NCBI GenBank assembly: GCA_017642425.1
Contig: JAGCPB010000059.1
Location: forward strand, 1 to 64,000
Direction of reading: 5' to 3'
Length of the DNA stretch: 64,000 bases
DNA from: Bacteroidaceae bacterium
Lineage (GTDB): Bacteria; Bacteroidota; Bacteroidia; Bacteroidales; Bacteroidaceae
Below are positions 1-64,000 of this stretch, piece by piece. The number at the start of each line of letters is the position of its first letter. The stretch's first letter is position 1. Under the pieces are notes generated by a model. That model searched no databases and had not been told where the DNA came from. It worked only from the letters and a program-made list of their open reading frames with translations. The position numbers and the translations under genes were made by a program.

Positions 1-321
1 ATTGAGCAAAAAGTAGGAATTTCTCTTTGTACGGACGGCCATGCAACCCGCATCGCAGGCCATCACCTGTGCAAACTTGAAAAAGGAGTAGCCATCATCG
101 TTTCACCAGCCCTTCCTACGGTGGAGGTGGAACGAAGTCCGAACTTCCGGGAATGTGTCATCACTGTTGAGATATCCGCCATTTCCGGAGAAACGGCGCC
201 CTTTTTCCCCAGAATGATGCCTGTATTGAGTGCATCTGATCCATGCATGCATCTGAGTCCGGAAATGGCGAGAAGATTTCAAGACACACTCAGGAGAATC
301 TCCAACGACATTTCGGCGTAA
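1..321 (+). CDS. C-terminal part of a possible AraC-type sensor domain, lacking an HTH
   Basis: The open frame enters from the left edge and stops at 321, giving 106 visible residues. The pattern (GHHLCKLEKG, then IIVSP, then an ERSPNFRECVITVEIS stretch and a helical end) resembles the cupin-like effector half of Bacteroidales AraC-family regulators. The frame stops where an AraC protein would continue into its two helix-turn-helix motifs, and none of the three forward frames downstream (322-744) encodes one. It is either a truncated regulator or an unrelated small protein. The family link is an impression from residue pattern only, and the start lies outside the window. Confidence 0.4.
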   Translation: MEQKVGISLCTDGHATRIAGHHLCKLEKGVAIIVSPALPTVEVERSPNFRECVITVEISAISGETAPFFPRMMPVLSASDPCMHLSPEMARRFQDTLRRISNDISA

Positions 322-744
322 AGAGTAGCGGCAACCGATATATTCGAATATATCTAGTCCTCCAACAGGAGTTCAGTTCGATAAATTTCGATTTAGCAAA
401 TACAAACATACGAATATCTTGATTCAGTGGCAAATAAATCCTTGTCAAAAAAGAGCTCCAGTATTTATTGGATGCTTTTCTTTTTACCAGAAAACACACT
501 GCTTTCTAGATACTCGCCAAAAGATCGTGAATCAAATAGTAAGAATAATGAATCACGATTCCAGAGCCTTCAGAGCTGTTATTCGGGGTGTTTCGGAGTG
601 TAAAATATAGGATTTTCAGATTTACGAAAAGTTTTGAAAACTTTTGTTAAAATTGAACCGTATTTGAACCACGGGTATTATAAATAATTGACTATCAATT
701 AGTTTGAAATTCTGCATCGGAAAATAGCGCATTAGGGACAGTTC
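322..744. other. AT-rich intergenic region with no recognisable gene
   Basis: This stretch holds only short open frames with no protein-like composition, and no RNA gene was recognised. Its right end contains the terminator of the minus-strand propeller gene. It may include decayed remains of the downstream half of the regulator-like gene at the left edge, but I could not align any part to an HTH domain. Confidence 0.5.
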
Positions 745-755
745 CTATTGCGCTA
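725..755 (-). terminator. Terminator of the propeller gene
   Basis: A stem of about 12 base pairs with one mismatch (TAGCGCATTAGG against CCTATTGCGCTA) and a 7-nt loop spans the stop codon of the minus-strand gene at 745. On the minus strand the stem is followed by TTTTCC. The stop codon lies inside the stem. Confidence 0.65.
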
Positions 756-1995
756 CTTTATAGGCCATCAGGGCAGTTCCGCGACGTACGTACATGATGC
801 CGTCAAATATGGTGGGGTGTGAGAAACTGGCTCCGGAGCCATCGGTTACGCGGAACTCACTCACCACATCCAGTTTCTCCGGGTTGATGCGGGCCAGGCC
901 AAGGGTGCCGCGGCGTTCATCGAACATATAGAACATTCCGTCGGCCATGATAAGCGCGCCTCGGCCTTTGCCGCCGGCCCACTGCTCGTGATAGAGCACC
1001 TTACCCGTCTCTATATCCACAGCAGCCCACTTATGCTTATCGCCCGTGCTGCCATAGATTACGCCGTCAATCTCAACCATTCCACCCATGTAGAAATCAA
1101 CCTCCTTGTTCTTCCAAAGCAGTTTTACTCCCGACAGGTCATCGGCCATTTCATACATGGTGCAGCCGTGACCGTCGCCCAGACTTACCAGCAGCTTGCC
1201 CTTGTAGAACACCGGGGTGTTGATCATGGAGTAGAGCCATCTCTTGGTGGCGGGATCAGATGTCCACTGGCTGTCGTTCCATATCATCTTGCCGGTCTCG
1301 GGATCCACACCGAATATGTGCATCTCGGTTCCGCTTATAACCTGCCGATGCCCGTTCCACTCTATTATACGCGATGTGAAATAGGTGGCGTTATCACCGA
1401 ATCCCTTGGTCTCCCAGATAACATCACCGGTCTTTTTATTGAAAGCCGCCATGCAAATCTCCTTGCCGCAGGTAGTCACTATAACTTTGTCACCGTCAAT
1501 GAGTGGATGCTCGCAGATACCCTGGTCATTGGGAGTAAGACCATACTTGTTCCAATAATCCACGGTCCAGAGAATCTTGCCGTCAGCACGGTTCAGGCAG
1601 ACCAGTTCTCCCATGTTGCTTACCATATAGAGGCGGTCGCCGTCAATCACCGGAGTGGAACGTGTCTCCTGATAAGACTTGGTCCAGGCGTGTCCGTAGG
1701 TTACCTGCCAGACCTGTGTGCCGTCCAGTCTGTAACAGGTCAGGCGCTCCTGCTGCTCATCCTCCGTAAGGCCGGCTGTATATATGAATCCGTCACTCAC
1801 CAATGCGCTTGAGTTGCCCTTTCCGGCATCATTCACTACCCATAGCTTCTGGGGGCCTCCTTCGGGCCATTCCTTAAGCAGGTTTTTCTCATTAGGATAG
1901 ATTCCGCAATGGTTCACTCCACGGAAATCAACCATCTGGGCCTTAAGCCCGATTGCAGTCAAGACAATGTATAAGGTTAGAATTGCTCTTTTCAT
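745..1995 (-). CDS. Secreted PQQ-type beta-propeller protein
   Basis: A 416-residue protein with an N-terminal signal peptide (MKRAILTLYIVLTAIGLKAQ), then repeated blades with the pattern 'DGDRLYMVS...LVCLNRADGKILW' typical of PQQ-like (PF13360-type) propellers. Several blades carry the DxxTGKxxW motif (NKKTGDVIWE, DPETGKMIWN, DIETGKVLYH). No dehydrogenase domain is attached, so a binding or scaffold role in the periplasm or at the surface is more likely than redox catalysis. A longer frame starts upstream at 2034, but the Met at 1995 begins a clean signal peptide. It is the last gene behind GH97 and GH3 on the same strand, suggesting a role in glycan sensing or binding (inference). Confidence 0.85.
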   Translation of the reverse strand: MKRAILTLYIVLTAIGLKAQMVDFRGVNHCGIYPNEKNLLKEWPEGGPQKLWVVNDAGKGNSSALVSDGFIYTAGLTEDEQQERLTCYRLDGTQVWQVTYGHAWTKSYQETRSTPVIDGDRLYMVSNMGELVCLNRADGKILWTVDYWNKYGLTPNDQGICEHPLIDGDKVIVTTCGKEICMAAFNKKTGDVIWETKGFGDNATYFTSRIIEWNGHRQVISGTEMHIFGVDPETGKMIWNDSQWTSDPATKRWLYSMINTPVFYKGKLLVSLGDGHGCTMYEMADDLSGVKLLWKNKEVDFYMGGMVEIDGVIYGSTGDKHKWAAVDIETGKVLYHEQWAGGKGRGALIMADGMFYMFDERRGTLGLARINPEKLDVVSEFRVTDGSGASFSHPTIFDGIMYVRRGTALMAYKVAQ

Positions 1996-2037
1996 ATCAA
2001 TTTGGTCAGTTTGTTCTTGGGGAGGGGAAAACAAATT

Positions 2038-2072
2038 GGGGGCACACGGAAAAGTTCTCCTGGTGTACCCCC
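2038..2072 (-). terminator. Hairpin between GH3 and propeller genes
   Basis: The arms GGGGGCACAC and GGTGTACCCCC pair with one mismatch, just after the stop codon of the GH3 gene and before the propeller start. On the minus strand the hairpin is followed by a T-rich run. It may end or attenuate transcription between the two genes. Confidence 0.5.
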
Positions 2073-2085
2073 GATTTATTTAGTA

Positions 2086-4719
2086 TCAAAGCTTAATCTC
2101 GATGCTCTTGAGGTCCTTGTCAAGCGATGAGCCGCCATACATTATCTGGTAGCGGCCTGGCTTGAACTTAAGACCATCAGTAGCCTCATCATAGAAGCTG
2201 AACGCATCCTTGCCCAGCTCCACGGTCACGTTCTGTGTCTGACCGGCAGCGATGTTTACACGGGCGAATCCTGCCAGAGACTTGATGGGGGCATCGGCAT
2301 TATCCAGAGCCTTAACGTAAACCTGTATAACCTCATCACCGTCTATCTTACCGGTATTGGTAACGGGAACTGTCAGGGTCATGTTCTTGGCCTTGCCTGC
2401 GGTCTTGCCCTCGCCATAGCTGAATGTGGTGTAGCTAAGTCCGTAACCGAAAGCATACAGGGGCTGGCCCTTGAAGTAACGGTAGGTGCGGTTGTTCATT
2501 GAGTAGTCCTGGAAATCGGGCAGCTGGTCTGTCGATGCGTAGAAGGTAACCGGCAGACGACCAGCGGGATTGTAGTTGCCGAACAACACGTCTCCAACGG
2601 CCTGGCCGCAAGCCTGACCGCCGTACCAAGCCTGGATAAGGGCATCGTACTTGTTCTCAACATTACCGAATCCGATTGCACTACCTGATACATTTACCAG
2701 CACGATAGGCTTGCCGGTTGCGTCAAGCTCTGCAAGCAGCTGCTGCTGAACCTCGGGGAGCTCGATTGTTGAACGGTCGTGGCCCTCACCCTCTATGTCC
2801 GATGAGATACCGCTTACCATAACTATAACGTCAGCCTTTGAAACCTTCTCGACAACCTTTGCAAAGTCCACTGGACCGCGGCTGTAGATATCGAATGAGA
2901 ATGATGCCGAACGGGCCTCGGGCTGTGAAAGCTCAATAGAGATTTCGTAGGTCTTGCCCTTCTCAACCTTGAATGTGGTTGCAGGAGCACCACCACGGCC
3001 AAATCCGCCGAATCCGCCGCCAAAACCGCCGCGGCCGCCGCCCTGACCGGCATTCTCAGCAATGGTCTTGCCGTTGATCTTGAAGGTGTAGCGTGAGCTG
3101 CCGCGTACAGAGTAAACCATATCGCCGGTATAATCGGCAATGAAGCTTCCGGTATATTTTGCAGAGAAACCGGTCATGTTGACGCCCTCTGCCCACGGGC
3201 AATCCTCACGTGCCAAAGCAGGTGATGTAGTGTTGAGGCTCAGAGGCTCGTCATAATCAACCTTAGCAACTACATTTCCGGTCCAGTCAAGAGTGTTGTA
3301 GTACTCTGCATGCAGGCCCTTGCCACCGTTGATCTGACCCACGTAGTGTGTGGTGATTGAAGCGGCGTTCAGGTCACAACCCTTATCGTAGATTATCTCT
3401 GCACTGGGAGCCGCCTCACGGATTCCGTCCAGGATGGTCTTGGCATTGGCTGCGGTAGGATAACCGTTGTAGTTACCCAGGATAACGCGGGCGTCATCGG
3501 CATTCGGACCTACAACCGCAATCTTAGCATTCTTTTTGAGCGGGAGCAGATTGTTATTGTTCTTGAGCAAGACGATAGCCTCATGGGCTGCCTTGTTTGC
3601 CAGAGCGGTATGAGCGGGGCTACTCAGGTCATCAAGTCCAAGGTTTGCCCAAGGCAGGTTCTCGGCCGGATCAAACATACCCAGCTCAAAGCGGGCCTTG
3701 AGGATACGGCGTACGTTTACGTCAATATCGGCCTCAGAGATAAGTCCCTGTTCCATGGCCTGAGCCAGTGAACGGTAACTGGTACCGCACTCAATGTCTG
3801 CACCGGAAAGAACAGCATCGGCCGATGCGCTTGCGGCATCCTTGTGTGTGCCGTGCTGACGGGCGTTGAAGAAGTCACCTATTGCACCGCAGTCGGTCAC
3901 CACCAGACCCTTGAAACCCCACTTGTTACGCAGGATATCCTGCAGCAGACGGTCGCTGGCGCAGCAAGGCTCATCCTCATAACGATGATATGCACACATA
4001 ACCTCCTGAACGTTACCCTCCTGTACCAGGCTTTTGAATGCCGGCAGGTAGGTCTCCCAAAGGTCACGGCCTGATACGCTCACGTTGAACTGGTGGCGCA
4101 GAGGCTCCGGACCGCTGTGTACGGCATAATGCTTGGCGCATGAGTGCAGCTTAAGGTATTTCTTATCATTGCCCTGCATGCCCTTAACGGTCTGGGTGCC
4201 CATTACGGCGTTCAGATAGGGATCCTCACCCGGAGTCTCCTGGCCGCGTCCCCAGCGGGGATCACGGAAAATATTCACGTTGGGGCACCAGAATGAAAGG
4301 CCCTGATGCCAGATGCTGCTGTTGGTCTGGTTTACGCCCAACTGATGATGGTTGGTGGTGTTCCAAACGGCACGGGCCTCATCGGATACGGCAGTGTAGA
4401 TCTCAAGCTGCTGGGGTGCATCGAATGTTGCGCCCAGGGCGATTACCTGCGGGAATACGGTTACATCATCATAGCAGATTCCGTGGCATGCCTCATTCCA
4501 CCAGTTGTAGGCCGGAATGTCAAAACGGTCAATGGATATGGAGCCGTTCATCATAAGGCCGATCTTCTCCTGCGGGGTAAGAAGTGAAAGCAGGTTATCC
4601 ACCCTCTTCTCAACCTTAAGATTGGGATTCTGGAACGGATACTCGTAATTCTGGGCCTTGCAGCCGGGCAACATAATCGCAGCCACAGCAAGGCACGAAA
4701 GCAAAGCGGTTCTTTTCAT
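2086..4719 (-). CDS. GH3 beta-glycosidase lipoprotein with inserted PA14 domain
   Basis: An 877-residue glycoside hydrolase family 3 enzyme. A lipoprotein signal ends at Cys20 (MLPGC). The GH3 barrel includes CPNVNIFRDPRWGRGQET and the nucleophile motif LVVTDCGAI with Asp276. A PA14-like domain is inserted at about residues 455-610, followed by the second GH3 domain with the EGEGHDR motif near residue 640 (likely acid/base Glu) and a C-terminal fibronectin-III-like domain. This architecture is common among beta-glucosidases and beta-xylosidases of Bacteroidales; the exact substrate cannot be read. A Gly/Phe-rich loop at about residues 556-577 sits in the PA14 domain. The gene lies 76 nt behind a GH97 gene. 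A paralogue with the same loop is at 18449-21100. Confidence 0.93.
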   Translation of the reverse strand: MKRTALLSCLAVAAIMLPGCKAQNYEYPFQNPNLKVEKRVDNLLSLLTPQEKIGLMMNGSISIDRFDIPAYNWWNEACHGICYDDVTVFPQVIALGATFDAPQQLEIYTAVSDEARAVWNTTNHHQLGVNQTNSSIWHQGLSFWCPNVNIFRDPRWGRGQETPGEDPYLNAVMGTQTVKGMQGNDKKYLKLHSCAKHYAVHSGPEPLRHQFNVSVSGRDLWETYLPAFKSLVQEGNVQEVMCAYHRYEDEPCCASDRLLQDILRNKWGFKGLVVTDCGAIGDFFNARQHGTHKDAASASADAVLSGADIECGTSYRSLAQAMEQGLISEADIDVNVRRILKARFELGMFDPAENLPWANLGLDDLSSPAHTALANKAAHEAIVLLKNNNNLLPLKKNAKIAVVGPNADDARVILGNYNGYPTAANAKTILDGIREAAPSAEIIYDKGCDLNAASITTHYVGQINGGKGLHAEYYNTLDWTGNVVAKVDYDEPLSLNTTSPALAREDCPWAEGVNMTGFSAKYTGSFIADYTGDMVYSVRGSSRYTFKINGKTIAENAGQGGGRGGFGGGFGGFGRGGAPATTFKVEKGKTYEISIELSQPEARSASFSFDIYSRGPVDFAKVVEKVSKADVIVMVSGISSDIEGEGHDRSTIELPEVQQQLLAELDATGKPIVLVNVSGSAIGFGNVENKYDALIQAWYGGQACGQAVGDVLFGNYNPAGRLPVTFYASTDQLPDFQDYSMNNRTYRYFKGQPLYAFGYGLSYTTFSYGEGKTAGKAKNMTLTVPVTNTGKIDGDEVIQVYVKALDNADAPIKSLAGFARVNIAAGQTQNVTVELGKDAFSFYDEATDGLKFKPGRYQIMYGGSSLDKDLKSIEIKL

Positions 4720-4766
4720 AAGTGGTCAGTTATTTGGATATTATTTGATTGTCAGATATTGTGTAG

Positions 4767-4774
4767 CGAAGTTA
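4767..4774 (-). promoter_or_regulatory. Weak -7 box for GH3
   Basis: The minus strand reads TAACTTCG, one mismatch from TAnnTTTG, 47 nt upstream of the GH3 start codon. The gap to the upstream GH97 gene is only 76 nt, so the GH3 gene may also be read through from GH97. Confidence 0.35.
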
Positions 4775-4795
4775 GTAAAAAAAACTGAAACAGGT

Positions 4796-6691
4796 TCATT
4801 TGGGCTGTATCAGTACGCAGGCTCCGCCTCCTGGAGCAAGCTTGAGTTCAAGCACGGACTTTCTGTTTACCACCTGCGGGTCTTCAGTCACGTAGGTTTC
4901 GCGGTTGGTACGGTAGTGGGTATCATCGGCATCGGTGCTTACAGTAGCCGTGTATTTCCCTTTCTTGAGGAAACTGAGCGGAACGCTCAGCGTGCGGCCA
5001 TCCTCATTTGTGGCGGCACCGATAAGCCAGTCGCCGTCCTTGTTTTGGCGGGCCATGACTATGTACTCGCCTATCTCACCGGCCAGGGTTATGCTCTCCT
5101 GCCAAGGCTGTTTCTCAGCACTGAGAAACTCCAGCAAAGCGGGATACTTGCGGTAGTACTCCGGAATGTCCGGAATAACCGTTGCACCTGACCAGGTGAT
5201 AAGCGTGCGTGCAATCTCACCGGTAACTGTAGACGGTACCTCCTGGTTGTTGTCCTTTCGTGTTGTGCGGCCCTGATGCAGCTCCAGGAATCCGTTGTTC
5301 TGGTCAATGGGGCCTGCCACCATGTTGACAAAGGCCGATGTCACAAAAGTCTTGGGCTGGAAAATCTGACGTCCGTCCAACTGAGCCTTGCAGTACTCAC
5401 GCGTAACGGCATTTGGATATGTGCGCATCTGACCAAACGGATGCACCGGATAGTCATGATAGTCAACCATCAGATTATGTTTGGCGCAGAGAGCCGTAAT
5501 CTCCTGGGTCTTGCGGTTTTTCTCCTGTGGATTACCGTTCATGAAACCGTATTTTACGCCGGTTGCGCCCCACTCCTCATACTGAGCCAGAGTCTCCTCA
5601 ATGGGATAGTTGGTGCCGGCCACATCATTCAGGTAGAGCCATACGCCCACACCCTTGTCCTTACCATATTGGATTATACGCTGGACATCGCGCGCCTTAT
5701 CACCCTTGGTGGGATCAGAATCCTTCTCAAACTCGGGACCGTACCAGTTGGCATCAAGCACCAGGCCCTGGAAACCCTGTTCTGCGGCAAAGTCAATCAT
5801 TCGGGTCCAGGAATCATAGTTCATGCCGTAACGATAACCGTCCCATACCGCACCGTCTATACGCCAGTCCCAAAGATACACGCCGGGCTTAACCCAACTG
5901 TAGTCGCCAAACGGCTCGGGATTAAGCAACTCAATCAAATGGGAATCTACCAGGTCACCCGGAGTCTTGCCAATCATCAGCACACGCCAGGCGCCTACAT
6001 ACTCACCCTTAAAGTCCGATATCTTCTCCGGAATGACACTCATCCTGGTCTGTCCGGCCTCGGAGCGCAGACGCATCGGCCATCCGTCGGGACTGAGACT
6101 GGCCTCATGCAACGCAAGGTAAAGGTCATCGGCCGCCTTTATTGTCATAAGCGGCAGACGCTCGCCACTGGCATCGGACAGTTTCTCCGGGCCTATGTTA
6201 TGACGCTCGCCGTTATAATACCAGGCGGTATAATCACCCGAAAAGCAGAAATCGGTATACTCGTACAGATTGTTTTCCAATGCGCTCATGCGGAATGCCA
6301 CGCCGTCGTTGTATACGCGGACATCAAGCCCCATGAAACCGATTGAGGCAGTAGGTATATTGACTGACCAGAAATTGAATACATCCTTCACCTGAGAACG
6401 CTTGCCCCACACCGGATTCCAGACATCCTTTGACTTGTAAACCTTGGGAGCATCCAGAATATCCACCACCTGACAGTTATATTGCGGATCATAGGTATAG
6501 CCCATGGCAGACCAGTCTATAACGTCTTTTCCATTGACCGATACCTTATACATAAGACTGTTCATAGAGCCAACCGTCACGCTGAAACAGATCTTCTTAT
6601 CGGGAGACTTTATCTCATAAACCTTGGATTGGGCACTAGTCTGGCAAAGGAATGAAGCAACAGACAATATCAGCAAAAACAGTCTTTTCAT
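4796..6691 (-). CDS. Glycoside hydrolase family 97 (SusB-like), copy 1
   Basis: A 631-residue secreted protein with a signal peptide (MKRLFLLILSVASFLCQTSAQ), an N-terminal beta-sandwich, a TIM barrel from about residue 270 (YLWDWRIDGAVWDGYRYGMN, GLVLDANWYGPEF) and a C-terminal all-beta domain. Family motifs visible are VDYHDYPVHP, the VTRE glutamate and VAGPIDQNNG. GH97 includes inverting alpha-glucosidases (SusB) and retaining alpha-galactosidases; the strand-4 position reads GVKYGF with no Asp, which argues against the retaining subgroup (inference). Likely periplasmic and acting on alpha-linked oligosaccharides. It heads a minus-strand set with GH3 and the propeller gene. A near-identical catalytic half recurs in the copy at 47029-48972. 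Confidence 0.92.
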   Translation of the reverse strand: MKRLFLLILSVASFLCQTSAQSKVYEIKSPDKKICFSVTVGSMNSLMYKVSVNGKDVIDWSAMGYTYDPQYNCQVVDILDAPKVYKSKDVWNPVWGKRSQVKDVFNFWSVNIPTASIGFMGLDVRVYNDGVAFRMSALENNLYEYTDFCFSGDYTAWYYNGERHNIGPEKLSDASGERLPLMTIKAADDLYLALHEASLSPDGWPMRLRSEAGQTRMSVIPEKISDFKGEYVGAWRVLMIGKTPGDLVDSHLIELLNPEPFGDYSWVKPGVYLWDWRIDGAVWDGYRYGMNYDSWTRMIDFAAEQGFQGLVLDANWYGPEFEKDSDPTKGDKARDVQRIIQYGKDKGVGVWLYLNDVAGTNYPIEETLAQYEEWGATGVKYGFMNGNPQEKNRKTQEITALCAKHNLMVDYHDYPVHPFGQMRTYPNAVTREYCKAQLDGRQIFQPKTFVTSAFVNMVAGPIDQNNGFLELHQGRTTRKDNNQEVPSTVTGEIARTLITWSGATVIPDIPEYYRKYPALLEFLSAEKQPWQESITLAGEIGEYIVMARQNKDGDWLIGAATNEDGRTLSVPLSFLKKGKYTATVSTDADDTHYRTNRETYVTEDPQVVNRKSVLELKLAPGGGACVLIQPK

Positions 6692-6714
6692 AATAACTTT
6701 CGTTTATTGACTTT

Positions 6715-6722
6715 CAAAGATA
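6715..6722 (-). promoter_or_regulatory. -7 promoter box for GH97 copy 1
   Basis: The minus strand reads TATCTTTG, a perfect match to the Bacteroidetes TAnnTTTG element, 24 nt before the start codon, within the 41-nt gap behind guaA. The GH97 set therefore has its own promoter although guaA points the same way. Confidence 0.65.
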
Positions 6723-6732
6723 AGGAAAGTTT

Positions 6733-8253
6733 TTACTCCCACTCAATTGTGGCAGGCGGTTTTGACGAGATGTCATAGCAGACGCGGTTCACGCCCTTGA
6801 CCTTGTTGATTATCTCGTTGCTGATATCCTTCAGGAACTTGTAGGGTAACTCGGCCCAATCGGCAGTCATGGCATCCACACTGGTCACTGCACGCAGGGC
6901 AACGGCGTTGTCAAACGTGCGTTCATCGCCCATGACACCTACGGTACGGTCTGCCAGCAGGATTGCGCCGGCTTGCCACACCTTGTCATAAAGCCCCCAC
7001 TCGCGCAGGCCGTTGATATAGATGGCATCGGCCTCCTGCAACACGGCTACTTTCTGAGGTGTTATCTCACCTATTATTCTTACGGCAAGACCCGGACCCG
7101 GGAACGGATGACGGCCTATCAGATGTTCCGGAATACCCAGGCGGCGGCCTATGGCACGGACCTCATCCTTGAACAGCCACTTGAGCGGCTCGCACAGCTT
7201 GAGTCCCATCTTCTGGGGCAGGCCACCCACGTTGTGATGGCTCTTTATGGTCTTGCCGGTTATGTTAAGGCTCTCAATACGGTCCGGGTAAATTGTTCCC
7301 TGGGCCAGCCATTTGGCACCGGTTATCTTACGTGCCTCGGCATCAAAAACCTCAATGAAGTCACGGCCAATGATCTTGCGCTTCTGTTCCGGCTCTGTAA
7401 CACCGGCCAGGTCCTTGAAGAACATCTCCGATGCATCCACACCCTTCACGTTCAGACCCAGGCAGACATAGTCATTAAGCACATCGGTGAACTCATTCTT
7501 GCGCAGCAGACCATGATTCACGAATATGCAGGTAAGGTTATGACCGATAGCCTTGTTGAGCAGTACGGCAGCTACCGATGAATCCACACCACCGCTAAGT
7601 CCCAGCACCACCTTGTCATTACCCAGTTCAGCCTTGAGTTCACCAACAGTCTTCTCAATGAAAGAGTCCGATGTCCACTCCCTACGGCTTCCGCAGATAC
7701 CTACCACAAAATTCTCAAGCAGCAGGCGGCCTTGCAGCGAATGCTCCACCTCGGGATGAAACTGTACACCCCATACACGTTTCTGGGCACACTCAAAGGC
7801 GGCAAATTTAACGCTGTCTGTCGATGCCGTGACATGATAACCGGCAGGTATGGCGGTAATGGAATCACCATGACTCATCCAGACCTGTGAGCCTTTGTCA
7901 AACCCCTTGAAAAGGGGGCAGGCATCATCAATGAATCCCAGATTGGCACGGCCGTACTCACGTGTGCCGGCCTGCTCAACCTTGCCTCCGTATGTATAAC
8001 TGAGCAGCTGTGCTCCATAGCAAATGCCCAGTACCGGGTATCGGCCTATTATGCCCGACAGATCCGGACGGAATGCGTCATCGGCATAAACGCTAAGCGG
8101 AGATCCGCTCAGGATAACACCTATGACATCAGGGTCATTCTCCGGGAAACTGTTGTAAGGTAGTATTTCACAGAATGTGTCAAGTTCCCTTACTCTGCGA
8201 CCTATAAGCTGGGTGGTCTGGGAACCGAAATCAAGAATAATGATTTTTTGCAT
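6733..8253 (-). CDS. guaA: GMP synthase (glutamine-hydrolysing)
   Basis: A 506-residue GMP synthase converting XMP, glutamine and ATP to GMP in cytosolic purine synthesis. The N-terminal class-I amidotransferase shows the Cys motif GICYGAQLL and the His-Glu pair VQFHPEVEH. The ATP-pyrophosphatase domain has the P-loop-like [13 protein letters not shown]. The C-terminal dimerisation domain has [13 protein letters not shown] and ends with KPPATIEWE, the usual GuaA terminus. The start at 8253 ([12 protein letters not shown]) is chosen over an upstream in-frame Met at 8286 because it matches the standard GuaA N terminus. It is divergent from the LytTR gene across a 65-nt gap. Confidence 0.98.
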
Positions 8254-8283
8254 CGGGGTATTGTCGGATGTGTTTAACGACTG

Positions 8284-8291
8284 CAAAATTA
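8284..8291 (-). promoter_or_regulatory. -7 box for guaA
   Basis: The minus strand reads TAATTTTG, a full match to TAnnTTTG, 30 nt upstream of the guaA start. It lies within 12 nt of the opposite-strand box at 8304, so the divergent promoters overlap. Confidence 0.55.
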
Positions 8292-8303
8292 CAAAAACTT
8301 TTG

Positions 8304-8311
8304 TACCTTCG
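8304..8311 (+). promoter_or_regulatory. -7 box for the LytTR gene
   Basis: TACCTTCG has one mismatch to TAnnTTTG and ends 7 nt before the ATG at 8319. If used, the message would be nearly leaderless, or translation would start at the next in-frame ATG at 8355. Confidence 0.45.
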
Positions 8312-8318
8312 CGCTCCG

Positions 8319-9179
8319 ATGACTAAAAGCACTGACAACACCGTTCCAAAACTGATGCTGCAAAAGCGGTTCCTGCTTCGTGCAGTCCTTTTTGTGTCAT
8401 TGTTTTCAATTGTTTTCATGGCCTTGTACCAGCCATTCTCAAATACCACCTGGTTCGGATTCAACACATGGAAACAGGCCGGTGTAACCGTGCTGTTCTA
8501 TCTGGTTGCAGTTCCCACCCTGATCATGAGCAAACTGCTGCTGTCAGGACTAAGTTCCGTCCACAGCATTACGGTAAAACGTTTCCTGATGTGGCACTTG
8601 GTAGAGTTCCTGCTCATTGCAACAGAGTATTATATCTTTACAGTCTGCTTCAAGTTGGGACTCTCCCGCGAGCTGCCGCAGCTGCTTATCAGGATACCTT
8701 CATGCGTGGCACTTATTCTGGCCATTCCCTACTCCATTGTATGGTTCTACGCTCAGTACAAGGCCAAGAAAGAGGAACTTGAACTGTTCAAGGTTACCCA
8801 TAACCGTGAGAACATGGAGTCCGGACACCGGCTCATACAGTTCCGAGACAGCCAGGGCAAGCACAAGATGTCACTAAGTGAAGATTCAATCTTCTATATT
8901 GAGTCTCAGGACAATTACGTACAGATTTTCTACAATCTGGAGAATAAGATGTCAAGCTATCTGCTGCGCTGCAGCACCCAGAAAATTGAGGAGGACCTGG
9001 AAGGGACGTCTATAGTAAGATGCCGCCGTTCATTTCTGGTCAACACCTCCAAGATAGTACGTTACGGCAAGGAACGCGGACACTTCACGATTACGCTGGA
9101 CCATCCGTCGGGCAAGACCATAACCGTTACACCCGCCTACTACCGCATTATACTGACAAGACTTGACAACAGGTCCTGA
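8319..9179 (+). CDS. Membrane-anchored LytTR-type transcription regulator
   Basis: A 286-residue protein. The first 160 residues hold four hydrophobic segments ([72 protein letters not shown]). The C-terminal ~115 residues match a LytTR DNA-binding domain ([16 protein letters not shown], then [30 protein letters not shown]). This membrane-LytTR architecture is common in Bacteroidetes in place of a receiver-LytTR pair; signal and targets are unknown. The start at 8319 or 8355 cannot be decided because the promoter box lies very close. It is divergent from guaA, and no function link is evident. Confidence 0.88.
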
Positions 9180-9214
9180 GAAGGGCAACAATCACTTGTA
9201 AAAATCATTACAAT

Positions 9215-10498
9215 TCATCGACGTTCCCCCTCTCTGAAGAACAGGGCGAACAGTATGGTCACCACCACCATGTAACCGGCAAACACGAACCATGCAGAAC
9301 TCCAGTCCGGGGCTGCCGCCTTGAACACATAACGATCCATTACAGCCCCTGCACCCATCATTCCAAGTGTAGCTCCCACTCCGTTTGACATCATCATGAA
9401 GAGGCCCTGTGCACTGGCGCGGATACTCTTGTCAACATTCTGCTCAACATAAAGCGAGCCGGCAATATTGTAGAAGTCAAATGCAATTCCGTATAGTATG
9501 CAGCTCAGTATGAACAACAACACCCCGGGCATATCGGGAGTTCCCAGCCCGAACAGCCCGAACCTGAGCACCCACGCCGTCATGGACAGAAGCATGACTT
9601 TCTTGATTCCGAACCTTTTCATGCAGAACGGCACCAGAAGGAAACAGAGAGTCTCCGAAATCTGAGAAAGCGAGAGCAGTGCGTTTGAATTCCGGACCGC
9701 AAACGTATCGGCCAGAACGGGATTTGACGAAAATGAACTCAAGAAGGTGTTGGCATAGCCGTTCGTGATCTGGAGCGCCGTTCCCATAAGAATGCAGAAC
9801 ATAAAGAACACCGCCATTCGGCGCACGCGGAACAGGCCGAAAGCGCTCAACCCCATGGCATCCTTAAGGCTTCTTTCAGCCTTGTTCCCACCCGTAGGAC
9901 ACTGAGGCAATGTGAGTGCGTACAGGCACAGAACCAATGATAAAATTCCTGACAAAATCAACTGAGTGAACGAATCCTGCATCCGCACGCCGCCTATGGG
10001 TATGAAGTTCACCGCAAGCATGCTTACAATAAAGCCCACGGTACCGAACAGACGTATGGGAGGATAGTCCTTGACCGGATCGCCGCCGGCCTGACCGATA
10101 ATGCTGTAAGAAACCGAATTGGTGAGTGCCACTGTAGGCATAAAGAAAACTATGCTCAACGCATACAGCGTGTAAAGAGGACCGAACTCCACATGCCCGG
10201 ACTTAAGGCAATACAGCCCTGCCGCCAGCATGAATCCTCCGGCCAGAAGATGGCATACGGCAAGAGTCTTCTGCGCCTGGATATAACGGTCTGCAACAAT
10301 GCCCACCAGCGCAGGCATGAACAGGGACACCATACCGTTTGCGGCAAAGAACCATTTGATCTGGCTTCCCAAACCGGCTTGAGCAAGATAACGCCCTATG
10401 GATATGAGATAAGCGCCCCAGACGGCATATTGAAGAAACACAAGGATTATGAGTCTGAACTTTATCAAGCCCACCTTTTCAGTCTTGACTGTTTGCAT
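9215..10498 (-). CDS. Nucleoside:H+ symporter, NupG-type MFS permease
   Basis: A 427-residue inner-membrane transporter with about twelve hydrophobic segments. The N terminus (FRLIILVFLQYAVWGAYLIS) and the motif YPPIRLFGTVGFI after the first half match the NupG/nucleoside-symporter branch of the major facilitator family. It likely imports nucleosides with protons. The start at 10498 (MQTVKTEKVG) is preferred to 10534 because the extra 12 residues are poorly hydrophobic and the promoter lies 52 nt upstream of 10498. It is transcribed alone. A link to guaA through purine salvage is plausible but not shown. Confidence 0.9.
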   Translation of the reverse strand: MQTVKTEKVGLIKFRLIILVFLQYAVWGAYLISIGRYLAQAGLGSQIKWFFAANGMVSLFMPALVGIVADRYIQAQKTLAVCHLLAGGFMLAAGLYCLKSGHVEFGPLYTLYALSIVFFMPTVALTNSVSYSIIGQAGGDPVKDYPPIRLFGTVGFIVSMLAVNFIPIGGVRMQDSFTQLILSGILSLVLCLYALTLPQCPTGGNKAERSLKDAMGLSAFGLFRVRRMAVFFMFCILMGTALQITNGYANTFLSSFSSNPVLADTFAVRNSNALLSLSQISETLCFLLVPFCMKRFGIKKVMLLSMTAWVLRFGLFGLGTPDMPGVLLFILSCILYGIAFDFYNIAGSLYVEQNVDKSIRASAQGLFMMMSNGVGATLGMMGAGAVMDRYVFKAAAPDWSSAWFVFAGYMVVVTILFALFFREGERR

Positions 10499-10549
10499 AA
10501 AACACCAAATATTATAAACAATTTTCCACCTCACGCTTCATTTCCTGTG

Positions 10550-10557
10550 CAAAAGTA
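10550..10557 (-). promoter_or_regulatory. -7 box for the NupG-type gene
   Basis: The minus strand reads TACTTTTG, a full match to TAnnTTTG, about 52 nt before the start codon. Confidence 0.5.
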
Positions 10558-10641
10558 GTTAATAACTCCCACTTACCGGAAAAGTTATTAACAATCCTGA
10601 TTAAAACCCCTAAATTACTCGTCTTCGCGATTGCTATGTCA

Positions 10642-10649
10642 TATCTTTG
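10642..10649 (+). promoter_or_regulatory. -7 box for the DUF3575 gene
   Basis: TATCTTTG is a perfect Bacteroidetes -7 element 19 nt before the ATG at 10669. It decides the start, because an alternative in-frame Met at 10636 would lie upstream of the promoter. Confidence 0.65.
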
Positions 10650-10668
10650 TATAGTTATTAACGCGCGA

Positions 10669-12090
10669 ATGGATTTCAAGAGGACAATAAGATTCTGCCT
10701 GCTGATGACAGTCATCATGACAATAAGCGTCATCACTTCTCGCATCGCTCTTGCAGGCACCGTCCCCTTGGCCGACAATCATCTCCTTATCGGTGACTCC
10801 ATAGTAAAGCGTATCATGCCAAAACCGGAATCCGACAGCATGTACGTAGCCACTGACTACACTGAAATCCATTTTGAACTCAACAAGGCTATCCTGGACA
10901 TATCATACATGGACAATGGTCTGTCACTGCTGCATCTGGACAGGGTGATAGACTCAATCGGAATTGAAAACATCACAGCGATAGAGATTATTTCCCAGTC
11001 TTCGCCCGAAGGTCCTCTGGAGCGTAACACATGGCTTACCGAGAACCGTTCAAAGGTCATGAGGGAGTATATGTACCGCGTATTCCCGGAACTCAAACCC
11101 ATTATTTCCGTAAACAAAGTCATTGAATCATGGGACAATCTGGCAAGATATGTGGCACAGGACCCCAATCTTGGAGATGACACAAAGGATAAGATCCTGG
11201 ACATCATTGATTCTGACCAGATCAGCATAGCAAAAAAGAAAACCATGCTTAAGAACTCATTGGGCAATGACCCCAATGTAGGCAACGTGTATGCTTATCT
11301 GTACAAATATTACTATCCTATAATCCGTAATTCCGGTATCTATATCCTGCACATGGTTGAGCCGCAGACGGCATTCAATATGGACATTGAAAAACCGCAT
11401 GTGGATGAGACCACGACCAAGCCCCAGACCACGATTGAACTGCCGCAGGAACAGGGAGAATCATCAGACCAGGAACCACTCAGGAAACGCCCGTTGATTG
11501 CAGTAAAGACAAACCTTGCGTATGACGCTTTCTTTACAAAGAATATGGGATGGGCGCCCATATACAACATCGAGGCGGAGCTGTACCTGACAGAAAACGG
11601 AAGATGGACAATCCTGGGCGAATATGAGTTCCCATGGCACACCATCCCCAGCAGGCATCAGTATCTCCAGATTCTCAACCTTCAGTTTGAAGGACGAAGA
11701 TATTTCAAGAAGGAATCCCGTCATTCCGGACACTATCTGTCAGCTTACACCGGCATAAACCTCTATGACATCTGTTTTGACAGAAGGGGTGGTCACGGCT
11801 ATCAGGGTGAAGGTTTCGGAGGAGGTCTGGGTTACGGTTACGTCCTTCCTTTGGGTAAGAAGCCTGATACCAGATGGAAGCTTGAGTTCTTTGTCAAGGG
11901 AGGTCTTTACATGACATTCTATGACGCCTATGATGCAGGTTCTCCATTTGCCGGCAAATATTACTATGACTGGATTGAGGATCCCAACCTGTTCATAAAG
12001 AGAAACAACATTTTCCGTTGGTTAGGTCCCACCGGTGGCGGTATATCTATCAGCTATGACCTTATTAACAAAAAGGTCAAGGACAAGTGA
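10669..12090 (+). CDS. DUF3575 outer-envelope protein
   Basis: A 473-residue exported protein with a signal peptide (FCLLMTVIMTISVITSRIALA). The first half contains an OmpA-like stretch (IHFELNKAILDISYMDN, then AIEIISQSSPEG). The second half, from KTNLAYDAFFTKNMGWAP, is the DUF3575 domain, a short beta-barrel-like unit found in Bacteroidales envelope proteins and often near fimbrial genes. The role is likely structural at the outer membrane. A Pro/Glu-rich linker joins the halves. It heads a run with two Omp85-like genes after gaps of 35 and 3 nt and is probably co-transcribed with them. Confidence 0.85.
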   Translation: MDFKRTIRFCLLMTVIMTISVITSRIALAGTVPLADNHLLIGDSIVKRIMPKPESDSMYVATDYTEIHFELNKAILDISYMDNGLSLLHLDRVIDSIGIENITAIEIISQSSPEGPLERNTWLTENRSKVMREYMYRVFPELKPIISVNKVIESWDNLARYVAQDPNLGDDTKDKILDIIDSDQISIAKKKTMLKNSLGNDPNVGNVYAYLYKYYYPIIRNSGIYILHMVEPQTAFNMDIEKPHVDETTTKPQTTIELPQEQGESSDQEPLRKRPLIAVKTNLAYDAFFTKNMGWAPIYNIEAELYLTENGRWTILGEYEFPWHTIPSRHQYLQILNLQFEGRRYFKKESRHSGHYLSAYTGINLYDICFDRRGGHGYQGEGFGGGLGYGYVLPLGKKPDTRWKLEFFVKGGLYMTFYDAYDAGSPFAGKYYYDWIEDPNLFIKRNNIFRWLGPTGGGISISYDLINKKVKDK

Positions 12091-12125
12091 TCTGAAATCC
12101 AATCCAACTATAAAGCCCTCATTCA

Positions 12126-13415
12126 ATGAAAAAGTCATTTCTTCTTTTGATTGTATTGTCTCTGTTCATGCCTGTCAAGGCTCAGAAAAGCGAGATTATC
12201 AAGACCGGATGGAACTTTGGTCCCCTCCCTGTGGTGGGGTTTGATTCCGATTTGGGTTTCCAGTATGGTCTGTGCTGTGACATTTTCAATTTCGGAGACG
12301 GTTCCAATTATCCTCAATACGACTACAAGATTAACGTTGAGGCATCAACCTACACCAAAGGTTCCAGCATTCTGCGCACATACGGAGACTTCAAGCACTT
12401 AATCCCGGACGGCAAACTGTTCTTTGACATCACGTACTTCAACGCTCCAAAATTCGGATTCTACGGATTCAACGGATTTGCCCAGACATATGACCCGGAC
12501 AAAATTGTCTGGTGGGAAACTGGAGCTGTCCCTTCCAGTGACGCCAAATCCGGATACAACTTTATGTCCCGAAACCAGTTCCGTATACTTACAAGCGTAA
12601 GCAAGAAGATTGTAGATGACCTGAGTATTGCAGCAGGCCTAGCATTTTATCATATCACCACTGACCGCCTTAGCCTTAAGGAATATCACGACCAGACCAC
12701 ACTTTTTGACGAATATGTGGACAATGGTCTCATCCGCGATAATGAAAAAAACGGAGGTAATGTGACACAGTTCAGGATAGGTGCCGTATATGACACCAGA
12801 GACCACGACAGTGACCCCACCTGCGGAGAGAACATAGAGGCATCGCTGGTCTACAGCCCTGACCTTATAGACGGCAACGGCTACAGCAATCTGGGGTTGT
12901 ACCTTAGCATGAGTCAATACAAGTCCCTTTTCTCCGACAGGCTCACATTTGCCTACCGTTTTCTTGTCCAGGCCAAGTTAAGCGGTGAGATACCGTATTA
13001 TTTCACAAATAATATCAACAGCATGTTCTTCCGCAAGCTTTATACAGAAGGTTTGGGAGGAAACGCATCTGTAAGAGGTATTAACCGCAACGGCGTTTTG
13101 GGTGAAGGAATGGTTATGGTCAACGGTGAGGTACGTTGGCGTATCTATGATTTCAAATTCATAAACCAGAACTGGCAGATAGCCACCAATCCTTTCTTTG
13201 ATGCCGGTCAGACAATTCAGCCATACCGTCTTGACGAGCAGAAAGAATCCGGTCTATTCTCCGGAAATGAAGATGGGATTCATTGCACTACCGGAGTGGG
13301 CATCAAACTGATAATGAACCACAACATGGTGGTGTCATTCGAGGCGGCAAAAGCACTTGATGAAAATGACGGGAACGGACTATGGACCAACATAGGGTTC
13401 AACTACCTGTTCTAA
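12126..13415 (+). CDS. Omp85/BamA-like outer membrane beta-barrel protein, copy 1
   Basis: A 429-residue protein with a signal peptide (MKKSFLLLIVLSLFMPVKAQ) and alternating aromatic and polar strands. Its C-terminal half reads like the surface-antigen/BamA barrel: GAVYDTRDHDSDPTCGENIE is the conserved strand start, LGGNASVRGINRNGVLGEG resembles the lid-lock VRGY/F element, and it ends with a Phe (NIGFNYLF). No POTRA domains are visible, so it is a short Omp85-family barrel of unknown cargo. The next gene, 3 nt away, is a paralogue with the same plan. It is not the essential BamA, which is about twice this length. Confidence 0.8.
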   Translation: MKKSFLLLIVLSLFMPVKAQKSEIIKTGWNFGPLPVVGFDSDLGFQYGLCCDIFNFGDGSNYPQYDYKINVEASTYTKGSSILRTYGDFKHLIPDGKLFFDITYFNAPKFGFYGFNGFAQTYDPDKIVWWETGAVPSSDAKSGYNFMSRNQFRILTSVSKKIVDDLSIAAGLAFYHITTDRLSLKEYHDQTTLFDEYVDNGLIRDNEKNGGNVTQFRIGAVYDTRDHDSDPTCGENIEASLVYSPDLIDGNGYSNLGLYLSMSQYKSLFSDRLTFAYRFLVQAKLSGEIPYYFTNNINSMFFRKLYTEGLGGNASVRGINRNGVLGEGMVMVNGEVRWRIYDFKFINQNWQIATNPFFDAGQTIQPYRLDEQKESGLFSGNEDGIHCTTGVGIKLIMNHNMVVSFEAAKALDENDGNGLWTNIGFNYLF

Positions 13416-13418
13416 GCC

Positions 13419-14723
13419 ATGTCCAGCCACCCGTTCCTGACTATTTCACTGTTTCTTGTACTAATTCCGGCGGGGGCATCGGGACAAGAGGCTGAAAAAA
13501 CCGCATCCAGGGACGGATGGTCCGTAAACCCCATGCCGGCATTGGCATATGACTCCGATTTCGGTCTCATGGCAGGCGGTTTCATTGACATCAACTACTA
13601 CGGGGGGCTATATCCCAATTACAGGCATCGTCTCTGCCTGGAAGCGCTGACATATTCAAAACACGCCAGTTCCTATATGCTCCATTATGATTCCAGATAC
13701 CTTATTCCGGGTATAAGGACATCGGCCAAACTCTATTTTGACAACAATCCGCTCTATTGGTTCTACGGATTCAACGGTGCCGTACATGATTATGACCCAC
13801 ACCTTAATATAAATAAGGATAAAGGGATTGCCTACTACAGCTATGACCGTAAGTACCTGAATTCACGTCTGGAACTGGAGGGAGATTTATCTGCCCGGCT
13901 GGACTGGACCTTTAAGCTTCAACACTGGCACTACTGGATAAAAGAGTTGCACTGGAACGGCTATGACCCTGACAACACCCTGTTCCACCGCTACCGCGAA
14001 CTGGGTCTGATTCAGGATGAGGAGTCCAATGGCGGCGATGTGATGGAATTCCAGGCCGGTCTCAAGTATGACACCCGCAACGTAGAGGCCACTCCCACCA
14101 GAGGTATCTATGCCGATGTGAACGTGGCGGCAGCCCCTGACCTTTTCAATACCGGTTATGACTACCTGAAACTTGCCGCCCGTTTCCGCCAATACATAAG
14201 CCTGGGTACCGAAAGGATTGTTATTGCATACAGCCTGGCCTATCAGGGTACTTTGGCCGGCAACCCCACCTTTTACACCCAGCCCCATATCATGCATTTC
14301 AAACCGTCCGACGGATTGGGTGGTGCAACGACCCTGCGGGGTGTACTTTACAACAGGATAGTTGGCAGTGACTACCTTTGGACCAATATGGAGTTACGCA
14401 CGCGTGTCATGGATTTTTCCTTTCTGCGGCGAAGGGTATTCGCGGTCATCACCCCATTCTTTGACGCCGGAATGATAACCCGGCCATTCCGTTTTGACAG
14501 TCAGACCCAGGCATTATATGCCGATGACAATGTGACAGACATGTCCTATGATGAATACCGTTCGTCTATGCTCGAGAAGGCACGCGAACTCCACATGAGC
14601 TGGGGAATAAGCGCACAGGCCGTTATCGACTACAATTTTATTCCCACCATATCGTTTGGCATACCTTTTGACAGAAGAGATGGTGAATATGGTCTTTATA
14701 TGACTCTTGACTACGTATTTTGA
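13419..14723 (+). CDS. Omp85/BamA-like outer membrane beta-barrel protein, copy 2
   Basis: A 434-residue paralogue of the preceding protein, sharing the layout 'GWSVNPMPALAYDSDFGLM', 'YWFYGFNGA' and 'GLKYDTRNVEATPTRGIY', the lid-like LGGATTLRGVLYNRIVG, and a final aromatic strand (LYMTLDYVF). It has a signal peptide (LFLVLIPAGASGQ) and no POTRA repeats. Its start lies 3 nt after the stop of copy 1, so the two are surely co-transcribed. Tandem duplication followed by divergence is the simplest reading; the two may form a hetero-pair or have different partners. Confidence 0.8.
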   Translation: MSSHPFLTISLFLVLIPAGASGQEAEKTASRDGWSVNPMPALAYDSDFGLMAGGFIDINYYGGLYPNYRHRLCLEALTYSKHASSYMLHYDSRYLIPGIRTSAKLYFDNNPLYWFYGFNGAVHDYDPHLNINKDKGIAYYSYDRKYLNSRLELEGDLSARLDWTFKLQHWHYWIKELHWNGYDPDNTLFHRYRELGLIQDEESNGGDVMEFQAGLKYDTRNVEATPTRGIYADVNVAAAPDLFNTGYDYLKLAARFRQYISLGTERIVIAYSLAYQGTLAGNPTFYTQPHIMHFKPSDGLGGATTLRGVLYNRIVGSDYLWTNMELRTRVMDFSFLRRRVFAVITPFFDAGMITRPFRFDSQTQALYADDNVTDMSYDEYRSSMLEKARELHMSWGISAQAVIDYNFIPTISFGIPFDRRDGEYGLYMTLDYVF

Positions 14724-14732
14724 TTCTATAAT

Positions 14733-16004
14733 ATGATGATTGGAAAGACACCGGTCCTGCTGCTCACCGGTTATCTGGGCAGCGGAAAGACAACCCTGCT
14801 TAACAGGATTCTGAGCAACAGCAAGGGTATAAAGTTCGCTGTGATAGTTAATGACATAGGTGAGGTAAACATTGATGCAAGCCTCATACAACAAGGCGGC
14901 GTTGTTGGAATGAACGATGACAGCCTGGTCGCATTACAGAACGGCTGCATATGCTGCACCCTGAAAATGGACCTTGTGGAGCAACTGCACCAGATCATAG
15001 CCCTGCACCGTTTTGATTATATCGTTATCGAGGCCAGCGGAATATGCGAACCCGGCCCTATAGCCCAGACCATTGAGTCAATTCCACGCATGGAAGCCAA
15101 ATATACAAAAGACGGTATTCCGCAATTGGACTGTATAGTTACAGTGGTAGATGCACTGCGCATCCGCGATGAGTTTGGGTGCGGAGATGACCTGATGAAA
15201 AAGAACATCGGCGAGGAGGACCTTGAGAACCTGGTAATCCAACAGATAGAGTTCTGCAACATAGTGCTGCTTAACAAAGCTTCCGAAGTAAGTGCCGAGG
15301 AACTGTTGCGCATACGCAAGATTGTCCGCGCCCTGCAGCCACGCGCCCGCATACTGGAATGTGACTATGGTGATATTGAGCTGGATAACATTCTCAATAC
15401 CAATTCATTTGATTTTGAACGTGTTGCCACCAGCGCCACTTGGATTCAGGAGATTGAGAAACGCGGTTCTGAACTGGAGCATCAGGAATATGATGATGAC
15501 GATGATGATGAGCACGAACATCATCACCATGACGACGACGATGACGATCATGATGAGCATGAGCACCAACATGAGCATCATCATGACCACGAGCACCATC
15601 ACCACCATCACGACCATGAAGGAGGTGAGGTTGAGGAGTATGGCATCGGCACCTATGTATATTATGCACGCCGCCCAATGGATCTGAACCGTTTTGACTG
15701 GTTCGTGTCAAAGAAGTGGCCCAAGGGCGTCATCCGCACCAAAGGTATGTGCTACTTTACCGATGAGTTTGATATCTGTTACCTGTTTGAGCAGGCCGGA
15801 AAGCAGATGAGCCTTAAGAACGCAGGCCAGTGGTACGCCACTATGCCCGAGAACCAGTTGGCAAACATGCTGCGTTCTGACCCCACCCTGGCTGCCGATT
15901 GGGACGAGACCTATGGTGACCGCATGCAGAAGCTGGTATTCATCGGCCAGAATCTGGATAAGGCGTATATCAAGCAGGAACTGGACAAATGTTTAACAGA
16001 ATAG
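14733..16004 (+). CDS. CobW/COG0523 GTPase with His/Asp-rich metal-binding stretch
   Basis: A 423-residue cytosolic G3E GTPase. It shows the Walker A motif GYLGSGKTT at about residues 13-21, the family metal motif GCICC at about residues 71-75, the NKAS guanine-binding motif (VLLNKAS) and a C-terminal CobW_C domain (YYARRPMDLNRFDWFVSKKWP). Between the domains, about residues 251-297, lies a run composed almost entirely of His, Asp and Glu. COG0523 proteins hand zinc or other metals to client enzymes. The Fur-family gene comes next, which supports zinc homeostasis. A 142-bp inverted-repeat element follows the stop codon. Confidence 0.9.
   Translation: MMIGKTPVLLLTGYLGSGKTTLLNRILSNSKGIKFAVIVNDIGEVNIDASLIQQGGVVGMNDDSLVALQNGCICCTLKMDLVEQLHQIIALHRFDYIVIEASGICEPGPIAQTIESIPRMEAKYTKDGIPQLDCIVTVVDALRIRDEFGCGDDLMKKNIGEEDLENLVIQQIEFCNIVLLNKASEVSAEELLRIRKIVRALQPRARILECDYGDIELDNILNTNSFDFERVATSATWIQEIEKRGSELEHQEYDDDDDDEHEHHHHDDDDDDHDEHEHQHEHHHDHEHHHHHHDHEGGEVEEYGIGTYVYYARRPMDLNRFDWFVSKKWPKGVIRTKGMCYFTDEFDICYLFEQAGKQMSLKNAGQWYATMPENQLANMLRSDPTLAADWDETYGDRMQKLVFIGQNLDKAYIKQELDKCLTE
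15482..15624 (+). repeat. His/Asp/Glu codon-repeat tract in the CobW gene
   Basis: A low-complexity run of GAT/GAC/CAT/CAC/GAG codons encodes the metal-binding linker. Its simple composition also creates long spurious open frames on the opposite strand. Length may vary between strains through slippage. Confidence 0.8.
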
Positions 16005-16015
16005 GAACGCTTTCC

Positions 16016-16157
16016 TCCGTGATTTTTTGTGTATAGGTATCTGAAACTACGGACCTGAAGGTCCTATCCCTCCCACCACTACGTGGCGGGCCCCTCCCGT
16101 TCACAAGCCCACGGGCGGCCATGGTTTCCTATACCTATACCCAGAAAAATTCACGGA
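16016..16157. repeat. 142-bp element with imperfect terminal inverted repeats
   Basis: The left end (16016-16040) and right end (16131-16157) are inverted copies: TCCGTGA, a T-run and GTATAGGTAT on the left are mirrored by ATACCTATAC, an A-run and TCACGGA on the right, with a 2-nt length difference. Partial pairing continues inwards through GAAAC. The interior is GC-rich and has small hairpins (GGACCTGAAGGTCC, CCACTACGTGG, CCCACGGGCGG). It fills the gap between the CobW gene and the Fur gene and has no coding potential. It looks like a folded non-autonomous repeat (MITE or REP-like) or a structured RNA leader. Confidence 0.65.
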
Positions 16158-16188
16158 TGAAATCGTCCCTATTGCGAGATATCTACAA

Positions 16189-16632
16189 ATGGAAGAACTT
16201 GAAAAGATATTATCTGAGCATGGAGTGAAGCCGACGGCAAACCGGTTGCTGGTGCAAAAGGCATTAGCTGAGTTTGACCACCCCGTCACTATGGCCGAGT
16301 TGGAGGATAAGATTGACTCTATTGATAAGTCGGGCATATTCCGTACTCTGATGCTTTTCAAGGAGAAACACCTGCTTCATCAGATTGATGACGGCTGCGA
16401 GGGTGTCCGATACGAACTCTGCCATGCCCATGGCGATATTGACGATGACCGTCACGTTCATTTCCACTGCGAGGTCTGTCACCGCACCTTCTGCCTTGAG
16501 GAACTGCCCATTCCACAGGTGGAGTACCCAGAAGGGTTCCGGGTGGAGAGCGTAAACTACATGGCCAAGGGAATCTGCCCTGAATGCGCCCGCAAAGGCC
16601 ACACTATCCATACCCATCACCACCATCAATGA
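16189..16632 (+). CDS. Fur-family metal regulator, probably Zur-like
   Basis: A 147-residue repressor of the Fur family. The N-terminal winged helix includes KPTANRLLVQKALAEF and SGIFRTLMLFKEKHLL. The dimerisation domain has HVHFHCEVCHRTFC and a second CPEC pair, giving the four-Cys structural zinc site. The end is a His-rich tail (HTIHTHHHHQ). Fur proteins repress uptake genes when metal-loaded. The CobW GTPase upstream and the His-rich tails of both proteins suggest zinc as the metal (inference). It overlaps the next gene by 4 nt (ATGA). Confidence 0.9.
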   Translation: MEELEKILSEHGVKPTANRLLVQKALAEFDHPVTMAELEDKIDSIDKSGIFRTLMLFKEKHLLHQIDDGCEGVRYELCHAHGDIDDDRHVHFHCEVCHRTFCLEELPIPQVEYPEGFRVESVNYMAKGICPECARKGHTIHTHHHHQ

Positions 16633-17696
16633 ACCGAGTCCTGCTACACACCTGCTGTGCACCATGCAGCGGAGCCATCATTGAGTGGATGCTGTCAAAC
16701 GGCTACACTCCCACCATCTACTACTGCAATCCCAACATATATCCCTATGAGGAGTATCTGGTGCGCAAGCAGGAGTGTTCCAAATATGCCGCCGCGCAGG
16801 GTCTGGAAATAGTGGATGCCGATTATGACCACGCCGCCTGGCAGTGCTGCATAAAAGGGCTGGAAGCTGAACCCGAGCGAGGTGCCCGCTGTCTGGAGTG
16901 CTTCAAGATGCGTCTCTTGAGTGCCGCCAGATATGCATCGGAACATGGTTTCACCTTATTTACATCCACATTGGATTCAAGCCGATGGAAACGGCATGAC
17001 CAGATAGTGGAGGCTGGCCGGTGGGCTGCCGCTCAGTTTCAGGGGCTGACCTTTTGGGATAAGAACTGGCGCCAGGGAGGTTTGCAGGAACGCCGATCTG
17101 AGATAATCCGTGAGCAGGATTTCTACAACCAGCGCTACTGCGGCTGCGAATTCAGCATGCAGGCCATGCATGATGACAAGAAAATGGCCCGCCAGCATAT
17201 CAGAAAGTTGGTATCGGTCATGACTCCCGAGAGCAAAGCCGCCCAGTCTGCAGCCGTTTGGGAGCGTCTGGAAAAGACCGATGCATTCCGCAACGCAACG
17301 GACATACTTGCATACTGGTCTATGGACGATGAGGTACAGACACCCGCATTCATTGAGAAATGGACTGCTGCCGGCAAGCGCTTTTACCTACCCTCCGTAC
17401 AAGGTGATGACCTGATAATAAAACTTTACAACGGTTCTTTACATGCGGGAGAGCAGTTCGGCATACCCGAGCCCGACGGAGAGCAGGTCGATGACCTGAG
17501 CCCCATAACGCTCGTCATTGTCCCGGGCCGTGCGTTCGATGCCCAGGGAAACCGTATGGGACGCGGCCGCGGATTCTACGACCGTCTGCTGCCACAACTG
17601 CCGCACGCCGTCAAGGCAGGAGTCTGCTTTGACTGCCAGAAACTGCCCTGCGTTCCCACCGATGACAATGACATTAAAATGGATTTTGTAATATGA
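16629..17696 (+). CDS. Fusion: QueH epoxyqueuosine reductase + 5-formyltetrahydrofolate cyclo-ligase
   Basis: A 355-residue two-domain protein. Residues 1 to about 187 match QueH (DUF208): HTCCAPCSGA at the N terminus, RCLECFKMRLLSAA, FTSTLDSSRWKRHDQI and RYCGCEFSM supply the Cys set for an iron-sulfur cluster in the last step of queuosine synthesis. The rest matches 5-formyl-THF cyclo-ligase, which makes methenyl-THF with ATP: LAYWSMDDEVQT, IVPGRAFDAQGNRMGRGRGF and YDRLLPQL. The start at 16629 overlaps the Fur stop (ATGA) and gives the standard QueH N terminus; a longer frame from 16584 adds only Fur-overlapping sequence. The cysteines look complete, so both activities may be present. Confidence 0.9.
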   Translation: MNRVLLHTCCAPCSGAIIEWMLSNGYTPTIYYCNPNIYPYEEYLVRKQECSKYAAAQGLEIVDADYDHAAWQCCIKGLEAEPERGARCLECFKMRLLSAARYASEHGFTLFTSTLDSSRWKRHDQIVEAGRWAAAQFQGLTFWDKNWRQGGLQERRSEIIREQDFYNQRYCGCEFSMQAMHDDKKMARQHIRKLVSVMTPESKAAQSAAVWERLEKTDAFRNATDILAYWSMDDEVQTPAFIEKWTAAGKRFYLPSVQGDDLIIKLYNGSLHAGEQFGIPEPDGEQVDDLSPITLVIVPGRAFDAQGNRMGRGRGFYDRLLPQLPHAVKAGVCFDCQKLPCVPTDDNDIKMDFVI

Positions 17697-18472
17697 TACT
17701 CTGGTACTCAGGATGCGGCAACAGCCGTTTTGTGGCCGATACCCTGTCTAAGGAACTCGGTGACAGCAACATGATATTCATCCCCGACGCAGCCCGCCAG
17801 GGAACGGCATTGGAATTCGGCCCCGATGATGTTCTGGGAATAGTCTTTCCGGTATATTCATGGTCCGTACCCAAACTGGTATCGGAGTTTCTGCGCACGG
17901 CCTGCATCAAGGGAAAACCGGCTTACATATTCGCAGCCTGCACCTGCGGCGACGAGACCGGACTCACGATAAAGCACCTCAAGAAAGACCTTGCCAAACA
18001 GGGCCTCACACTCGATGCATTCTTCTCGTTCCAGATGCCCGAGACCTATGTCAACCTGCCCGGTTTCAAACTGGACACGCCTGAGAACGCGGAGCGCAAA
18101 ATCAGCGCCACAAAAGAAAGTCTGGAAGAGACTGTCAAGCTTATACAGCAGCGCGCCAAAGGCAATTTTGACAGACTTAAGGGCGGTTCATCATTCCTCA
18201 AATCCAATATCCTAAAGCCCCTTTTCTACGGCCTTCTCATAACCGACCGCAAGTTCACCGTATCGGATGACTGCATCGGCTGCGGAATCTGCGCCAAAAA
18301 CTGTCCGCTCCAAAACATCACAATGCAGAATGACCGCCCCCACTGGAACGGTCATTGCACAAATTGTATGAGCTGCTATCACCGATGCCCCAAAAACGCC
18401 ATCAACTTTGGCAAATCCTCCATCGGCAAAGGTCAGTACTATTTCAAATCAGAGAACCTCAAAGTCGAGTGA
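17693..18472 (+). CDS. EFR1-type flavodoxin-ferredoxin protein
   Basis: A 259-residue cytosolic redox protein. The N-terminal flavodoxin-like domain starts MILWYSGCGNSRFVADTL and contains VFPVYSWSVPKLVSEFL. The C-terminal ~70 residues carry two 4Fe-4S motifs, CIGCGICAKNCP and CTNCMSCYHRCP. This is the EFR1-family architecture, an electron carrier of unknown partner. It overlaps the QueH fusion by 4 nt (ATGA), so it may deliver electrons to QueH, which needs a reductant (inference). Its last 24 nt overlap the end of the convergent GH3 gene. Confidence 0.88.
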   Translation: MILWYSGCGNSRFVADTLSKELGDSNMIFIPDAARQGTALEFGPDDVLGIVFPVYSWSVPKLVSEFLRTACIKGKPAYIFAACTCGDETGLTIKHLKKDLAKQGLTLDAFFSFQMPETYVNLPGFKLDTPENAERKISATKESLEETVKLIQQRAKGNFDRLKGGSSFLKSNILKPLFYGLLITDRKFTVSDDCIGCGICAKNCPLQNITMQNDRPHWNGHCTNCMSCYHRCPKNAINFGKSSIGKGQYYFKSENLKVE

Positions 18473-21100
18473 CTGCAGGTCCTTGTCGGCCGATGATGAG
18501 CCGTACAGCAGTTTGTACTTGCCGCTGAAGGTTGATACCTCATCAATCTTCTCGTCATAGTACTGGAATGACTTGCCGGTAAGAGTGATGACAGCATTGC
18601 CGGTCTCACCTGCCTTAAGTGTCACGCGCTGGAATCCCTGCAAGCCCTTGATAGGAGCATTTGGATTATCCAGACTCTTTACGTAAACCTGAACGATCTC
18701 TGTACCCTCACGCTTGCCGGTATTGGTAACCGGGATGGTGATGGTAACGCTGCCGTTCTTCTTCATCGAGTTCTTGGACAAAGTAGCCTGACCGTACTTG
18801 TAAGTGGTGTAGCTCAGACCATATCCGAACGGATAGAGAGGCTCGCCGCGGAAGTAGCGATATGTACGTCCCTCCATTGAGTAGTCAGTGAACTCGGGCA
18901 GCTGATCAGTTGACTTGTAGAATGTAACAGGCAGCTTGGCGCTGGGGTTGCAGTCACCGTTCAGGATCTCTGCAAGAGCCTGAGCACCGCCCTGACCGGG
19001 ATACCATGCCTGAATAAGGGCATCAAACTGATCCTCAAGGCTTCCGAATCCCATGCATGAGCCTGCGCAGTCAACAAAGATGACAGGCTTGCCGGTAGCG
19101 TGCATGGCACGGATAAGGCGCTGCTGAACGGCCGGGATCTCGATATCGGGCTTGTCACCGCCCTCACCCTCCATTGAAGGAGTGATACCACCAATAATAA
19201 TGATAGCGTCAACATTCTGGTCAACCAGTTTCTGACCCAGATCCTCAAACTCAGCTATCTTCTGTACGCAGAACTGGGCGTTCAGGCGTGCAAACTGACC
19301 TGTTTCATGAGTATACTCAATCTTGATGTCATATGTCTGGCCCTTGGTAACCTTGAATGACTTCATCTGCTGCATTCCGCTACGGCCGCCAAAACCGCCG
19401 AATCCGCCGCCGAATCCGCCAAAGCCGCCACGGCCACCCTGGCCGCCCTTAGCCTCCTCGACCAGACGTCCGTTTACATAGAGCTTGTAGCCGTTATCTG
19501 AGCTGATGTTGTAGCTCATATCGCCGGTGAACGGAGCGACCAGTTTACCGGTAAGACGTGCGGAGATGTTATCGGCCTGATCCAGACCCTCAACAAAGTT
19601 GTAGGCACCGAAGTTGCTGAAGTTAGCCTCTGTATAGTTACCGGTAACTGCGGGAGCGCCGCTAAAGTTGGTGTTCTTCCAGAACTCGCCCTTGAGACCC
19701 TTGCCACCGTTGATGTCCTGAGTATAGTAAGTTGTATAGTACTCGTTGCGGATTTCGCAGGCGCGGTCATAAACAATCTCGGTGTTGGGGAAGAACTTCT
19801 TTATGCCGTCCAGCAGAGAGCGTGAATGCTCCTGTGTGGGGCTGCCGCCGTACTCACCGTTCATCATGCCCTTGTCATCAGCGTTAGGACCTACTACGGC
19901 CAGCTTCTTGATGTTCTTGCTAAGAGGCAGGACACCGTTGTTCTTAAGCAGTACCATTGACTGGCGTGCAGCCTCGACTGCCAGCTGGTCATTCTTCTCG
20001 CTGCTTATTACGTCCTCACCGTAGTTGGCCCAAGGAAGCATCTCGGCGGGATCGAACATACCCAGCTCAAAACGTCCCTTAAGAACGCGGCGAAGAGCTA
20101 CGTCAATATCGGCCTCGTTAATCTTACCGTCCTCAAGACCCTTGGTCAGTGACATGAATGCCTTACCGCACTCCAGGTCCGTACCTGACAGGACAGCATC
20201 GACCGATGCACTCTCTGCATCCGGGTGTGTGCCGTGCTGGTTGCGGTTGTAGAAGTTGTTGATGGCATCGCAGTCAGTCAGCACGATTGCCTTGTAACCC
20301 CACTTTTCACGCAGTATGTTGGTGAGCAGACGGTCGCTTGCACAGCAGGGCTCGCCCTCATAACGGTTGTATGCGCACATAACCTCCTGTACGTTACCCT
20401 CCTGAACCAGAGCCTTGAAGGCGGGCAGGTAGGTCTCCCACAGGTCACGCATTGAAACCACTGCATCATAGCGGTGGCGCTGGCTCTCGGGGCCGCTGTG
20501 CACTGCATAGTGCTTGGCGCAGGCATGGGTCTTGTAGTATTTCTTGTCATTGCCCTGCATACCCTTTACGTTGGCAACTCCCAAAACGCTCATATGGTAA
20601 GGATCCTCACCGTAAGCCTCCTGACCGCGGCCCCAGCGGGGATCACGGAAGATATTCACATTGGGGCACCAGAATGTCAGCTCAGGATTGCCGGGTACGT
20701 AGTTGGCACCCATCTGTACATTGAAGATGTCATGGTTGGAGCGGTTCCAGTTGGCGCGGGCCTCATCGGACACTGCGCTGAATACATCATAAACAAGCTG
20801 CTCGTTGAATGATGCACCCATGCCGATAGGCTGCGGGAATACGGTATAACCGCCCTGACGTACACCGTGGCAGGCCTCTGACCACCAGTTGTATGACGGG
20901 ATGCCCAGACGGTCCACTGATACGGACTTGTTCATGATAAGTCCCACCTTCTCCTCGGGAGTAAGCAGGGACATGAGGTTATCAACTCGCTTGTCAACCT
21001 TTAGTTTAGGGTTCTGGAAAGGATACTCGTACTTTCCACCGCCGCAAGACAGCATCAGAGCCGCTGCAGCCAAGGCAATTAAGCCAGAAAATCTTTTCAT
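18449..21100 (-). CDS. GH3 beta-glycosidase lipoprotein with PA14 insert, copy 2
   Basis: An 883-residue paralogue of the GH3 enzyme at 2086-4719 with the same domain order. The lipoprotein signal ends at Cys19 (ALMLSCGGG). The nucleophile motif IVLTDCDAI gives Asp276, the PA14-like insert has a GGFGG-rich loop at about residues 550-573, and the acid/base region reads MEGEGGDKPDIEIP, slightly different from copy 1. A fibronectin-III-like tail ends the protein. An alternative Met lies two codons upstream (21106). It is third in a minus-strand operon behind the fimbrillin-like and C10 genes, only 23 nt after the protease stop. Substrate unknown. Confidence 0.92.
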   Translation of the reverse strand: MKRFSGLIALAAAALMLSCGGGKYEYPFQNPKLKVDKRVDNLMSLLTPEEKVGLIMNKSVSVDRLGIPSYNWWSEACHGVRQGGYTVFPQPIGMGASFNEQLVYDVFSAVSDEARANWNRSNHDIFNVQMGANYVPGNPELTFWCPNVNIFRDPRWGRGQEAYGEDPYHMSVLGVANVKGMQGNDKKYYKTHACAKHYAVHSGPESQRHRYDAVVSMRDLWETYLPAFKALVQEGNVQEVMCAYNRYEGEPCCASDRLLTNILREKWGYKAIVLTDCDAINNFYNRNQHGTHPDAESASVDAVLSGTDLECGKAFMSLTKGLEDGKINEADIDVALRRVLKGRFELGMFDPAEMLPWANYGEDVISSEKNDQLAVEAARQSMVLLKNNGVLPLSKNIKKLAVVGPNADDKGMMNGEYGGSPTQEHSRSLLDGIKKFFPNTEIVYDRACEIRNEYYTTYYTQDINGGKGLKGEFWKNTNFSGAPAVTGNYTEANFSNFGAYNFVEGLDQADNISARLTGKLVAPFTGDMSYNISSDNGYKLYVNGRLVEEAKGGQGGRGGFGGFGGGFGGFGGRSGMQQMKSFKVTKGQTYDIKIEYTHETGQFARLNAQFCVQKIAEFEDLGQKLVDQNVDAIIIIGGITPSMEGEGGDKPDIEIPAVQQRLIRAMHATGKPVIFVDCAGSCMGFGSLEDQFDALIQAWYPGQGGAQALAEILNGDCNPSAKLPVTFYKSTDQLPEFTDYSMEGRTYRYFRGEPLYPFGYGLSYTTYKYGQATLSKNSMKKNGSVTITIPVTNTGKREGTEIVQVYVKSLDNPNAPIKGLQGFQRVTLKAGETGNAVITLTGKSFQYYDEKIDEVSTFSGKYKLLYGSSSADKDLQSLDFEVL

Positions 21101-21123
21101 AAGCATATTTTAATAATTAAATG

Positions 21124-22923
21124 TTATTCCAGTTGCAAGGTCTTGAACAGTGAACCCGTGGTCCCGTCCAGATATTCCACATCAGCACGTATGGCATTCT
21201 TTCCCTGAACCAACGTCACCTTGTTTCCATTTATTTCAGTATCGTTCACAGTCCACGTGACAGACTTGACATGAGTAAATCCGAATGACAGAGATAACGT
21301 TATTTCCTGTCCGGCCGAACAATCGTCAGGAACAATGATCAGAGGATCAGGCGTAACACCACAGACTACACCGTCCACATCAGGCAGAAGGTCTTTGTTG
21401 CCCGGCAGAACCCGCCATGTTTCATCTTCGTCTTTAATATATAATCTGAAACGGTCAGACAATTGCGGTGACACTGTAAGAGTGGTATAATCTGTCCGTT
21501 CATGATATATGTAGCCATTGCAGGCAGGCAGCTTAACGGATAAAGGCCACCCTTCCTGTTTTACATTCCCTTCCTTATCCTCAAGACATACCTTGAATTC
21601 CAACTCAAGGTCAACAGATTCATTGTTCTGAAACCAGCCTATTACAAATCTAAGCTCTGAACCTTCAGATATAGTGTTTTCAGAATAATCCGGTTTAATT
21701 CCATAGAAATCCTGGGCTTGGACAAGGGTCAACATTGTCTTTTCTGTCTGTTCTATCTTGGTTGTATCGGGTGCCAGACCTATTATGGCATCCTGATCAT
21801 CGGGGAACGAGCAATCCTTTATTTTCTTTGTCAGATCCAGGTCAAGAGTATAGAAACCGTTGCAGGAACCTTTCCATCCCCAATTGAAACGTAACATAGA
21901 GCCGTCTGCATCATATCCGTCACATACGAATGCATGTCCGCCTGACGACGGGCCGGTACCGGCATACAACACCACTCTGCCCTCATCAATCTCATTCCTG
22001 ATAATGGAATACCAACTGTCCAATGAATATGAAGACCTGCTTATAAACACTGCCGACTCCGAATATGAAAGATTCTTTTTCATTGCTTCAGCAACCTTTC
22101 CGGTATGGGTTCCCGAACCGTAATAATTGGTATAGTCCATATTAACCATGACGCCGCAGTCATGCATTATCTGAGCAACCTCATTAATCTGATTCTGGTC
22201 CCATGAAGAGTTTCTGCCGGCAGCGTCGGTCAAAGGCATATTATCCCAGTCATAATAATGACTATCAATGGAGTAAGGCGGTATATAGGTTTTAAGGGAC
22301 CTGGTTTCATAACCGCCTATCACGCCGGTTCCATGTTCTGGCCAACGGTTATACCGGGCTATGATAGCCATAGCGGTGGCAACGCAACCGGTTACGGAAC
22401 GCATATTCTCAGACAGTACTATAGGACAATAATTATTGTAAGGTGTACCCTGACCCCATTCTGCGGTCTGAATGACTTTTATGTCCATCCCGGGATCATC
22501 AGCTTTCATTACGTTGTTCCAGACCTCCCTAGCCAATGGAGTGGCTTCCAGCTCCTGTTCGCGTATAAGGTCTATCGTTTGAGTTACTCCTTCCATCCAC
22601 CATTTGAGATTTTCAGGCATACCGGAAGTGACGAATGATCCGTCATGTGAATAACCTATAACCGGGTTGACACGATCATCGGCGGCGATTATCACCCAAC
22701 CGCCCTTAGGATTGTTGAATACATAATAATCGGGAGTCACAGCCTCACCGTCACGACCTGCAGCACGCATGGAAACTTCTTTTTCCGGTACGGGCGTTTC
22801 ATCCATACCCAATATGCCGCGGGCAAACTTTGCCGCTGTCTCAGGTTTTACGAACTCTGCCCTTACAGACAAAGCTGACAGACCCAAAAGAACCAGAAAC
22901 GCTAATGTAAATCTATTTTTCAT
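21124..22923 (-). CDS. C10 family cysteine protease (streptopain-like)
   Basis: A 599-residue secreted protease. After a signal peptide (LAFLVLLGLSALSVRAE) comes an inhibitory Spi-like prodomain (YYVFNNPKGGWVIIAADDR). The papain-like C10 domain shows the catalytic Cys180 in SVTGCVATAMA and His330 in GGHAFVCDGY, with RFNWGW downstream. The C-terminal ~200 residues are beta-rich. C10 proteases of Bacteroides and Prevotella resemble SpeB and interpain. Start overlaps the upstream stop by 4 nt (ATGA), so translation is coupled to the fimbrillin-like lipoprotein. Proteolytic activation is expected from the family. Confidence 0.93.
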   Translation of the reverse strand: MKNRFTLAFLVLLGLSALSVRAEFVKPETAAKFARGILGMDETPVPEKEVSMRAAGRDGEAVTPDYYVFNNPKGGWVIIAADDRVNPVIGYSHDGSFVTSGMPENLKWWMEGVTQTIDLIREQELEATPLAREVWNNVMKADDPGMDIKVIQTAEWGQGTPYNNYCPIVLSENMRSVTGCVATAMAIIARYNRWPEHGTGVIGGYETRSLKTYIPPYSIDSHYYDWDNMPLTDAAGRNSSWDQNQINEVAQIMHDCGVMVNMDYTNYYGSGTHTGKVAEAMKKNLSYSESAVFISRSSYSLDSWYSIIRNEIDEGRVVLYAGTGPSSGGHAFVCDGYDADGSMLRFNWGWKGSCNGFYTLDLDLTKKIKDCSFPDDQDAIIGLAPDTTKIEQTEKTMLTLVQAQDFYGIKPDYSENTISEGSELRFVIGWFQNNESVDLELEFKVCLEDKEGNVKQEGWPLSVKLPACNGYIYHERTDYTTLTVSPQLSDRFRLYIKDEDETWRVLPGNKDLLPDVDGVVCGVTPDPLIIVPDDCSAGQEITLSLSFGFTHVKSVTWTVNDTEINGNKVTLVQGKNAIRADVEYLDGTTGSLFKTLQLE

Positions 22924-24701
22924 AATGCAAGAACCAAACCTGTTGTGCCTGACCTGTCAACCAGCCAAGCGGTATTATCATCAACCTTTATGCATTCCAT
23001 ATATAATGTGGAACCTTTTTTCTCAGTTTTGCCCGATACAACGTATGCAACCTTATATTCATGACCCACCACCGGAACGTCACAGTCATATAAAAGGAAC
23101 ATTTGCGACTCATCATTACGGGTATCGGCAACCTGCATGGTACGTCCGTAATCAAAAATCCTCATTGAATACTGAACATCAGCATCCTTGCCGGTAAGGG
23201 TATACACCGCTGTATCGGGAGCGGAAATATCGTACAGTCCGTAAACCCGGGCCCTTGTGAGTACATTATCCGTTGCATCCTTTGTAAATGACTCAAACTG
23301 GGCAAAGTCATAAACCATAATCATTATGTCAGACCCCGAACTAACAGGAAAACCTATAAGGTCACCCTTTGCACCTTTAACCAATCCGTTCTTCAGACCG
23401 GTACAAACTACACTGACAGAGGTATTACCCTGTTCAAATACAGCACGGCCATTGTCAAAAGCCTCTTTCAGGGTAACGTTCCTGAACTGCATCCTACGAT
23501 AATCCCAGTTACCGATATTTGAAACCAGCGAATCAAACCTTCCTAACGTACACGGAAGTTCATCTGTCTTACCCACCGTGGCATCGTTTACATAGAAGTG
23601 GAATATATGGAACTCGTCATCAGAAGGCTTATCCATAAAGCCGGCAACAAGTCCGATTACAGTGCTTCCAACTTCAAGTGGTGAATTATAATAAGCCCAT
23701 GCATGAATGGCCGCACTTTCATCCTCAAGAATCACTCCCTTGACATCAGAACTTGTCTCATCAACCGCAGTAACGGTAGCCATGTTTATGTAGGCTTCAA
23801 AATAACCGTCTTCCTCCGGTTGGATAGTCTTAAGTCCGGCCAGATTCACATACGGTATTCCGGCCGAGAATTGAGGGATACCGTTCGTTGTCCACTGAGT
23901 CATATTCATGCCTGTCAACGGCAGGATATTGGCCTCGGGTGTAGAACTGTCAAATTGTATCACCAATTTCAATATTTTGCCGGGATATTCGTGGCAATAG
24001 TTGTCAAAAGTGAACGTCATCTTCTTGCCCGACGCCAACGTGACTGTGAAATATGGCGAAACATCCTGTGGAATATAAATGAAACTGAAAGTGTTATCGT
24101 CGGCAGGGGAACGCATGGGTGTTATCTCCATCTTTACGCCTGTAGCTACCAATGCGCCTGTAATGAAGTTCAGTTTACCCTCTGTCATAAAGCCGTTCAC
24201 TGTCATTGAAGTTATCTTCTCACCGGTACGGTTGTCAAATGAGACCGACATGGCCGACATGGCATGGGTCAGTTTCATTGTCACTGATGACTCTTTCGGT
24301 CCTCCCGATGCAACTGCCGTCAGCAGGTTTCCCTTGAGCATCTTCTGGGCAGTGCTCTGATCGGCAGGAATCTTGACGGTGACTGTTTCCTGCCCGGAAT
24401 AAGAAGCGTCATACGGATAGTATGCAAAGAACCTGGAAGATGATGACTGGTCATACCCCCATTTAATCTCCTTTTCAGGTATTATCTGTCCCTTGTCCGA
24501 TACTGTAAGCCGTACATTGTCGGCATCCACGGGATCACTCACGGTAAGGCCCAGTTGTGACCCGGGTTCCAGATCAAGACGACCGGTGACTCCGAACACC
24601 TTTACAGTCATAGGAGCGCCATACTTGGGTTTGTCGTCCTTACAACCCGAAAGCAGCATTACAAGAGATGCGGCAATCAGTGGAATAAACTTGTATTTCA
24701 T
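22920..24701 (-). CDS. Fimbrillin-like surface lipoprotein
   Basis: A 593-residue lipoprotein. The signal ends at Cys20 (LVMLLSGCKDD); the acidic residues after the Cys resemble the Bacteroidetes surface-export signal. The N-terminal half has fimbrillin-like features (RLTHAM-type KLTHAMSAMSVSFDN, ASGKKMTFTFDNY). The second half (NLAGLKTIQPEEDGYFEAYI, then VIGLVAGFMDKPSD) looks like OB-fold domains found in Bacteroidales surface lipoproteins. Function unknown; a binding or adhesin role is likely. The 24791 frame start is rejected because the Met at 24701 begins the lipoprotein signal and lies 31 nt after a good -7 box. Confidence 0.75.
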   Translation of the reverse strand: MKYKFIPLIAASLVMLLSGCKDDKPKYGAPMTVKVFGVTGRLDLEPGSQLGLTVSDPVDADNVRLTVSDKGQIIPEKEIKWGYDQSSSSRFFAYYPYDASYSGQETVTVKIPADQSTAQKMLKGNLLTAVASGGPKESSVTMKLTHAMSAMSVSFDNRTGEKITSMTVNGFMTEGKLNFITGALVATGVKMEITPMRSPADDNTFSFIYIPQDVSPYFTVTLASGKKMTFTFDNYCHEYPGKILKLVIQFDSSTPEANILPLTGMNMTQWTTNGIPQFSAGIPYVNLAGLKTIQPEEDGYFEAYINMATVTAVDETSSDVKGVILEDESAAIHAWAYYNSPLEVGSTVIGLVAGFMDKPSDDEFHIFHFYVNDATVGKTDELPCTLGRFDSLVSNIGNWDYRRMQFRNVTLKEAFDNGRAVFEQGNTSVSVVCTGLKNGLVKGAKGDLIGFPVSSGSDIMIMVYDFAQFESFTKDATDNVLTRARVYGLYDISAPDTAVYTLTGKDADVQYSMRIFDYGRTMQVADTRNDESQMFLLYDCDVPVVGHEYKVAYVVSGKTEKKGSTLYMECIKVDDNTAWLVDRSGTTGLVLAL

Positions 24702-24731
24702 AAACAAAAGTGAATAATTCAAATTGACTTG

Positions 24732-24739
24732 CAAATATA
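24732..24739 (-). promoter_or_regulatory. -7 box for the fimbrillin-C10-GH3 operon
   Basis: The minus strand reads TATATTTG, a full TAnnTTTG match, 31 nt upstream of the lipoprotein start. Confidence 0.6.
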
Positions 24740-24874
24740 ACTTAAATATGCTTGAAAACATAATTTTGGGCATAACAATAACAGATGACATGCGTCAGGA
24801 TAGCGTCAAATATGACAGAAATGAAAATTATGTTAATCTCATGTCAAAGCCATTGTCACCTCAAATATTCAACA

Positions 24875-24882
24875 TACCTTTG
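24875..24882 (+). promoter_or_regulatory. -7 box for the efflux operon
   Basis: TACCTTTG is a full TAnnTTTG match about 56 nt before the ABC ATPase start, leaving a leader of roughly 50 nt. Confidence 0.6.
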
Positions 24883-24937
24883 CGGTGTACTAATAAACTA
24901 AGACACTAAACAAACAGAACAATAACCTTTTCTAAGT

Positions 24938-25660
24938 ATGCTGATAGAACTCAAGGACATAAACAAGACCTATAACAACGGACAACCGCTGCACGTACTG
25001 AAAGGAATAAACCTGGGTATTGAACGTGGCGAATTCGTATCGATAATGGGTGCATCCGGTTCCGGAAAGTCCACCTTACTTAATATATTGGGAATCCTTG
25101 ACAATTATGATACCGGTCAGTATTACCTGGACGGCAAGCTCATCAAGGACCTGACCGAGCGTCAGGCTGCTGATTACCGTAACCGCATGATAGGATTCAT
25201 ATTCCAGTCATTCAATCTCATCTCCTTCAAGACAGCCGTTGAGAACGTGGAGTTGCCCCTGTTCTATCAGGGCGTAGGACGCAGGCAGCGTCACCAGATG
25301 GCCATGGAATACCTGGACCGCCTGGGCCTTAAAGAGTGGGCAACCCACTACCCCAACGAAATGTCGGGCGGCCAGAAACAGAGAGTGGCCATAGCCCGCG
25401 CACTCATCACCAAACCTCAGATAATACTGGCCGATGAGCCCACCGGTGCACTTGACTCCAAGACATCGGTCGAGGTCATGGAACTGCTGAGCCGCCTTAA
25501 CCGTGAGGAAGGAATCACCATCGTTGTGGTAACCCACGAGAGCGGTGTCGCCAACTGCACCAACCGCATCATCCACATCAGGGACGGTGTAATAGGCCAG
25601 ATTGAGGACAACATGCAGCACAACGCATCAGCATTCGGCACAACCACAATAATGAAGTAA
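24938..25660 (+). CDS. ABC transporter ATPase, MacB/LolD type
   Basis: A 240-residue nucleotide-binding subunit. Walker A is GASGSGKST at about residues 38-46, the signature is MSGGQKQRVAIARAL near residue 142, and Walker B with D-loop is ILADEPTGALD. It powers the two following permeases. The stand-alone ATPase plus two separate permeases corresponds to a split MacB-type mechanotransmission transporter. The operon continues with a periplasmic adaptor and a TolC-family channel, so the machine spans both membranes. Substrate unknown; peptides, lipoproteins or macrolide-like compounds are typical for the family. Confidence 0.95.
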   Translation: MLIELKDINKTYNNGQPLHVLKGINLGIERGEFVSIMGASGSGKSTLLNILGILDNYDTGQYYLDGKLIKDLTERQAADYRNRMIGFIFQSFNLISFKTAVENVELPLFYQGVGRRQRHQMAMEYLDRLGLKEWATHYPNEMSGGQKQRVAIARALITKPQIILADEPTGALDSKTSVEVMELLSRLNREEGITIVVVTHESGVANCTNRIIHIRDGVIGQIEDNMQHNASAFGTTTIMK

Positions 25661-25664
25661 AACC

Positions 25665-26933
25665 ATGCACGACCTTTTTACTGAAATATGGGAGAGCGTA
25701 CGCCGCAACAAGCTGCGCACCAGCCTTACCGGATTCTCCGTTGCATGGGGTATATTCATGATAATCGTGCTGCTGGGTGCCGGAAACGGACTGATGAACT
25801 CCTTCAATCAGGACAGCGAGGGATTTGCCACCAACACCATGGAAATCTATCCCAGCGTAACATCTCAGCCCTATAACGGATACAAGACCGGCCGGTTCAT
25901 GACGTTGACCGAACAGGATATGACACTTCTGGCCAGACAGTTTCCCGACATTATTGACCAGGTAACCACATCGGTCTCAAAAGGCGGATTCGCGGTAACC
26001 TACGGCAAGAAGCACTTTAACAGCATGGGGCTGAACGGCACATTTCCCGCTCAAGCCGACATGAACCATATTGAGATACTGGCTGGCCGGTTTATAAACA
26101 ACTTGGATATTGCTGAGAAGCGCAAAGTGATGGTTATCACCCACATGTTGGCCAAGAACCTGCTTGAAGGCGGAACAGATTACGCCAGCCTTGTGGGCAA
26201 GAAACTCAAGGTAGGCAATTTGGTATTTACCATAGTAGGCGTGCGTCATGCCTTTGAGAACCGCAATGACCGCGAACTCTATATACCCTACACCACGGCA
26301 AGGTCTTTATTCGGAATGACCAATGACCTGGACCTGATAGCCTTTACGTTCAACGGACTTGAGACTGAGGCTGAGAACGAGGCATTCGAACTCCGACTCA
26401 AAAAGATACTAAACGCCCGCCACAGTGCAGCCCCCGATGACGAGAGTGCCTATTATATCTGGAACCAGTTTACCCAGAACATGCAGATGAACAAGGGTCG
26501 AAGCATACTCAACACCGGACTCTGGATAGTAGGTCTGTTTACGCTGCTGGGCGGTGTTGTAGGTGTAAGCAACATCATGCTCATAACCGTAAAGGAGCGT
26601 ACCCATGAGTTCGGAATACGCAAGGCCATAGGCGCCGGTCCCTGGAACATCACCAAACTTATAATAGCCGAGAGTGTGGCAATAACCGCATTCTTTGGAT
26701 ACATCGGAATGGTGCTGGGCATGATAGCGTGCATCATCATGGACCATACCTTAGGTCAGGAAACAATGGATATGTTCGGACAGAGCATCCGCCTGCTTAT
26801 AAACCCCACGGTGGGATTGAGTGAGGCAATAAAATCAACCGTACTTCTGGTCATCGCAGGCACGTTAGCCGGCCTTTTCCCGGCTGTCAAGGCTGCGCGC
26901 GTAAGACCCATTGAAGCACTTAGAGCAGACTGA
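25665..26933 (+). CDS. MacB/FtsX-type ABC permease 1
   Basis: A 422-residue inner-membrane protein with one N-terminal transmembrane helix (LTGFSVAWGIFMIIVLLGAG), a periplasmic MacB_PCD-like domain, then three C-terminal helices (VGLFTLLGGVVGVSNIMLI and following) with the FtsX signature 'KERTHEFGIRKAIGAGPWNI'. Starts 4 nt after the ATPase. It pairs with permease 2 downstream, which has the same plan but differs throughout, so the transporter is probably a heterodimer. Confidence 0.93.
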   Translation: MHDLFTEIWESVRRNKLRTSLTGFSVAWGIFMIIVLLGAGNGLMNSFNQDSEGFATNTMEIYPSVTSQPYNGYKTGRFMTLTEQDMTLLARQFPDIIDQVTTSVSKGGFAVTYGKKHFNSMGLNGTFPAQADMNHIEILAGRFINNLDIAEKRKVMVITHMLAKNLLEGGTDYASLVGKKLKVGNLVFTIVGVRHAFENRNDRELYIPYTTARSLFGMTNDLDLIAFTFNGLETEAENEAFELRLKKILNARHSAAPDDESAYYIWNQFTQNMQMNKGRSILNTGLWIVGLFTLLGGVVGVSNIMLITVKERTHEFGIRKAIGAGPWNITKLIIAESVAITAFFGYIGMVLGMIACIIMDHTLGQETMDMFGQSIRLLINPTVGLSEAIKSTVLLVIAGTLAGLFPAVKAARVRPIEALRAD

Positions 26934-26971
26934 ACAGAATAAAAGCCAAAGCCAACGCCAAAGTTAAAAAA

Positions 26972-28201
26972 ATGAGATTCGATATAGATTCATTAAGAGA
27001 GACTGCCGATTCACTCACAAGGAATCGCCGCCGTACCATACTTACCGGATTCGGAGTATTCTGGGGACTGTTCATGCTGCTCTTCATGATTGGCGGCGGA
27101 CAAGGTCTGAAAGGACTGCTCCAGGAGAATTTCGGAGGATTTGCCAGCAACACCATGGTCCTGATATCGTCCAACACATCCAAGCCCTATAAAGGGCTGC
27201 CGGAGGGCCGGTACTGGAATTTTACACGTACGGACATAGACCGTCTCAAGCAGATGATTCCCGAACTTGACGTAGTATCGCCCATGATAAGCGGATGGGG
27301 CAACACAGTGGAATACGGAGAACACTCCACATCTGCCGCCATCAGGGGTGTCAGTGCGGATTACTGCAAGATTGAACAGCCCAAGATGCGCTACGGACGC
27401 TATCTGAACGAAACCGATATCATCATGAAACGTAAGGTATGCATAATAGGCAAGCGCGTTTACGAGCAGTTGTTTCCCGACGGCGGTGACCCCTGCGGCA
27501 AATTCATAAAGTCCGGTGAGATTTACTTTCAGGTTGTTGGAGTGGATATGTCTTCGAGCATGTTAAGCATCAACAGCAACTCCAGTTACTCGCTCATGAT
27601 TCCCGAAACCCTTGCCGCAACCATATACAACCGCGGTAACATTGTGGACATTATATGCCTGACCGCCAAGGGAGGCATACATACCAGCGTACTGGAGCCC
27701 CGCATACGCTCTATCATGGCCCGTCAGCACTCATTTGACCCCGATGACCTTGAGGCCATGCAGATTCTCAACACCGAGGAGATATTCATGATAGTGGACA
27801 ACCTGTTCCGCGGACTCAACTTCCTTATCTGGCTGGTCGGCCTGGGTACCCTGCTGGCAGGTTGCATAGGAGTAAGCAACATCATGATGGTAACCGTTAA
27901 GGAGCGTACCATCGAGATAGGCATTCGCCGTGCCATAGGTGCCATGCCGGGTGAGATACTGACACAGATAATAACCGAGAGCATAGCACTTACGCTGGCC
28001 GCCGGAAGCGCCGGAATAATGTTTGCGGTATTCCTGCTCAATATATTCGAAAAGGTTTCATCCGATGCCACATTCCAGATATCATTCAACACCGCCATAC
28101 TGGCAGCAGTACTGCTGGCCTTGCTGGGAGCCCTTGCAGGACTTGCACCCGCACTCCGTGCGATGGCAGTCAAACCGGTTGACGCAATGCGTGACGAATA
28201 A
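26972..28201 (+). CDS. MacB/FtsX-type ABC permease 2
   Basis: A 409-residue partner permease with the same architecture as permease 1: an N-terminal helix (ILTGFGVFWGLFMLLFMIGG), a periplasmic domain, then the signature GVSNIMMVTVKERTIEIGIR and C-terminal helices ending in LAGLAPALRAMAVKPVDAMRDE. It lies 38 nt after permease 1. Confidence 0.93.
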   Translation: MRFDIDSLRETADSLTRNRRRTILTGFGVFWGLFMLLFMIGGGQGLKGLLQENFGGFASNTMVLISSNTSKPYKGLPEGRYWNFTRTDIDRLKQMIPELDVVSPMISGWGNTVEYGEHSTSAAIRGVSADYCKIEQPKMRYGRYLNETDIIMKRKVCIIGKRVYEQLFPDGGDPCGKFIKSGEIYFQVVGVDMSSSMLSINSNSSYSLMIPETLAATIYNRGNIVDIICLTAKGGIHTSVLEPRIRSIMARQHSFDPDDLEAMQILNTEEIFMIVDNLFRGLNFLIWLVGLGTLLAGCIGVSNIMMVTVKERTIEIGIRRAIGAMPGEILTQIITESIALTLAAGSAGIMFAVFLLNIFEKVSSDATFQISFNTAILAAVLLALLGALAGLAPALRAMAVKPVDAMRDE

Positions 28202-28231
28202 CAATAATTGAAAACGAAAAATAAAACAGAT

Positions 28232-29371
28232 ATGAAAAAAGTAATCAAGTACATCGTAGTAGCACTCATAGCAGTAGCATTCATAGGAACATTCGTATTC
28301 CTGTACAAGAACTCCCAGCCGGAACAGATCCGTTACCAGGAACTCCCCGCAAAGAAGCAGGATGTGGCACGCAGCACCGTCCTAACAGGTAAGATAGTAC
28401 CCCGCAACGAGGTCAACATCAAGCCCCAGATTAACGGTATCATAGCCGAGATATTCAAGGAGGCAGGCCAGATGGTCCAGAAGGGCGAGGTCATTGCAAG
28501 ACTCACCGTCATTCCCGATATGAACTCACTCTCCGCAGCACAGAGCCGCGTGCGCTTATCGGAAATAAACCTCAAGCAGGCTCAGACCAACTTTGACCGC
28601 GAGAAGGCCCTCTTTGACAAGAACCTTATCAGTGCCGAGGAGTATGAAAAGACCGAGCAGGCCCTGAGCCAGGCCAAGGAGGAGTATGCCGCATCACAGG
28701 AGTCACTCGAGGTAATCCGTGACGGCGTATCATCCAAGAACGCCACATCAAGCTCAACCCTGATACGCTCTACCATAACCGGTCTGATTTTGGATATCCC
28801 CGTAAAGGTGGGTAACTCGGTCATCCAGGCCAACACCCTGAATGACGGTACCACCGTTGCAACCGTTGCCAACATGAACGACCTGATATTTGAGGGCCAG
28901 ATTGATGAGACTGAGGTTGGTTCCCTGTACGAGGGAATGCCCCTGACCATCACCATCGGCGCCCTTAAAGACTATACTTTCGATGCCGACCTGGAGTACA
29001 TATCGCCCAAGGCTGTCGAGAATAACGGAGCCAACCAGTTCAAGGTAAAGGCCGCCGTAAAGGTAGACTCTGAGCACGTAATCCGCTCAGGCTACAGCGC
29101 CAACGCACAGATTGACCTGGAAAAGGCAACAGACGTACTGACCGTACCCGAGAGTGCACTTGAGTTCGTAAAGGAAGAGTCATACGTTTACAAGAAGGCC
29201 CAGGACGGCACCTACACAAAGACCAAAGTTACCACCGGACTTAGCGACGGCGTCAACATACAGATCAAGGAGGGTCTGAGTGAAGGCGATACCGTACGCG
29301 GACCTCGCATCATAGAGGATGAACAGCCCGAGACTTCACAGAGCCAGGAATCAACTGAAACAGAAGAATGA
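28232..29371 (+). CDS. MacA-type periplasmic adaptor subunit
   Basis: A 379-residue membrane-fusion protein with an N-terminal anchor helix (VIKYIVVALIAVAFIGTFVF), a barrel-sandwich hybrid domain (VPRNEVNIKPQINGIIAEIF), an alpha-helical hairpin, a beta-barrel (FEGQIDETEVGSLYEGMPLT) and a membrane-proximal domain. It bridges the permeases and the TolC channel. The start at 28232 is an ATG after an A-rich leader; an earlier TTG at 28208 is less likely. Confidence 0.93.
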   Translation: MKKVIKYIVVALIAVAFIGTFVFLYKNSQPEQIRYQELPAKKQDVARSTVLTGKIVPRNEVNIKPQINGIIAEIFKEAGQMVQKGEVIARLTVIPDMNSLSAAQSRVRLSEINLKQAQTNFDREKALFDKNLISAEEYEKTEQALSQAKEEYAASQESLEVIRDGVSSKNATSSSTLIRSTITGLILDIPVKVGNSVIQANTLNDGTTVATVANMNDLIFEGQIDETEVGSLYEGMPLTITIGALKDYTFDADLEYISPKAVENNGANQFKVKAAVKVDSEHVIRSGYSANAQIDLEKATDVLTVPESALEFVKEESYVYKKAQDGTYTKTKVTTGLSDGVNIQIKEGLSEGDTVRGPRIIEDEQPETSQSQESTETEE

Positions 29372-30696
29372 ATATGAAAACCAAAGCAATATCAATAGTG
29401 TTGGCAGCCATGCTGACTGCCGGCACGGCAAATGCCGCCGATGGCTGGACTCTGCAGCAGTGCATTGACTACGCCATAGAGAACAACATCCAGATACGCC
29501 AGAGCGACATCACCGCGCAAAACCGCGATATCGAATACAACTCCGCACGCAATAACCGTCTGCCGGGAGTATCGGCCGGAGCATCCCAGAACTGGTCATT
29601 CGGACGCGGCCTTACAGCCGACAACACCTATGCAAACACCAATACCACCAGCACATCGTTCAGCATAGGTACTGACGTTACGCTGTTTGCCGGCCACCGC
29701 ATTACGGAAAACATCAAACTGGCAGAACTGAGCCTTGAGGCCGCCAAGAGTGACCTGGAGCGTATCAAGGACGATGTCCGCGTACAGGTGGCGCAGGCAT
29801 TCATACAGATTGTCTATAACCGCAGCATACTGGATGTGGCCCGAAATCAGGTAACAATAGACTCAATGCAGGTAGAGCGCCTGACCGCGCTGGCAGCCAT
29901 AGGTAAGGCCAGCAGCGCCGAGGTAGCATCGCAGAAAGCCACGCTGGCACAGAGCAACCTCTCTGTGATTCAGGCAGAAAACAACCTGAACATGAGCATC
30001 CTTACGCTCACCCAACTGCTGGAACTCCCATCACCCGAAGGGTTTGAGATAGAGGCACCTGACAACAGTGAACTTGAGTTCAATATACCGGACAGCCCGG
30101 AGATAATATATGAACAGGCATTAGGCATAAAGCCGTCTATTAAGAGTGAGGAGTTGCGTCTGGAACAGACCGGCAAGAGCATTGATATTGCCAAATCCGG
30201 ATTCTACCCAACGCTATCGCTGAGCGCAGGCGCCGGAACCAACTACTACACCACATCAAAATTCCAGTCTGACCCACTGGGTGACCAGCTCAAGAACAAT
30301 TTCAGCCAATATATAGGGCTCAACCTGAGCATACCCATATTCTCAAGGGGGAACAACCGCAATAACGTGCGTTCCGCCCAGCTCAACCGCATGAATCAGC
30401 AGATGCAGCTGGACAATGCCAAGAAGACTCTTTACAAGGAGATACAGCAGGCATATTACAACGCGGTCGCATCCAAAAGCCGATATGAGAGCAGTGAACT
30501 TGTTGAGGCCAGCGCACAGGAATCATTTGACCTGGTGCAGGCCAAGTATGAGGGCGGCAAAGCCAGCATCACGGAGTTCAACGAGTCCAAGAACCGCTTG
30601 GTAACATCGCAGGCCGATGTGCTCAAGTACCGCTACGAGTACCTGTTCAACACCGCCCTGCTGGAATTCTACCGCAACAGTTCTTTTGAGTTATAA
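29368..30696 (+). CDS. TolC-family outer membrane efflux channel
   Basis: A 442-residue channel protein with a signal peptide (IVLAAMLTAGTANA) and the two repeated helical TolC halves (DGWTLQQCIDYAIENNIQIR; NNVRSAQLNRMNQQMQLDN, FDLVQAKYEGGKASITEFNE). It completes the tripartite pump. The start overlaps the adaptor stop by 4 nt (ATGA). A second Met is two codons in (29374). A terminator follows the gene. Confidence 0.93.
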   Translation: MNMKTKAISIVLAAMLTAGTANAADGWTLQQCIDYAIENNIQIRQSDITAQNRDIEYNSARNNRLPGVSAGASQNWSFGRGLTADNTYANTNTTSTSFSIGTDVTLFAGHRITENIKLAELSLEAAKSDLERIKDDVRVQVAQAFIQIVYNRSILDVARNQVTIDSMQVERLTALAAIGKASSAEVASQKATLAQSNLSVIQAENNLNMSILTLTQLLELPSPEGFEIEAPDNSELEFNIPDSPEIIYEQALGIKPSIKSEELRLEQTGKSIDIAKSGFYPTLSLSAGAGTNYYTTSKFQSDPLGDQLKNNFSQYIGLNLSIPIFSRGNNRNNVRSAQLNRMNQQMQLDNAKKTLYKEIQQAYYNAVASKSRYESSELVEASAQESFDLVQAKYEGGKASITEFNESKNRLVTSQADVLKYRYEYLFNTALLEFYRNSSFEL

Positions 30697-30733
30697 CATT
30701 TGAGATAATAAGACAATAGTTTAGTAATTCCGG

Positions 30734-30764
30734 AACGGCACCGCCTGATGAAGGTAGTGCCGTT
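30734..30764 (+). terminator. Terminator of the efflux operon
   Basis: The arms AACGGCAC and GTGCCGTT form a perfect 8-bp stem followed by TATCTTTTTC. Because the dipeptidase gene converges from the other side, it may act for both. Confidence 0.7.
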
Positions 30765-30772
30765 TATCTTTT

Positions 30773-32119
30773 TCAATAGTACTTGTAGAAGAGTGCTATA
30801 CTCTCCATACCGCCAAAGAACTGACGCAACAGATAGCTCTCGTTAGGACTGTGTATGGTATCGCGCTCCAGACCGAATCCCATAAGCAGGGGATCCAGAC
30901 CAAGCACTTTCTGGAATTCCGCCAGAATAGGAATGCTTCCACCGCCACGGCTTGGAACCGGCTCAATACCGTAGACCTCACCTATGGCACGTGAGGCTGC
31001 CTTGTATGCATCCGATGAGATTGGAATCAGGAACCCGTCACCGCTCTCAAAAGGTGTCACCTCAACCTTGACATAAGGCGGAGCGATACTCAGAAAATGA
31101 TCCATAAAGAGTTTTGAAATCTCAGCACTGGTCTGCTTGGGGACCAGGCGCATAGATATCTTGGCATGGGCCTCGCTGGGGAGCACGGTCTTGGCACCCT
31201 GTCCCGTGTAGCCGCCCCATATTCCGCACACGTCAAGTGACGGACGTATACCGGTACGTTCAAGAGTGGTGTATCCCTTCTCACCCTTAACCTCTTTGAT
31301 GTCCAGGAACTGCTTGTACTCATCCATATCGAATGGGGCGCGTGCCAGCATCTTACGTTCATCGGGAGTAAGTTCCACAACCTTGTCATAGAAACCGGGC
31401 ACCGTAATTCGTCCGTCCTTGTCAATGAGTGATGAAATCATATCGCACAGCACGTTTATGGGGTTAGCCACAGCACCGCCGTAATGGCCTGAGTGCAGGT
31501 CCTTGTTGGGACCTGTAACCTTAACCTCCAGATATGCCAGTCCACGCATACCGCAGTTAATTGAAGGAACCTTGTCCGATATCATGGTAGTATCAGATAC
31601 CAGGCATACATCGGCGGCAAGCAGTTCCTTATTGGCTTTGATGAATTCCGGCAGGGACGGGCTGCCTATCTCCTCCTCGCCCTCAAAAATGAACTTTACA
31701 TTATGCCTAAGCTGTCCGGTACGTACCAGATACTCAAACGCCTTTATATGCATAAACAGCTGTCCCTTGTCATCGTTGGCTCCGCGACACCAGATGGCAT
31801 CGTCATGGATTACAGGCTCGAACGGGTCAGTATGCCATTTCTCAAGTGGTTCCGGCGGCTGCACGTCATAATGGCCATACACCAGCACAGTCTTAAGCGA
31901 CGGATCGACCATCTTACGCCCAAAAACCACCGGATTGCCGCTGGTGGACATAACCTCAGCCATATCGGCACCGGCCTCAAGAAGCAACTCTTTCAATCGC
32001 TCGGCACACCGCACCATATCCGGTTTGTTCTCCTGTTTGGCACTTATTGACGGGATTCTCAATACGGAGAATAGTTCCTCAAAGAACCTCTCTCTGTTCT
32101 GTTCTATATACTGTCTCAT
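30773..32119 (-). CDS. M20 family dipeptidase
   Basis: A 448-residue zinc metallopeptidase of the M20 family. Metal-binding motifs are VYGHYDVQPPE, CRGANDDKGQ and FEGEEEIGSPSL with the catalytic Glu. A dimerisation domain lies in the middle (GLAYLEVKVTGPNKDLHSGH). The closest general type is the CNDP/PepV-like dipeptidase group, acting on dipeptides in the cytosol. No signal peptide is present. It is transcribed alone towards the efflux operon. Confidence 0.93.
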   Translation of the reverse strand: MRQYIEQNRERFFEELFSVLRIPSISAKQENKPDMVRCAERLKELLLEAGADMAEVMSTSGNPVVFGRKMVDPSLKTVLVYGHYDVQPPEPLEKWHTDPFEPVIHDDAIWCRGANDDKGQLFMHIKAFEYLVRTGQLRHNVKFIFEGEEEIGSPSLPEFIKANKELLAADVCLVSDTTMISDKVPSINCGMRGLAYLEVKVTGPNKDLHSGHYGGAVANPINVLCDMISSLIDKDGRITVPGFYDKVVELTPDERKMLARAPFDMDEYKQFLDIKEVKGEKGYTTLERTGIRPSLDVCGIWGGYTGQGAKTVLPSEAHAKISMRLVPKQTSAEISKLFMDHFLSIAPPYVKVEVTPFESGDGFLIPISSDAYKAASRAIGEVYGIEPVPSRGGGSIPILAEFQKVLGLDPLLMGFGLERDTIHSPNESYLLRQFFGGMESIALFYKYY

Positions 32120-32143
32120 ATATCTGTTTAGGTTAGCCGGCCA

Positions 32144-32151
32144 TAAAGATA
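32144..32151 (-). promoter_or_regulatory. Possible -7 box for the dipeptidase gene
   Basis: The minus strand reads TATCTTTA, one mismatch from TAnnTTTG, 24 nt upstream of the start codon. Confidence 0.35.
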
Positions 32152-32155
32152 ATAA

Positions 32156-32191
32156 AAAGAGAGACCGGATAGATGTCCGGTCCCTCTCTTT
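32156..32191 (-). terminator. Terminator of the 1842-residue secreted protein gene
   Basis: The inverted arms AAAGAGAGACCGGA and TCCGGTCCCTCTCTTT pair almost fully around a 6-nt loop. On the minus strand, after the gene's stop at 32211, the stem is followed by a T-run (TTTTTATT), a classic intrinsic terminator. Confidence 0.85.
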
Positions 32192-32210
32192 CAGTATACT
32201 GACTGCAAAA

Positions 32211-35200
32211 TCACTTTACATCTATCAGTTTCTTGCCCTCGCGGATGTAGATTCCGTTTGCGTTGTCGATCGGACGCCCCTGCAGGTCATACATCTCAGA
32301 CTGGTCTTCGGCTCCTATTCCATAGATTCCGGTCTTGTCACCGGCGCGCAGCGGGAACAAGACAGTCGCCATGTTCTTGGTACGGCCATCGGGAGTGACT
32401 ATCCTTGTGCCCTCCAGTTTGACCTTACCACCCGTGAATGACCTGTCATAAGAAAGTTCCAACTTGAGAGCCGCATCACCACCACCTGAGAACGTACTAT
32501 TGGTCATGGACATGCAGACTATGGCGTAGGTTCCGTCATCCTGAAGGTTGGAGAGAATGACATGGTTATTATCAGTATTCATGGACTTGATGCTTACGCC
32601 AGCCGGTAATGTAATATTGAACTGGACTGCGGTAATCTCATCCTGAACTCCATAAATGCATAAGGGAAGTGACTTGCCGGCTTCATTTCCCACATCACCT
32701 ACTCTCAGCGTAGAGCTTATTTCACGTCTGCCGTCACGTGGCATTGCATACTGGATGCCTATCACCCGATTCACAATCCAGACGGCATCGGATACATCCA
32801 CATAGCCGTCTCCATTGGCATCGGCGGCACCATAATCCAGTCCTGTAACATCAGCCTTGATTATGAAAGCCACAACACCTACGGCATCGGTAATGGTTAT
32901 CTTGCCATCCATATTGACATCACCAGGCAGCATGTACTCCTGTACATCAACATAAGCCCAGTAGCTATCAGGATTCAACTCCTTGACAGGTGATTCTGTC
33001 AGGACTATGTCATAGACACCAATGCTGTATGAACCGGACATGGTCTGATCAACGCTAACCGTGAGATAGACAATATCACCGTCATTTCCTCTAATAGTAT
33101 TGTTCTGGTAAGAGATGCATGCCAAAGAAATGACACAACCACCCCACCAGTTGGATGTCTCGCTATAAGACAACTTATGGCCGTTCATACGGTTTCCGTT
33201 CAGTTCCGCACTAATCAGAGACATACCGGATGGAAGTTCCACCTTGAACGAGAACGCTGTCATAGGTCTTGTGTTCTGCATCTTAATAGGTATCACCAGC
33301 TCTGAGCCCGCCTTACATGACATTCCGGATCCCAGATAAATACGATGAACACCGTTCTCCGCAGTATAAATGCCGTTATATAGAGAATTCAGGGCATCAT
33401 TGAGATTATATGCCCAGGAATACAGTTCATCGGCAGTCATGCCGGAGCAACTCATGCGGGATACCTTGCGATAGAGAGTATTAAGTTCTGAGTACTCTGT
33501 CAGGTAAGAGTAGCTGCTATACTCCGAAACAGCATTTGAAGCTGATCCAAGACAACTCTGGAAATAATCTACACAATCTATCCTATCAGACATTATACTT
33601 GCATAGGAGTTCAGCATATCAGCCATATTGTAGAACTCGTACTCATATCCATACGTACCCATGGATTCACTGGCCTGTGACAGACTTGTAGCCAGACGGT
33701 CATAGTCCTGACCTGCATAAATGTAGTCACCTGCTTTGTCAAGTATACGTTGGGCATTGGATATGGCACGGTTCAACGTCATTCTGGCCGCAGCCAACGG
33801 ATCAGACGGTATAGTGTCGGAACCACCCGAGTTAAATGTATAATTGCTCAAGAGTGCAGTCAACTTTGACTCCTGCTCCAACATGTCACCATAATAATCA
33901 TACTCCGGATGTATTCCACAGAGGTATAGGACTGCCTCTCTCATATCAAACTGACCACTTGAAATTGATCTCTGGTTTATAATATAAACAAGGTCACCTA
34001 CTACCATGACAGAATCCAAGAAAATCTCCTTATAATCAAACTTGCTTCCATTGTTCATGTCTACGTTGACTTTACCGCTATAATCAGCGACATCTGTTCT
34101 AAATTCATAATAAAGGTCACTTGTCCGATTATATGCATACATGCCAACATTATAATAACCTACCGGCAGACCGGTAATCTCTGTAGTGATATCGCCTTTT
34201 GTCTGAATTTCACTTCTCAAGCCTCCTATGAACACGTGTCCGTCTATTTCCCAGTCAAAAACACTTTCATCACCAATCATCGGCTTTGATATAGTCCAAT
34301 TGCCGCTTGAGGAAGGCGTAATGGTCCAGTTCGGGAAGGCTGTAGTATTCTCCTCCCTTTTTAATCTCCACACACCGCTGCTGTTAAGTTCCAGATCACG
34401 CCCGATTTCAGCCTCAGTATAGAAATAGTAGTTAGGAATAAGAGCGCTCACATCCAGGCCAAATAATTCATCAAGCTCATAGTCATCGGCCAGACAATAT
34501 TTTCTTAGAATCTGTAGGATGGCAGCCTCACGCAGGATACTGACAAGTTCAGAATCCTCATCCTCAACCATAGCCACGGCATACTGGATTTCATCATTAA
34601 ACTCATAGCCAAGCATACTTGCCAACTCATAAAGTTCCTTGGTCTGTCTGGTCTTGGCCACATAATGGTCATATCTGAACACATACGCTCTCCGGGCATC
34701 GGCCAGAGCATTGTATTCCTGGGTCAATTCATAATCTGAAGACTTGATCACATCATATACCATAGCAACATTATATGCATTGACCATGGCTTCATACTCT
34801 TCATAATCCGTACGGGCATCATTTGCATAGACAAGATCTTCGGTCTCTGTAATCTTGGCATTGAACTCTTCAATCAGAGCCAAGCGTGCATCAAGTGTAG
34901 CCATTTCACTTTCGTAGAGTTCTATCTCTGCTGTAAGTTCCGCTTCCGTATGGGTTGAGCAGTCAAAGTTGGCATTGGCAGAAAGATGTGCTTCAAGAGA
35001 CTGATAGGCATTAAGCCTGCTATAGTTTGCCAAATCTGACAGTTTAACCTCAACATTGCTCTCTGTCTCATAGAACAGGTCAACCAATGCCATGCGGCTA
35101 TCCAGTGCCTTTACACTTGCATTGATATAAGCCACCTCATTATCATACTGACTTGGCGAATTGCCCATGAATGTCTGACCTTCTGCTACAGCCTGCGCCA

Positions 35201-37739
35201 GAGCATTGTAATCAGCACCCTTGTACTTGGTTTCAGTAACAGCATCAAGTTTGGCCTGTGCCGCAGCAACGGCATTGACAAGTCTATTTACGTATGGTGT
35301 TGACAAATCTCCGGCTGTTGAGCTGCTGATAGAGTAGTTGCCAATAAAAACACCATCCTTATTACCATTCTTTGTAGCCCATTCAAATACATAATCACCG
35401 GCCTCAGGTACAGTGAAACTGAAATTGAAGGTCTCAACATCAACAGGCCATTCTCCTGTATCCTTGTCTTCGATGTCACCCTTGTTTACAAATGTGGTAG
35501 GCGTAAACGTTCCTATTTCAGTCTTCTGGCATGCTTCAAGTATTGCAAAACCGTTGTCATTGCCGTCTGCCAGTTCACCGTCAGGTTTCGGATAGAAATA
35601 CAGGTAACCCGGTATGCCTGGCAGTTTATTGCTGCTATAGGACCATCCTGTAGCCTTGAACTGTATGATGCAATCTTCGGCCTTGTCAAAATGAATAATA
35701 GTATATACGTTACCTGTCTTTCCGGCACCTGTTGATGAAGACTGGGTTGTAAGCTGATAACCGCAGTTGTCAGGATAGCTTGCCCCCATAGCATGTACAC
35801 GGCTCTTGGCTTTTTTGGAAGATGAGTTGCTTCCTTTTCTGAATGATGAACTTGCATCATGTACATAAGTACTTGCAGGATTAAAGCCGGTTAATTCAGT
35901 TGGAGCCTCACTTCTCCAGTCAGATTCAATCCGGAGAGCGGATATGGTATTGCTGAATTCACCGAAATGATAATGTAAAATCACGTTTTCTCCACAATCT
36001 GTACCTATTCCATAAATCTGGATAATACGAATCTCCGTATCACCTGCAAGAGGAGATGTATACTTGGACGGACGGGTAATCACAAGACTTTGTTCATCTG
36101 GAGACCATGAAGGAAACCAAACCTCATTGCCGACGTATGCAACCACTCTCTCCGAAGCCTCCATATTGTTGTCAACAAGCACCTTCCTCGAGAACTTGAA
36201 CTTAAGTTCCCTTGTATTGCCGTCAAGGCCAAAAGAACCCTCCTCAAACGGAGCCTGCTGCATAACAGGAGGCATATCCTTAAGAGAGCAAACACCTCTG
36301 AACACGTACGGGTTCGGGGTTGCTGTCTCATTATAGAAATCAGGGACAACCTTACCGTTCTTGATCCATGCAGTATCAAGAGCCTTAGGGAATAATGAAC
36401 CTGTATATTTAAGTGTAAGATCGGGATTATCAACCGGGTTATGGAAAGTTACAAGCACCTGGTCGTAGTTATCAAACTCGAACGGAAACTCCTCTCCGAA
36501 AATTGTAAAGAAATCGGTGAACATGTACATATATCCATCTTCATGATATTCAACCGAACGGATTGGCATCTCTTCCCAATCATCCATATTATTAGGATTA
36601 CCCCCATGCCTAAGGCACCATACTACATAGTTATAATTATCCCATGGAACTTCAACCGCCGGGATATTAGTCTTAGCCTTGGCTTCACTTACAATTTCCG
36701 TTATATTAGTCTGATAACCGAAATCAACACGGAGTTTGTCACCATAATAATCGCATCCGGCAATCCATGACTTGGTCAATGACAGGTTGTCAATCTTAAA
36801 GTCAGTAAAGTCCGATGAGAATGAAAGACGGGCAAAAAAATTGTCGGGTTGGACTATATAGTTAAGGTCGTGGCCAGTCCCGTTCTCCTCTGCACGCCAA
36901 TTCCAGGTATTATAATCTCCTTCGGCCCACCAATAACCATCTGTATAGAAAAAATTCTCAGCAATAGAATCATTCAGATAATAGGCCATGAGTGTTACTT
37001 TCTCCCACTCTCCCGTAAAGTCATCTTTTTGCAGTTCAAATGTGTTTCTGTATTTATAGTTAGCCGGATCACTCTCGCAACCCATAGAAAACGGTTTTTC
37101 ACTGTTATTGGTTCCACGCATCAGACTGGCATACAAACGGGCAGAAGGGGCATCCGGTGTCGTTGGGGTTGCCTTGACATAGAATGAAAGACGATATGAT
37201 GATTCATCTTCTATATATAAACCCGGTATACTCAAATAACGGCGATAGTTTGCTGTATAACCTTCTGGAGTATGGGTGCCATAACTGGAACTACTGCCAT
37301 AATATGCATCAGAAATATATCTGAAGTATCTCTCACCTCCATCTTCGCCAAATGCTGACATTGCATCTCTCCTATTAACGCTATTGTCAGTTTCTATACC
37401 ATAGGTTTCGTTTTGAAAGTACTCAAACTCGGACCGATCGTTTGTTATTCTGACACCATTATACAAATTGATAATTGTATCCCTATACAATCCCCTTTGC
37501 CATTCTGAAGGGTTTTCCCATATTCTGAACGAACCATTATTAAGGCCCTGGCGATCATAGTACTGAACCTGACTGATTGTTTCAACCACATCGGATGAAA
37601 ATGAGTTCCAATCTGTCTCAAAGTCCTGAACAAAAACCACTTGGGCATCCTGAGGCGTAAAGACAGGACCATCCCACTGTGCTAATACGGGAGTTCCCAC
37701 AAAGAGTAGTCCCAAAAGCAATTTGTAATTTATTTTCAT
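32211..37739 (-). CDS. Giant secreted protein with FIVAR-like helices, cohesin-like and dockerin domains, T9SS tail
   Basis: An 1842-residue exported protein. After a signal peptide (LLLGLLFVGTPVLAQ) come beta-sandwich regions, one of them adhesin or carbohydrate-binding-like, and then about 500 residues of helical FIVAR-like repeats (YNALAQAVAEGQTF, YDRLATSLSQASESMG). A cohesin-like domain follows at about 1465-1597. A dockerin with two calcium loops (GDVNMDGKITITDAVGVVAF, ADANGDGYVDVSDAVWIVN) lies at about 1603-1665, then a second cohesin-like domain. The end, MYDLQGRPIDNANGIYIREG, is a Prevotella-type sorting tail for type IX secretion. No catalytic domain is recognised. The protein is probably surface-attached, and a scaffold or adhesin role is inferred. 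It is a paralogue of the next gene upstream. Confidence 0.8.
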   Translation of the reverse strand: MKINYKLLLGLLFVGTPVLAQWDGPVFTPQDAQVVFVQDFETDWNSFSSDVVETISQVQYYDRQGLNNGSFRIWENPSEWQRGLYRDTIINLYNGVRITNDRSEFEYFQNETYGIETDNSVNRRDAMSAFGEDGGERYFRYISDAYYGSSSSYGTHTPEGYTANYRRYLSIPGLYIEDESSYRLSFYVKATPTTPDAPSARLYASLMRGTNNSEKPFSMGCESDPANYKYRNTFELQKDDFTGEWEKVTLMAYYLNDSIAENFFYTDGYWWAEGDYNTWNWRAEENGTGHDLNYIVQPDNFFARLSFSSDFTDFKIDNLSLTKSWIAGCDYYGDKLRVDFGYQTNITEIVSEAKAKTNIPAVEVPWDNYNYVVWCLRHGGNPNNMDDWEEMPIRSVEYHEDGYMYMFTDFFTIFGEEFPFEFDNYDQVLVTFHNPVDNPDLTLKYTGSLFPKALDTAWIKNGKVVPDFYNETATPNPYVFRGVCSLKDMPPVMQQAPFEEGSFGLDGNTRELKFKFSRKVLVDNNMEASERVVAYVGNEVWFPSWSPDEQSLVITRPSKYTSPLAGDTEIRIIQIYGIGTDCGENVILHYHFGEFSNTISALRIESDWRSEAPTELTGFNPASTYVHDASSSFRKGSNSSSKKAKSRVHAMGASYPDNCGYQLTTQSSSTGAGKTGNVYTIIHFDKAEDCIIQFKATGWSYSSNKLPGIPGYLYFYPKPDGELADGNDNGFAILEACQKTEIGTFTPTTFVNKGDIEDKDTGEWPVDVETFNFSFTVPEAGDYVFEWATKNGNKDGVFIGNYSISSSTAGDLSTPYVNRLVNAVAAAQAKLDAVTETKYKGADYNALAQAVAEGQTFMGNSPSQYDNEVAYINASVKALDSRMALVDLFYETESNVEVKLSDLANYSRLNAYQSLEAHLSANANFDCSTHTEAELTAEIELYESEMATLDARLALIEEFNAKITETEDLVYANDARTDYEEYEAMVNAYNVAMVYDVIKSSDYELTQEYNALADARRAYVFRYDHYVAKTRQTKELYELASMLGYEFNDEIQYAVAMVEDEDSELVSILREAAILQILRKYCLADDYELDELFGLDVSALIPNYYFYTEAEIGRDLELNSSGVWRLKREENTTAFPNWTITPSSSGNWTISKPMIGDESVFDWEIDGHVFIGGLRSEIQTKGDITTEITGLPVGYYNVGMYAYNRTSDLYYEFRTDVADYSGKVNVDMNNGSKFDYKEIFLDSVMVVGDLVYIINQRSISSGQFDMREAVLYLCGIHPEYDYYGDMLEQESKLTALLSNYTFNSGGSDTIPSDPLAAARMTLNRAISNAQRILDKAGDYIYAGQDYDRLATSLSQASESMGTYGYEYEFYNMADMLNSYASIMSDRIDCVDYFQSCLGSASNAVSEYSSYSYLTEYSELNTLYRKVSRMSCSGMTADELYSWAYNLNDALNSLYNGIYTAENGVHRIYLGSGMSCKAGSELVIPIKMQNTRPMTAFSFKVELPSGMSLISAELNGNRMNGHKLSYSETSNWWGGCVISLACISYQNNTIRGNDGDIVYLTVSVDQTMSGSYSIGVYDIVLTESPVKELNPDSYWAYVDVQEYMLPGDVNMDGKITITDAVGVVAFIIKADVTGLDYGAADANGDGYVDVSDAVWIVNRVIGIQYAMPRDGRREISSTLRVGDVGNEAGKSLPLCIYGVQDEITAVQFNITLPAGVSIKSMNTDNNHVILSNLQDDGTYAIVCMSMTNSTFSGGGDAALKLELSYDRSFTGGKVKLEGTRIVTPDGRTKNMATVLFPLRAGDKTGIYGIGAEDQSEMYDLQGRPIDNANGIYIREGKKLIDVK

Positions 37740-37780
37740 ATGTTATTGTTTTTCTTGTATTGAATGTAGTTATTTTGTAA

Positions 37781-37812
37781 TGGAGGGTGGCCCATCGCTG
37801 AGTCACCCTCCA
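37781..37812 (-). terminator. Hairpin terminator between the two giant genes
   Basis: A perfect 9-bp stem, TGGAGGGTG with CACCCTCCA, lies 19 nt after the stop codon of the 1821-residue gene. The T-run after it is weak, so partial read-through to the next giant gene is possible. Confidence 0.6.
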
Positions 37813-37830
37813 TAATGAAAGTCACTGATA

Positions 37831-40800
37831 TTATTTTACATCTATCAGTTTCTTGCCGTCGCGGATGTAGATTCCGTTGGCGTTGTTGATCGGACGACCC
37901 TGCAGGTCATACATCTCAGACTGGCCGTCGGCTCCTATTCCATAGATTCCGGTCTCGTCACCGGCGCGAATCACGCTTTCAACGGCCTCACCGTTCTTGA
38001 TACAACCGTCGGGTGTCACCAACTTGGTGTTGTCAAGTATTACGGAACCGCCATTGAACTTTTCACCGGCAACAAACTGCAGGGTTACCGCGGTTTCACC
38101 ATTGCCGGCAAACGTATTGTTGCCCAATGACAGGCATACAACTCTGAGTTTGCCGTTCTCCTGCATACGAGATACCGCCATGTGGTTCTTATCGGTTGTG
38201 ACAGACTCAACACGTACACCCTCAGGCAGAGTTACGTCAAACTGTAAGGCTGTAATCTCATTGATCATACCATCCAGACGTACAGGCATTGACATGCGGG
38301 CTCCGGCACCAATCTCATCAACAACAATCTCAGAGCTGATGCTGCTACCAGCGTCACGACCGGCCACGTAGTTTCTGCCAATTACCCTGTTGACAATCCA
38401 TACGGCATCTGCCACATCGATTATACCATCCATGTTGGCATCGGCGGCACGACTGTTCAGACCCTCCACATCAGATTTGATTACGAATGCTATAACACCT
38501 ACGGCATCTGTGATTGTTATGTCTCCATCATTATTCACATCACCGGGCATTGCGTAAGGAATCACATATACATATCCGTAATAACTTCTGGGATTGTACT
38601 TCCTAGTAGGTGACTGGGTCATCTCAATGTTATATAGGTCAATCTCATAAGTGCCTTCCATATAATCCTCCAGCCTTACAGTCAGGTAGACTACAGGACC
38701 GTCGCCGCCCATGAGCGTATCGTTATTGAATGACAAGCATGCAAACGATATTGACTTATTGTAATAATAGCCGTAAGCTGATTCATTGTATGACAGTTCA
38801 TGGCCGTTGCTGCGCTCAGCTGCAAGTTCTGCATTTACAAGCGTCATGCCTGAAGGCAGACTTACATCGAATGAGAATGCCGTAATCGGAGTGGTGCTCT
38901 CCAGAACGACAGGAATTACAAACTCATCTCCTGCCTCGCCTACAAGATCACCGCCAAAATACATGCTGTGGATTCCGTTCATTGCTATGTCTATTCTGAC
39001 AATCAGATTATCCATAGCGTCTCTGATATCCTCAGTCATTTCCTCAAGCACGGCTGACTCCATCTGCGGGCAATCAAATTCGGCATATGTATTGCATATT
39101 TCAGCCAGATTCGCGAATTCAGCCAGATATGAATAATCGCTGTAATATGAAAGCAAGTAATCGGCGGAGTACAGATAACTGTAATAGTCATCCACAATAT
39201 ATATTCTGTTATTCAGATGACTACAGTAAACATACAAAGAATCACCAAGGCCGAAATATCCGAACTCACTGTCGCTCTCATACCTGCCTGCAATCTCCAG
39301 CAGACTGGCCAGACGGTCATAATCCTGACCTCTGTAGATATATTCTTCGGCTTCCTCAAGCTGGGCTATAGCATTGCTGACAGCTTCTCTCAGGTACTTC
39401 TTTGCCTTATAAAGAGGATCACTGGGATCAATAGGCACATATGTGGGATCATACCCGGTAATAGCATTCTGCAGTTCAGTTATGGCTTCTTCAAGTGCCT
39501 CCCCATAATCATACTCACCCCATCTGTAAGGTGTGTAACTCAAGAAGAAGTTGTCTGCCATTGACCATCCGCTACCTGAACGCAGTACCAGGTCTACGCC
39601 TAAGGTTCCGTAATATACATCAATACTGTCAACATAAAGAATGCTGCCACTTCCCGATAATGAGTTGGTCTTATTAACATTCTCATTATATGCCGTAATA
39701 TAAGACGGATTGCTTGAGGTGGCAGAATGCTGTTCAAGACCTACACCGATTGTGTAGATACCGGCCGGAAGACCATCAATTGTCGAATAGATTTCGGCCT
39801 GACCGTTCCAGTCCATGGCAAGCTGACCGTCAAACAGAGGCACACCCTCTCTTAATCTTGAATATGAATCATCATCGGGAGTTACCATCCAGTTTCCAGT
39901 GGCGGTTGCACGTACTGTCCAACCCGGATACAGATCGTCAAAATTGTTTTCCGGAATGATAACCCAGATAGGCATCTGTCCGTTCAAGTCACCGCTGTTC
40001 CACTGGTGCTGGACATGCTGGATGTTTGCGCCATCAGGATCAGGATTGGTAACTGAAGAACTGTTTGCCTTATAATCGGTACGTTCTACAATCTTTGGTG
40101 TAGCATACAGGGTGGCGTTCTTGATGAACGGGCTCAGATCCAGACCCTCATAGTCGTAACCGGCTGCAAGCTGCTCATACAGTGCCACCTTGATAGCGGC
40201 CTTAAGCACGTTTGCAAGTGCATCATCATCCTCCTGAGCGTTATAAGCATTCTCATAAATGTTCAGGTCCTCCGGGAACTCCACTCCGAATGTGTACTGA
40301 GCCAGATATGCGAGTTGCTTGACGCGGCGGGTCATGGCTTCAACGCCCTCATTCTTGTACTGGTAAGCATAAACAGCATCCTTAACTATGGAATATACAT
40401 TCTCAAGTTCGTCATAAGAGGCTGTAATGTCATCATAAGCATAGTACTCTCTAAGAATACTGCACATGATATCGAATTCCTCATAATCCGGGTATTCTGC
40501 CATCTTCATAAGCATGTTACCGGTCTCACGGATGGCATGGAAACTTTCATTCAAATCCACGCGCTCCTTCAGGGTCTGGATAGCCGAAGTCAATTCATTT
40601 CCGGATTCGTATACATCCCATGAAGAGGATTCTGAGAAATCATATTCTGCATAATGGTCATAGAGCTCACTCAGAATACCATATTCGTAGAGTCCGGAAT
40701 ATTCATAGCAAGTCTCCAACGTCATTTCCGCATTATACATTTTGTTCCAGAAAGCGTCCATGTCACTGATACGGGACTGCATGGCACGGGTATAATAGTC

Positions 40801-43296
40801 CACATTCTCCTTGGCGTTAACCCAATCTGACGGAGCGGTACTTGTAAACTCATTGGAGTAATATGAAATTGCGGACTCAAGATATTCAAGTTCATAACCG
40901 CCATATCTGAATGACTGGTTCTCAGCATATGCGGCAACATCCTGAGCAGCAGCAATAGACTTGTTCAGGTTGGTTACATACTCGTAAGAAAGATCCAGAT
41001 TACCGACTGTGGATATACTGATATTTCCTAAAACGACACCATAATAACTTTGACTTCCTACATTATCAACCTCCCATTCAAGTACGTATTCACCTGATAC
41101 AGGCACATTGAATGCAAAGCTGAACGATTCTGTCTGAGAATTCCATGAATGCTCATCATTGTTACCGGACCAGCTTGTCTGATATGATGGCTTGAAAGAT
41201 CCGATACAGCTCTTTGTAGCGGAACTCAAATACTCATACTCCATACCGTCTGCAGGTTTTGTATAAATGTATAGAGTGGTGGTATTATTGACTGTTCCCC
41301 AACCAAAAGCAGGGAATGAAATCTCATAGCCGCCGGCTTCAAGATTTACTACTGTATAAAGATTACCATAATAGCCTTTATTACGTGCAGTAATATAGAG
41401 AATGCAGTCTCCGTTTGTACCGTCATCATACATCTTGAACAATCCGCTCTTCTTGTAGGGACTGAAACTGTATCCTGTTCCCGGATAGAAACCGTCCTCT
41501 ACATTATAGATATAAACACTTGCAGGAGCCGGACGGTCCCAGGTTTCATCGATAATCTCACTGCGCCAATCTGATTTATAAACAAGATTAGACTGAGGAT
41601 TACGGTCAAATGTACCGAAGTGATAATGCATAATCACATCCTCGCCATAACCGGTACCAATCCCTTGTATATTGCTGAGCACGACCACATAATCTCCGGC
41701 CAGAGGTGATGTATATTTATCAGGACGGGCAATAACCACTGACATTGTATATTCATTCCAGAAAGCATTCCAAACCTCGTTGCCAACCGTAGCTACCAGA
41801 CCGTCCATATTCACCTCACGTGAGAACTGGAATGAAAGTTCCCTGGTATCGGCATCAAGTCCGAATGAACCGTCCTCATACCATGCATACTGCATTACAG
41901 GAGGCAACTCCTTCAATGAATATACATTATCAAATATATAGGGGTTCAAAGTAGCCACCTCGTTGTAGAAATCAAGAACCGGTCTGCCGTTGTCAATCCA
42001 TTCCTGGTCAAGTGAATTGGGATAGAGGGTACCTGAATATCTCAGGCAAAGATCCTCAAGGTCCACGGGATTGTGGAATGTTACAAGAACCTTGTCATAA
42101 TAATCAAACCTGAAAGAATACTCTTTTCCGCCCACCTCATAAAAATCAGTGAACATGTACATATAACCGTCACCGTGATACTCTGCCGAACGGATTGGGA
42201 CCTCCTCCCAGTCATCGGCAGCCCCGGGATTGCCGCCTGCCCTCAGGCCCCATACCTCAAAATACTCACCGGGCACCTCAACGGCGGCAATCTTGTTCTG
42301 GTCATAGGCGTTCCATGCCAGGTCACTAAGGTTTGTCTGGTAGCCAAAATCCACACGAAGCTTGTCACCATAGTACTCAACACCACCGATCGTTGATTTG
42401 GTAAGAGTCAGATTGTCCAACTCAAAATCAGTATAGTCTGATGCAAATGAAAGGCGGAAGAAATACCTGTCAGGCTGCTTGATGTAATTATGAACTATAC
42501 CGCTGCCATCATCCCATGTCCACGAACTTTCGCCCCACCAGTAACCGTTTCTGTAGAAGAAACCGTCTGCTATGGAGTCATTGGTATAATAGGTCATAAA
42601 CGTGATTTTCTCCCAATCACCGGTAAAGTCACTCTTCTCAAACGAGAAACTGTTGTTACTGTTTGCCATTGAGAACGGTTTTTCCGAATTGTAATAACCG
42701 CGCATGACATCTGCGTACAACAACGGCTCTATGTCAGCCAGTTTGTTTACCTTGATATAAAAAGTAAGACGGTATGATGAGTTGTCCTCAATATCAAGGC
42801 CACGCACATACAGGTTACGGCAATAGCTGGGAACCGCCCCGTTGGAATAACTTGTTGAGCCGCTTGCATCGTCCGATATATAACGGAACACTTTTTCTCC
42901 GCCATCCTGACCAAACTGTGCAAAAGCATCTGCACGCTCCTGGCTTTGGTCATATACAATAGAATACGAATCCCTTAACAATAAATCAAAATCAGATTCA
43001 AAAGTTGTAGGAACCACTGCGTTATAGATGGTAATGGCAGTATCCCTGACTCCATAGATTTCCCAGTTCCATGAACCATCGTAGATATTGGAACCCGAAA
43101 AGCTTCCGCTACCCTCACGGTTGTAATACTCAATCTGGGTGATCTCATCAACCGGAGTGCTGAGCCATTCTTCCCAATCAGCCTCAAAAGTCTGCTCAAA
43201 GACGGTTCTGGCATCCTGTTGAGTGAACGTAGGCTGAGCAAGTGCGGGAACTCCCATCAGGAGTAACCCGGTCAGTAATAGGTTAGTTTTTCTCAT
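37831..43296 (-). CDS. Giant secreted protein, paralogue with the same domain order
   Basis: An 1821-residue protein with the same plan as its neighbour: signal peptide (LLLTGLLLMGVPALAQ), N-terminal beta-sandwich domains, helical FIVAR-like repeats (YDRLASLLEIAGRYES), a cohesin-like domain at about 1445-1569, a dockerin at about 1579-1639 (GDVNNDGDITITDAVGVIAF, ADANMDGIIDVADAVWIVN), a second cohesin-like domain and a sorting tail (YDLQGRPINNANGIYIRDG). The last ~30 residues are almost identical in the two giants. It follows a smaller cohesin-like gene by 21 nt, so both are in one operon. Confidence 0.8.
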   Translation of the reverse strand: MRKTNLLLTGLLLMGVPALAQPTFTQQDARTVFEQTFEADWEEWLSTPVDEITQIEYYNREGSGSFSGSNIYDGSWNWEIYGVRDTAITIYNAVVPTTFESDFDLLLRDSYSIVYDQSQERADAFAQFGQDGGEKVFRYISDDASGSTSYSNGAVPSYCRNLYVRGLDIEDNSSYRLTFYIKVNKLADIEPLLYADVMRGYYNSEKPFSMANSNNSFSFEKSDFTGDWEKITFMTYYTNDSIADGFFYRNGYWWGESSWTWDDGSGIVHNYIKQPDRYFFRLSFASDYTDFELDNLTLTKSTIGGVEYYGDKLRVDFGYQTNLSDLAWNAYDQNKIAAVEVPGEYFEVWGLRAGGNPGAADDWEEVPIRSAEYHGDGYMYMFTDFYEVGGKEYSFRFDYYDKVLVTFHNPVDLEDLCLRYSGTLYPNSLDQEWIDNGRPVLDFYNEVATLNPYIFDNVYSLKELPPVMQYAWYEDGSFGLDADTRELSFQFSREVNMDGLVATVGNEVWNAFWNEYTMSVVIARPDKYTSPLAGDYVVVLSNIQGIGTGYGEDVIMHYHFGTFDRNPQSNLVYKSDWRSEIIDETWDRPAPASVYIYNVEDGFYPGTGYSFSPYKKSGLFKMYDDGTNGDCILYITARNKGYYGNLYTVVNLEAGGYEISFPAFGWGTVNNTTTLYIYTKPADGMEYEYLSSATKSCIGSFKPSYQTSWSGNNDEHSWNSQTESFSFAFNVPVSGEYVLEWEVDNVGSQSYYGVVLGNISISTVGNLDLSYEYVTNLNKSIAAAQDVAAYAENQSFRYGGYELEYLESAISYYSNEFTSTAPSDWVNAKENVDYYTRAMQSRISDMDAFWNKMYNAEMTLETCYEYSGLYEYGILSELYDHYAEYDFSESSSWDVYESGNELTSAIQTLKERVDLNESFHAIRETGNMLMKMAEYPDYEEFDIMCSILREYYAYDDITASYDELENVYSIVKDAVYAYQYKNEGVEAMTRRVKQLAYLAQYTFGVEFPEDLNIYENAYNAQEDDDALANVLKAAIKVALYEQLAAGYDYEGLDLSPFIKNATLYATPKIVERTDYKANSSSVTNPDPDGANIQHVQHQWNSGDLNGQMPIWVIIPENNFDDLYPGWTVRATATGNWMVTPDDDSYSRLREGVPLFDGQLAMDWNGQAEIYSTIDGLPAGIYTIGVGLEQHSATSSNPSYITAYNENVNKTNSLSGSGSILYVDSIDVYYGTLGVDLVLRSGSGWSMADNFFLSYTPYRWGEYDYGEALEEAITELQNAITGYDPTYVPIDPSDPLYKAKKYLREAVSNAIAQLEEAEEYIYRGQDYDRLASLLEIAGRYESDSEFGYFGLGDSLYVYCSHLNNRIYIVDDYYSYLYSADYLLSYYSDYSYLAEFANLAEICNTYAEFDCPQMESAVLEEMTEDIRDAMDNLIVRIDIAMNGIHSMYFGGDLVGEAGDEFVIPVVLESTTPITAFSFDVSLPSGMTLVNAELAAERSNGHELSYNESAYGYYYNKSISFACLSFNNDTLMGGDGPVVYLTVRLEDYMEGTYEIDLYNIEMTQSPTRKYNPRSYYGYVYVIPYAMPGDVNNDGDITITDAVGVIAFVIKSDVEGLNSRAADANMDGIIDVADAVWIVNRVIGRNYVAGRDAGSSISSEIVVDEIGAGARMSMPVRLDGMINEITALQFDVTLPEGVRVESVTTDKNHMAVSRMQENGKLRVVCLSLGNNTFAGNGETAVTLQFVAGEKFNGGSVILDNTKLVTPDGCIKNGEAVESVIRAGDETGIYGIGADGQSEMYDLQGRPINNANGIYIRDGKKLIDVK

Positions 43297-43317
43297 ATTA
43301 ATTAAGGTTTTATTATT

Positions 43318-44427
43318 TTATCGGTTAATCTGTTTGGTTACGCGGCCATCAGGATGGCGTACAAGAGTGATGCCCTTGACCGGACCGTCAACACGCCGGC
43401 CGTCAATGGTATAGTACTCAACCTGATTGTCTAAAGAATCGGCAGAATATGATTCAACCATCGTTGACGTCAGGTCCAGACGGAACACCTGAGGCCCTAC
43501 ATCATATTTCTTTCCGTCAGCACCAGTCACGGATATGTAATCCAAGGTGAACACATAAACGTCAGGTTTGATAAGACCCAGCACATAATCTACCGCTACA
43601 CCTGCTATCTCAGTGGTTCCGGCAGGTATCATGCTGTCACCCAAAGCTGATATCTTCACATCATACGAATAGTCTCCTACCTGCGTTATCTCCGTCTTGA
43701 AAGCAGTTGACATCAGACGGCTGATAATCCTAATTAGGTTGTTCGATGCGAATGCTTCGGGCACGGTAATCCTGAATGATATAGAGCTGATGTCAATATC
43801 CGATCCCAGGACTATGGCACTCTCCAATGAACCGTTGAACGTAAACGGAGAGACATTGAACGTAAAGACCGGAACTATCTCCGGGATGGTGTCAGGCCCC
43901 ACTACGGGAATAGTATCGGGGATAGTGTCGGGATTGGCCTCACCTGCCCATGCATAAACTGTAAAGCACAAGCCCTCAAGCCTGTAAGAGTTCACCCCCG
44001 GGGTAGACAACTCCACGTTCCAGACAGGCAACACCTTATCCAGTTGCATAAGCCTGTCGGCCTGAAGGTTCAACACACACACTGTTCCTGAATCAGCCGC
44101 GAACAATGAATTGTCCAAAGACAGACAAGCCACGTTAAGGATCGAATCCTCCAGATTGTAATCTATCTCATGATTGGTGCACAACTCACCCTTTGAGACA
44201 GACGGGAGATCATCCGATTCCGCAGCAAGCCCGATGCTGTCCGGAAGGAATACGGAAAGCTGGAATGCACAGAACTCTTCAGCCCCTTTCAGGATGATGG
44301 GAATCTGAACCCTCCCTTCACGGTCAACAGTATCACTGCCTACAATCAGTTCCGGGAAGACCTTCTGTGCAAACGAAACAGCTGCAATCATCGTGAATGC
44401 GATGACAGCCAAGATTCTTTTACCCAT
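43318..44427 (-). CDS. Secreted protein with two cohesin-like domains
   Basis: A 369-residue exported protein with a signal peptide (ILAVIAFTMIAAVSFAQ). The first domain (GRVQIPIILKGAEEFCAFQL, then VACLSLDNSLFAADSGTVCV) shares the beta-sandwich pattern of the cohesin-like domains in the two downstream giants. A Pro-Asp-Thr-Ile linker with several repeats joins it to a second domain. The C-terminus (YYTIDGRRVDGPVKGITLVR) resembles a type IX sorting tail. It heads the operon. The start at 44427 is chosen over 44466 because it begins a clean signal peptide. A role with the dockerins of the giants is conceivable but untested. Confidence 0.7.
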   Translation of the reverse strand: MGKRILAVIAFTMIAAVSFAQKVFPELIVGSDTVDREGRVQIPIILKGAEEFCAFQLSVFLPDSIGLAAESDDLPSVSKGELCTNHEIDYNLEDSILNVACLSLDNSLFAADSGTVCVLNLQADRLMQLDKVLPVWNVELSTPGVNSYRLEGLCFTVYAWAGEANPDTIPDTIPVVGPDTIPEIVPVFTFNVSPFTFNGSLESAIVLGSDIDISSISFRITVPEAFASNNLIRIISRLMSTAFKTEITQVGDYSYDVKISALGDSMIPAGTTEIAGVAVDYVLGLIKPDVYVFTLDYISVTGADGKKYDVGPQVFRLDLTSTMVESYSADSLDNQVEYYTIDGRRVDGPVKGITLVRHPDGRVTKQINR

Positions 44428-44559
44428 AAGAAAATGATTATTTCTTGATAATAATTGCTCAGTCACTTTTTATAAATACAGGTTAATATCAGGTTCATTT
44501 GATGATTACATATCAAATTGAACACAGCAAAGTCAATGTCAATAATGATGCGTAAAATG

Positions 44560-44567
44560 CAAATATA
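44560..44567 (-). promoter_or_regulatory. -7 box for the cohesin/dockerin operon
   Basis: The minus strand reads TATATTTG, a full TAnnTTTG match. It implies a leader of about 125 nt before the start codon, the longest in the window. Confidence 0.55.
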
Positions 44568-44623
44568 CTTTATCTTATCCGGTATTTCCGATAATAAGTC
44601 CTACAAAATGGAATGAACAAAAG

Positions 44624-45310
44624 TTAATGTTTATTAAAAATAGAATAAAGCACTTCTGAGGTATCCAGTTTACCTTTTATGAAAGTGTCGTGCCGCACGT
44701 AGCCTACACCCTTGCAATACCATGTGTGGTTTATCACGTCGCGGTTGTGTCCGGGGCCCGATTCCACCCTGTGCTCCTGGACCACGATGCAGTCAAACGT
44801 TCCTGCGGGAACCGAAATCGTCTCGCGGCGCAGTATCTTGCGGTCAGTAATATTAAGGTTATACGTAAGCGGCCCCACCTTGGCCTGCGCCTCAACCGGC
44901 TCCAACACATCTCCGGGCTGGGCCGTTGCAGGAAGAGTAGAGATAATCTTGGAACATGTAGAATTCAACCCCGCCCTAGCCTTGATGAATGATACCATCG
45001 CACTGCCTAAATCCAAGCTTACATCGTCCGATTGCTTGTCAATACTGACTTTCTGTATAATCGATGAACGATAATATGGCTTGCCGTTCTGCTTGGTAAA
45101 GAAAGACTCTACTGTGCACTCCCTGTCGGTATCGGTCTCAGTCACCCCTATAACCGTTCCTTTGAAGCGCCATACGAAACTGCCGTCGGCCACCTTCTTG
45201 CGGACATACTCCAGCGTTGCGCCCTCCCTGTCACAGAAATAGCACTGAGAGTATATGCTGGCGCATGCCGCAGACAAAAAAAGAATTATGCAGAATAACT
45301 TCCTTTTCAT
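44624..45310 (-). CDS. Exported DUF3108/TapB-like protein
   Basis: A 228-residue exported protein with a signal peptide (LFCIILFLSAACASIYSQ). The beta-rich body and the element YRRETISVPAGTFDCIVVQE (here RRETISVPAGTFDCIVVQE) followed by TWYCKGVGYVRHDTF match the DUF3108/TapB-like lipid-carrier-shaped family. Function unknown. It is divergent from the small helical protein gene. Confidence 0.65.
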   Translation of the reverse strand: MKRKLFCIILFLSAACASIYSQCYFCDREGATLEYVRKKVADGSFVWRFKGTVIGVTETDTDRECTVESFFTKQNGKPYYRSSIIQKVSIDKQSDDVSLDLGSAMVSFIKARAGLNSTCSKIISTLPATAQPGDVLEPVEAQAKVGPLTYNLNITDRKILRRETISVPAGTFDCIVVQEHRVESGPGHNRDVINHTWYCKGVGYVRHDTFIKGKLDTSEVLYSIFNKH

Positions 45311-45329
45311 ACAATCTCCGCTCTGTTTG

Positions 45330-45337
45330 CAAAAATA
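45330..45337 (-). promoter_or_regulatory. -7 box for the TapB-like gene
   Basis: The minus strand reads TATTTTTG, a full TAnnTTTG match 20 nt before the start codon. Confidence 0.55.
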
Positions 45338-45371
45338 AACCTTTTAGCAAACAAATGCTAAAAAATATAAT

Positions 45372-45379
45372 TACTTTTG
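45372..45379 (+). promoter_or_regulatory. -7 box for the helical exported protein
   Basis: TACTTTTG is a full TAnnTTTG match 28 nt before the ATG at 45408; the promoters of the two divergent genes are 35 nt apart. Confidence 0.55.
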
Positions 45380-45407
45380 TCCCTACTAACTATTGAAATT
45401 ACTGATT

Positions 45408-46088
45408 ATGAAAAGATTATTCCTATTGTTGATTGCAGCAGCATTATTTACCGTTCCATCCAATGCACAGTTGTTGAACCGTCTTACTGACAAGGCCGTA
45501 AAAGCCGCTGAACGGGGCGTATCCAAAGCCGTTGAGAAATCGGTAGAGAAAACAACTGAGAAAGCCACAGAAAAGGTTCTTAATTCTGCCGAGAAAGCTG
45601 TTGAAGCACAGGTTGACAAGGCCACGAATGAACTGAATGCGACAACCAATGAGTTGAACCGTTACAATGATTCCCTTCGCGCAGCCAATGCCGAAGCCGC
45701 AGCAGCTACCGGCGGTGCAGGCTTACAAGGACTTATGGGTTCATATATGACACTTATGGGGATAGCAGCCCCCACATATGAGGACAAAGGCAATGAAGTG
45801 CTGCTGTCATGGGATTACGTATCATTCAAACTTGAGTGGCTTGCCAAGTTCAAAGGTGACGAGTGCAACGAATCCAAAATGATGTACACATTCCAGACCC
45901 CAGAACTGGCCACACAATACTACCGCGAGCAGACAGCCGACCTTGAAAAGGACGATGCCAAACTCTGGTCAGTTGACGGCAAGACCGTAACCCAGGACAA
46001 CACAGCCGAGTACAAAGGCCAGGACAAGATTGCTGTCAAGGCCTCCATGCAGCAGATTGTGCTCTCCATGGGCGGCAAGTTGGAATAA
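45408..46088 (+). CDS. Exported protein with amphipathic helical repeat
   Basis: A 226-residue exported protein. After a signal peptide (LFLLLIAAALFTVPSNAQ) comes about 75 residues of Lys/Glu/Ala-rich amphipathic helix with recurring VEKxxEK units (KSVEKTTEKATEKVLNSAEK), similar in composition to LEA or apolipoprotein-like helices. The C-terminal half is a compact mixed domain with no recognised family. Function unknown. An upstream in-frame Met at 45393 is not favoured. It is probably co-transcribed with the lipoprotein 47 nt downstream. Confidence 0.7.
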   Translation: MKRLFLLLIAAALFTVPSNAQLLNRLTDKAVKAAERGVSKAVEKSVEKTTEKATEKVLNSAEKAVEAQVDKATNELNATTNELNRYNDSLRAANAEAAAATGGAGLQGLMGSYMTLMGIAAPTYEDKGNEVLLSWDYVSFKLEWLAKFKGDECNESKMMYTFQTPELATQYYREQTADLEKDDAKLWSVDGKTVTQDNTAEYKGQDKIAVKASMQQIVLSMGGKLE

Positions 46089-46135
46089 CCTGCAACTATC
46101 CGCAAAACCCAAAGAACAATTATAAACATTCAACT

Positions 46136-47026
46136 ATGAGAAAGATCAAACTTTTTGGCATTGTTGCCATATCAATGTTCGCGTTCGCATCATGCGACCT
46201 TGTAAATGATGTCAAGGATGCCATCGATGAAATCCAGGATGATCAGGAGCCTCAGTACACCGAGTCTGCGGACGGTCTTGAGATATCGGTTTCATACAAA
46301 CATTCAGGAGTAGGCATTTATCACATTGCAAAATTTGCGGTTAATGGACAGGACACCATCTGCACTTCATTCGTGACAAAGACCACATATTTCAGCGAAG
46401 CCCTTGCCAGAGAGGCTTACAATCAGGCAATCAAGGATCTGAACGAGAAGGAGAAGGAACGCTATACACTTAATGGCAAAGAAATGACAATCAGCCATCC
46501 CAATAATATCGGAGAGAAGATAGCCGGTATCAGGTTCGGTCTCAAGGCAATATATGAAGGCTACAAGAAGGGTGGCGAGATTATCAACGAAATTGAAATC
46601 CCGACCGACGGTGACGGTGACGGTGATGGTGACGGCGATGGTGACGGCGATCATATCGCTTCTGCCGGCCAGGCCACTTATACCGAATCGGCCGACGGTC
46701 TTGCAATTCTGGTATATTACTCGGCTCCTACCGGCGAAGGTCAGGTTGTTGAAGCCTTATTCTATGTTTCACAGTCAGTGCCCACGGATACTCTGCTTGA
46801 AACACTCAAATATTATTATACCTTTGACTCCCCTGGCACTGCCAGAACCGCCTACAACAACAATACAGAAGGCTTGAGCCAGGAAGAGATTCGGGAGAAA
46901 CAGTACCAGTTGAACGGCAATATATTCTCTTATATTGATCCTGCATCGGCTGGAATGCCCAAAAGTCAGATAGTAATTCTATTAAAGGGAATCTACGAGA
47001 GACTCAAGATGGGTATCATCCTGTAA
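46136..47026 (+). CDS. Lipoprotein of two homologous halves joined by a Gly-Asp repeat
   Basis: A 296-residue lipoprotein. The signal ends at Cys20 (SMFAFASCDL). Two related domains, each starting YTESADGL, are joined by a D(GD)7 linker followed by His. The second half lacks a few strands of the first. No known family was recognised. It is 3 nt from, and convergent with, the GH97 copy 2 gene. Confidence 0.65.
   Translation: MRKIKLFGIVAISMFAFASCDLVNDVKDAIDEIQDDQEPQYTESADGLEISVSYKHSGVGIYHIAKFAVNGQDTICTSFVTKTTYFSEALAREAYNQAIKDLNEKEKERYTLNGKEMTISHPNNIGEKIAGIRFGLKAIYEGYKKGGEIINEIEIPTDGDGDGDGDGDGDGDHIASAGQATYTESADGLAILVYYSAPTGEGQVVEALFYVSQSVPTDTLLETLKYYYTFDSPGTARTAYNNNTEGLSQEEIREKQYQLNGNIFSYIDPASAGMPKSQIVILLKGIYERLKMGIIL
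46607..46651 (+). repeat. 6-bp tandem repeat encoding a Gly-Asp linker
   Basis: GGT/GGC and GAC/GAT codons alternate for 15 codons. The 6-bp unit keeps frame when units are gained or lost, so linker length may vary. Confidence 0.8.
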
Positions 47027-47028
47027 TC

Positions 47029-48972
47029 TTATTTGCTTATCAGGATGCAGGCTCCTCCGCCGGGCGCAAGATCTATCGTCAGGGCCGATTTGCGATTGAC
47101 CGATACGGGGTCAAAGGTCTGTAGGGTCTCGCGGTTGGTGCGGTAGTGGGTGTCTTCTGCGTCCGTGGTGACGGTTGCGGTATATTTGCCCTTGCCAAGG
47201 AAATTAAGGGGGATGCTCAGAGTACGGGCATCCTCATTTGTTGCGGCACCTATCAGCCAGTCGCCGTCCCTGTTCTGGCGAGCCATCACGATGTACTCAC
47301 CAATCTCGCCGGCCAGCGTAATGCTCTCCTGCCAGGGCTGCTTCTCGGCGCTGAGGAACTCCAACAGAGTGGGGTATTTCTGATAGTACTCGGGGATATC
47401 GGGGATTACCGTTGCACCTGACCAGGTAATCAGCGTGCGCGCAATCTCACCGGTTACGGTCGATGGCACCTCCTGATTGTTGTCCTTGCGGGTGGTTCGG
47501 CCCTGATGCAACTCCAGAAAACCGTTGTTCTGGTCAATCGGACCAGCCACCATATTTACAAAGGCCGATGTCACAAACGTCTTGGGCTGGAATATCTGAC
47601 GGCCGTCCAGCTGAGCCTTGCAGTACTCACGGGTAACGGCGTTGGGCCAAGTGCGCATCTGGCCGAACGGATGCACGGGATAGTCGTGATAATCAACCAT
47701 CAGGTGATGCTTGGCGCACAGGGCGGTAATCTCCTGTGTCTTGCGGTTTTTCTCCTGAGGATTACCGTTCATAAAGCCGTATTTTACACCGCTTGCGCCC
47801 CACTCCTCATACTGCGCCAGAGTCTCCTCTATGGGATAGTTGGTGCCGGCCACATCGTTCAGGTAGAGCCACACTCCCACTCCCTTGTCCTTGCCGTATT
47901 TGATGATACGCTGCACATCGCGCGCCTTATCGCCCTTGGTGGGATCGGAATCCTTCTCAAACTCGGGGCCGTACCAGTTGGCATCCAGAACCAGGCCCTG
48001 GAATCCCTGCTCTGCGGCAAAGTCAATCATGCGGGTCCAGGAGTCATAGTTCATGCAGTAATGATAGCCTTCCCAGACAGCGCCGTCTATGCGCCAGTCC
48101 CACAGATATACACCCGGGCGCACCCAGCCAAAATCACCCTCCGGCTCGGGATTGAGCAGTTCCAGCAGGTGTGAGTCCACCAGGTCGCCGGGGGTACGGC
48201 CAACCATCAGCACTCGCCAGGCACCGGTATACCAGTCTCTGTCACCCACAATCTTTTCAGGAATTACAGAAAACTTGGTAGAGCCCTGCTCCGAACGCAG
48301 TCTCATGGGCCATCCGTCCGCTCTGAGATCGGCCTCGTGCAAACCCAGGTACAGGTCATCGGCCGCCTTAATAATCATAATGGGCAGACGCTCGCCACCT
48401 GCATCGGACAACTTTTCGGGGCCTATGTTATGGCGCTCGCCGTTGTAGTACCACGCGGTAAAATCATCAGCAAAGTTGAACTCAGTGCATTCTGTCAATA
48501 CAGGAAATGGATCTTGATCAGGAAACAAAATATCAGTCGGATAAAGCTCCGCATCAAATCTGAAAGCGACGCCGTTATTGTATACTCTGGCCTCTATCTC
48601 GTACTGAAGGGGTGCATTGATGGAATTATCCACGGAAACATTAATAACGCTACTGCTGTAAAGATCCTGAACATTTGATCTTTTACCCCACAGAGGTTTC
48701 CAATTCTTATTAGTGAGTCCCGTTTTGAACTTGTTAAGGGGGTTCTTAATCTTAAAAGAACTCTCCTGTTCACCAAAAACAAATCCAAAATCAGACCAAT
48801 CGATCACAGTTTTATCTGCAATACTCACACGATATTCCAATGATGTTGATACAGATCTGATTTGCAAGCTGATTGTCTTGTCAGGTGATTTTAACTCATA
48901 AATATTGGGCTGTGCACTAATGTGGCATAGGAATGAAATGGCGCACACCGCCAGCAGAAGGATTCTTTTCAT
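47029..48972 (-). CDS. Glycoside hydrolase family 97 (SusB-like), copy 2
   Basis: A 647-residue paralogue of the GH97 at 4796-6691, with a signal peptide (ILLLAVCAISFLCHISAQ). From about residue 165 onwards it is almost identical to copy 1 in protein (shared FTAWYYNGERHNIGPEKLSD, GLVLDANWYGPEF, VTREYCKAQLDGR), while the first ~160 residues differ clearly and are a little longer. Catalytic motifs are the same, including GVKYGF with no Asp. The chosen start (48972) gives a clean signal peptide; the frame extends to 49008. It is transcribed alone from a -7 box next to a palindromic repeat. Confidence 0.92.
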   Translation of the reverse strand: MKRILLLAVCAISFLCHISAQPNIYELKSPDKTISLQIRSVSTSLEYRVSIADKTVIDWSDFGFVFGEQESSFKIKNPLNKFKTGLTNKNWKPLWGKRSNVQDLYSSSVINVSVDNSINAPLQYEIEARVYNNGVAFRFDAELYPTDILFPDQDPFPVLTECTEFNFADDFTAWYYNGERHNIGPEKLSDAGGERLPIMIIKAADDLYLGLHEADLRADGWPMRLRSEQGSTKFSVIPEKIVGDRDWYTGAWRVLMVGRTPGDLVDSHLLELLNPEPEGDFGWVRPGVYLWDWRIDGAVWEGYHYCMNYDSWTRMIDFAAEQGFQGLVLDANWYGPEFEKDSDPTKGDKARDVQRIIKYGKDKGVGVWLYLNDVAGTNYPIEETLAQYEEWGASGVKYGFMNGNPQEKNRKTQEITALCAKHHLMVDYHDYPVHPFGQMRTWPNAVTREYCKAQLDGRQIFQPKTFVTSAFVNMVAGPIDQNNGFLELHQGRTTRKDNNQEVPSTVTGEIARTLITWSGATVIPDIPEYYQKYPTLLEFLSAEKQPWQESITLAGEIGEYIVMARQNRDGDWLIGAATNEDARTLSIPLNFLGKGKYTATVTTDAEDTHYRTNRETLQTFDPVSVNRKSALTIDLAPGGGACILISK

Positions 48973-48996
48973 TGTAGCAAATTGGTTAACCAGCCC

Positions 48997-49004
48997 CAAA
49001 GATA
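48997..49004 (-). promoter_or_regulatory. -7 box for GH97 copy 2
   Basis: The minus strand reads TATCTTTG, a full TAnnTTTG match 25 nt before the start. The end of palindromic repeat A lies about 8 nt further upstream. Confidence 0.65.
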
Positions 49005-49012
49005 ACAAAAAC

Positions 49013-49041
49013 GACGCAAAGGGGTCGTTTAACTTTGCGTC
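49013..49041. repeat. Palindromic repeat A (GACGCAAA / TTTGCGTC)
   Basis: The 8-bp arms GACGCAAA and TTTGCGTC are perfect inverted copies around the 13-nt loop GGGGTCGTTTAAC. The right end overlaps the stop codon of the minus-strand gene at 49040. It belongs to the repeat family also at 49488, 50478, 51431 and 52018. Confidence 0.85.
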
Positions 49042-49429
49042 ACTTTTTCAGGAAGAGGATCGTGGCAGTGAGCAGCGCCGGGCCCAGACCACTGTAGAAA
49101 GATGCGGTGAATGCTGTGGGCACGCCGATGATTTTGAGAGCCATTCCCAGGCACATCATGAAGATCACAATCACCCAGCCGCGCACAGGAAATGTCTTTA
49201 AGACCGATGTGCGCTCGGGTTGCTCCTGTATAAACCGGCAATATTTGGCTACAATACGTCTGAACATGAAAATGAATCCCGTCAGGACCAGAGCGGTTAT
49301 GAGCATAAGCCACCAAAGTTGTGACTTATCGGCAGCAAAATAGGCCGATACACCCTTGACTGTAATAATAACTCCCGGAATACCCCAGATAACGGCGGCA
49401 ATGTAATAGAGGCTGGAACGATTTATCAT
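49040..49429 (-). CDS. Small four-helix membrane protein
   Basis: A 129-residue protein with about four hydrophobic segments (YIAAVIWGIPGVIITVKGVS, WWLMLITALVLTGFIFMF, WVIVIFMMCLGMALKIIG, GLGPALLTATILFLK). No family recognised. Its stop codon lies inside palindromic repeat A. It is divergent from the DUF1295 gene. Confidence 0.65.
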   Translation of the reverse strand: MINRSSLYYIAAVIWGIPGVIITVKGVSAYFAADKSQLWWLMLITALVLTGFIFMFRRIVAKYCRFIQEQPERTSVLKTFPVRGWVIVIFMMCLGMALKIIGVPTAFTASFYSGLGPALLTATILFLKK

Positions 49430-49433
49430 GTTG

Positions 49434-49441
49434 CAAAGTTA
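49434..49441 (-). promoter_or_regulatory. -7 box for the small membrane protein
   Basis: The minus strand reads TAACTTTG, a full TAnnTTTG match ending 4 nt before the start codon, so the message may be leaderless. Confidence 0.45.
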
Positions 49442-49478
49442 CACATTTGTCCCAATCCGCGCAGTCAGCAAAAATGAG

Positions 49479-49486
49479 TATATTTG
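49479..49486 (+). promoter_or_regulatory. -7 box for the DUF1295 gene
   Basis: TATATTTG is a full TAnnTTTG match. Palindromic repeat B begins 1 nt later, so the repeat would form the start of the 5' leader. Confidence 0.5.
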
Positions 49487-49487
49487 T

Positions 49488-49516
49488 GACGCAAATGGGT
49501 CGTTTAACTTTGCGTC
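49488..49516. repeat. Palindromic repeat B (GACGCAAA / TTTGCGTC)
   Basis: The same perfect 8-bp arms as in copy A surround the 13-nt loop TGGGTCGTTTAAC, which differs from copy A at one base. It lies directly after a -7 promoter box, 25 nt before the start codon at 49542. Confidence 0.85.
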
Positions 49517-49541
49517 GTTTTTAACACAAAATGAAAAGGAA

Positions 49542-50480
49542 ATGAAAAAAATGAACATCCCACTGATGGCCGCGCTGCTTGCGCTCTCCATCATAGTGTG
49601 CCCCATTCTGTATTTTACCGTCGGCCCCGAACTGGACAGCGCGCAGGTTGAAGTGATCAGAATCCTGCTGATTATAGCTGGCTGCAGCGCCGCATTCTGC
49701 TTTATCGTGGGCGAGCTGACCGGTAACAACAGCCAGATGGATAAGCTCTGGAGCCTGTTGCCCATAGCCTACACCTGGGTGATTGCAGCCAAAGGCGGAA
49801 TGAGCGCCCGACTCGTGGTGATGGCCGTCCTGGCTACCCTGTGGGGCATAAGACTCACCTTCAACTTTGCCCGCAAGGGGGCCTACAAACTCAAGTTCTG
49901 GGAGGGCGAAGAGGATTATCGATGGTCCGTCCTTCGCTCCGGACCGGCATTCAGCAAACGCTGGAAATGGACGCTGTTTGACCTGGGATTCATCTCCATC
50001 TACCAGAACGCGCTGGTGCTCATGACCACACTCCCCGCGCTTGTGGCAATGAGGTCCGATGCCCCATTCGGCCTGACAGACTGGATTGCAGCCGTTCTGA
50101 TGCTGGGATTCATCATCTGGGAGACTGTGGCCGATGAGCAGCAATGGGCGTTCCAGACCCGCAAATGGGCCATGATAAATCAGGGGAAGACGCTCTCTGA
50201 ATTGCCTGCACCCTATAATAAAGGATTCAACACAAACGGCCTCTGGGGCCGCAGCAGACATCCCAATTATCTTGCCGAGCAGAGCATCTGGGTATGTTTT
50301 TACATATTCTCCATCGGTGCGGGCATCGGCATTATCAACTGGAGCGTGATAGGCGCGCTCCTGCTCATAGTGATGTTCCAGGGCAGCTCGGCGCTGGCCG
50401 AAGAGATTAGCGGCGGTAAATATCCCGAGTACTCATTGTACTGCCAGACCGTTCCCCGCTTCTTTCCCCGCTTGAAATGA
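49542..50480 (+). CDS. DUF1295 membrane protein (steroid-reductase/ICMT-like)
   Basis: A 312-residue integral membrane protein with about seven hydrophobic segments and the family motif GLWGRSRHPNYLAEQSIWVC near the C terminus, as in DUF1295 and isoprenylcysteine methyltransferase-like enzymes. It may act on lipids; substrate unknown. The Met at 49542 is chosen because the frame upstream (to 49428) covers the repeat and promoter. The stop codon TGA is the first three bases of palindromic repeat C. Confidence 0.85.
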   Translation: MKKMNIPLMAALLALSIIVCPILYFTVGPELDSAQVEVIRILLIIAGCSAAFCFIVGELTGNNSQMDKLWSLLPIAYTWVIAAKGGMSARLVVMAVLATLWGIRLTFNFARKGAYKLKFWEGEEDYRWSVLRSGPAFSKRWKWTLFDLGFISIYQNALVLMTTLPALVAMRSDAPFGLTDWIAAVLMLGFIIWETVADEQQWAFQTRKWAMINQGKTLSELPAPYNKGFNTNGLWGRSRHPNYLAEQSIWVCFYIFSIGAGIGIINWSVIGALLLIVMFQGSSALAEEISGGKYPEYSLYCQTVPRFFPRLK

Positions 50481-50553
50481 CGCAAAACGCGCTCGGCCCG
50501 AAGGGACGCTTTTACCAAGCGAAGCGACTAAAAGAAACGACCCCTTTGCGTCA
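50478..50553. repeat. Palindromic repeat C, long form
   Basis: A 76-nt element with terminal inverted repeats TGACGCAAA and TTTGCGTCA. The interior includes GCTCGGCCCGAAGGGACGCT and AAGCGAAGCGACT, both also in copy D. The right third (AAACGACCCCTTTGCGTCA) equals the reverse complement of the short copies. It starts at the stop codon of the upstream gene and ends 7 nt before a -7 promoter box. Confidence 0.85.
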
Positions 50554-50560
50554 GTTTTGC

Positions 50561-50568
50561 TATCTTTG
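50561..50568 (+). promoter_or_regulatory. -7 box for the TSCPD gene
   Basis: TATCTTTG is a full TAnnTTTG match 8 nt before the ATG at 50577. Confidence 0.55.
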
Positions 50569-50576
50569 CACCCGAT

Positions 50577-50828
50577 ATGAAACACATACAGTATCAGACA
50601 GAAGGAACCTGCTCACTACTGATAGACGTAGTGGCAACCGATGACAACGTCATCCAGCAGGTAGCGTTCCTGGGCGGCTGCAACGGCAACCTACAGGGAA
50701 TAAGCCGTTTAGTAGCCGGCCAGAAAATAGACGATGTAATAGCCCGCTTGAACGGAATAGACTGCGGCGGCAAAGGCACTTCCTGCCCCGACCAGCTGTG
50801 CCGCGCTCTGGAACAACTCAAAAAATGA
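50577..50828 (+). CDS. TSCPD domain protein (TIGR03905-like)
   Basis: An 83-residue protein with the pattern of the small TSCPD family: FLGGCNGNLQGISRLVAGQK and CGGKGTSCPDQLCRAL. The family is related to a C-terminal domain of ribonucleotide reductases; function of the free form is unknown. It ends next to a strong terminator shared with the convergent gene. Confidence 0.85.
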   Translation: MKHIQYQTEGTCSLLIDVVATDDNVIQQVAFLGGCNGNLQGISRLVAGQKIDDVIARLNGIDCGGKGTSCPDQLCRALEQLKK

Positions 50829-50855
50829 TACAAAAGGGGTCTGTCCCCTTTTGTA
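50829..50855. terminator. Bidirectional terminator
   Basis: A perfect 11-bp stem, TACAAAAGGGG with CCCCTTTTGTA, and a 5-nt loop fill the gap between two convergent genes. On the plus strand it is followed by CTATTTTTC; on the minus strand the A-rich arm supplies the T-run. Confidence 0.85.
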
Positions 50856-51359
50856 CTATTTTTCATTCACAGCTTGGCGAATCTCGCGGTTGATCTTGTC
50901 AAGGGCGCGGCGTTCACGACGGTTCAGTTTGCCGCTTTGAATCCGTTGCAGATATTTGATATCTTTTTTCATATTGGCAATGCTGAACCAGAATTCTGTG
51001 CCCTCGGGCAGCGACTTGCCCGGAGCGGGTTCGGCCACATAAAAGCCCTTATCCCTTTCACACTCAATGGTATAACCATCAATCCAGATGGTATCGGCAC
51101 CCTGATATGAAACTATAATTCCCTGTAGTTTAGCGATTGACTGGAGCGGAGTTTCGCCCAGATCAAAGCCCCAAGTGCCGTGGTTTCCTTTGCCCAGAAT
51201 CACGTATCGGTATATGGAATCATTGTAGCAAAGCGTCGATATGCAACCATGATAAGGATTGCCCACAGTAATGTGTCCAAGTTTATAGGCCACCATCTCC
51301 TGGGCCGAACTCACAAGACTGAACGCACCAAATAGGAGCATTAAAAGGACTTTTCTCAT
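50856..51359 (-). CDS. Small exported protein of unknown function
   Basis: A 167-residue protein with a signal peptide (VLLMLLFGAFSLVSSAQ), a beta-rich middle (GNHGTWGFDLGETPLQSIAK) and a charged helical C-terminus (LNRRERRALDKINREIRQAV). No family recognised. Upstream on its 5' side lies palindromic repeat D. Confidence 0.6.
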   Translation of the reverse strand: MRKVLLMLLFGAFSLVSSAQEMVAYKLGHITVGNPYHGCISTLCYNDSIYRYVILGKGNHGTWGFDLGETPLQSIAKLQGIIVSYQGADTIWIDGYTIECERDKGFYVAEPAPGKSLPEGTEFWFSIANMKKDIKYLQRIQSGKLNRRERRALDKINREIRQAVNEK

Positions 51360-51430
51360 TTCATTAAAAGTTTAGCATTCTACATAATCTGCATTAATGA
51401 CGAATAATCCGGCAATTTGTTATCAAAAAG

Positions 51431-51540
51431 TGACGCATTCTTCGCTCGGCCCGAAGGGACGCTTTGACTTCCCCCCTCCGGGGCCGTCGAGCTAAACCTT
51501 TACCAAGCGAAGCGACTGAAAGAAATACCCCTTTGCGTTA
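51431..51540. repeat. Palindromic repeat D, long form with extra insert
   Basis: A 110-nt relative of copy C. It starts TGACGCA, shares GCTCGGCCCGAAGGGACGCTTT and AAGCGAAGCGACT, and ends CCCCTTTGCGTTA. Between the shared blocks it has about 35 nt extra, including CCTCCGGGGCCGTCGAGC. It lies between the HTH gene and the small exported protein gene. Confidence 0.85.
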
Positions 51541-51543
51541 ATT

Positions 51544-51960
51544 TCAAATCTTCGACATCTCGCGCCCCAGCTGGCGGATAGCCTCAAGAATCTGGTCCGC
51601 GCGCTGCTGGGATGGCTTTTTGATTCCGTAAATGTAACGGGACAGCAGACTTTTGTTGATGCCTATGTATCGGGCCACTTCCGATACATTCAGCTGCGGG
51701 AACCGGCGGAATACATCGGCAATAACATTGTCCGGATTGGGCTCCTCAGTATTATAGAAACTGCTGATGTGGATATCCTCATCAATCTCCTCCCAACGTA
51801 TATCCTCTCCGTCAAGGCCGATGACAAACCGCTGGCGTTGCTCCGGCGTAGCCTCAAGCAACAGAGGAAATGCCTCCAGCGGGCGGCTGTAGGTATTGCC
51901 CTTGTCGGTCAGGATATAAATCCTGCCTTCGGCGAACCAGAGTTTCGTAATGAGTTCCAT
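51544..51960 (-). CDS. DUF2442-HTH regulator
   Basis: A 138-residue protein. The N-terminal ~75 residues match DUF2442 (KLWFAEGRIYILTDKGNTYS, ending ..DIHISSFY). The C-terminal part is a Cro/XRE-like helix-turn-helix (LNVSEVARYIGINKSLLSRY, then IYGIKKPSQQRADQI). A DNA-binding regulator is likely. A 40-nt near-perfect dyad overlaps its own promoter just upstream of the start, consistent with autoregulation. The gene lies between palindromic repeats D and E. Confidence 0.85.
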   Translation of the reverse strand: MELITKLWFAEGRIYILTDKGNTYSRPLEAFPLLLEATPEQRQRFVIGLDGEDIRWEEIDEDIHISSFYNTEEPNPDNVIADVFRRFPQLNVSEVARYIGINKSLLSRYIYGIKKPSQQRADQILEAIRQLGREMSKI

Positions 51961-51965
51961 TACCA

Positions 51966-52005
51966 GGCAAATGTAGGTATAATTTTTTATACCCCAACAT
52001 TTGCC
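51966..52005. promoter_or_regulatory. Dyad operator at the DUF2442-HTH promoter
   Basis: Two nested inverted repeats share one centre: GGCAAATGT (51966-51974) with ACATTTGCC (51997-52005), and inside it GGTATA (51976-51981) with TATACC (51988-51993), around an AT-only centre. The minus-strand -7 box TACATTTG (51968-51975) lies in the left arm, 7 nt before the start codon. A dimeric or tetrameric HTH protein could bind here and block its own promoter. Confidence 0.65.
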
Positions 52006-52017
52006 ATATCATTTTTT

Positions 52018-52043
52018 TGACGCAAAGAGAAACGACCCCTTTA
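52018..52043. repeat. Palindromic repeat E, degenerate copy
   Basis: TGACGCAAAGAGAAACGACC CCTTTA matches the reverse complement of copy A over most of its length, but the right arm has decayed (TTTAAGTGA instead of TTTGCGTCA). Confidence 0.7.
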
Positions 52044-52087
52044 AGTGAATTCTTTATCGCATTGTGGCCGGCTCGGAACCTTTCACC

Positions 52088-52145
52088 TAAGATAGTAGTA
52101 AGATAGTGGTAAGATAGATGGTTCGTAGATGGCTCGTCTATGAAC
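52088..52145. repeat. Tandem 11-bp repeats and adjoining inverted repeat
   Basis: TAAGATAGTAG, TAAGATAGTGG and TAAGATAGATGG lie head to tail (52088-52121). They run into an inverted repeat, GTTCGTAGAT against a mirrored GTCTATGAAC (52121-52145, two mismatches). The block lies just upstream of the promoter of the deoxyribosyltransferase-like gene, at the edge of the AT-rich island. Confidence 0.6.
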
Positions 52146-52174
52146 GCTCATTGCTGAATTAGCAGTATAATTAG

Positions 52175-52182
52175 TATATTTG
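52175..52182 (+). promoter_or_regulatory. -7 box for the deoxyribosyltransferase-AbiH pair
   Basis: TATATTTG is a full TAnnTTTG match 39 nt before the ATG at 52222. Confidence 0.55.
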
Positions 52183-52221
52183 CTTTTGAATCACTAACCT
52201 AATCAAGACAAAGCAATTTTT

Positions 52222-52650
52222 ATGGCCAAGATATACGTAGCATCCAGCTGGAAGAACCCCTACCAGCCCCAAGTGGTAAAGAAGCTCCGCGAGCAAGGTC
52301 ACCAAGTATTTGACTTCCGCAACCCGCCCGACGGCAAAGGCGGATTCTTCTGGAAGGATGTGGATCCAAACTGGGAAAACTGGACAACCCAGGACTACAT
52401 TTCCCACCTGGACCACGAATGGTCCAAGTACGGATTCCAGCGCGACTTTGACGCCATGCGTGAGGCCGATGTCTGCGTCCTTGTACTCCCCTGCGGCCGA
52501 TCAGCACATACTGAGGCCGGGTGGATGGCCGGGGCCTGCAAGAAGGTGATTGCCTACATCCCGGATAAGGAGGATCCGGAATTGATGTATCGGATGTTTG
52601 ATTTGATTACAGACTCTTTGGAGGAAGTCATAAAATTTATCTCAAAGTGA
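52222..52650 (+). CDS. Nucleoside 2-deoxyribosyltransferase-like protein
   Basis: A 142-residue protein that starts AKIYVASSWKNPYQPQVVKK and has the likely catalytic Glu in SAHTEAGWMAGACKKVIAYI, the general pattern of the nucleoside 2-deoxyribosyltransferase-like fold. Enzymes of the family move deoxyribose between bases; relatives in other contexts hydrolyse nucleotides. It lies 7 nt upstream of AbiH. Base composition is like the chromosome upstream, not like the AT-rich island, so it may belong to the host side with AbiH placed behind its promoter. Confidence 0.75.
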   Translation: MAKIYVASSWKNPYQPQVVKKLREQGHQVFDFRNPPDGKGGFFWKDVDPNWENWTTQDYISHLDHEWSKYGFQRDFDAMREADVCVLVLPCGRSAHTEAGWMAGACKKVIAYIPDKEDPELMYRMFDLITDSLEEVIKFISK

Positions 52651-52657
52651 GAATCTC

Positions 52658-53947
52658 ATGAACAGAATTGTACTCATAGGTAATGGCTTCGATTTAGCTC
52701 ATGATCTTAAAACCAGTTATAAAGATTTTATAGAATGGTATTGGGAGCAAAGAGTCTTATCTTTTATTGATAACAAAACGATGGTGTCGTCAGACCCACT
52801 ATTTACAATCAGGAGCATAACCAACACCTTTAATCAGATTGCCTATTCTGAATCTGTTGATGACTTGAATAGGACAGAGAGAATCAACCTGTTAGTAAAA
52901 ATAGAAACAGACACTAGAAAATACAAAGTATCATATTCAGATTTTTACCGGGGAATAAAGGACAGTATTGAACAAAAAGGATGGGTTGACATTGAGTACG
53001 AATATTACAAACAACTCAAAAAGTATTGTTTGATCCCATACCAGTCTATACATTTTGATAAAGATGTGCCCAAAGAACTGAAATCATTAAATGACCAACT
53101 CTATTATTTGAAAATAAAACTAATCGAATATTTGAGCAAGACATGTAATGATATTTCCCGGATGAACGGCGAAATTAAAGATCTGTTATATGAGCCACTG
53201 ACTCCACGTGACATAGCTGTCGAGGGTATTTCGACTATAGCGGACATGTTGAAGAATATATTGTTTGATGATGCTCAAATCGAATATGGATTAGATAATA
53301 ATTTTAAACGTTATGGTTATATCGCACCTAATTCAGAAGATCAGGAATATTATCGCAAGTTATATCTTAAACGTAAGTTCTTTTCTTCCGACAAACCTTG
53401 TCCTTTCCTCTTTCCCGAGACCGTCTTATTGTTGAATTTCAATTACACTAATACAGTCGACAAATACCGTGAAGAAGGAGTAGCACAGATTATCAATATA
53501 CACGGCACTCTAAATAATCCCAATAGTATCATCTTTGGATATGGAGATGAGCTAGACGAGAATTACAAAGAAATCAAAGAATTAGAATACGAGGAATCCA
53601 GAAGGAATATCAAATCCATAAAATATTTAGAATCCGACAATTACAGAAAGGTTCTTTCTTATGTAGAATCAGCTCCTTATCAGATATACATTATGGGGCA
53701 CTCATGTGGCAATTCTGACCGTACTTTAATTAACACTCTATTTGAGCATAAAAACTGCATATCAATAAAACCCTTTTATAACCAAAAGGCGGATGGCACG
53801 GACAATTTCTTTGAGTTGGCTCAGAACATAAATCGCAACTTCATAAACATGAAATATATCAGGGATAGAGTGGTAAACAAAACATATTGCAAACCACTGC
53901 CTCAAAACATTACCAAACAACAAAATGAAGATATAAGAGACAACTAA
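52658..53947 (+). CDS. abiH: AbiH-family abortive infection protein
   Basis: A 429-residue protein with the AbiH signature at its start, RIVLIGNGFDLAHDLKTSY, and the later motifs LLNFNYTNTV, INIHGTLNNPNSIIFGYGDE and IYIMGHSCGNSDRTLINTLF. AbiH proteins protect against phage by abortive infection through a poorly known mechanism. Codon use and AT content change sharply from the gene before it, marking the start of the island. It has no visible promoter of its own and likely uses that of the gene 7 nt upstream. Confidence 0.9.
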   Translation: MNRIVLIGNGFDLAHDLKTSYKDFIEWYWEQRVLSFIDNKTMVSSDPLFTIRSITNTFNQIAYSESVDDLNRTERINLLVKIETDTRKYKVSYSDFYRGIKDSIEQKGWVDIEYEYYKQLKKYCLIPYQSIHFDKDVPKELKSLNDQLYYLKIKLIEYLSKTCNDISRMNGEIKDLLYEPLTPRDIAVEGISTIADMLKNILFDDAQIEYGLDNNFKRYGYIAPNSEDQEYYRKLYLKRKFFSSDKPCPFLFPETVLLLNFNYTNTVDKYREEGVAQIINIHGTLNNPNSIIFGYGDELDENYKEIKELEYEESRRNIKSIKYLESDNYRKVLSYVESAPYQIYIMGHSCGNSDRTLINTLFEHKNCISIKPFYNQKADGTDNFFELAQNINRNFINMKYIRDRVVNKTYCKPLPQNITKQQNEDIRDN

Positions 53948-54090
53948 TCATTTTCAGTAATGCATGGTTTCTAGTCGTTGCAACCCCGATTTTTGGTGAT
54001 AAATAAAGATTCCCTGGCCATTATTGTGCCTAGTTTTCAACAATCTCCAACATAGAGTTCGTCTTTTGCCAGAAAAACAAAACAAATCAT

Positions 54091-54098
54091 TACATTTG
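54091..54098 (+). promoter_or_regulatory. -7 box for the restriction operon
   Basis: TACATTTG is a full TAnnTTTG match 22 nt before the ATG at 54120. A TTTTG lies about 22 nt further upstream, near the expected -33 position. It fixes the methyltransferase start at 54120, not at the earlier Met of the frame (54024). Confidence 0.6.
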
Positions 54099-54119
54099 CA
54101 TAATTGCTTATTTTTAACT

Positions 54120-55367
54120 ATGGTGGCGGAAACTAAGAAAAATACTGTGATTGACTTGTTCGCTGGTTGTGGGGGCCTATCGCTTGGCTTGTATCAGGCT
54201 GGATGGGAAGGCCTTTTTGCCATTGAAAAAAATCCTTTTGCCTTTGAAACACTCAAGCACAATCTGATAGACAACAAGAAACACTTCAATTGGCCGGAAT
54301 GGCTTCCAATGACAGCACATGAAATCAATGAAGTTCTGGACAAATACCCAGAACAGCTCAAAGCACTTCAAGGGCAAGTCGACTTGGTGGCAGGCGGCCC
54401 ACCATGTCAAGGCTTTTCTATGGCAGGAAAGCGTCAAGAAAATGACACGCGCAATCAATTAGTATTCTCTTACATCAGATTCATTGAGTTTGTCAAGCCC
54501 AAGATGATTCTTTTTGAGAACGTCAAAGGTTTCACATACGCATTTGACAAAGGTAAGACAGCCTCTGAGGTAGAGCCATATTCCCACAAAGTGATATCCA
54601 AACTAGAAGAATTAGGTTATGATGTCAAAGCACAAGTGATTGACTTCTCACAATATGGAGTGCCACAGCGCCGCAAACGTTTTATTCTTGTTGGAATACT
54701 TAAAGAACTTGGCTCTCCCAATCAGTTTGAGGAGTTGCTAAAAGCAAACAAAGAAGCATTCCTAAACGAAAAAGGCTTGAGTACGACAACCACATTGAAA
54801 GAAGCAATATCGGACTTGTTGCGTTCAAATGGCCAAGAGCCCACCCCTGACAGGAAGGGCTTTGATTCCGGTGTGTATGGACAAGGAGAATTAACCAATT
54901 ATGAAATCCTAATGCGCGGTAATTACCCTAACCATCATTCTGTTCCGGATAGCCACAGTTTTGCCCATCATACCCCCGATAAAGTTAGTTGCTTCAAAAA
55001 ACTGCTTTCTGAATATCCGGAGAGAGGGAAGCGGATTGACGGCAAGAATCGCGACAAATGGGAAATAAAACAACGAGGCATTACCGTTTTGGACCCTAAC
55101 GCCGTTTCCCCTACTATTACAGGGCAACCAGACGATTACCTTCATTATTCTGAGCCAAGAATCATGACCGTACGCGAATGCGCACGTATACAGTCATTTC
55201 CCGATTGGTTTGAGATAAAGAAAAAATACACCACAGGTGGACAGATGCGCAAGCTTGAAGTACCACGTTATTCGCAAATAGGCAACGCCATACCACCCTT
55301 ATTTGCCGAACAGGCAGGCATTGTACTTAAACAGATGTTAGAGCATGGTAACAAAGGACAATCTTAA
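54120..55367 (+). CDS. DNA C5-cytosine methyltransferase 1
   Basis: A 415-residue enzyme with all main C5-methyltransferase motifs: I DLFAGCGGLSLG, IV GGPPCQGFSMAGKR with catalytic Cys96, VI FENVKGF, VIII QRRKRFILVG, and X QIGNAIPPLFA near the end. It transfers methyl from S-adenosylmethionine to cytosine and should protect host DNA from the nuclease of the same operon. Two methyltransferases with a McrB-like motor and a LlaJI nuclease match the LlaJI arrangement, in which each enzyme methylates one strand of an asymmetric site. It overlaps the GHKL gene by 23 nt. Specificity unknown. Confidence 0.95.
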   Translation: MVAETKKNTVIDLFAGCGGLSLGLYQAGWEGLFAIEKNPFAFETLKHNLIDNKKHFNWPEWLPMTAHEINEVLDKYPEQLKALQGQVDLVAGGPPCQGFSMAGKRQENDTRNQLVFSYIRFIEFVKPKMILFENVKGFTYAFDKGKTASEVEPYSHKVISKLEELGYDVKAQVIDFSQYGVPQRRKRFILVGILKELGSPNQFEELLKANKEAFLNEKGLSTTTTLKEAISDLLRSNGQEPTPDRKGFDSGVYGQGELTNYEILMRGNYPNHHSVPDSHSFAHHTPDKVSCFKKLLSEYPERGKRIDGKNRDKWEIKQRGITVLDPNAVSPTITGQPDDYLHYSEPRIMTVRECARIQSFPDWFEIKKKYTTGGQMRKLEVPRYSQIGNAIPPLFAEQAGIVLKQMLEHGNKGQS

Positions 55368-57708
55368 ATTCCGTGTCAGCGCGGAACTAAAAAATATACT
55401 TGGACGGGATTTGATTACAAGTCCTGATATTGCCATTTTGGAACTAGTCAAGAACTCATACGATGCCCATGCCTCAAAAGTTGAGATCACCTTTGATGAA
55501 GACTATCTGGAAATAGCTGACAACGGCAAAGGTATGTCCAAAGATGACTTGATAAACAAGTGGCTATTTGTGGCTTACTCTGCCAAAAGCGATGGAACGG
55601 AAGATGTCACCTACCGTGATAAAATTACACGTCATTATGCTGGAGCAAAAGGTATCGGGAGATTGTCTTGCGACCGTTTAGCACGCTATTTGGTTTTAAC
55701 GACACGTAGCGAAGCTGAGAACGACACAGAGGTGCTTAATGTGGATTGGCAAGTATTTGAGGAAAACAAGAAAACGGAATTTGATACGATAGATATTCCA
55801 CATGAGACAACAGAAATAATACCATCCTTTCCTAACGCATCTAAAACCGGAACAAGCCTCCAATTTAGAGAGCTTCATGACATCTGGACACGTGAAGATA
55901 TTAAGCGTCTACGAAAATCCCTGGAAAAAATGATCAATCCTTTTTCAGGAACAGACGATGATTTCCAGATTGAAATAAAAGCGCCCAAAATGCAGGCTGA
56001 GGATGAATCCATATCATCAACTCATGACAGAGTCAATGGCGTTATAGAGAACTCTATTGCCGATGTACTTAAGCTAAAAACAACGCAAATTGAAAGTAGG
56101 ATTGAAGGAGACACCATTCACACTACATTGACAGACCGTGGAGTCGTCATGTATGAGATAGAAGAACCCAATAATCAATTCATGCATTTGGAATCATCTT
56201 CGATAAGTCTTTTTTACCTTAATCGAGCAGCAAAATATTCTTTTACAGCACGAATGGGCGTTCAACCTATTAGTTATGGCAATGTGTTCCTCTTCAGAAA
56301 TGGATTCCGCATTTTACCATATGGTGAATGGAACGATGATAGCTGGGGGCTGAATTACCGTCAGCAACAAGGCTATAACCGATTCCTAGGTACTCGAGAT
56401 TTGTTCGGAAGAGTTGACGTTGAAACTGACAACACAGATTTAATCAAGGAGGTTTCTAGCCGTGACGGTGGTTTAATAAAAACAGACGCATCTCAACAAC
56501 TGATGGAATATTTCACGCTCATTCATCGACGGTTGGAGCGTTATGTAGTGGGAGTGTTATGGGGTGAAGGTTTTATAAGAAAAGAATATTTTGTAAATCA
56601 AGCATCAGCACTAGAAGCACGCAAAAAACTAGAGTACGACAAAGACTCCGACACAGCAGATCACTTGTATGACAACATCGGTAGCAAAATTGATTTTCTT
56701 CAATTGATCAAGACTCTTGCAAACGACAAATCAATTAATGTAATCCGATACAATGAGGAATTGGCAGATATAGTCTCCAATCCATCTGAAGCTGAAGTGA
56801 TTCAAGCGCAGATGCTTGATGACGTTCGTAAATTGGCAGAAAAGACCAATGATGCTTTCTTGCTCAATAAAATCCAAGAGTTCGAAATGCACATGGATGA
56901 ACTTCGCAAACAGAAAGAGGAAGCAGAGCGGAAAGTCGAGGAAGAACGTCGGAAAACAGAGGCTGCACGAAATAAAGCATTAGAAGAAGAGGAGAAAAGA
57001 GAAAAGGCAGAACACGAACGTGATGTGCAGATTCAAAAAAACAGATATCTTTCTGCTACCAGAAACACTACGAAAGAGGTTCAGGACCTAATTCACGTAA
57101 TTCTTATTTCTTCTACAAGTTCTATCAGCTTAATTGATACGGCCAAATGCCAATTATCTGATAAAGATTTGAATGGTTTGAGAAGTACTCTTGATAAATT
57201 TGATTATCATATCACCAAGATAAACAAGCTTTCTAAACTTATTACGAAAGCTGACCTAGCTTTATTGTCTGAGTCTGGATTAATAGATATACAAAGCTAC
57301 GTACAAGAATATCTTACAAACTTCACAGATTCGTTCAAAATACAAAGCCATTCAGCTATTACAGAGCCACTTGAGAAAAAGATCTCCATATTAGATTTGT
57401 CGATCATATTAGACAATCTGATTAGTAATTCAAAAAAAGCGAACGCGACAGAATTAAGGTTGGACTACTCAAGAAAAGGCCGTACATATATTGTTGATTT
57501 TACAGATAATGGAGATGGTGTTGACACATCTCTTTTTACTCCAGAAACCATTTTTGAGGAGGGAATAACAAATCGCAGAGGTGGTTCTGGAATAGGTCTA
57601 AGCACAATAAAAGACCGAATGCGAAAAGAACTCAATGGTGATATTGTATTTTTAGGAAATGGACTGCATTTTGAAACTGGCGCTACATTCCGTTTATACT
57701 TTGAATAG
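55345..57708 (+). CDS. Dual GHKL ATPase: MORC/MutL-like N terminus, histidine-kinase-like C terminus
   Basis: A 787-residue cytosolic protein with two ATP-binding GHKL domains. The first has the N-box LELVKNSYDAHA (Glu33, Asn37), G1 DNGKGM (Asp59) and G2 HYAGAKGIGRLS, the form seen in MutL/Hsp90/MORC-like proteins. A middle region to about 500 has no recognised family. A long Glu/Lys/Arg coiled coil follows at about 510-575, then a helical region with a possible phospho-accepting His near 583 (VQDLIHVI). The second ATPase domain has LDNLISNSKKA, DNGDGVD and RRGGSGIGLS, as in histidine kinases. No transmembrane helix. A receiver-domain gene follows 4 nt later, so the pair may form a soluble two-component relay. 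MORC-like ATPases are known in bacterial restriction operons. Confidence 0.88.
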   Translation: MVTKDNLKFRVSAELKNILGRDLITSPDIAILELVKNSYDAHASKVEITFDEDYLEIADNGKGMSKDDLINKWLFVAYSAKSDGTEDVTYRDKITRHYAGAKGIGRLSCDRLARYLVLTTRSEAENDTEVLNVDWQVFEENKKTEFDTIDIPHETTEIIPSFPNASKTGTSLQFRELHDIWTREDIKRLRKSLEKMINPFSGTDDDFQIEIKAPKMQAEDESISSTHDRVNGVIENSIADVLKLKTTQIESRIEGDTIHTTLTDRGVVMYEIEEPNNQFMHLESSSISLFYLNRAAKYSFTARMGVQPISYGNVFLFRNGFRILPYGEWNDDSWGLNYRQQQGYNRFLGTRDLFGRVDVETDNTDLIKEVSSRDGGLIKTDASQQLMEYFTLIHRRLERYVVGVLWGEGFIRKEYFVNQASALEARKKLEYDKDSDTADHLYDNIGSKIDFLQLIKTLANDKSINVIRYNEELADIVSNPSEAEVIQAQMLDDVRKLAEKTNDAFLLNKIQEFEMHMDELRKQKEEAERKVEEERRKTEAARNKALEEEEKREKAEHERDVQIQKNRYLSATRNTTKEVQDLIHVILISSTSSISLIDTAKCQLSDKDLNGLRSTLDKFDYHITKINKLSKLITKADLALLSESGLIDIQSYVQEYLTNFTDSFKIQSHSAITEPLEKKISILDLSIILDNLISNSKKANATELRLDYSRKGRTYIVDFTDNGDGVDTSLFTPETIFEEGITNRRGGSGIGLSTIKDRMRKELNGDIVFLGNGLHFETGATFRLYFE

Positions 57709-57712
57709 AGAC

Positions 57713-58402
57713 ATGAAAAGACAAAGGTGTATTTTACTAGTTGACGACAAGGATCAAGGTGATGTTATTGACAGCATAAAGCTGCAATTACGCGAAGACT
57801 TTGATTTAGACTTTATTGCGATTCGGACATCTGCTTCGGAACTGAAAAAAGATAATGCAGAAGATCTGGACATAAACAAACTTAGAGTATTAATTGAAGA
57901 AAAGATACTGAACAAACATATTGATATCGCCCTGACAGATTTTGACTTGAATAGCGATGATGTAAACGGTATGAATGTTGTTCAAATATTACATGGAATC
58001 CGACCAAACCTTAAATATCTGATTTATTCAGGGAACTGGGACAAAGTCATAAGAACAGTCATAGGAAAAGACTATAAACGAGCATCAATAGATGAGCTTG
58101 TTGATGGCATAAACAACCTTATACATGCAAACATTATTAACTGCATTGGAAGGACTGATTATAAGGCAGATCTTATCAAATACTTAAAAGAGGATAAGAG
58201 CGATTCTATTGAACATCGTTTATCAATATTACTCAGGGCAAATGGCGACATGAAATTTGATTCATGCTGTCCAGAGCTTAAGGGTAAATCATTTATAGAA
58301 ATTGCCAATATGATTGACAACCATTCTGACGCCCGGTCCGAGGAATGGATAGAGGCAATATTGGCTCAAACTATAGCTTATCTTGTAAAAGTGAACATAT
58401 GA
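57713..58402 (+). CDS. Receiver-domain protein (response-regulator-like)
   Basis: A 229-residue protein that starts MKRQRCILLVDDKDQ, giving the acidic pair Asp11-Asp12. The likely phospho-acceptor is in IALTDFDLNSDDVNGMNVVQ (Asp76 or Asp78), a Ser follows in YLIYSGNWD, and a Lys in GKDYKRASIDEL. These are the receiver residues, though the loop after the acceptor is longer than usual. The C-terminal ~90 residues form no known DNA-binding domain (FDSCCPELKGKSFIEIANMI). The output is therefore probably protein-protein, for example on the CHAT-like protein whose gene overlaps its stop by 4 nt. An upstream Met of the frame (57659) overlaps the GHKL gene and is not favoured. Confidence 0.75.
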   Translation: MKRQRCILLVDDKDQGDVIDSIKLQLREDFDLDFIAIRTSASELKKDNAEDLDINKLRVLIEEKILNKHIDIALTDFDLNSDDVNGMNVVQILHGIRPNLKYLIYSGNWDKVIRTVIGKDYKRASIDELVDGINNLIHANIINCIGRTDYKADLIKYLKEDKSDSIEHRLSILLRANGDMKFDSCCPELKGKSFIEIANMIDNHSDARSEEWIEAILAQTIAYLVKVNI

Positions 58403-59031
58403 GCAAAGCGGTTTGTATTTATCCGGAAGATATAACAACGGCCTTTCTTAGACCGTTATGTAATCATATATGTTCTACGTTCAACGCTGTCGAAGTGGGT
58501 TATGATACTTCTATTGATGATGATCCTCTTGAGATAATCCATAATGCTGTCAGGAACGCTAAGACTGTTTTTTTTCTTGGACATGGCATGAGCACATGTC
58601 TATATGCTAGTGTATTAGACAATGTGGAATTATTTAACAAGGATAATTATTCATTATTGGAAGGAAAAAGATTGTTCTTATTGGCTTGTAATTCAGATCA
58701 ATTTATAAAAAACTATGATTTTGAGAATTCTATTGGTTTTGGGTTCTTGCCTACTAGTTTGGATGACGTTAGACAAAAAAGATTGTTTCACAACATTTTG
58801 GTCGAAACACTAGAAAAGAAAGATATTGAGTTTTTCAATGAAGCTTTAGTGAATGCTATTGCAAATACTTTATCAGATAATACGATTTCAGACCCCCATC
58901 TATTTGTGGAACGTTTAAGATTTGCCATAAGTGAAGAAATTGTTCAATGTCTTTTGAAAAAAGAGACGTCCAATTACCGGACTATTGCGGATGAGTTGTA
59001 TTATGTATTTAAAGACATGATTGTTTGCTGA
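58399..59031 (+). CDS. Small caspase/CHAT-like putative protease
   Basis: A 210-residue protein. A strand ending in His, AKTVFFLGHGMS (His62), is followed 35 residues later by a strand ending in Cys, KRLFLLACNSDQF (Cys97). This matches the catalytic His-Gly and Ala-Cys pattern of clan CD peptidases of the CHAT/caspase type, and spacing is in the usual range. The rest is helical. It has no signal peptide and no attached repeat or membrane domain, so it may be a free effector or regulatory protease. Its ATG overlaps the receiver stop by 4 nt and it ends 2 nt before methyltransferase 2. The family call rests on two motifs only; a proteolytic role is inferred. Confidence 0.6.
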   Translation: MSKAVCIYPEDITTAFLRPLCNHICSTFNAVEVGYDTSIDDDPLEIIHNAVRNAKTVFFLGHGMSTCLYASVLDNVELFNKDNYSLLEGKRLFLLACNSDQFIKNYDFENSIGFGFLPTSLDDVRQKRLFHNILVETLEKKDIEFFNEALVNAIANTLSDNTISDPHLFVERLRFAISEEIVQCLLKKETSNYRTIADELYYVFKDMIVC

Positions 59032-59033
59032 TT

Positions 59034-60284
59034 ATGCTCAAAAAGAAATATACATTTATAGACTTGTTCGCTGGATGCGGAGGCCTATCCGAGGGCTTTC
59101 TGCAAACAGGAAGATATAAAGCTCTTGCTCATGTTGAATGGGAAAAGCCCATGGTTGATACCCTTAGAAAGCGCTTGGTTTCAAGATGGGATGAGACCGA
59201 AGAAGAAGCAATGAAGCGAGTCGTTCTTTTTGATATCCAGAAAACGAAAGAGCTTATAGATGGTCAATGGTCTAATGATTCAATTAAAGATTATGGCTCA
59301 TATAACTCCGAGACTGTAATGACTAAAGGTCTTAAGGGGATCGCAGGAAGAGAGCATGTTGATTTGATTATTGGAGGCCCACCTTGCCAAGCATATTCAA
59401 TACAAGGAAGAGCTACGGACAAGAATTCCATGAACAATGATTACAGAAATTATTTGTTTGAAAGTTTCTGTAAGGTTGTTGATGCTTTTAAGCCTGAAAT
59501 ATTTGTGTTTGAAAATGTAGCTGGGCTACTTAGCGCAAAACCAGGTGGGATACCTGTCCGAAAAAGGATTTTTGAAGCTTTCTCAAAAATAGGATATACC
59601 ATACTAAATCCTGAAGAGTTACCGAAGGCTTTATATGATGCTTCTATTTTCAGCGTACCTCAACATCGCCCCCGTGTAATCATTCTTGGCATAAGAAACG
59701 ATTCAGATTTCAAGCTTGCTGAATTGTACGAATCCATTGAGAAAGAAAGTGCTCCCTACAATAAACTTACAGTTAGAGATGCCATTGGTAATCTCCCTCC
59801 ATTGTATCCATTAGCACATCAGATTAAGGAAGGACGTATTGTCAGGTCTCACAATTTGAATTCAGATCCAAGTATAACCCAGCATGAGGCCCGGAATCAT
59901 GCTCCTCGTGAAATGGCCATATTTAAGGAATGGGTTGACAATAATATGAATCACATTAGTCATCAGGAAATGATTGACTACTATTTTGCAAAGACCGGCC
60001 ATAAAACTTTATATCAGAAATATAAGAGTCTTGAATGGGATAAGCCTTCTCATACTGTTGTCGCCCATCTTAATAAGGATGGATACATGTTTATTCATCC
60101 GGATTCTAAACAACAAAGAAGTATTACTATAAGAGAGGCTGCGTGCCTTATGACGTTCCCCAAAGATTTTCAATTTATAGGGAGTAATTCAATTTGCTAT
60201 AAGATGATTGGAAATGCAGTTCCTGTTAACTTTGCAAATGCGATAGCAAAGGGATTGTACAAAGCATTAGATAAAAAGAAATGA
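59034..60284 (+). CDS. DNA C5-cytosine methyltransferase 2
   Basis: A 416-residue enzyme with complete C5 motifs: I DLFAGCGGLSEGF, IV GGPPCQAYSIQGRA with catalytic Cys118, VI FENVAGLL, VIII PQHRPRVIILG, X MIGNAVPVNFA. It differs throughout from methyltransferase 1, with its own target-recognition region, consistent with the two enzymes recognising different strands of one asymmetric site. It lies 2 nt after the CHAT-like gene and overlaps the next gene by 4 nt (ATGA). Confidence 0.95.
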   Translation: MLKKKYTFIDLFAGCGGLSEGFLQTGRYKALAHVEWEKPMVDTLRKRLVSRWDETEEEAMKRVVLFDIQKTKELIDGQWSNDSIKDYGSYNSETVMTKGLKGIAGREHVDLIIGGPPCQAYSIQGRATDKNSMNNDYRNYLFESFCKVVDAFKPEIFVFENVAGLLSAKPGGIPVRKRIFEAFSKIGYTILNPEELPKALYDASIFSVPQHRPRVIILGIRNDSDFKLAELYESIEKESAPYNKLTVRDAIGNLPPLYPLAHQIKEGRIVRSHNLNSDPSITQHEARNHAPREMAIFKEWVDNNMNHISHQEMIDYYFAKTGHKTLYQKYKSLEWDKPSHTVVAHLNKDGYMFIHPDSKQQRSITIREAACLMTFPKDFQFIGSNSICYKMIGNAVPVNFANAIAKGLYKALDKKK

Positions 60285-60994
60285 ATGTATTAGTAGCGTG
60301 TGAAGAAAGTCAGGCTGTATGTATTGCCTTTAGAAAGAGAGGGCACAATGCATTTAGTTGCGATATACTTGAAAGTAGCGGAGGGCACCCAGAGTGGCAT
60401 TTTAAACAAGACGTTCTTCAAGTAATTCCCAACCATGGCGGCATACTTGAAAATGGCTCAGAATATTATTTGCCAGAAGGTGAAAAATGGGATTTGATGA
60501 TCGCCCACCCACCTTGCACATACCTTTCTGTTAGTGGTGCTCGCTGGCTTTATCATCCTGACGATGCCGACTTGCCTATTGAACAAAGACGCGAACACCC
60601 TCATCATCTTGGAAGAAGAGCGTTGAAACAGGAAGCTATAGAGTTCTTCTTGAAGTTTACCAGAACCGATATTGAGCATTGGGCAATTGAGAATCCCGTA
60701 GGATGCATGAATACAGAGTATAGGAAGCCGGATCAAATCGTTCAACCATTTTGGTTTGGAGATCAAGCCTCAAAAAAAACCTGCTTGTGGCTCCACAACT
60801 TACCTTTACTCAAACCTACAAATATGGTCTCTGAAGGCCCAAGAGTTGTGCTATCTAGTGGACGTTCACTCCCCAAATGGTATTCCGACTCATTCAACAC
60901 CAAAATAACGACTGAAGAGAGACGTAAATTAAGAAGTAAAACTTTCCCAGGTTTCGCAGAAGCATTAGCCGAGCAATGGGGCAAAATTGAATAA
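60281..60994 (+). CDS. Third, small cytosine methyltransferase-like protein
   Basis: A 237-residue protein resembling phage-type cytosine methyltransferase-like proteins. It has VACEESQAVCIAFRKRGHNA as a degenerate cofactor motif, then a PPC motif (IAHPPCTYLSVSGARW, Cys79), an EN motif (WAIENPVG) and a C-terminal KTFPGFAEALAEQWG in place of motif X. It has no room for a standard target-recognition domain. It could be a third methyltransferase, a modulator of the others or a cofactor-binding remnant. It overlaps methyltransferase 2 by 4 nt. Confidence 0.7.
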   Translation: MNVLVACEESQAVCIAFRKRGHNAFSCDILESSGGHPEWHFKQDVLQVIPNHGGILENGSEYYLPEGEKWDLMIAHPPCTYLSVSGARWLYHPDDADLPIEQRREHPHHLGRRALKQEAIEFFLKFTRTDIEHWAIENPVGCMNTEYRKPDQIVQPFWFGDQASKKTCLWLHNLPLLKPTNMVSEGPRVVLSSGRSLPKWYSDSFNTKITTEERRKLRSKTFPGFAEALAEQWGKIE

Positions 60995-60997
60995 CAT

Positions 60998-62836
60998 ATG
61001 GCAGCGAATCTTAAAGTTCAAAGTTTCAGAGCAAACGATTTATCTAAGGATACCGGCAAGCAATTTGAGCTAGGTAGAGCGTGGTGCGTTGATTTTTTTC
61101 AAATTGATGATTCAATTAGAGAGTATACAATTGACTTGATCTTTAAGCCACTCGCTCCAAATCACCTTGATTTTCAAGATAAAATTATTAAGCTCAAATT
61201 GGCCGAGGTTACCCGCAGAGGTGATAGGAAAGCCTATGCCAACGGAGACATGGGGCAATCTCAGATTAAAGAGTTTTTTATCTATAAGTTAGGCCTTAAT
61301 GATAGCAACCTTGAAGATTATTTTGCTATCTATAAAACACCATTTAACGAGTATTTCTTGTACTACGTCCCCAAACTGTTGTATAGAAATTTTATTCAGC
61401 TGTTCAAGAGTACAGTACAAGAGGTTTCTGTTGAAAGAGCAAATAGAAATATTACACTGGATAATCAAATAACATTACAGCGTATCTTCTACGGTGCACC
61501 AGGAACCGGCAAATCTCATGTGATAAAGGAAAATACAAAGGGTAAAGAGGTAATACGCACAACATTTCACCCCGACAGCGACTATTCTACGTTTGTTGGA
61601 GCATATAAGCCAACGGCCATTGAAGTTCCCATGAGGGATGTGACAGGAAAGATCATTGTTGAGAATGGCAAACAGGTGACTGAAAAAAAGATTGTCTATG
61701 AATTCGTTGAACAAGCTTTCCTCCAAGCATATATTAAGGCTTGGAATTTGTATGCAGAGACAGAAGAGGGTAAAACAGCAGAAGAGGTGTATCTGGTTAT
61801 TGAAGAGATAAATCGTGGTAATTGCGCACAAATATTTGGTGATTTGTTCCAATTGCTCGACCGTGGAGATGACGGTTTTTCTGAATATCCAATAGTCGCT
61901 GACAAAGATTTGCAGAAACAGCTGGAAAAGTCTTTTGCAGATATAGCATCGCTTAACGTCCCTGCCATCTGTGATATGAGTGCAGATGTAGTAGCAGAAA
62001 AGATAAAAAAAGGTGAGATACTACTTTTGCCCAGCAACCTCCTGATCTGGGCTACTATGAATACGAGCGATCAAAGCCTATTTCCTATCGATTCCGCATT
62101 CAAACGTCGTTGGGATTGGCAGTATGTACCAATTGCCAATGGTAACAAGAAATGGAAGATCGTAGTCAATAAAAATGAATACGATTGGTGGGAATTCTTG
62201 GAAAAGATCAATGCTTTAATAGGTGAAAAGACAAGCTCGGAAGACAAAAAGATGGGATACTACTTCTGCAAGGCAACAAACGACGTTATTGACGCGAAGA
62301 TGTTTGTTGGCAAGGTTATCTTTTATCTATGGAATGACGTATTCAAAGATTACGATTTTGAAGGTGATGCTTTTAACGATGATGACGGCAGTAAACTAAT
62401 CTTCGGCAAGTTCTATACAACTACTAACGGCACAGTTTCTGTTGTTGAAGAGAAAGTTGAATTGTTTCTTTCTAATCTAGGCATTGCGGCAAATCCTAAG
62501 ATTGAAGCTGAAACACCTACGGACGAAGAAGCAAATGGAGATTTCAAGGTGAAATTAGATGAAATAACATTTAACGAACGTACCGCAATTGAAACATTTG
62601 CAAAAGTTGTAGAATCCATCGGAGTAGAGCGTGTTGCAGGACTAAATCTTAAAGTCAGTCAACACCCATTATTATCCAAGGATAAATTGGATCCTGAAAC
62701 TCCGGGAGGTTATGGCCTCAGCATGAAGCAAATCGGAGATTATTGGATGGTATGCAAGTTTTCAAATGATCAGAAGGTGAGATTCCTTCAACAAATGAAG
62801 GACCAATTAGATTTGGATCTTGAAGTAGTGGAATAA
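60998..62836 (+). CDS. McrB-like AAA+ ATPase of a LlaJI-type restriction system
   Basis: A 612-residue motor protein. An N-terminal ~160-residue domain of unknown family, probably for DNA recognition, precedes the AAA+ core: Walker A FYGAPGTGKSH at about 164-174, Walker B with the McrB-type VIEEINRGNCAQIFGDLFQL near 268, the MNTSDQSLFPIDSAFKRR motif near 353-370. The MNTxD motif is typical of the McrB GTPase family. It should form a ring and drive the nuclease encoded next, 4 nt later. A C-terminal ~150-residue domain follows. Compared with LlaJI the order methyltransferases-motor-nuclease is kept. Confidence 0.9.
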   Translation: MAANLKVQSFRANDLSKDTGKQFELGRAWCVDFFQIDDSIREYTIDLIFKPLAPNHLDFQDKIIKLKLAEVTRRGDRKAYANGDMGQSQIKEFFIYKLGLNDSNLEDYFAIYKTPFNEYFLYYVPKLLYRNFIQLFKSTVQEVSVERANRNITLDNQITLQRIFYGAPGTGKSHVIKENTKGKEVIRTTFHPDSDYSTFVGAYKPTAIEVPMRDVTGKIIVENGKQVTEKKIVYEFVEQAFLQAYIKAWNLYAETEEGKTAEEVYLVIEEINRGNCAQIFGDLFQLLDRGDDGFSEYPIVADKDLQKQLEKSFADIASLNVPAICDMSADVVAEKIKKGEILLLPSNLLIWATMNTSDQSLFPIDSAFKRRWDWQYVPIANGNKKWKIVVNKNEYDWWEFLEKINALIGEKTSSEDKKMGYYFCKATNDVIDAKMFVGKVIFYLWNDVFKDYDFEGDAFNDDDGSKLIFGKFYTTTNGTVSVVEEKVELFLSNLGIAANPKIEAETPTDEEANGDFKVKLDEITFNERTAIETFAKVVESIGVERVAGLNLKVSQHPLLSKDKLDPETPGGYGLSMKQIGDYWMVCKFSNDQKVRFLQQMKDQLDLDLEVVE

Positions 62837-62840
62837 AAGG

Positions 62841-64000
62841 ATGAGAATCCTTATAGAAGAATATCAATACGCATACGAGGATGTGAGCCAGATGGCTCCA
62901 AGCCTTGAAATCCAGCATGACGCAGAAGGTAAAGTTAGCCTGAGCCGTGTTGGCTATTTCTTCTGCCCGGAGGTGGATGATTGCGTATTTATTCTTCCTA
63001 AGGTGTTATTGGAAGGAGATTTTGGACAGGAACTTGTGTTCGGGCATATTCCGCCACGCAACTTGATTGTACTTGACAAATGTAAAGAGTTGACTCCTGT
63101 AGAACGAGATTTCATCTACAACCTTTCTGTTTGGATATATAGGGCTATCTGTGTGTTTAAGGACCATGAGTATGATCGCTTTGGTGGGAAGAAGGCAGCA
63201 CCATCAATCGTGCTTTATAAGCAAATGCCTGTGGCCGGACATTCAAGGAAAAGGAAAGCAAACACATTCTTGGATATTCTGTTGGCTCTGCAACAATGGA
63301 ACAAGGATAATCAGCAGTTTGTAATGTTTATCGTCAAGAATTTGCATGCTGGTTATAACAAGATTAATTGGACGAGAACGATTTCACATTCACAGGCCAT
63401 TATACAAAATGAACTTTCGTCACAGTCTGTCGTTTATTTGAATCCCGTAAACAGAAAACGTAAGATTAATTTTGATGAAGAGTTGCTGGTGATTTATTAC
63501 AGCATTCTCTATTATATCAATGATACTTATGGACTGCCCGTTATTATGAACGTGAACTTTCCTCTGATAAAAGGGGAAAAGTTTAAAACCTATATAAAAG
63601 GCTTTGGCGTCAGACGACTTCGACAGATAAAGTATAAGTATTTCTCGGATAAGGCATTGGAACTCTGGAATCTGTGCTTTGATTTCTTTGACCATCCATC
63701 CCATGTGATGATGAATGTTGACAGAAGAGAGTATTTGATGGTCAAGAACTTCCATATAGTGTTTGAGGCTATTATTGATGAATTGATTTCTGGAGACCAG
63801 AAAATACCTAAGGAACTGATAGACCAGGAAGATGGCAAGGTGGTTGACCACATGTACCAATATCAGGAACTAGTCAATGACGATAGTAGTGAGGACATAT
63901 ATTATATTGGAGATTCTAAGTATTACAAGCGCGGTCACAATTTGCCTAAAGAATCCATATATAAGCAGTTTACATACGCGCGGAATGTTGTCCAATGGAA
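62841..64000 (+). CDS. LlaJI-family restriction endonuclease (incomplete at window end)
   Basis: An ATG 4 nt after the McrB-like stop opens a frame with no stop through the end of the window, giving 386 visible residues. The part near the end, DIYYIGDSKYYKRGHNLPKE followed by SIYKQFTYARNVVQW, is the core of LlaJI-type nucleases (McrC-like partner, PD-(D/E)XK fold). Asp358 and Lys360 would be the D and K of the catalytic D-x-K. The N-terminal part has the beta-barrel and helical character of McrC-like subunits. It needs the McrB-like motor for activity in known systems. It is missed by ORF calling that requires a stop codon. Confidence 0.85.
   Translation, partial: MRILIEEYQYAYEDVSQMAPSLEIQHDAEGKVSLSRVGYFFCPEVDDCVFILPKVLLEGDFGQELVFGHIPPRNLIVLDKCKELTPVERDFIYNLSVWIYRAICVFKDHEYDRFGGKKAAPSIVLYKQMPVAGHSRKRKANTFLDILLALQQWNKDNQQFVMFIVKNLHAGYNKINWTRTISHSQAIIQNELSSQSVVYLNPVNRKRKINFDEELLVIYYSILYYINDTYGLPVIMNVNFPLIKGEKFKTYIKGFGVRRLRQIKYKYFSDKALELWNLCFDFFDHPSHVMMNVDRREYLMVKNFHIVFEAIIDELISGDQKIPKELIDQEDGKVVDHMYQYQELVNDDSSEDIYYIGDSKYYKRGHNLPKESIYKQFTYARNVVQW

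Follow-up and report, generated by a model that had tools for sequence, protein, structure and literature searches.

A Bacteroidaceae operon with a LlaJI-type restriction cassette and a candidate methylation-linked phosphorelay cassette placed end to end

Gene content of the operon

The window, a stretch of 64,000 nucleotides of Bacteroidaceae bacterium contig JAGCPB010000059.1, closes with eight genes (54120-64000) that, as an earlier note on this DNA had described, all lie head to tail on the plus strand; neighbours either overlap or are separated by no more than 4 nt. A ninth gene, encoding Vsr (PF03852, E 5e-32), follows in the contig 5 nt past R2 and outside the 64-kb window. AbiH lies upstream of the operon, and promoter- and terminator-like sites were not above the level of shuffled sequence. 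The features are as follows.

54120..55367, plus strand: M1, C5-cytosine DNA methyltransferase that opens cassette 1 (PF00145, E 2.3e-62)
55345..57708, plus strand: HK, dual GHKL protein (HATPase_c_3 plus HATPase_c in one protein)
55345..57022, plus strand: ATPase half of HK, paraMORC-like GHKL, residues 1 to ~559 (HATPase_c_3, E 7.9e-22)
57023..57708, plus strand: kinase half of HK, with coiled-coil end, dimerisation helix carrying H584, and HATPase_c (684-786)
57713..58402, plus strand: RR, short receiver, 229 aa (D11, phospho-acceptor D76; tail without HEPN motif)
58399..59031, plus strand: CHAT-like protein of 210 aa, putative cysteine protease (dyad H62, C97)
59025..60284, plus strand: M2, C5-cytosine DNA methyltransferase that opens the LlaJI-type cassette (PF00145, E 3.1e-58)
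60281..60994, plus strand: sMT, small phage-type DNA methyltransferase (phrog_757; PPC motif)
60998..62836, plus strand: R1, McrB-like AAA+ subunit, LlaJI type (R1.LlaJI similarity; AAA_5)
62841..64000 (window edge; ends at 65189 in the contig), plus strand: R2, LlaJI-type nuclease subunit (family profile against LlaJI R2)

The receiver start was set at 57713 by alignment to relatives, within an ORF that runs from 57659, and the CHAT-like gene was taken from an ORF open from 58345. The operon consists of two cassettes end to end and is not one LlaJI operon with a built-in trio. Cassette 1 is made up of M1, the dual GHKL protein, the predicted receiver and the CHAT-like putative cysteine protease; cassette 2, of predicted LlaJI type, of M2, the phage-type methyltransferase sMT, R1, R2 and Vsr. 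Pfam backs the identities previously given to M1 and M2 (DNA_methylase), to both domains of the dual GHKL ATPase and to R1 (AAA_5). The window RR, CHAT-like protein, sMT and R2 searched alone matched no relevant Pfam family; at the level of family profiles, the receiver and the LlaJI-type R2 are supported, and the CHAT-like protein more weakly so.

The assignment of R1 and R2 to a LlaJI-type unit stands. R1 resembles R1.LlaJI of pNP40 (34.7% over 314 aa, E 6e-36) and the PADLOC REase_II model (E 7.7e-41), while the likeness of R2 to LlaJI R2 shows up only between profiles (97.3%, E 2.5e-11); blastp with R2 itself and a search with PF09563 were both negative, and the Pfam LlaJI model had zero matches in the 4 genomes searched. 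Residues D331 and D358-S359-K360 of R2, a PD-(D/E)xK-like site, are invariant in 13/13 rows. A LlaJI-type system is expected to have two C5-methyltransferases that serve an asymmetric site. M2 is a C5 enzyme, and sMT matches a phage DNA methyltransferase family (E 3.9e-62) and 141 of 50,697 phage records (E to 1e-20), with its PPC at residues 77-79. As far as the available part of its description goes (PMC1459862; locus L195), LlaJI of pNP40 likewise unites methyltransferases, a McrB-like R1 and a nuclease R2 in one operon, but has no kinase, receiver or protease gene, has an R2 of 414 aa against 782 aa in our contig, and differs in its second methyltransferase, which is small and phage-type in the window operon. 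The related units L198-L200 gave one methyltransferase match each, and the M2-sMT-R1-R2 order recurs in L041, there behind a long receiver.

The kinase module and its two candidate kinds of output

Relatives of cassette 1 were sampled as 80 named loci chosen by kinase similarity. M1, which carries the motifs PPCQ, QRRKR and GNAI, lies directly 5' of the kinase gene in 61/81 systems and in 22/22 of the CHAT type; a full adjoining M1 is missing in 19/57 HEPN systems, in two of which (L104, L117) the contig end cuts M1. Conserved in 61/81 systems, the M1-HK-receiver order is therefore not due to chance, and we found it in contigs titled Bacteroidota, Proteobacteria, Spirochaetales, Verrucomicrobia and Methanimicrococcus.

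Both ATPase sites of the dual GHKL protein are intact, as are the phospho-histidine and aspartate sites of the module. In the ATPase half, E33, N37, D59, G61, G63, G103 and G105 are kept in 81/81 systems; this half matches the BbrUII/HgiDII model at E 1.6e-27, but with 96 of 550 bits, and MutL models more weakly. In the kinase half, H584, N695, G749 and G751 are kept in 81/81 and D721, G723 and G747 in 80, and a profile search matches PDB histidine kinases (best E 1e-12). The ATPase half is presumed to be the sensor. A related GHKL domain is required for defence in VcSduA, according to the portion of that report available to us (PMC12137116).

Two receiver types make up the 79 systems with a called effector, a count that leaves out L081 and L098 (receivers of 141 and 137 aa): a short receiver with a CHAT-like partner (22/79) and a long receiver with a C-terminal HEPN-like RNxxAH motif (57/79). 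Besides the window and L023, the CHAT-type set of 23 contains 21 of the 80 named loci. Its short receivers keep D11 and D76 in 23/23, D12 in 18 and S106 in 22, and their profile matches PDB receivers (E 5e-4) and the long receivers (E 9e-13), which upholds the earlier receiver call for a protein that, searched alone, has no Pfam receiver match. The long receivers keep R251 and H256 in 57/57 and N252 in 53. Their assignment as putative HEPN-like RNases rests on the RNxxAH motif, on an alignment to the HEPN profile that scores 26.9 (shuffled maximum 16.7, 0/200) across just 22 columns at the motif, and on weak HEPN_Swt1 Pfam matches (8/57, best E 0.0012). The HEPN_Swt1 profile kept 8 of 10 rows (L185 and L192 dropped), and for rows open on both strands the strand with the RxxxxH-type motif was chosen, a choice biased towards a match.

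The CHAT-like protein is plausibly a cysteine protease and is presumed to be the effector. G61, H62, G63, C97 and S99 are conserved in 21/21 rows, down to about 20% identity, and hhalign against Pfam-CHAT rows (L154, with an internal stop, left out of 30) scored 25.4 over 99 columns with both dyad residues aligned, where shuffled profiles reached 18.1 at most (0/99); profile-profile E values were 0.007-0.016 (0.0073 in the run beating 99/99 shuffles). The His-Cys dyad and the CHAT alignment make the earlier protease call plausible, though it gained no significant Pfam match to a family of the clan: Pfam CHAT does not match the family, Peptidase_C25 matches 4/21 members below significance (best E 0.028), and the C25 profile comparison scored 26.2 against the shuffles' 25.4, its best stretch off the dyad. 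A plasmid search for homologues gave no match, and a DUF6670 match of one member (E 0.0021) was taken as chance. The top PDB profile matches, to haem-binding FetB (E 0.0077), a designed protein (E 0.033) and cobalt chelatase (E 0.41), would together with the missing family match suit a protein of another or inactive fold, a receiver partner or antitoxin rather than a protease; with the dyad invariant and aligned to CHAT, we hold this to be unlikely, if the most serious of the alternatives considered here.

Exchange within the kinase gene

Gene order, homologies, invariant catalytic residues and the exchange of cassettes come directly out of the analysis. Across 60 pooled systems (38 HEPN, 22 CHAT; 2000 permutations), receiver distances correlate with those of the kinase half (r 0.618, 0/2000 permutations) and ATPase-half distances with those of M1 (r 0.281, 2/2000), while the two halves of the same protein do not correlate (r -0.002; 0.008 without the window), a comparison that the selection of loci by kinase similarity can bias. 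The subsets weaken this picture of coupling: within the 38 HEPN systems the receiver correlates with the ATPase half (0.435) no less than with the kinase half (0.414), and within the 22 CHAT systems M1 correlates with the kinase half (0.41) and the receiver (0.45) but not with the ATPase half (0.16). The sharp pooled contrast therefore largely reflects the CHAT/HEPN divide. Mapped on the kinase-half tree, effector type changes once (support 89, not starred), as against 17 times on the ATPase-half tree, at least 8 of these forced by starred branches (shuffled mean 19.6).

At the DNA level, homology ends inside the kinase gene in 7/7 pairs, all picked for mismatched halves and, sharing members, not independent. 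In 5 pairs homology stops 25-40 residues ahead of the phospho-histidine, in the other 2 at 64 and 133 residues ahead of it. The window and L040 share 87% DNA identity that stops at 57023, the start of the exchangeable stretch, and L064 and L071 have homologous flanks around a different kinase half and effector, homology resuming just behind the effector. In the same-effector pairs L056/L048 and L055/L068, homology continues through the kinase gene. These patterns suggest that the kinase gene acts as a hinge, at which recombination a short way before the phospho-histidine codon would re-pair a sensor half with a kinase-receiver-effector set.

Restriction neighbours, related systems and a proposed mechanism

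The earlier note had read the kinase, receiver and CHAT-like protein as a built-in arm of a LlaJI operon. This fails: LlaJI genes rarely adjoin the trio, lying downstream on the same strand in 2/23 CHAT-type systems (the window and L046; 5 of 21 CHAT loci have less than 3 kb past the kinase, so that some LlaJI neighbours may be missed), and M1 belongs with the trio. In a third CHAT-type locus, L077, they lie on the opposite strand. Chance insertion into LlaJI is likewise rejected, M1-HK-RR being conserved without LlaJI and cassette 1 occurring elsewhere mostly with no LlaJI genes beside it. Nor is the insertion random, since R1 and R2 occur together in 10/80 kinase loci, in 9 of these as same-strand downstream genes. 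In these lineages the kinase module is genuinely associated with LlaJI genes.

That the trio serves LlaJI as a fail-safe arm, sensing failed restriction and then triggering the protease, would fit the single head-to-tail operon, the 9/80 kinase loci with same-strand R1 and R2 against R2 in 4/296 genomes of the phylum sample (R2 cut-off E to 1e-15, kinase E to 1e-20; samples not matched), and the concentration of the association in contigs with ruminant-type titles. We nevertheless consider it unlikely, given the low count among CHAT-type systems, the kinase-free LlaJI units on pNP40, on a Pedobacter plasmid and in G057, G281 and G202, and the other restriction enzymes that relatives carry behind the kinase module (HNH_2 + BpuJI-like in L044, NgoFVII-like in L042, DUF2357/PDDEXK_7 in L045). 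Three of the 4 genomes with R2 are without the kinase, and 8/9 loci with same-strand downstream R1 and R2 have the long HEPN-like receiver, not the CHAT pair.

Less probable still is that kinase and receiver control the restriction genes, in expression or in activity, without driving a killer, even if two-component pairs are usually transcriptional regulators. A sensing two-component system associated with restriction-modification was indeed proposed in 2021, in the part of that paper available to us (PMC8011034). Against a regulatory role stand the absence of a DNA-binding domain from the Pfam families listed (25 of 41 for long receivers, all 18 for short), the RNase-type motif with R and H invariant in the long receivers, and the 27/59 typed M1 loci (21 CHAT, 38 HEPN) with no same-strand gene within 150 nt of the effector; in 5 further of the 59 the contig ends after the effector. 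Independent defence-island neighbours without joint mechanism, to which AbiH upstream, Vsr, the phage-type methyltransferase and the clustering of defence genes would point, are highly improbable in view of the 4-nt overlap that is the commonest HK-RR spacing, the gene order kept in contigs of several phyla and the correlated kinase-half and receiver distances.

We therefore lean, by a modest degree, towards two defence cassettes in one operon, cassette 1 a probable self-contained methylation-linked alarm and cassette 2 a restriction system of LlaJI type. More tentatively, cassette 1 may represent an immune class built on a paraMORC-like ATPase that reads the DNA mark of its own methyltransferase and drives, through a His-Asp phosphorelay, interchangeable CHAT-like or HEPN killers shuffled at the hinge, restriction being a neighbour and not part of the core.

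Among known systems, Detocs phage defence also combines a cytoplasmic kinase, a receiver and an effector gated by phosphorelay, as proposed for cassette 1, but has a TPR sensor and a receiver-linked nucleotide-cleaving effector and is not known to include a methyltransferase. Kinase-receiver pairs beside C5-methyltransferases and restriction-modification genes were published in 2021. In the accessible sections of that work (PMC8011034), the HEF_HK / Response_reg_2 elements have the same soluble HATPase_c_3 + HATPase_c kinase adjoining a receiver protein and likewise lie near C5-methyltransferases, HNH_2 and Vsr in several phyla, with no receiver output domain or hinge reported; the terms HEPN, CHAT, caspase, peptidase, RNase and LlaJI were all absent in a search of the full text. 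Unlike that pair, the window proteins match neither PF19191 nor PF19192, the latter being weakly matched in 3/57 long receivers (best E 0.0023). MORC and paraMORC proteins in restriction-modification operons (PMC2292703, as excerpted) share the N-terminal GHKL ATPase near cytosine methylase and Vsr genes, whereas in the window the ATPase is joined to a histidine kinase that has a receiver of its own. The HEPN fusions of paraMORCs in an extract of PMC3710099 place Ymh-family domains on the ATPase rather than on a receiver. Type I-B CoCoNuT also ties a receiver domain to a McrB/McrC-like unit with proposed cell death; its receiver sits on CnuA with a pyrin/CARD-like domain, and the portion of PMC11090510 at hand mentions no kinase of its own or C5-methyltransferase and has no CHAT or HEPN-receiver output. 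In an excerpt of PMC13092281, a figure legend names HATPase and REC (receiver) for predicted systems containing domains that still await validation in defence; these two may be a pair of the present kind. A CHAT output, a HEPN output or a hinge for such kinase-receiver systems was not found in the literature searched, and all three appear to be new.

In the mechanism we propose, M1 would mark host DNA and the ATPase half of the kinase would serve to clamp or sense DNA, responding when that DNA is foreign or lacks the mark. The conserved sites suggest that the kinase half autophosphorylates at H584 and passes the phosphate to D76 of the receiver, which, once charged, would release or activate the effector, a CHAT-like cysteine protease in the window and a receiver-fused HEPN-like RNase domain in most relatives. 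The signal sensed, the direction of signalling, the protease and RNase activities and the anti-phage effect are what we infer here from sequence; the infected cell would probably stop growing or die, a second line beside the direct DNA cutting expected of LlaJI-type cassette 2.

Two-component signalling is known mainly for sensing the environment, with transcription as its end point. Here, such a relay appears to couple a protease or an RNase to a methylation mark on DNA. The kinase-receiver pairs described in 2021 near restriction-modification genes, with no output domain in the part of that description available, would gain two candidate outputs, each with its catalytic residues named, and the putative hinge supplies natural pairs, such as L064 and L071, that make the division between sensor and effector directly testable.

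Two cassettes in one operon

The eight plus-strand genes described in the earlier note, which begin at 54,120 and run up to the edge of the window, stand as reported, with overlaps or gaps of at most 4 nt. The contig extends to 66,492 bases, of which the window covers the first 64,000; since the contig contains the whole of the nuclease gene R2, the last of the window (782 aa), with a Vsr gene 5 nt further on, the operon comprises nine genes.

Window 52658-53947: AbiH (PF14253, E 1.5e-27), directly upstream of M1
Window 54120 to edge, plus strand: M1, dual GHKL ATPase/histidine kinase, receiver, CHAT-like protein, M2, small methyltransferase (sMT), McrB-like R1, R2
Window 60281-60994, within these eight: sMT
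Contig 65195-65629 (L002:5196-5630), beyond the window: Vsr mismatch endonuclease, ninth operon gene, 5 nt after R2

Both M1 and M2 carry PPCQ motifs, and each is a C5-methyltransferase. AbiH-like open reading frames also occur upstream of the module in the relative L040 (81%) and behind the CHAT-like gene in L047 (62%).

We scanned one genome per species across 84,980 species for the kinase; at least 569 stretches were confirmed and the best 80 used, among which the nearest relatives of the locus are contigs titled Bacteroidales or Prevotellaceae. In 61 of 81 systems (the window plus these best 80 loci) M1 immediately precedes the kinase gene; among the 20 others, two (L104 and L117) have M1 cut by the contig end. 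Seventeen pairs of kinase and long, HEPN-type receiver, mostly on contigs with proteobacterial titles, lack an M1 of this family immediately before them (L078, L080, L086, L087, L090, L093-L095, L097, L099-L103, L107-L109); another methyltransferase may serve them, or none.

LlaJI-type R1 and R2 occur together in 10 of the best 80 loci: downstream on the kinase strand in nine (L040, L041, L046, L050, L051, L052, L082, L084, L092) and on the opposite strand in L077, with single weak R1 or R2 matches in L042, L045 and L088. Only L046 among the nine has the CHAT pair. The single LlaJI operon with a built-in trio proposed earlier gives way to two cassettes. The second is a LlaJI-type restriction system in its own right. 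R1 matches R1.LlaJI of pNP40, and R2 matches R2.LlaJI at profile level only. L041 has the same M2-sMT-R1-R2 order behind a long receiver. In a 296-genome sample of the phylum, the kinase occurs in 17 genomes and the CHAT-like gene in three, each time adjoining the kinase, while R2 occurs in four, three of them without the kinase. The sMT belongs to the phage-type family phrog_757 (matched by 141 of 50,697 phage records). A phage-type small methyltransferase has joined a host LlaJI-type operon; its best phage record, at 64% identity, comes from human faecal samples.

Other genes found behind the receiver encode HNH_2 (L044, L057, L069), BpuJI-like (L044), NgoFVII-like (L042) and DUF2357/PDDEXK_7 (L045) proteins. 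The restriction enzymes of L042, L044 and L045 have methyltransferase-like neighbours, as if the kinase module were a preferred site for restriction-modification cassettes. No same-strand gene follows the effector within 150 nt in 27 of the 59 typed loci with M1 among the best 80.

Two candidate outputs

Downstream of the kinase, 21 of the best 80 loci encode a short receiver of about 230 aa, each with a CHAT-like gene behind it (partial in L048 and L073, cut by contig ends), 57 a long receiver of about 300 aa, and two neither type. Short and long receivers are homologous by profile comparison (E 9e-13). The window receiver alone has no receiver match in Pfam; its family profile matches PDB receivers (E 5e-4), and D11 and D76 are kept in 23 of 23 aligned sequences. 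The long form begins with a receiver half, which Pfam Response_reg matches in 42 of 57 (E ≤0.1), and its second half carries an RNxxAH motif, with R and H in all 57 and N in 53. Weak Pfam matches are to HEPN_Swt1 (8 of 57), Abi_2 (3) and three other HEPN or Abi families (1 each). Against HEPN_Swt1 rows the long-receiver profile scores 26.9 (shuffled maximum 16.7; 0/200), with the match centred on the motif and none from its receiver half or from the short receiver's tail. We read the long form as a predicted receiver-HEPN RNase fusion.

The CHAT-like protein has no CHAT match in Pfam; GHG and a Cys are kept in 21 of 21 aligned rows. Its profile scores 25.4 against Pfam-CHAT rows (E 0.0073; shuffled maximum 18.1, 0/99), in an alignment of 99 columns where His and Cys both line up, and 26.2 against C25 rows (shuffled maximum 25.4, 0/99), where the best stretch is C-terminal and leaves the dyad outside. 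CHAT and C25 rows resemble each other less (E 0.12) than either set resembles the CHAT-like query (E 0.016 and 0.0089). Classification as CHAT-like is probable, not proven. Other contigs of the window's genome (G000) hold one Pfam CHAT and two Peptidase_C25 matches (G000:C41:48362-49354, G000:C53:60653-61786, G000:C86:17683-18783).

An exchange point within the kinase gene

The 787-aa kinase protein combines an N-terminal HATPase_c_3 half with a C-terminal histidine kinase half. All seven checked ATPase-half residues and the phospho-acceptor H584 are kept in 81 of 81 aligned systems (window plus best 80), and the other positions checked in the kinase half in at least 80. For the 60 M1-containing systems compared, distances of the two halves of the same protein are uncorrelated (r -0.002), while the kinase half tracks the receiver (r 0.618, 0/2000 permutations) and the ATPase half tracks M1 weakly (r 0.281, 2/2000). 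Within the 22 CHAT-type systems, M1 tracks the kinase half (0.41) and receiver (0.45), compared with 0.16 for the ATPase half; within the 38 HEPN-type systems, the receiver correlates about equally with the ATPase half (0.435) and kinase half (0.414). With the correlations blurred inside each sub-set, it is from one effector type to the other that exchange shows most clearly, and the distances do not establish a simple coupling of M1 to the sensor.

In quick trees, a single change of effector label suffices for the kinase half (support 89), compared with 17 changes for the ATPase half, at least 8 of these on starred branches (shuffled mean 19.6). Among 79 systems, effectors differ in 37 of 41 pairs with like ATPase but unlike kinase halves, and in 0 of 23 with the reverse.

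The window and L040 are 87% identical from 52,221 through AbiH and M1 until 57,023, inside the kinase gene and 25 residues ahead of H584; beyond it, matches are short or weak (R1, 66% over 595 bases) up to R2, where identity reaches 93% (62,841 to 65,556). Six further pairs whose ATPase halves are alike and kinase halves unlike, selected for disagreeing halves and sharing some members, also lose homology inside the gene, at 27, 29, 30, 40, 64 and 133 residues ahead of the histidine, while homology continues through it in two same-effector pairs. In L064/L071, homology picks up again just behind the effector, a clean swap of kinase half, receiver and effector.

A possible relay and its precedents

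Since the catalytic sites are intact and the parts co-inherited, we infer a relay in which the ATPase half would sense, H584 would hand phosphate to D76 of the receiver, and the effector would then be released. Knowledge of the families suggests that M1 may act as a self-marker and the ATPase half as a DNA reader. The anti-phage action of VcSduA is reported to require a related GHKL domain (PMC12137116), and kinase-receiver pairs of like architecture beside C5-methyltransferases and restriction-modification genes have already been published (PMC8011034). The CHAT-like partner, the HEPN output and the hinge, as we call the exchange point, were not found in the literature searched, which covers few subscription papers; as far as it shows, these three would be new here. 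With the kinase-receiver pair itself known, the module is thus best seen as a variant on a known architecture.
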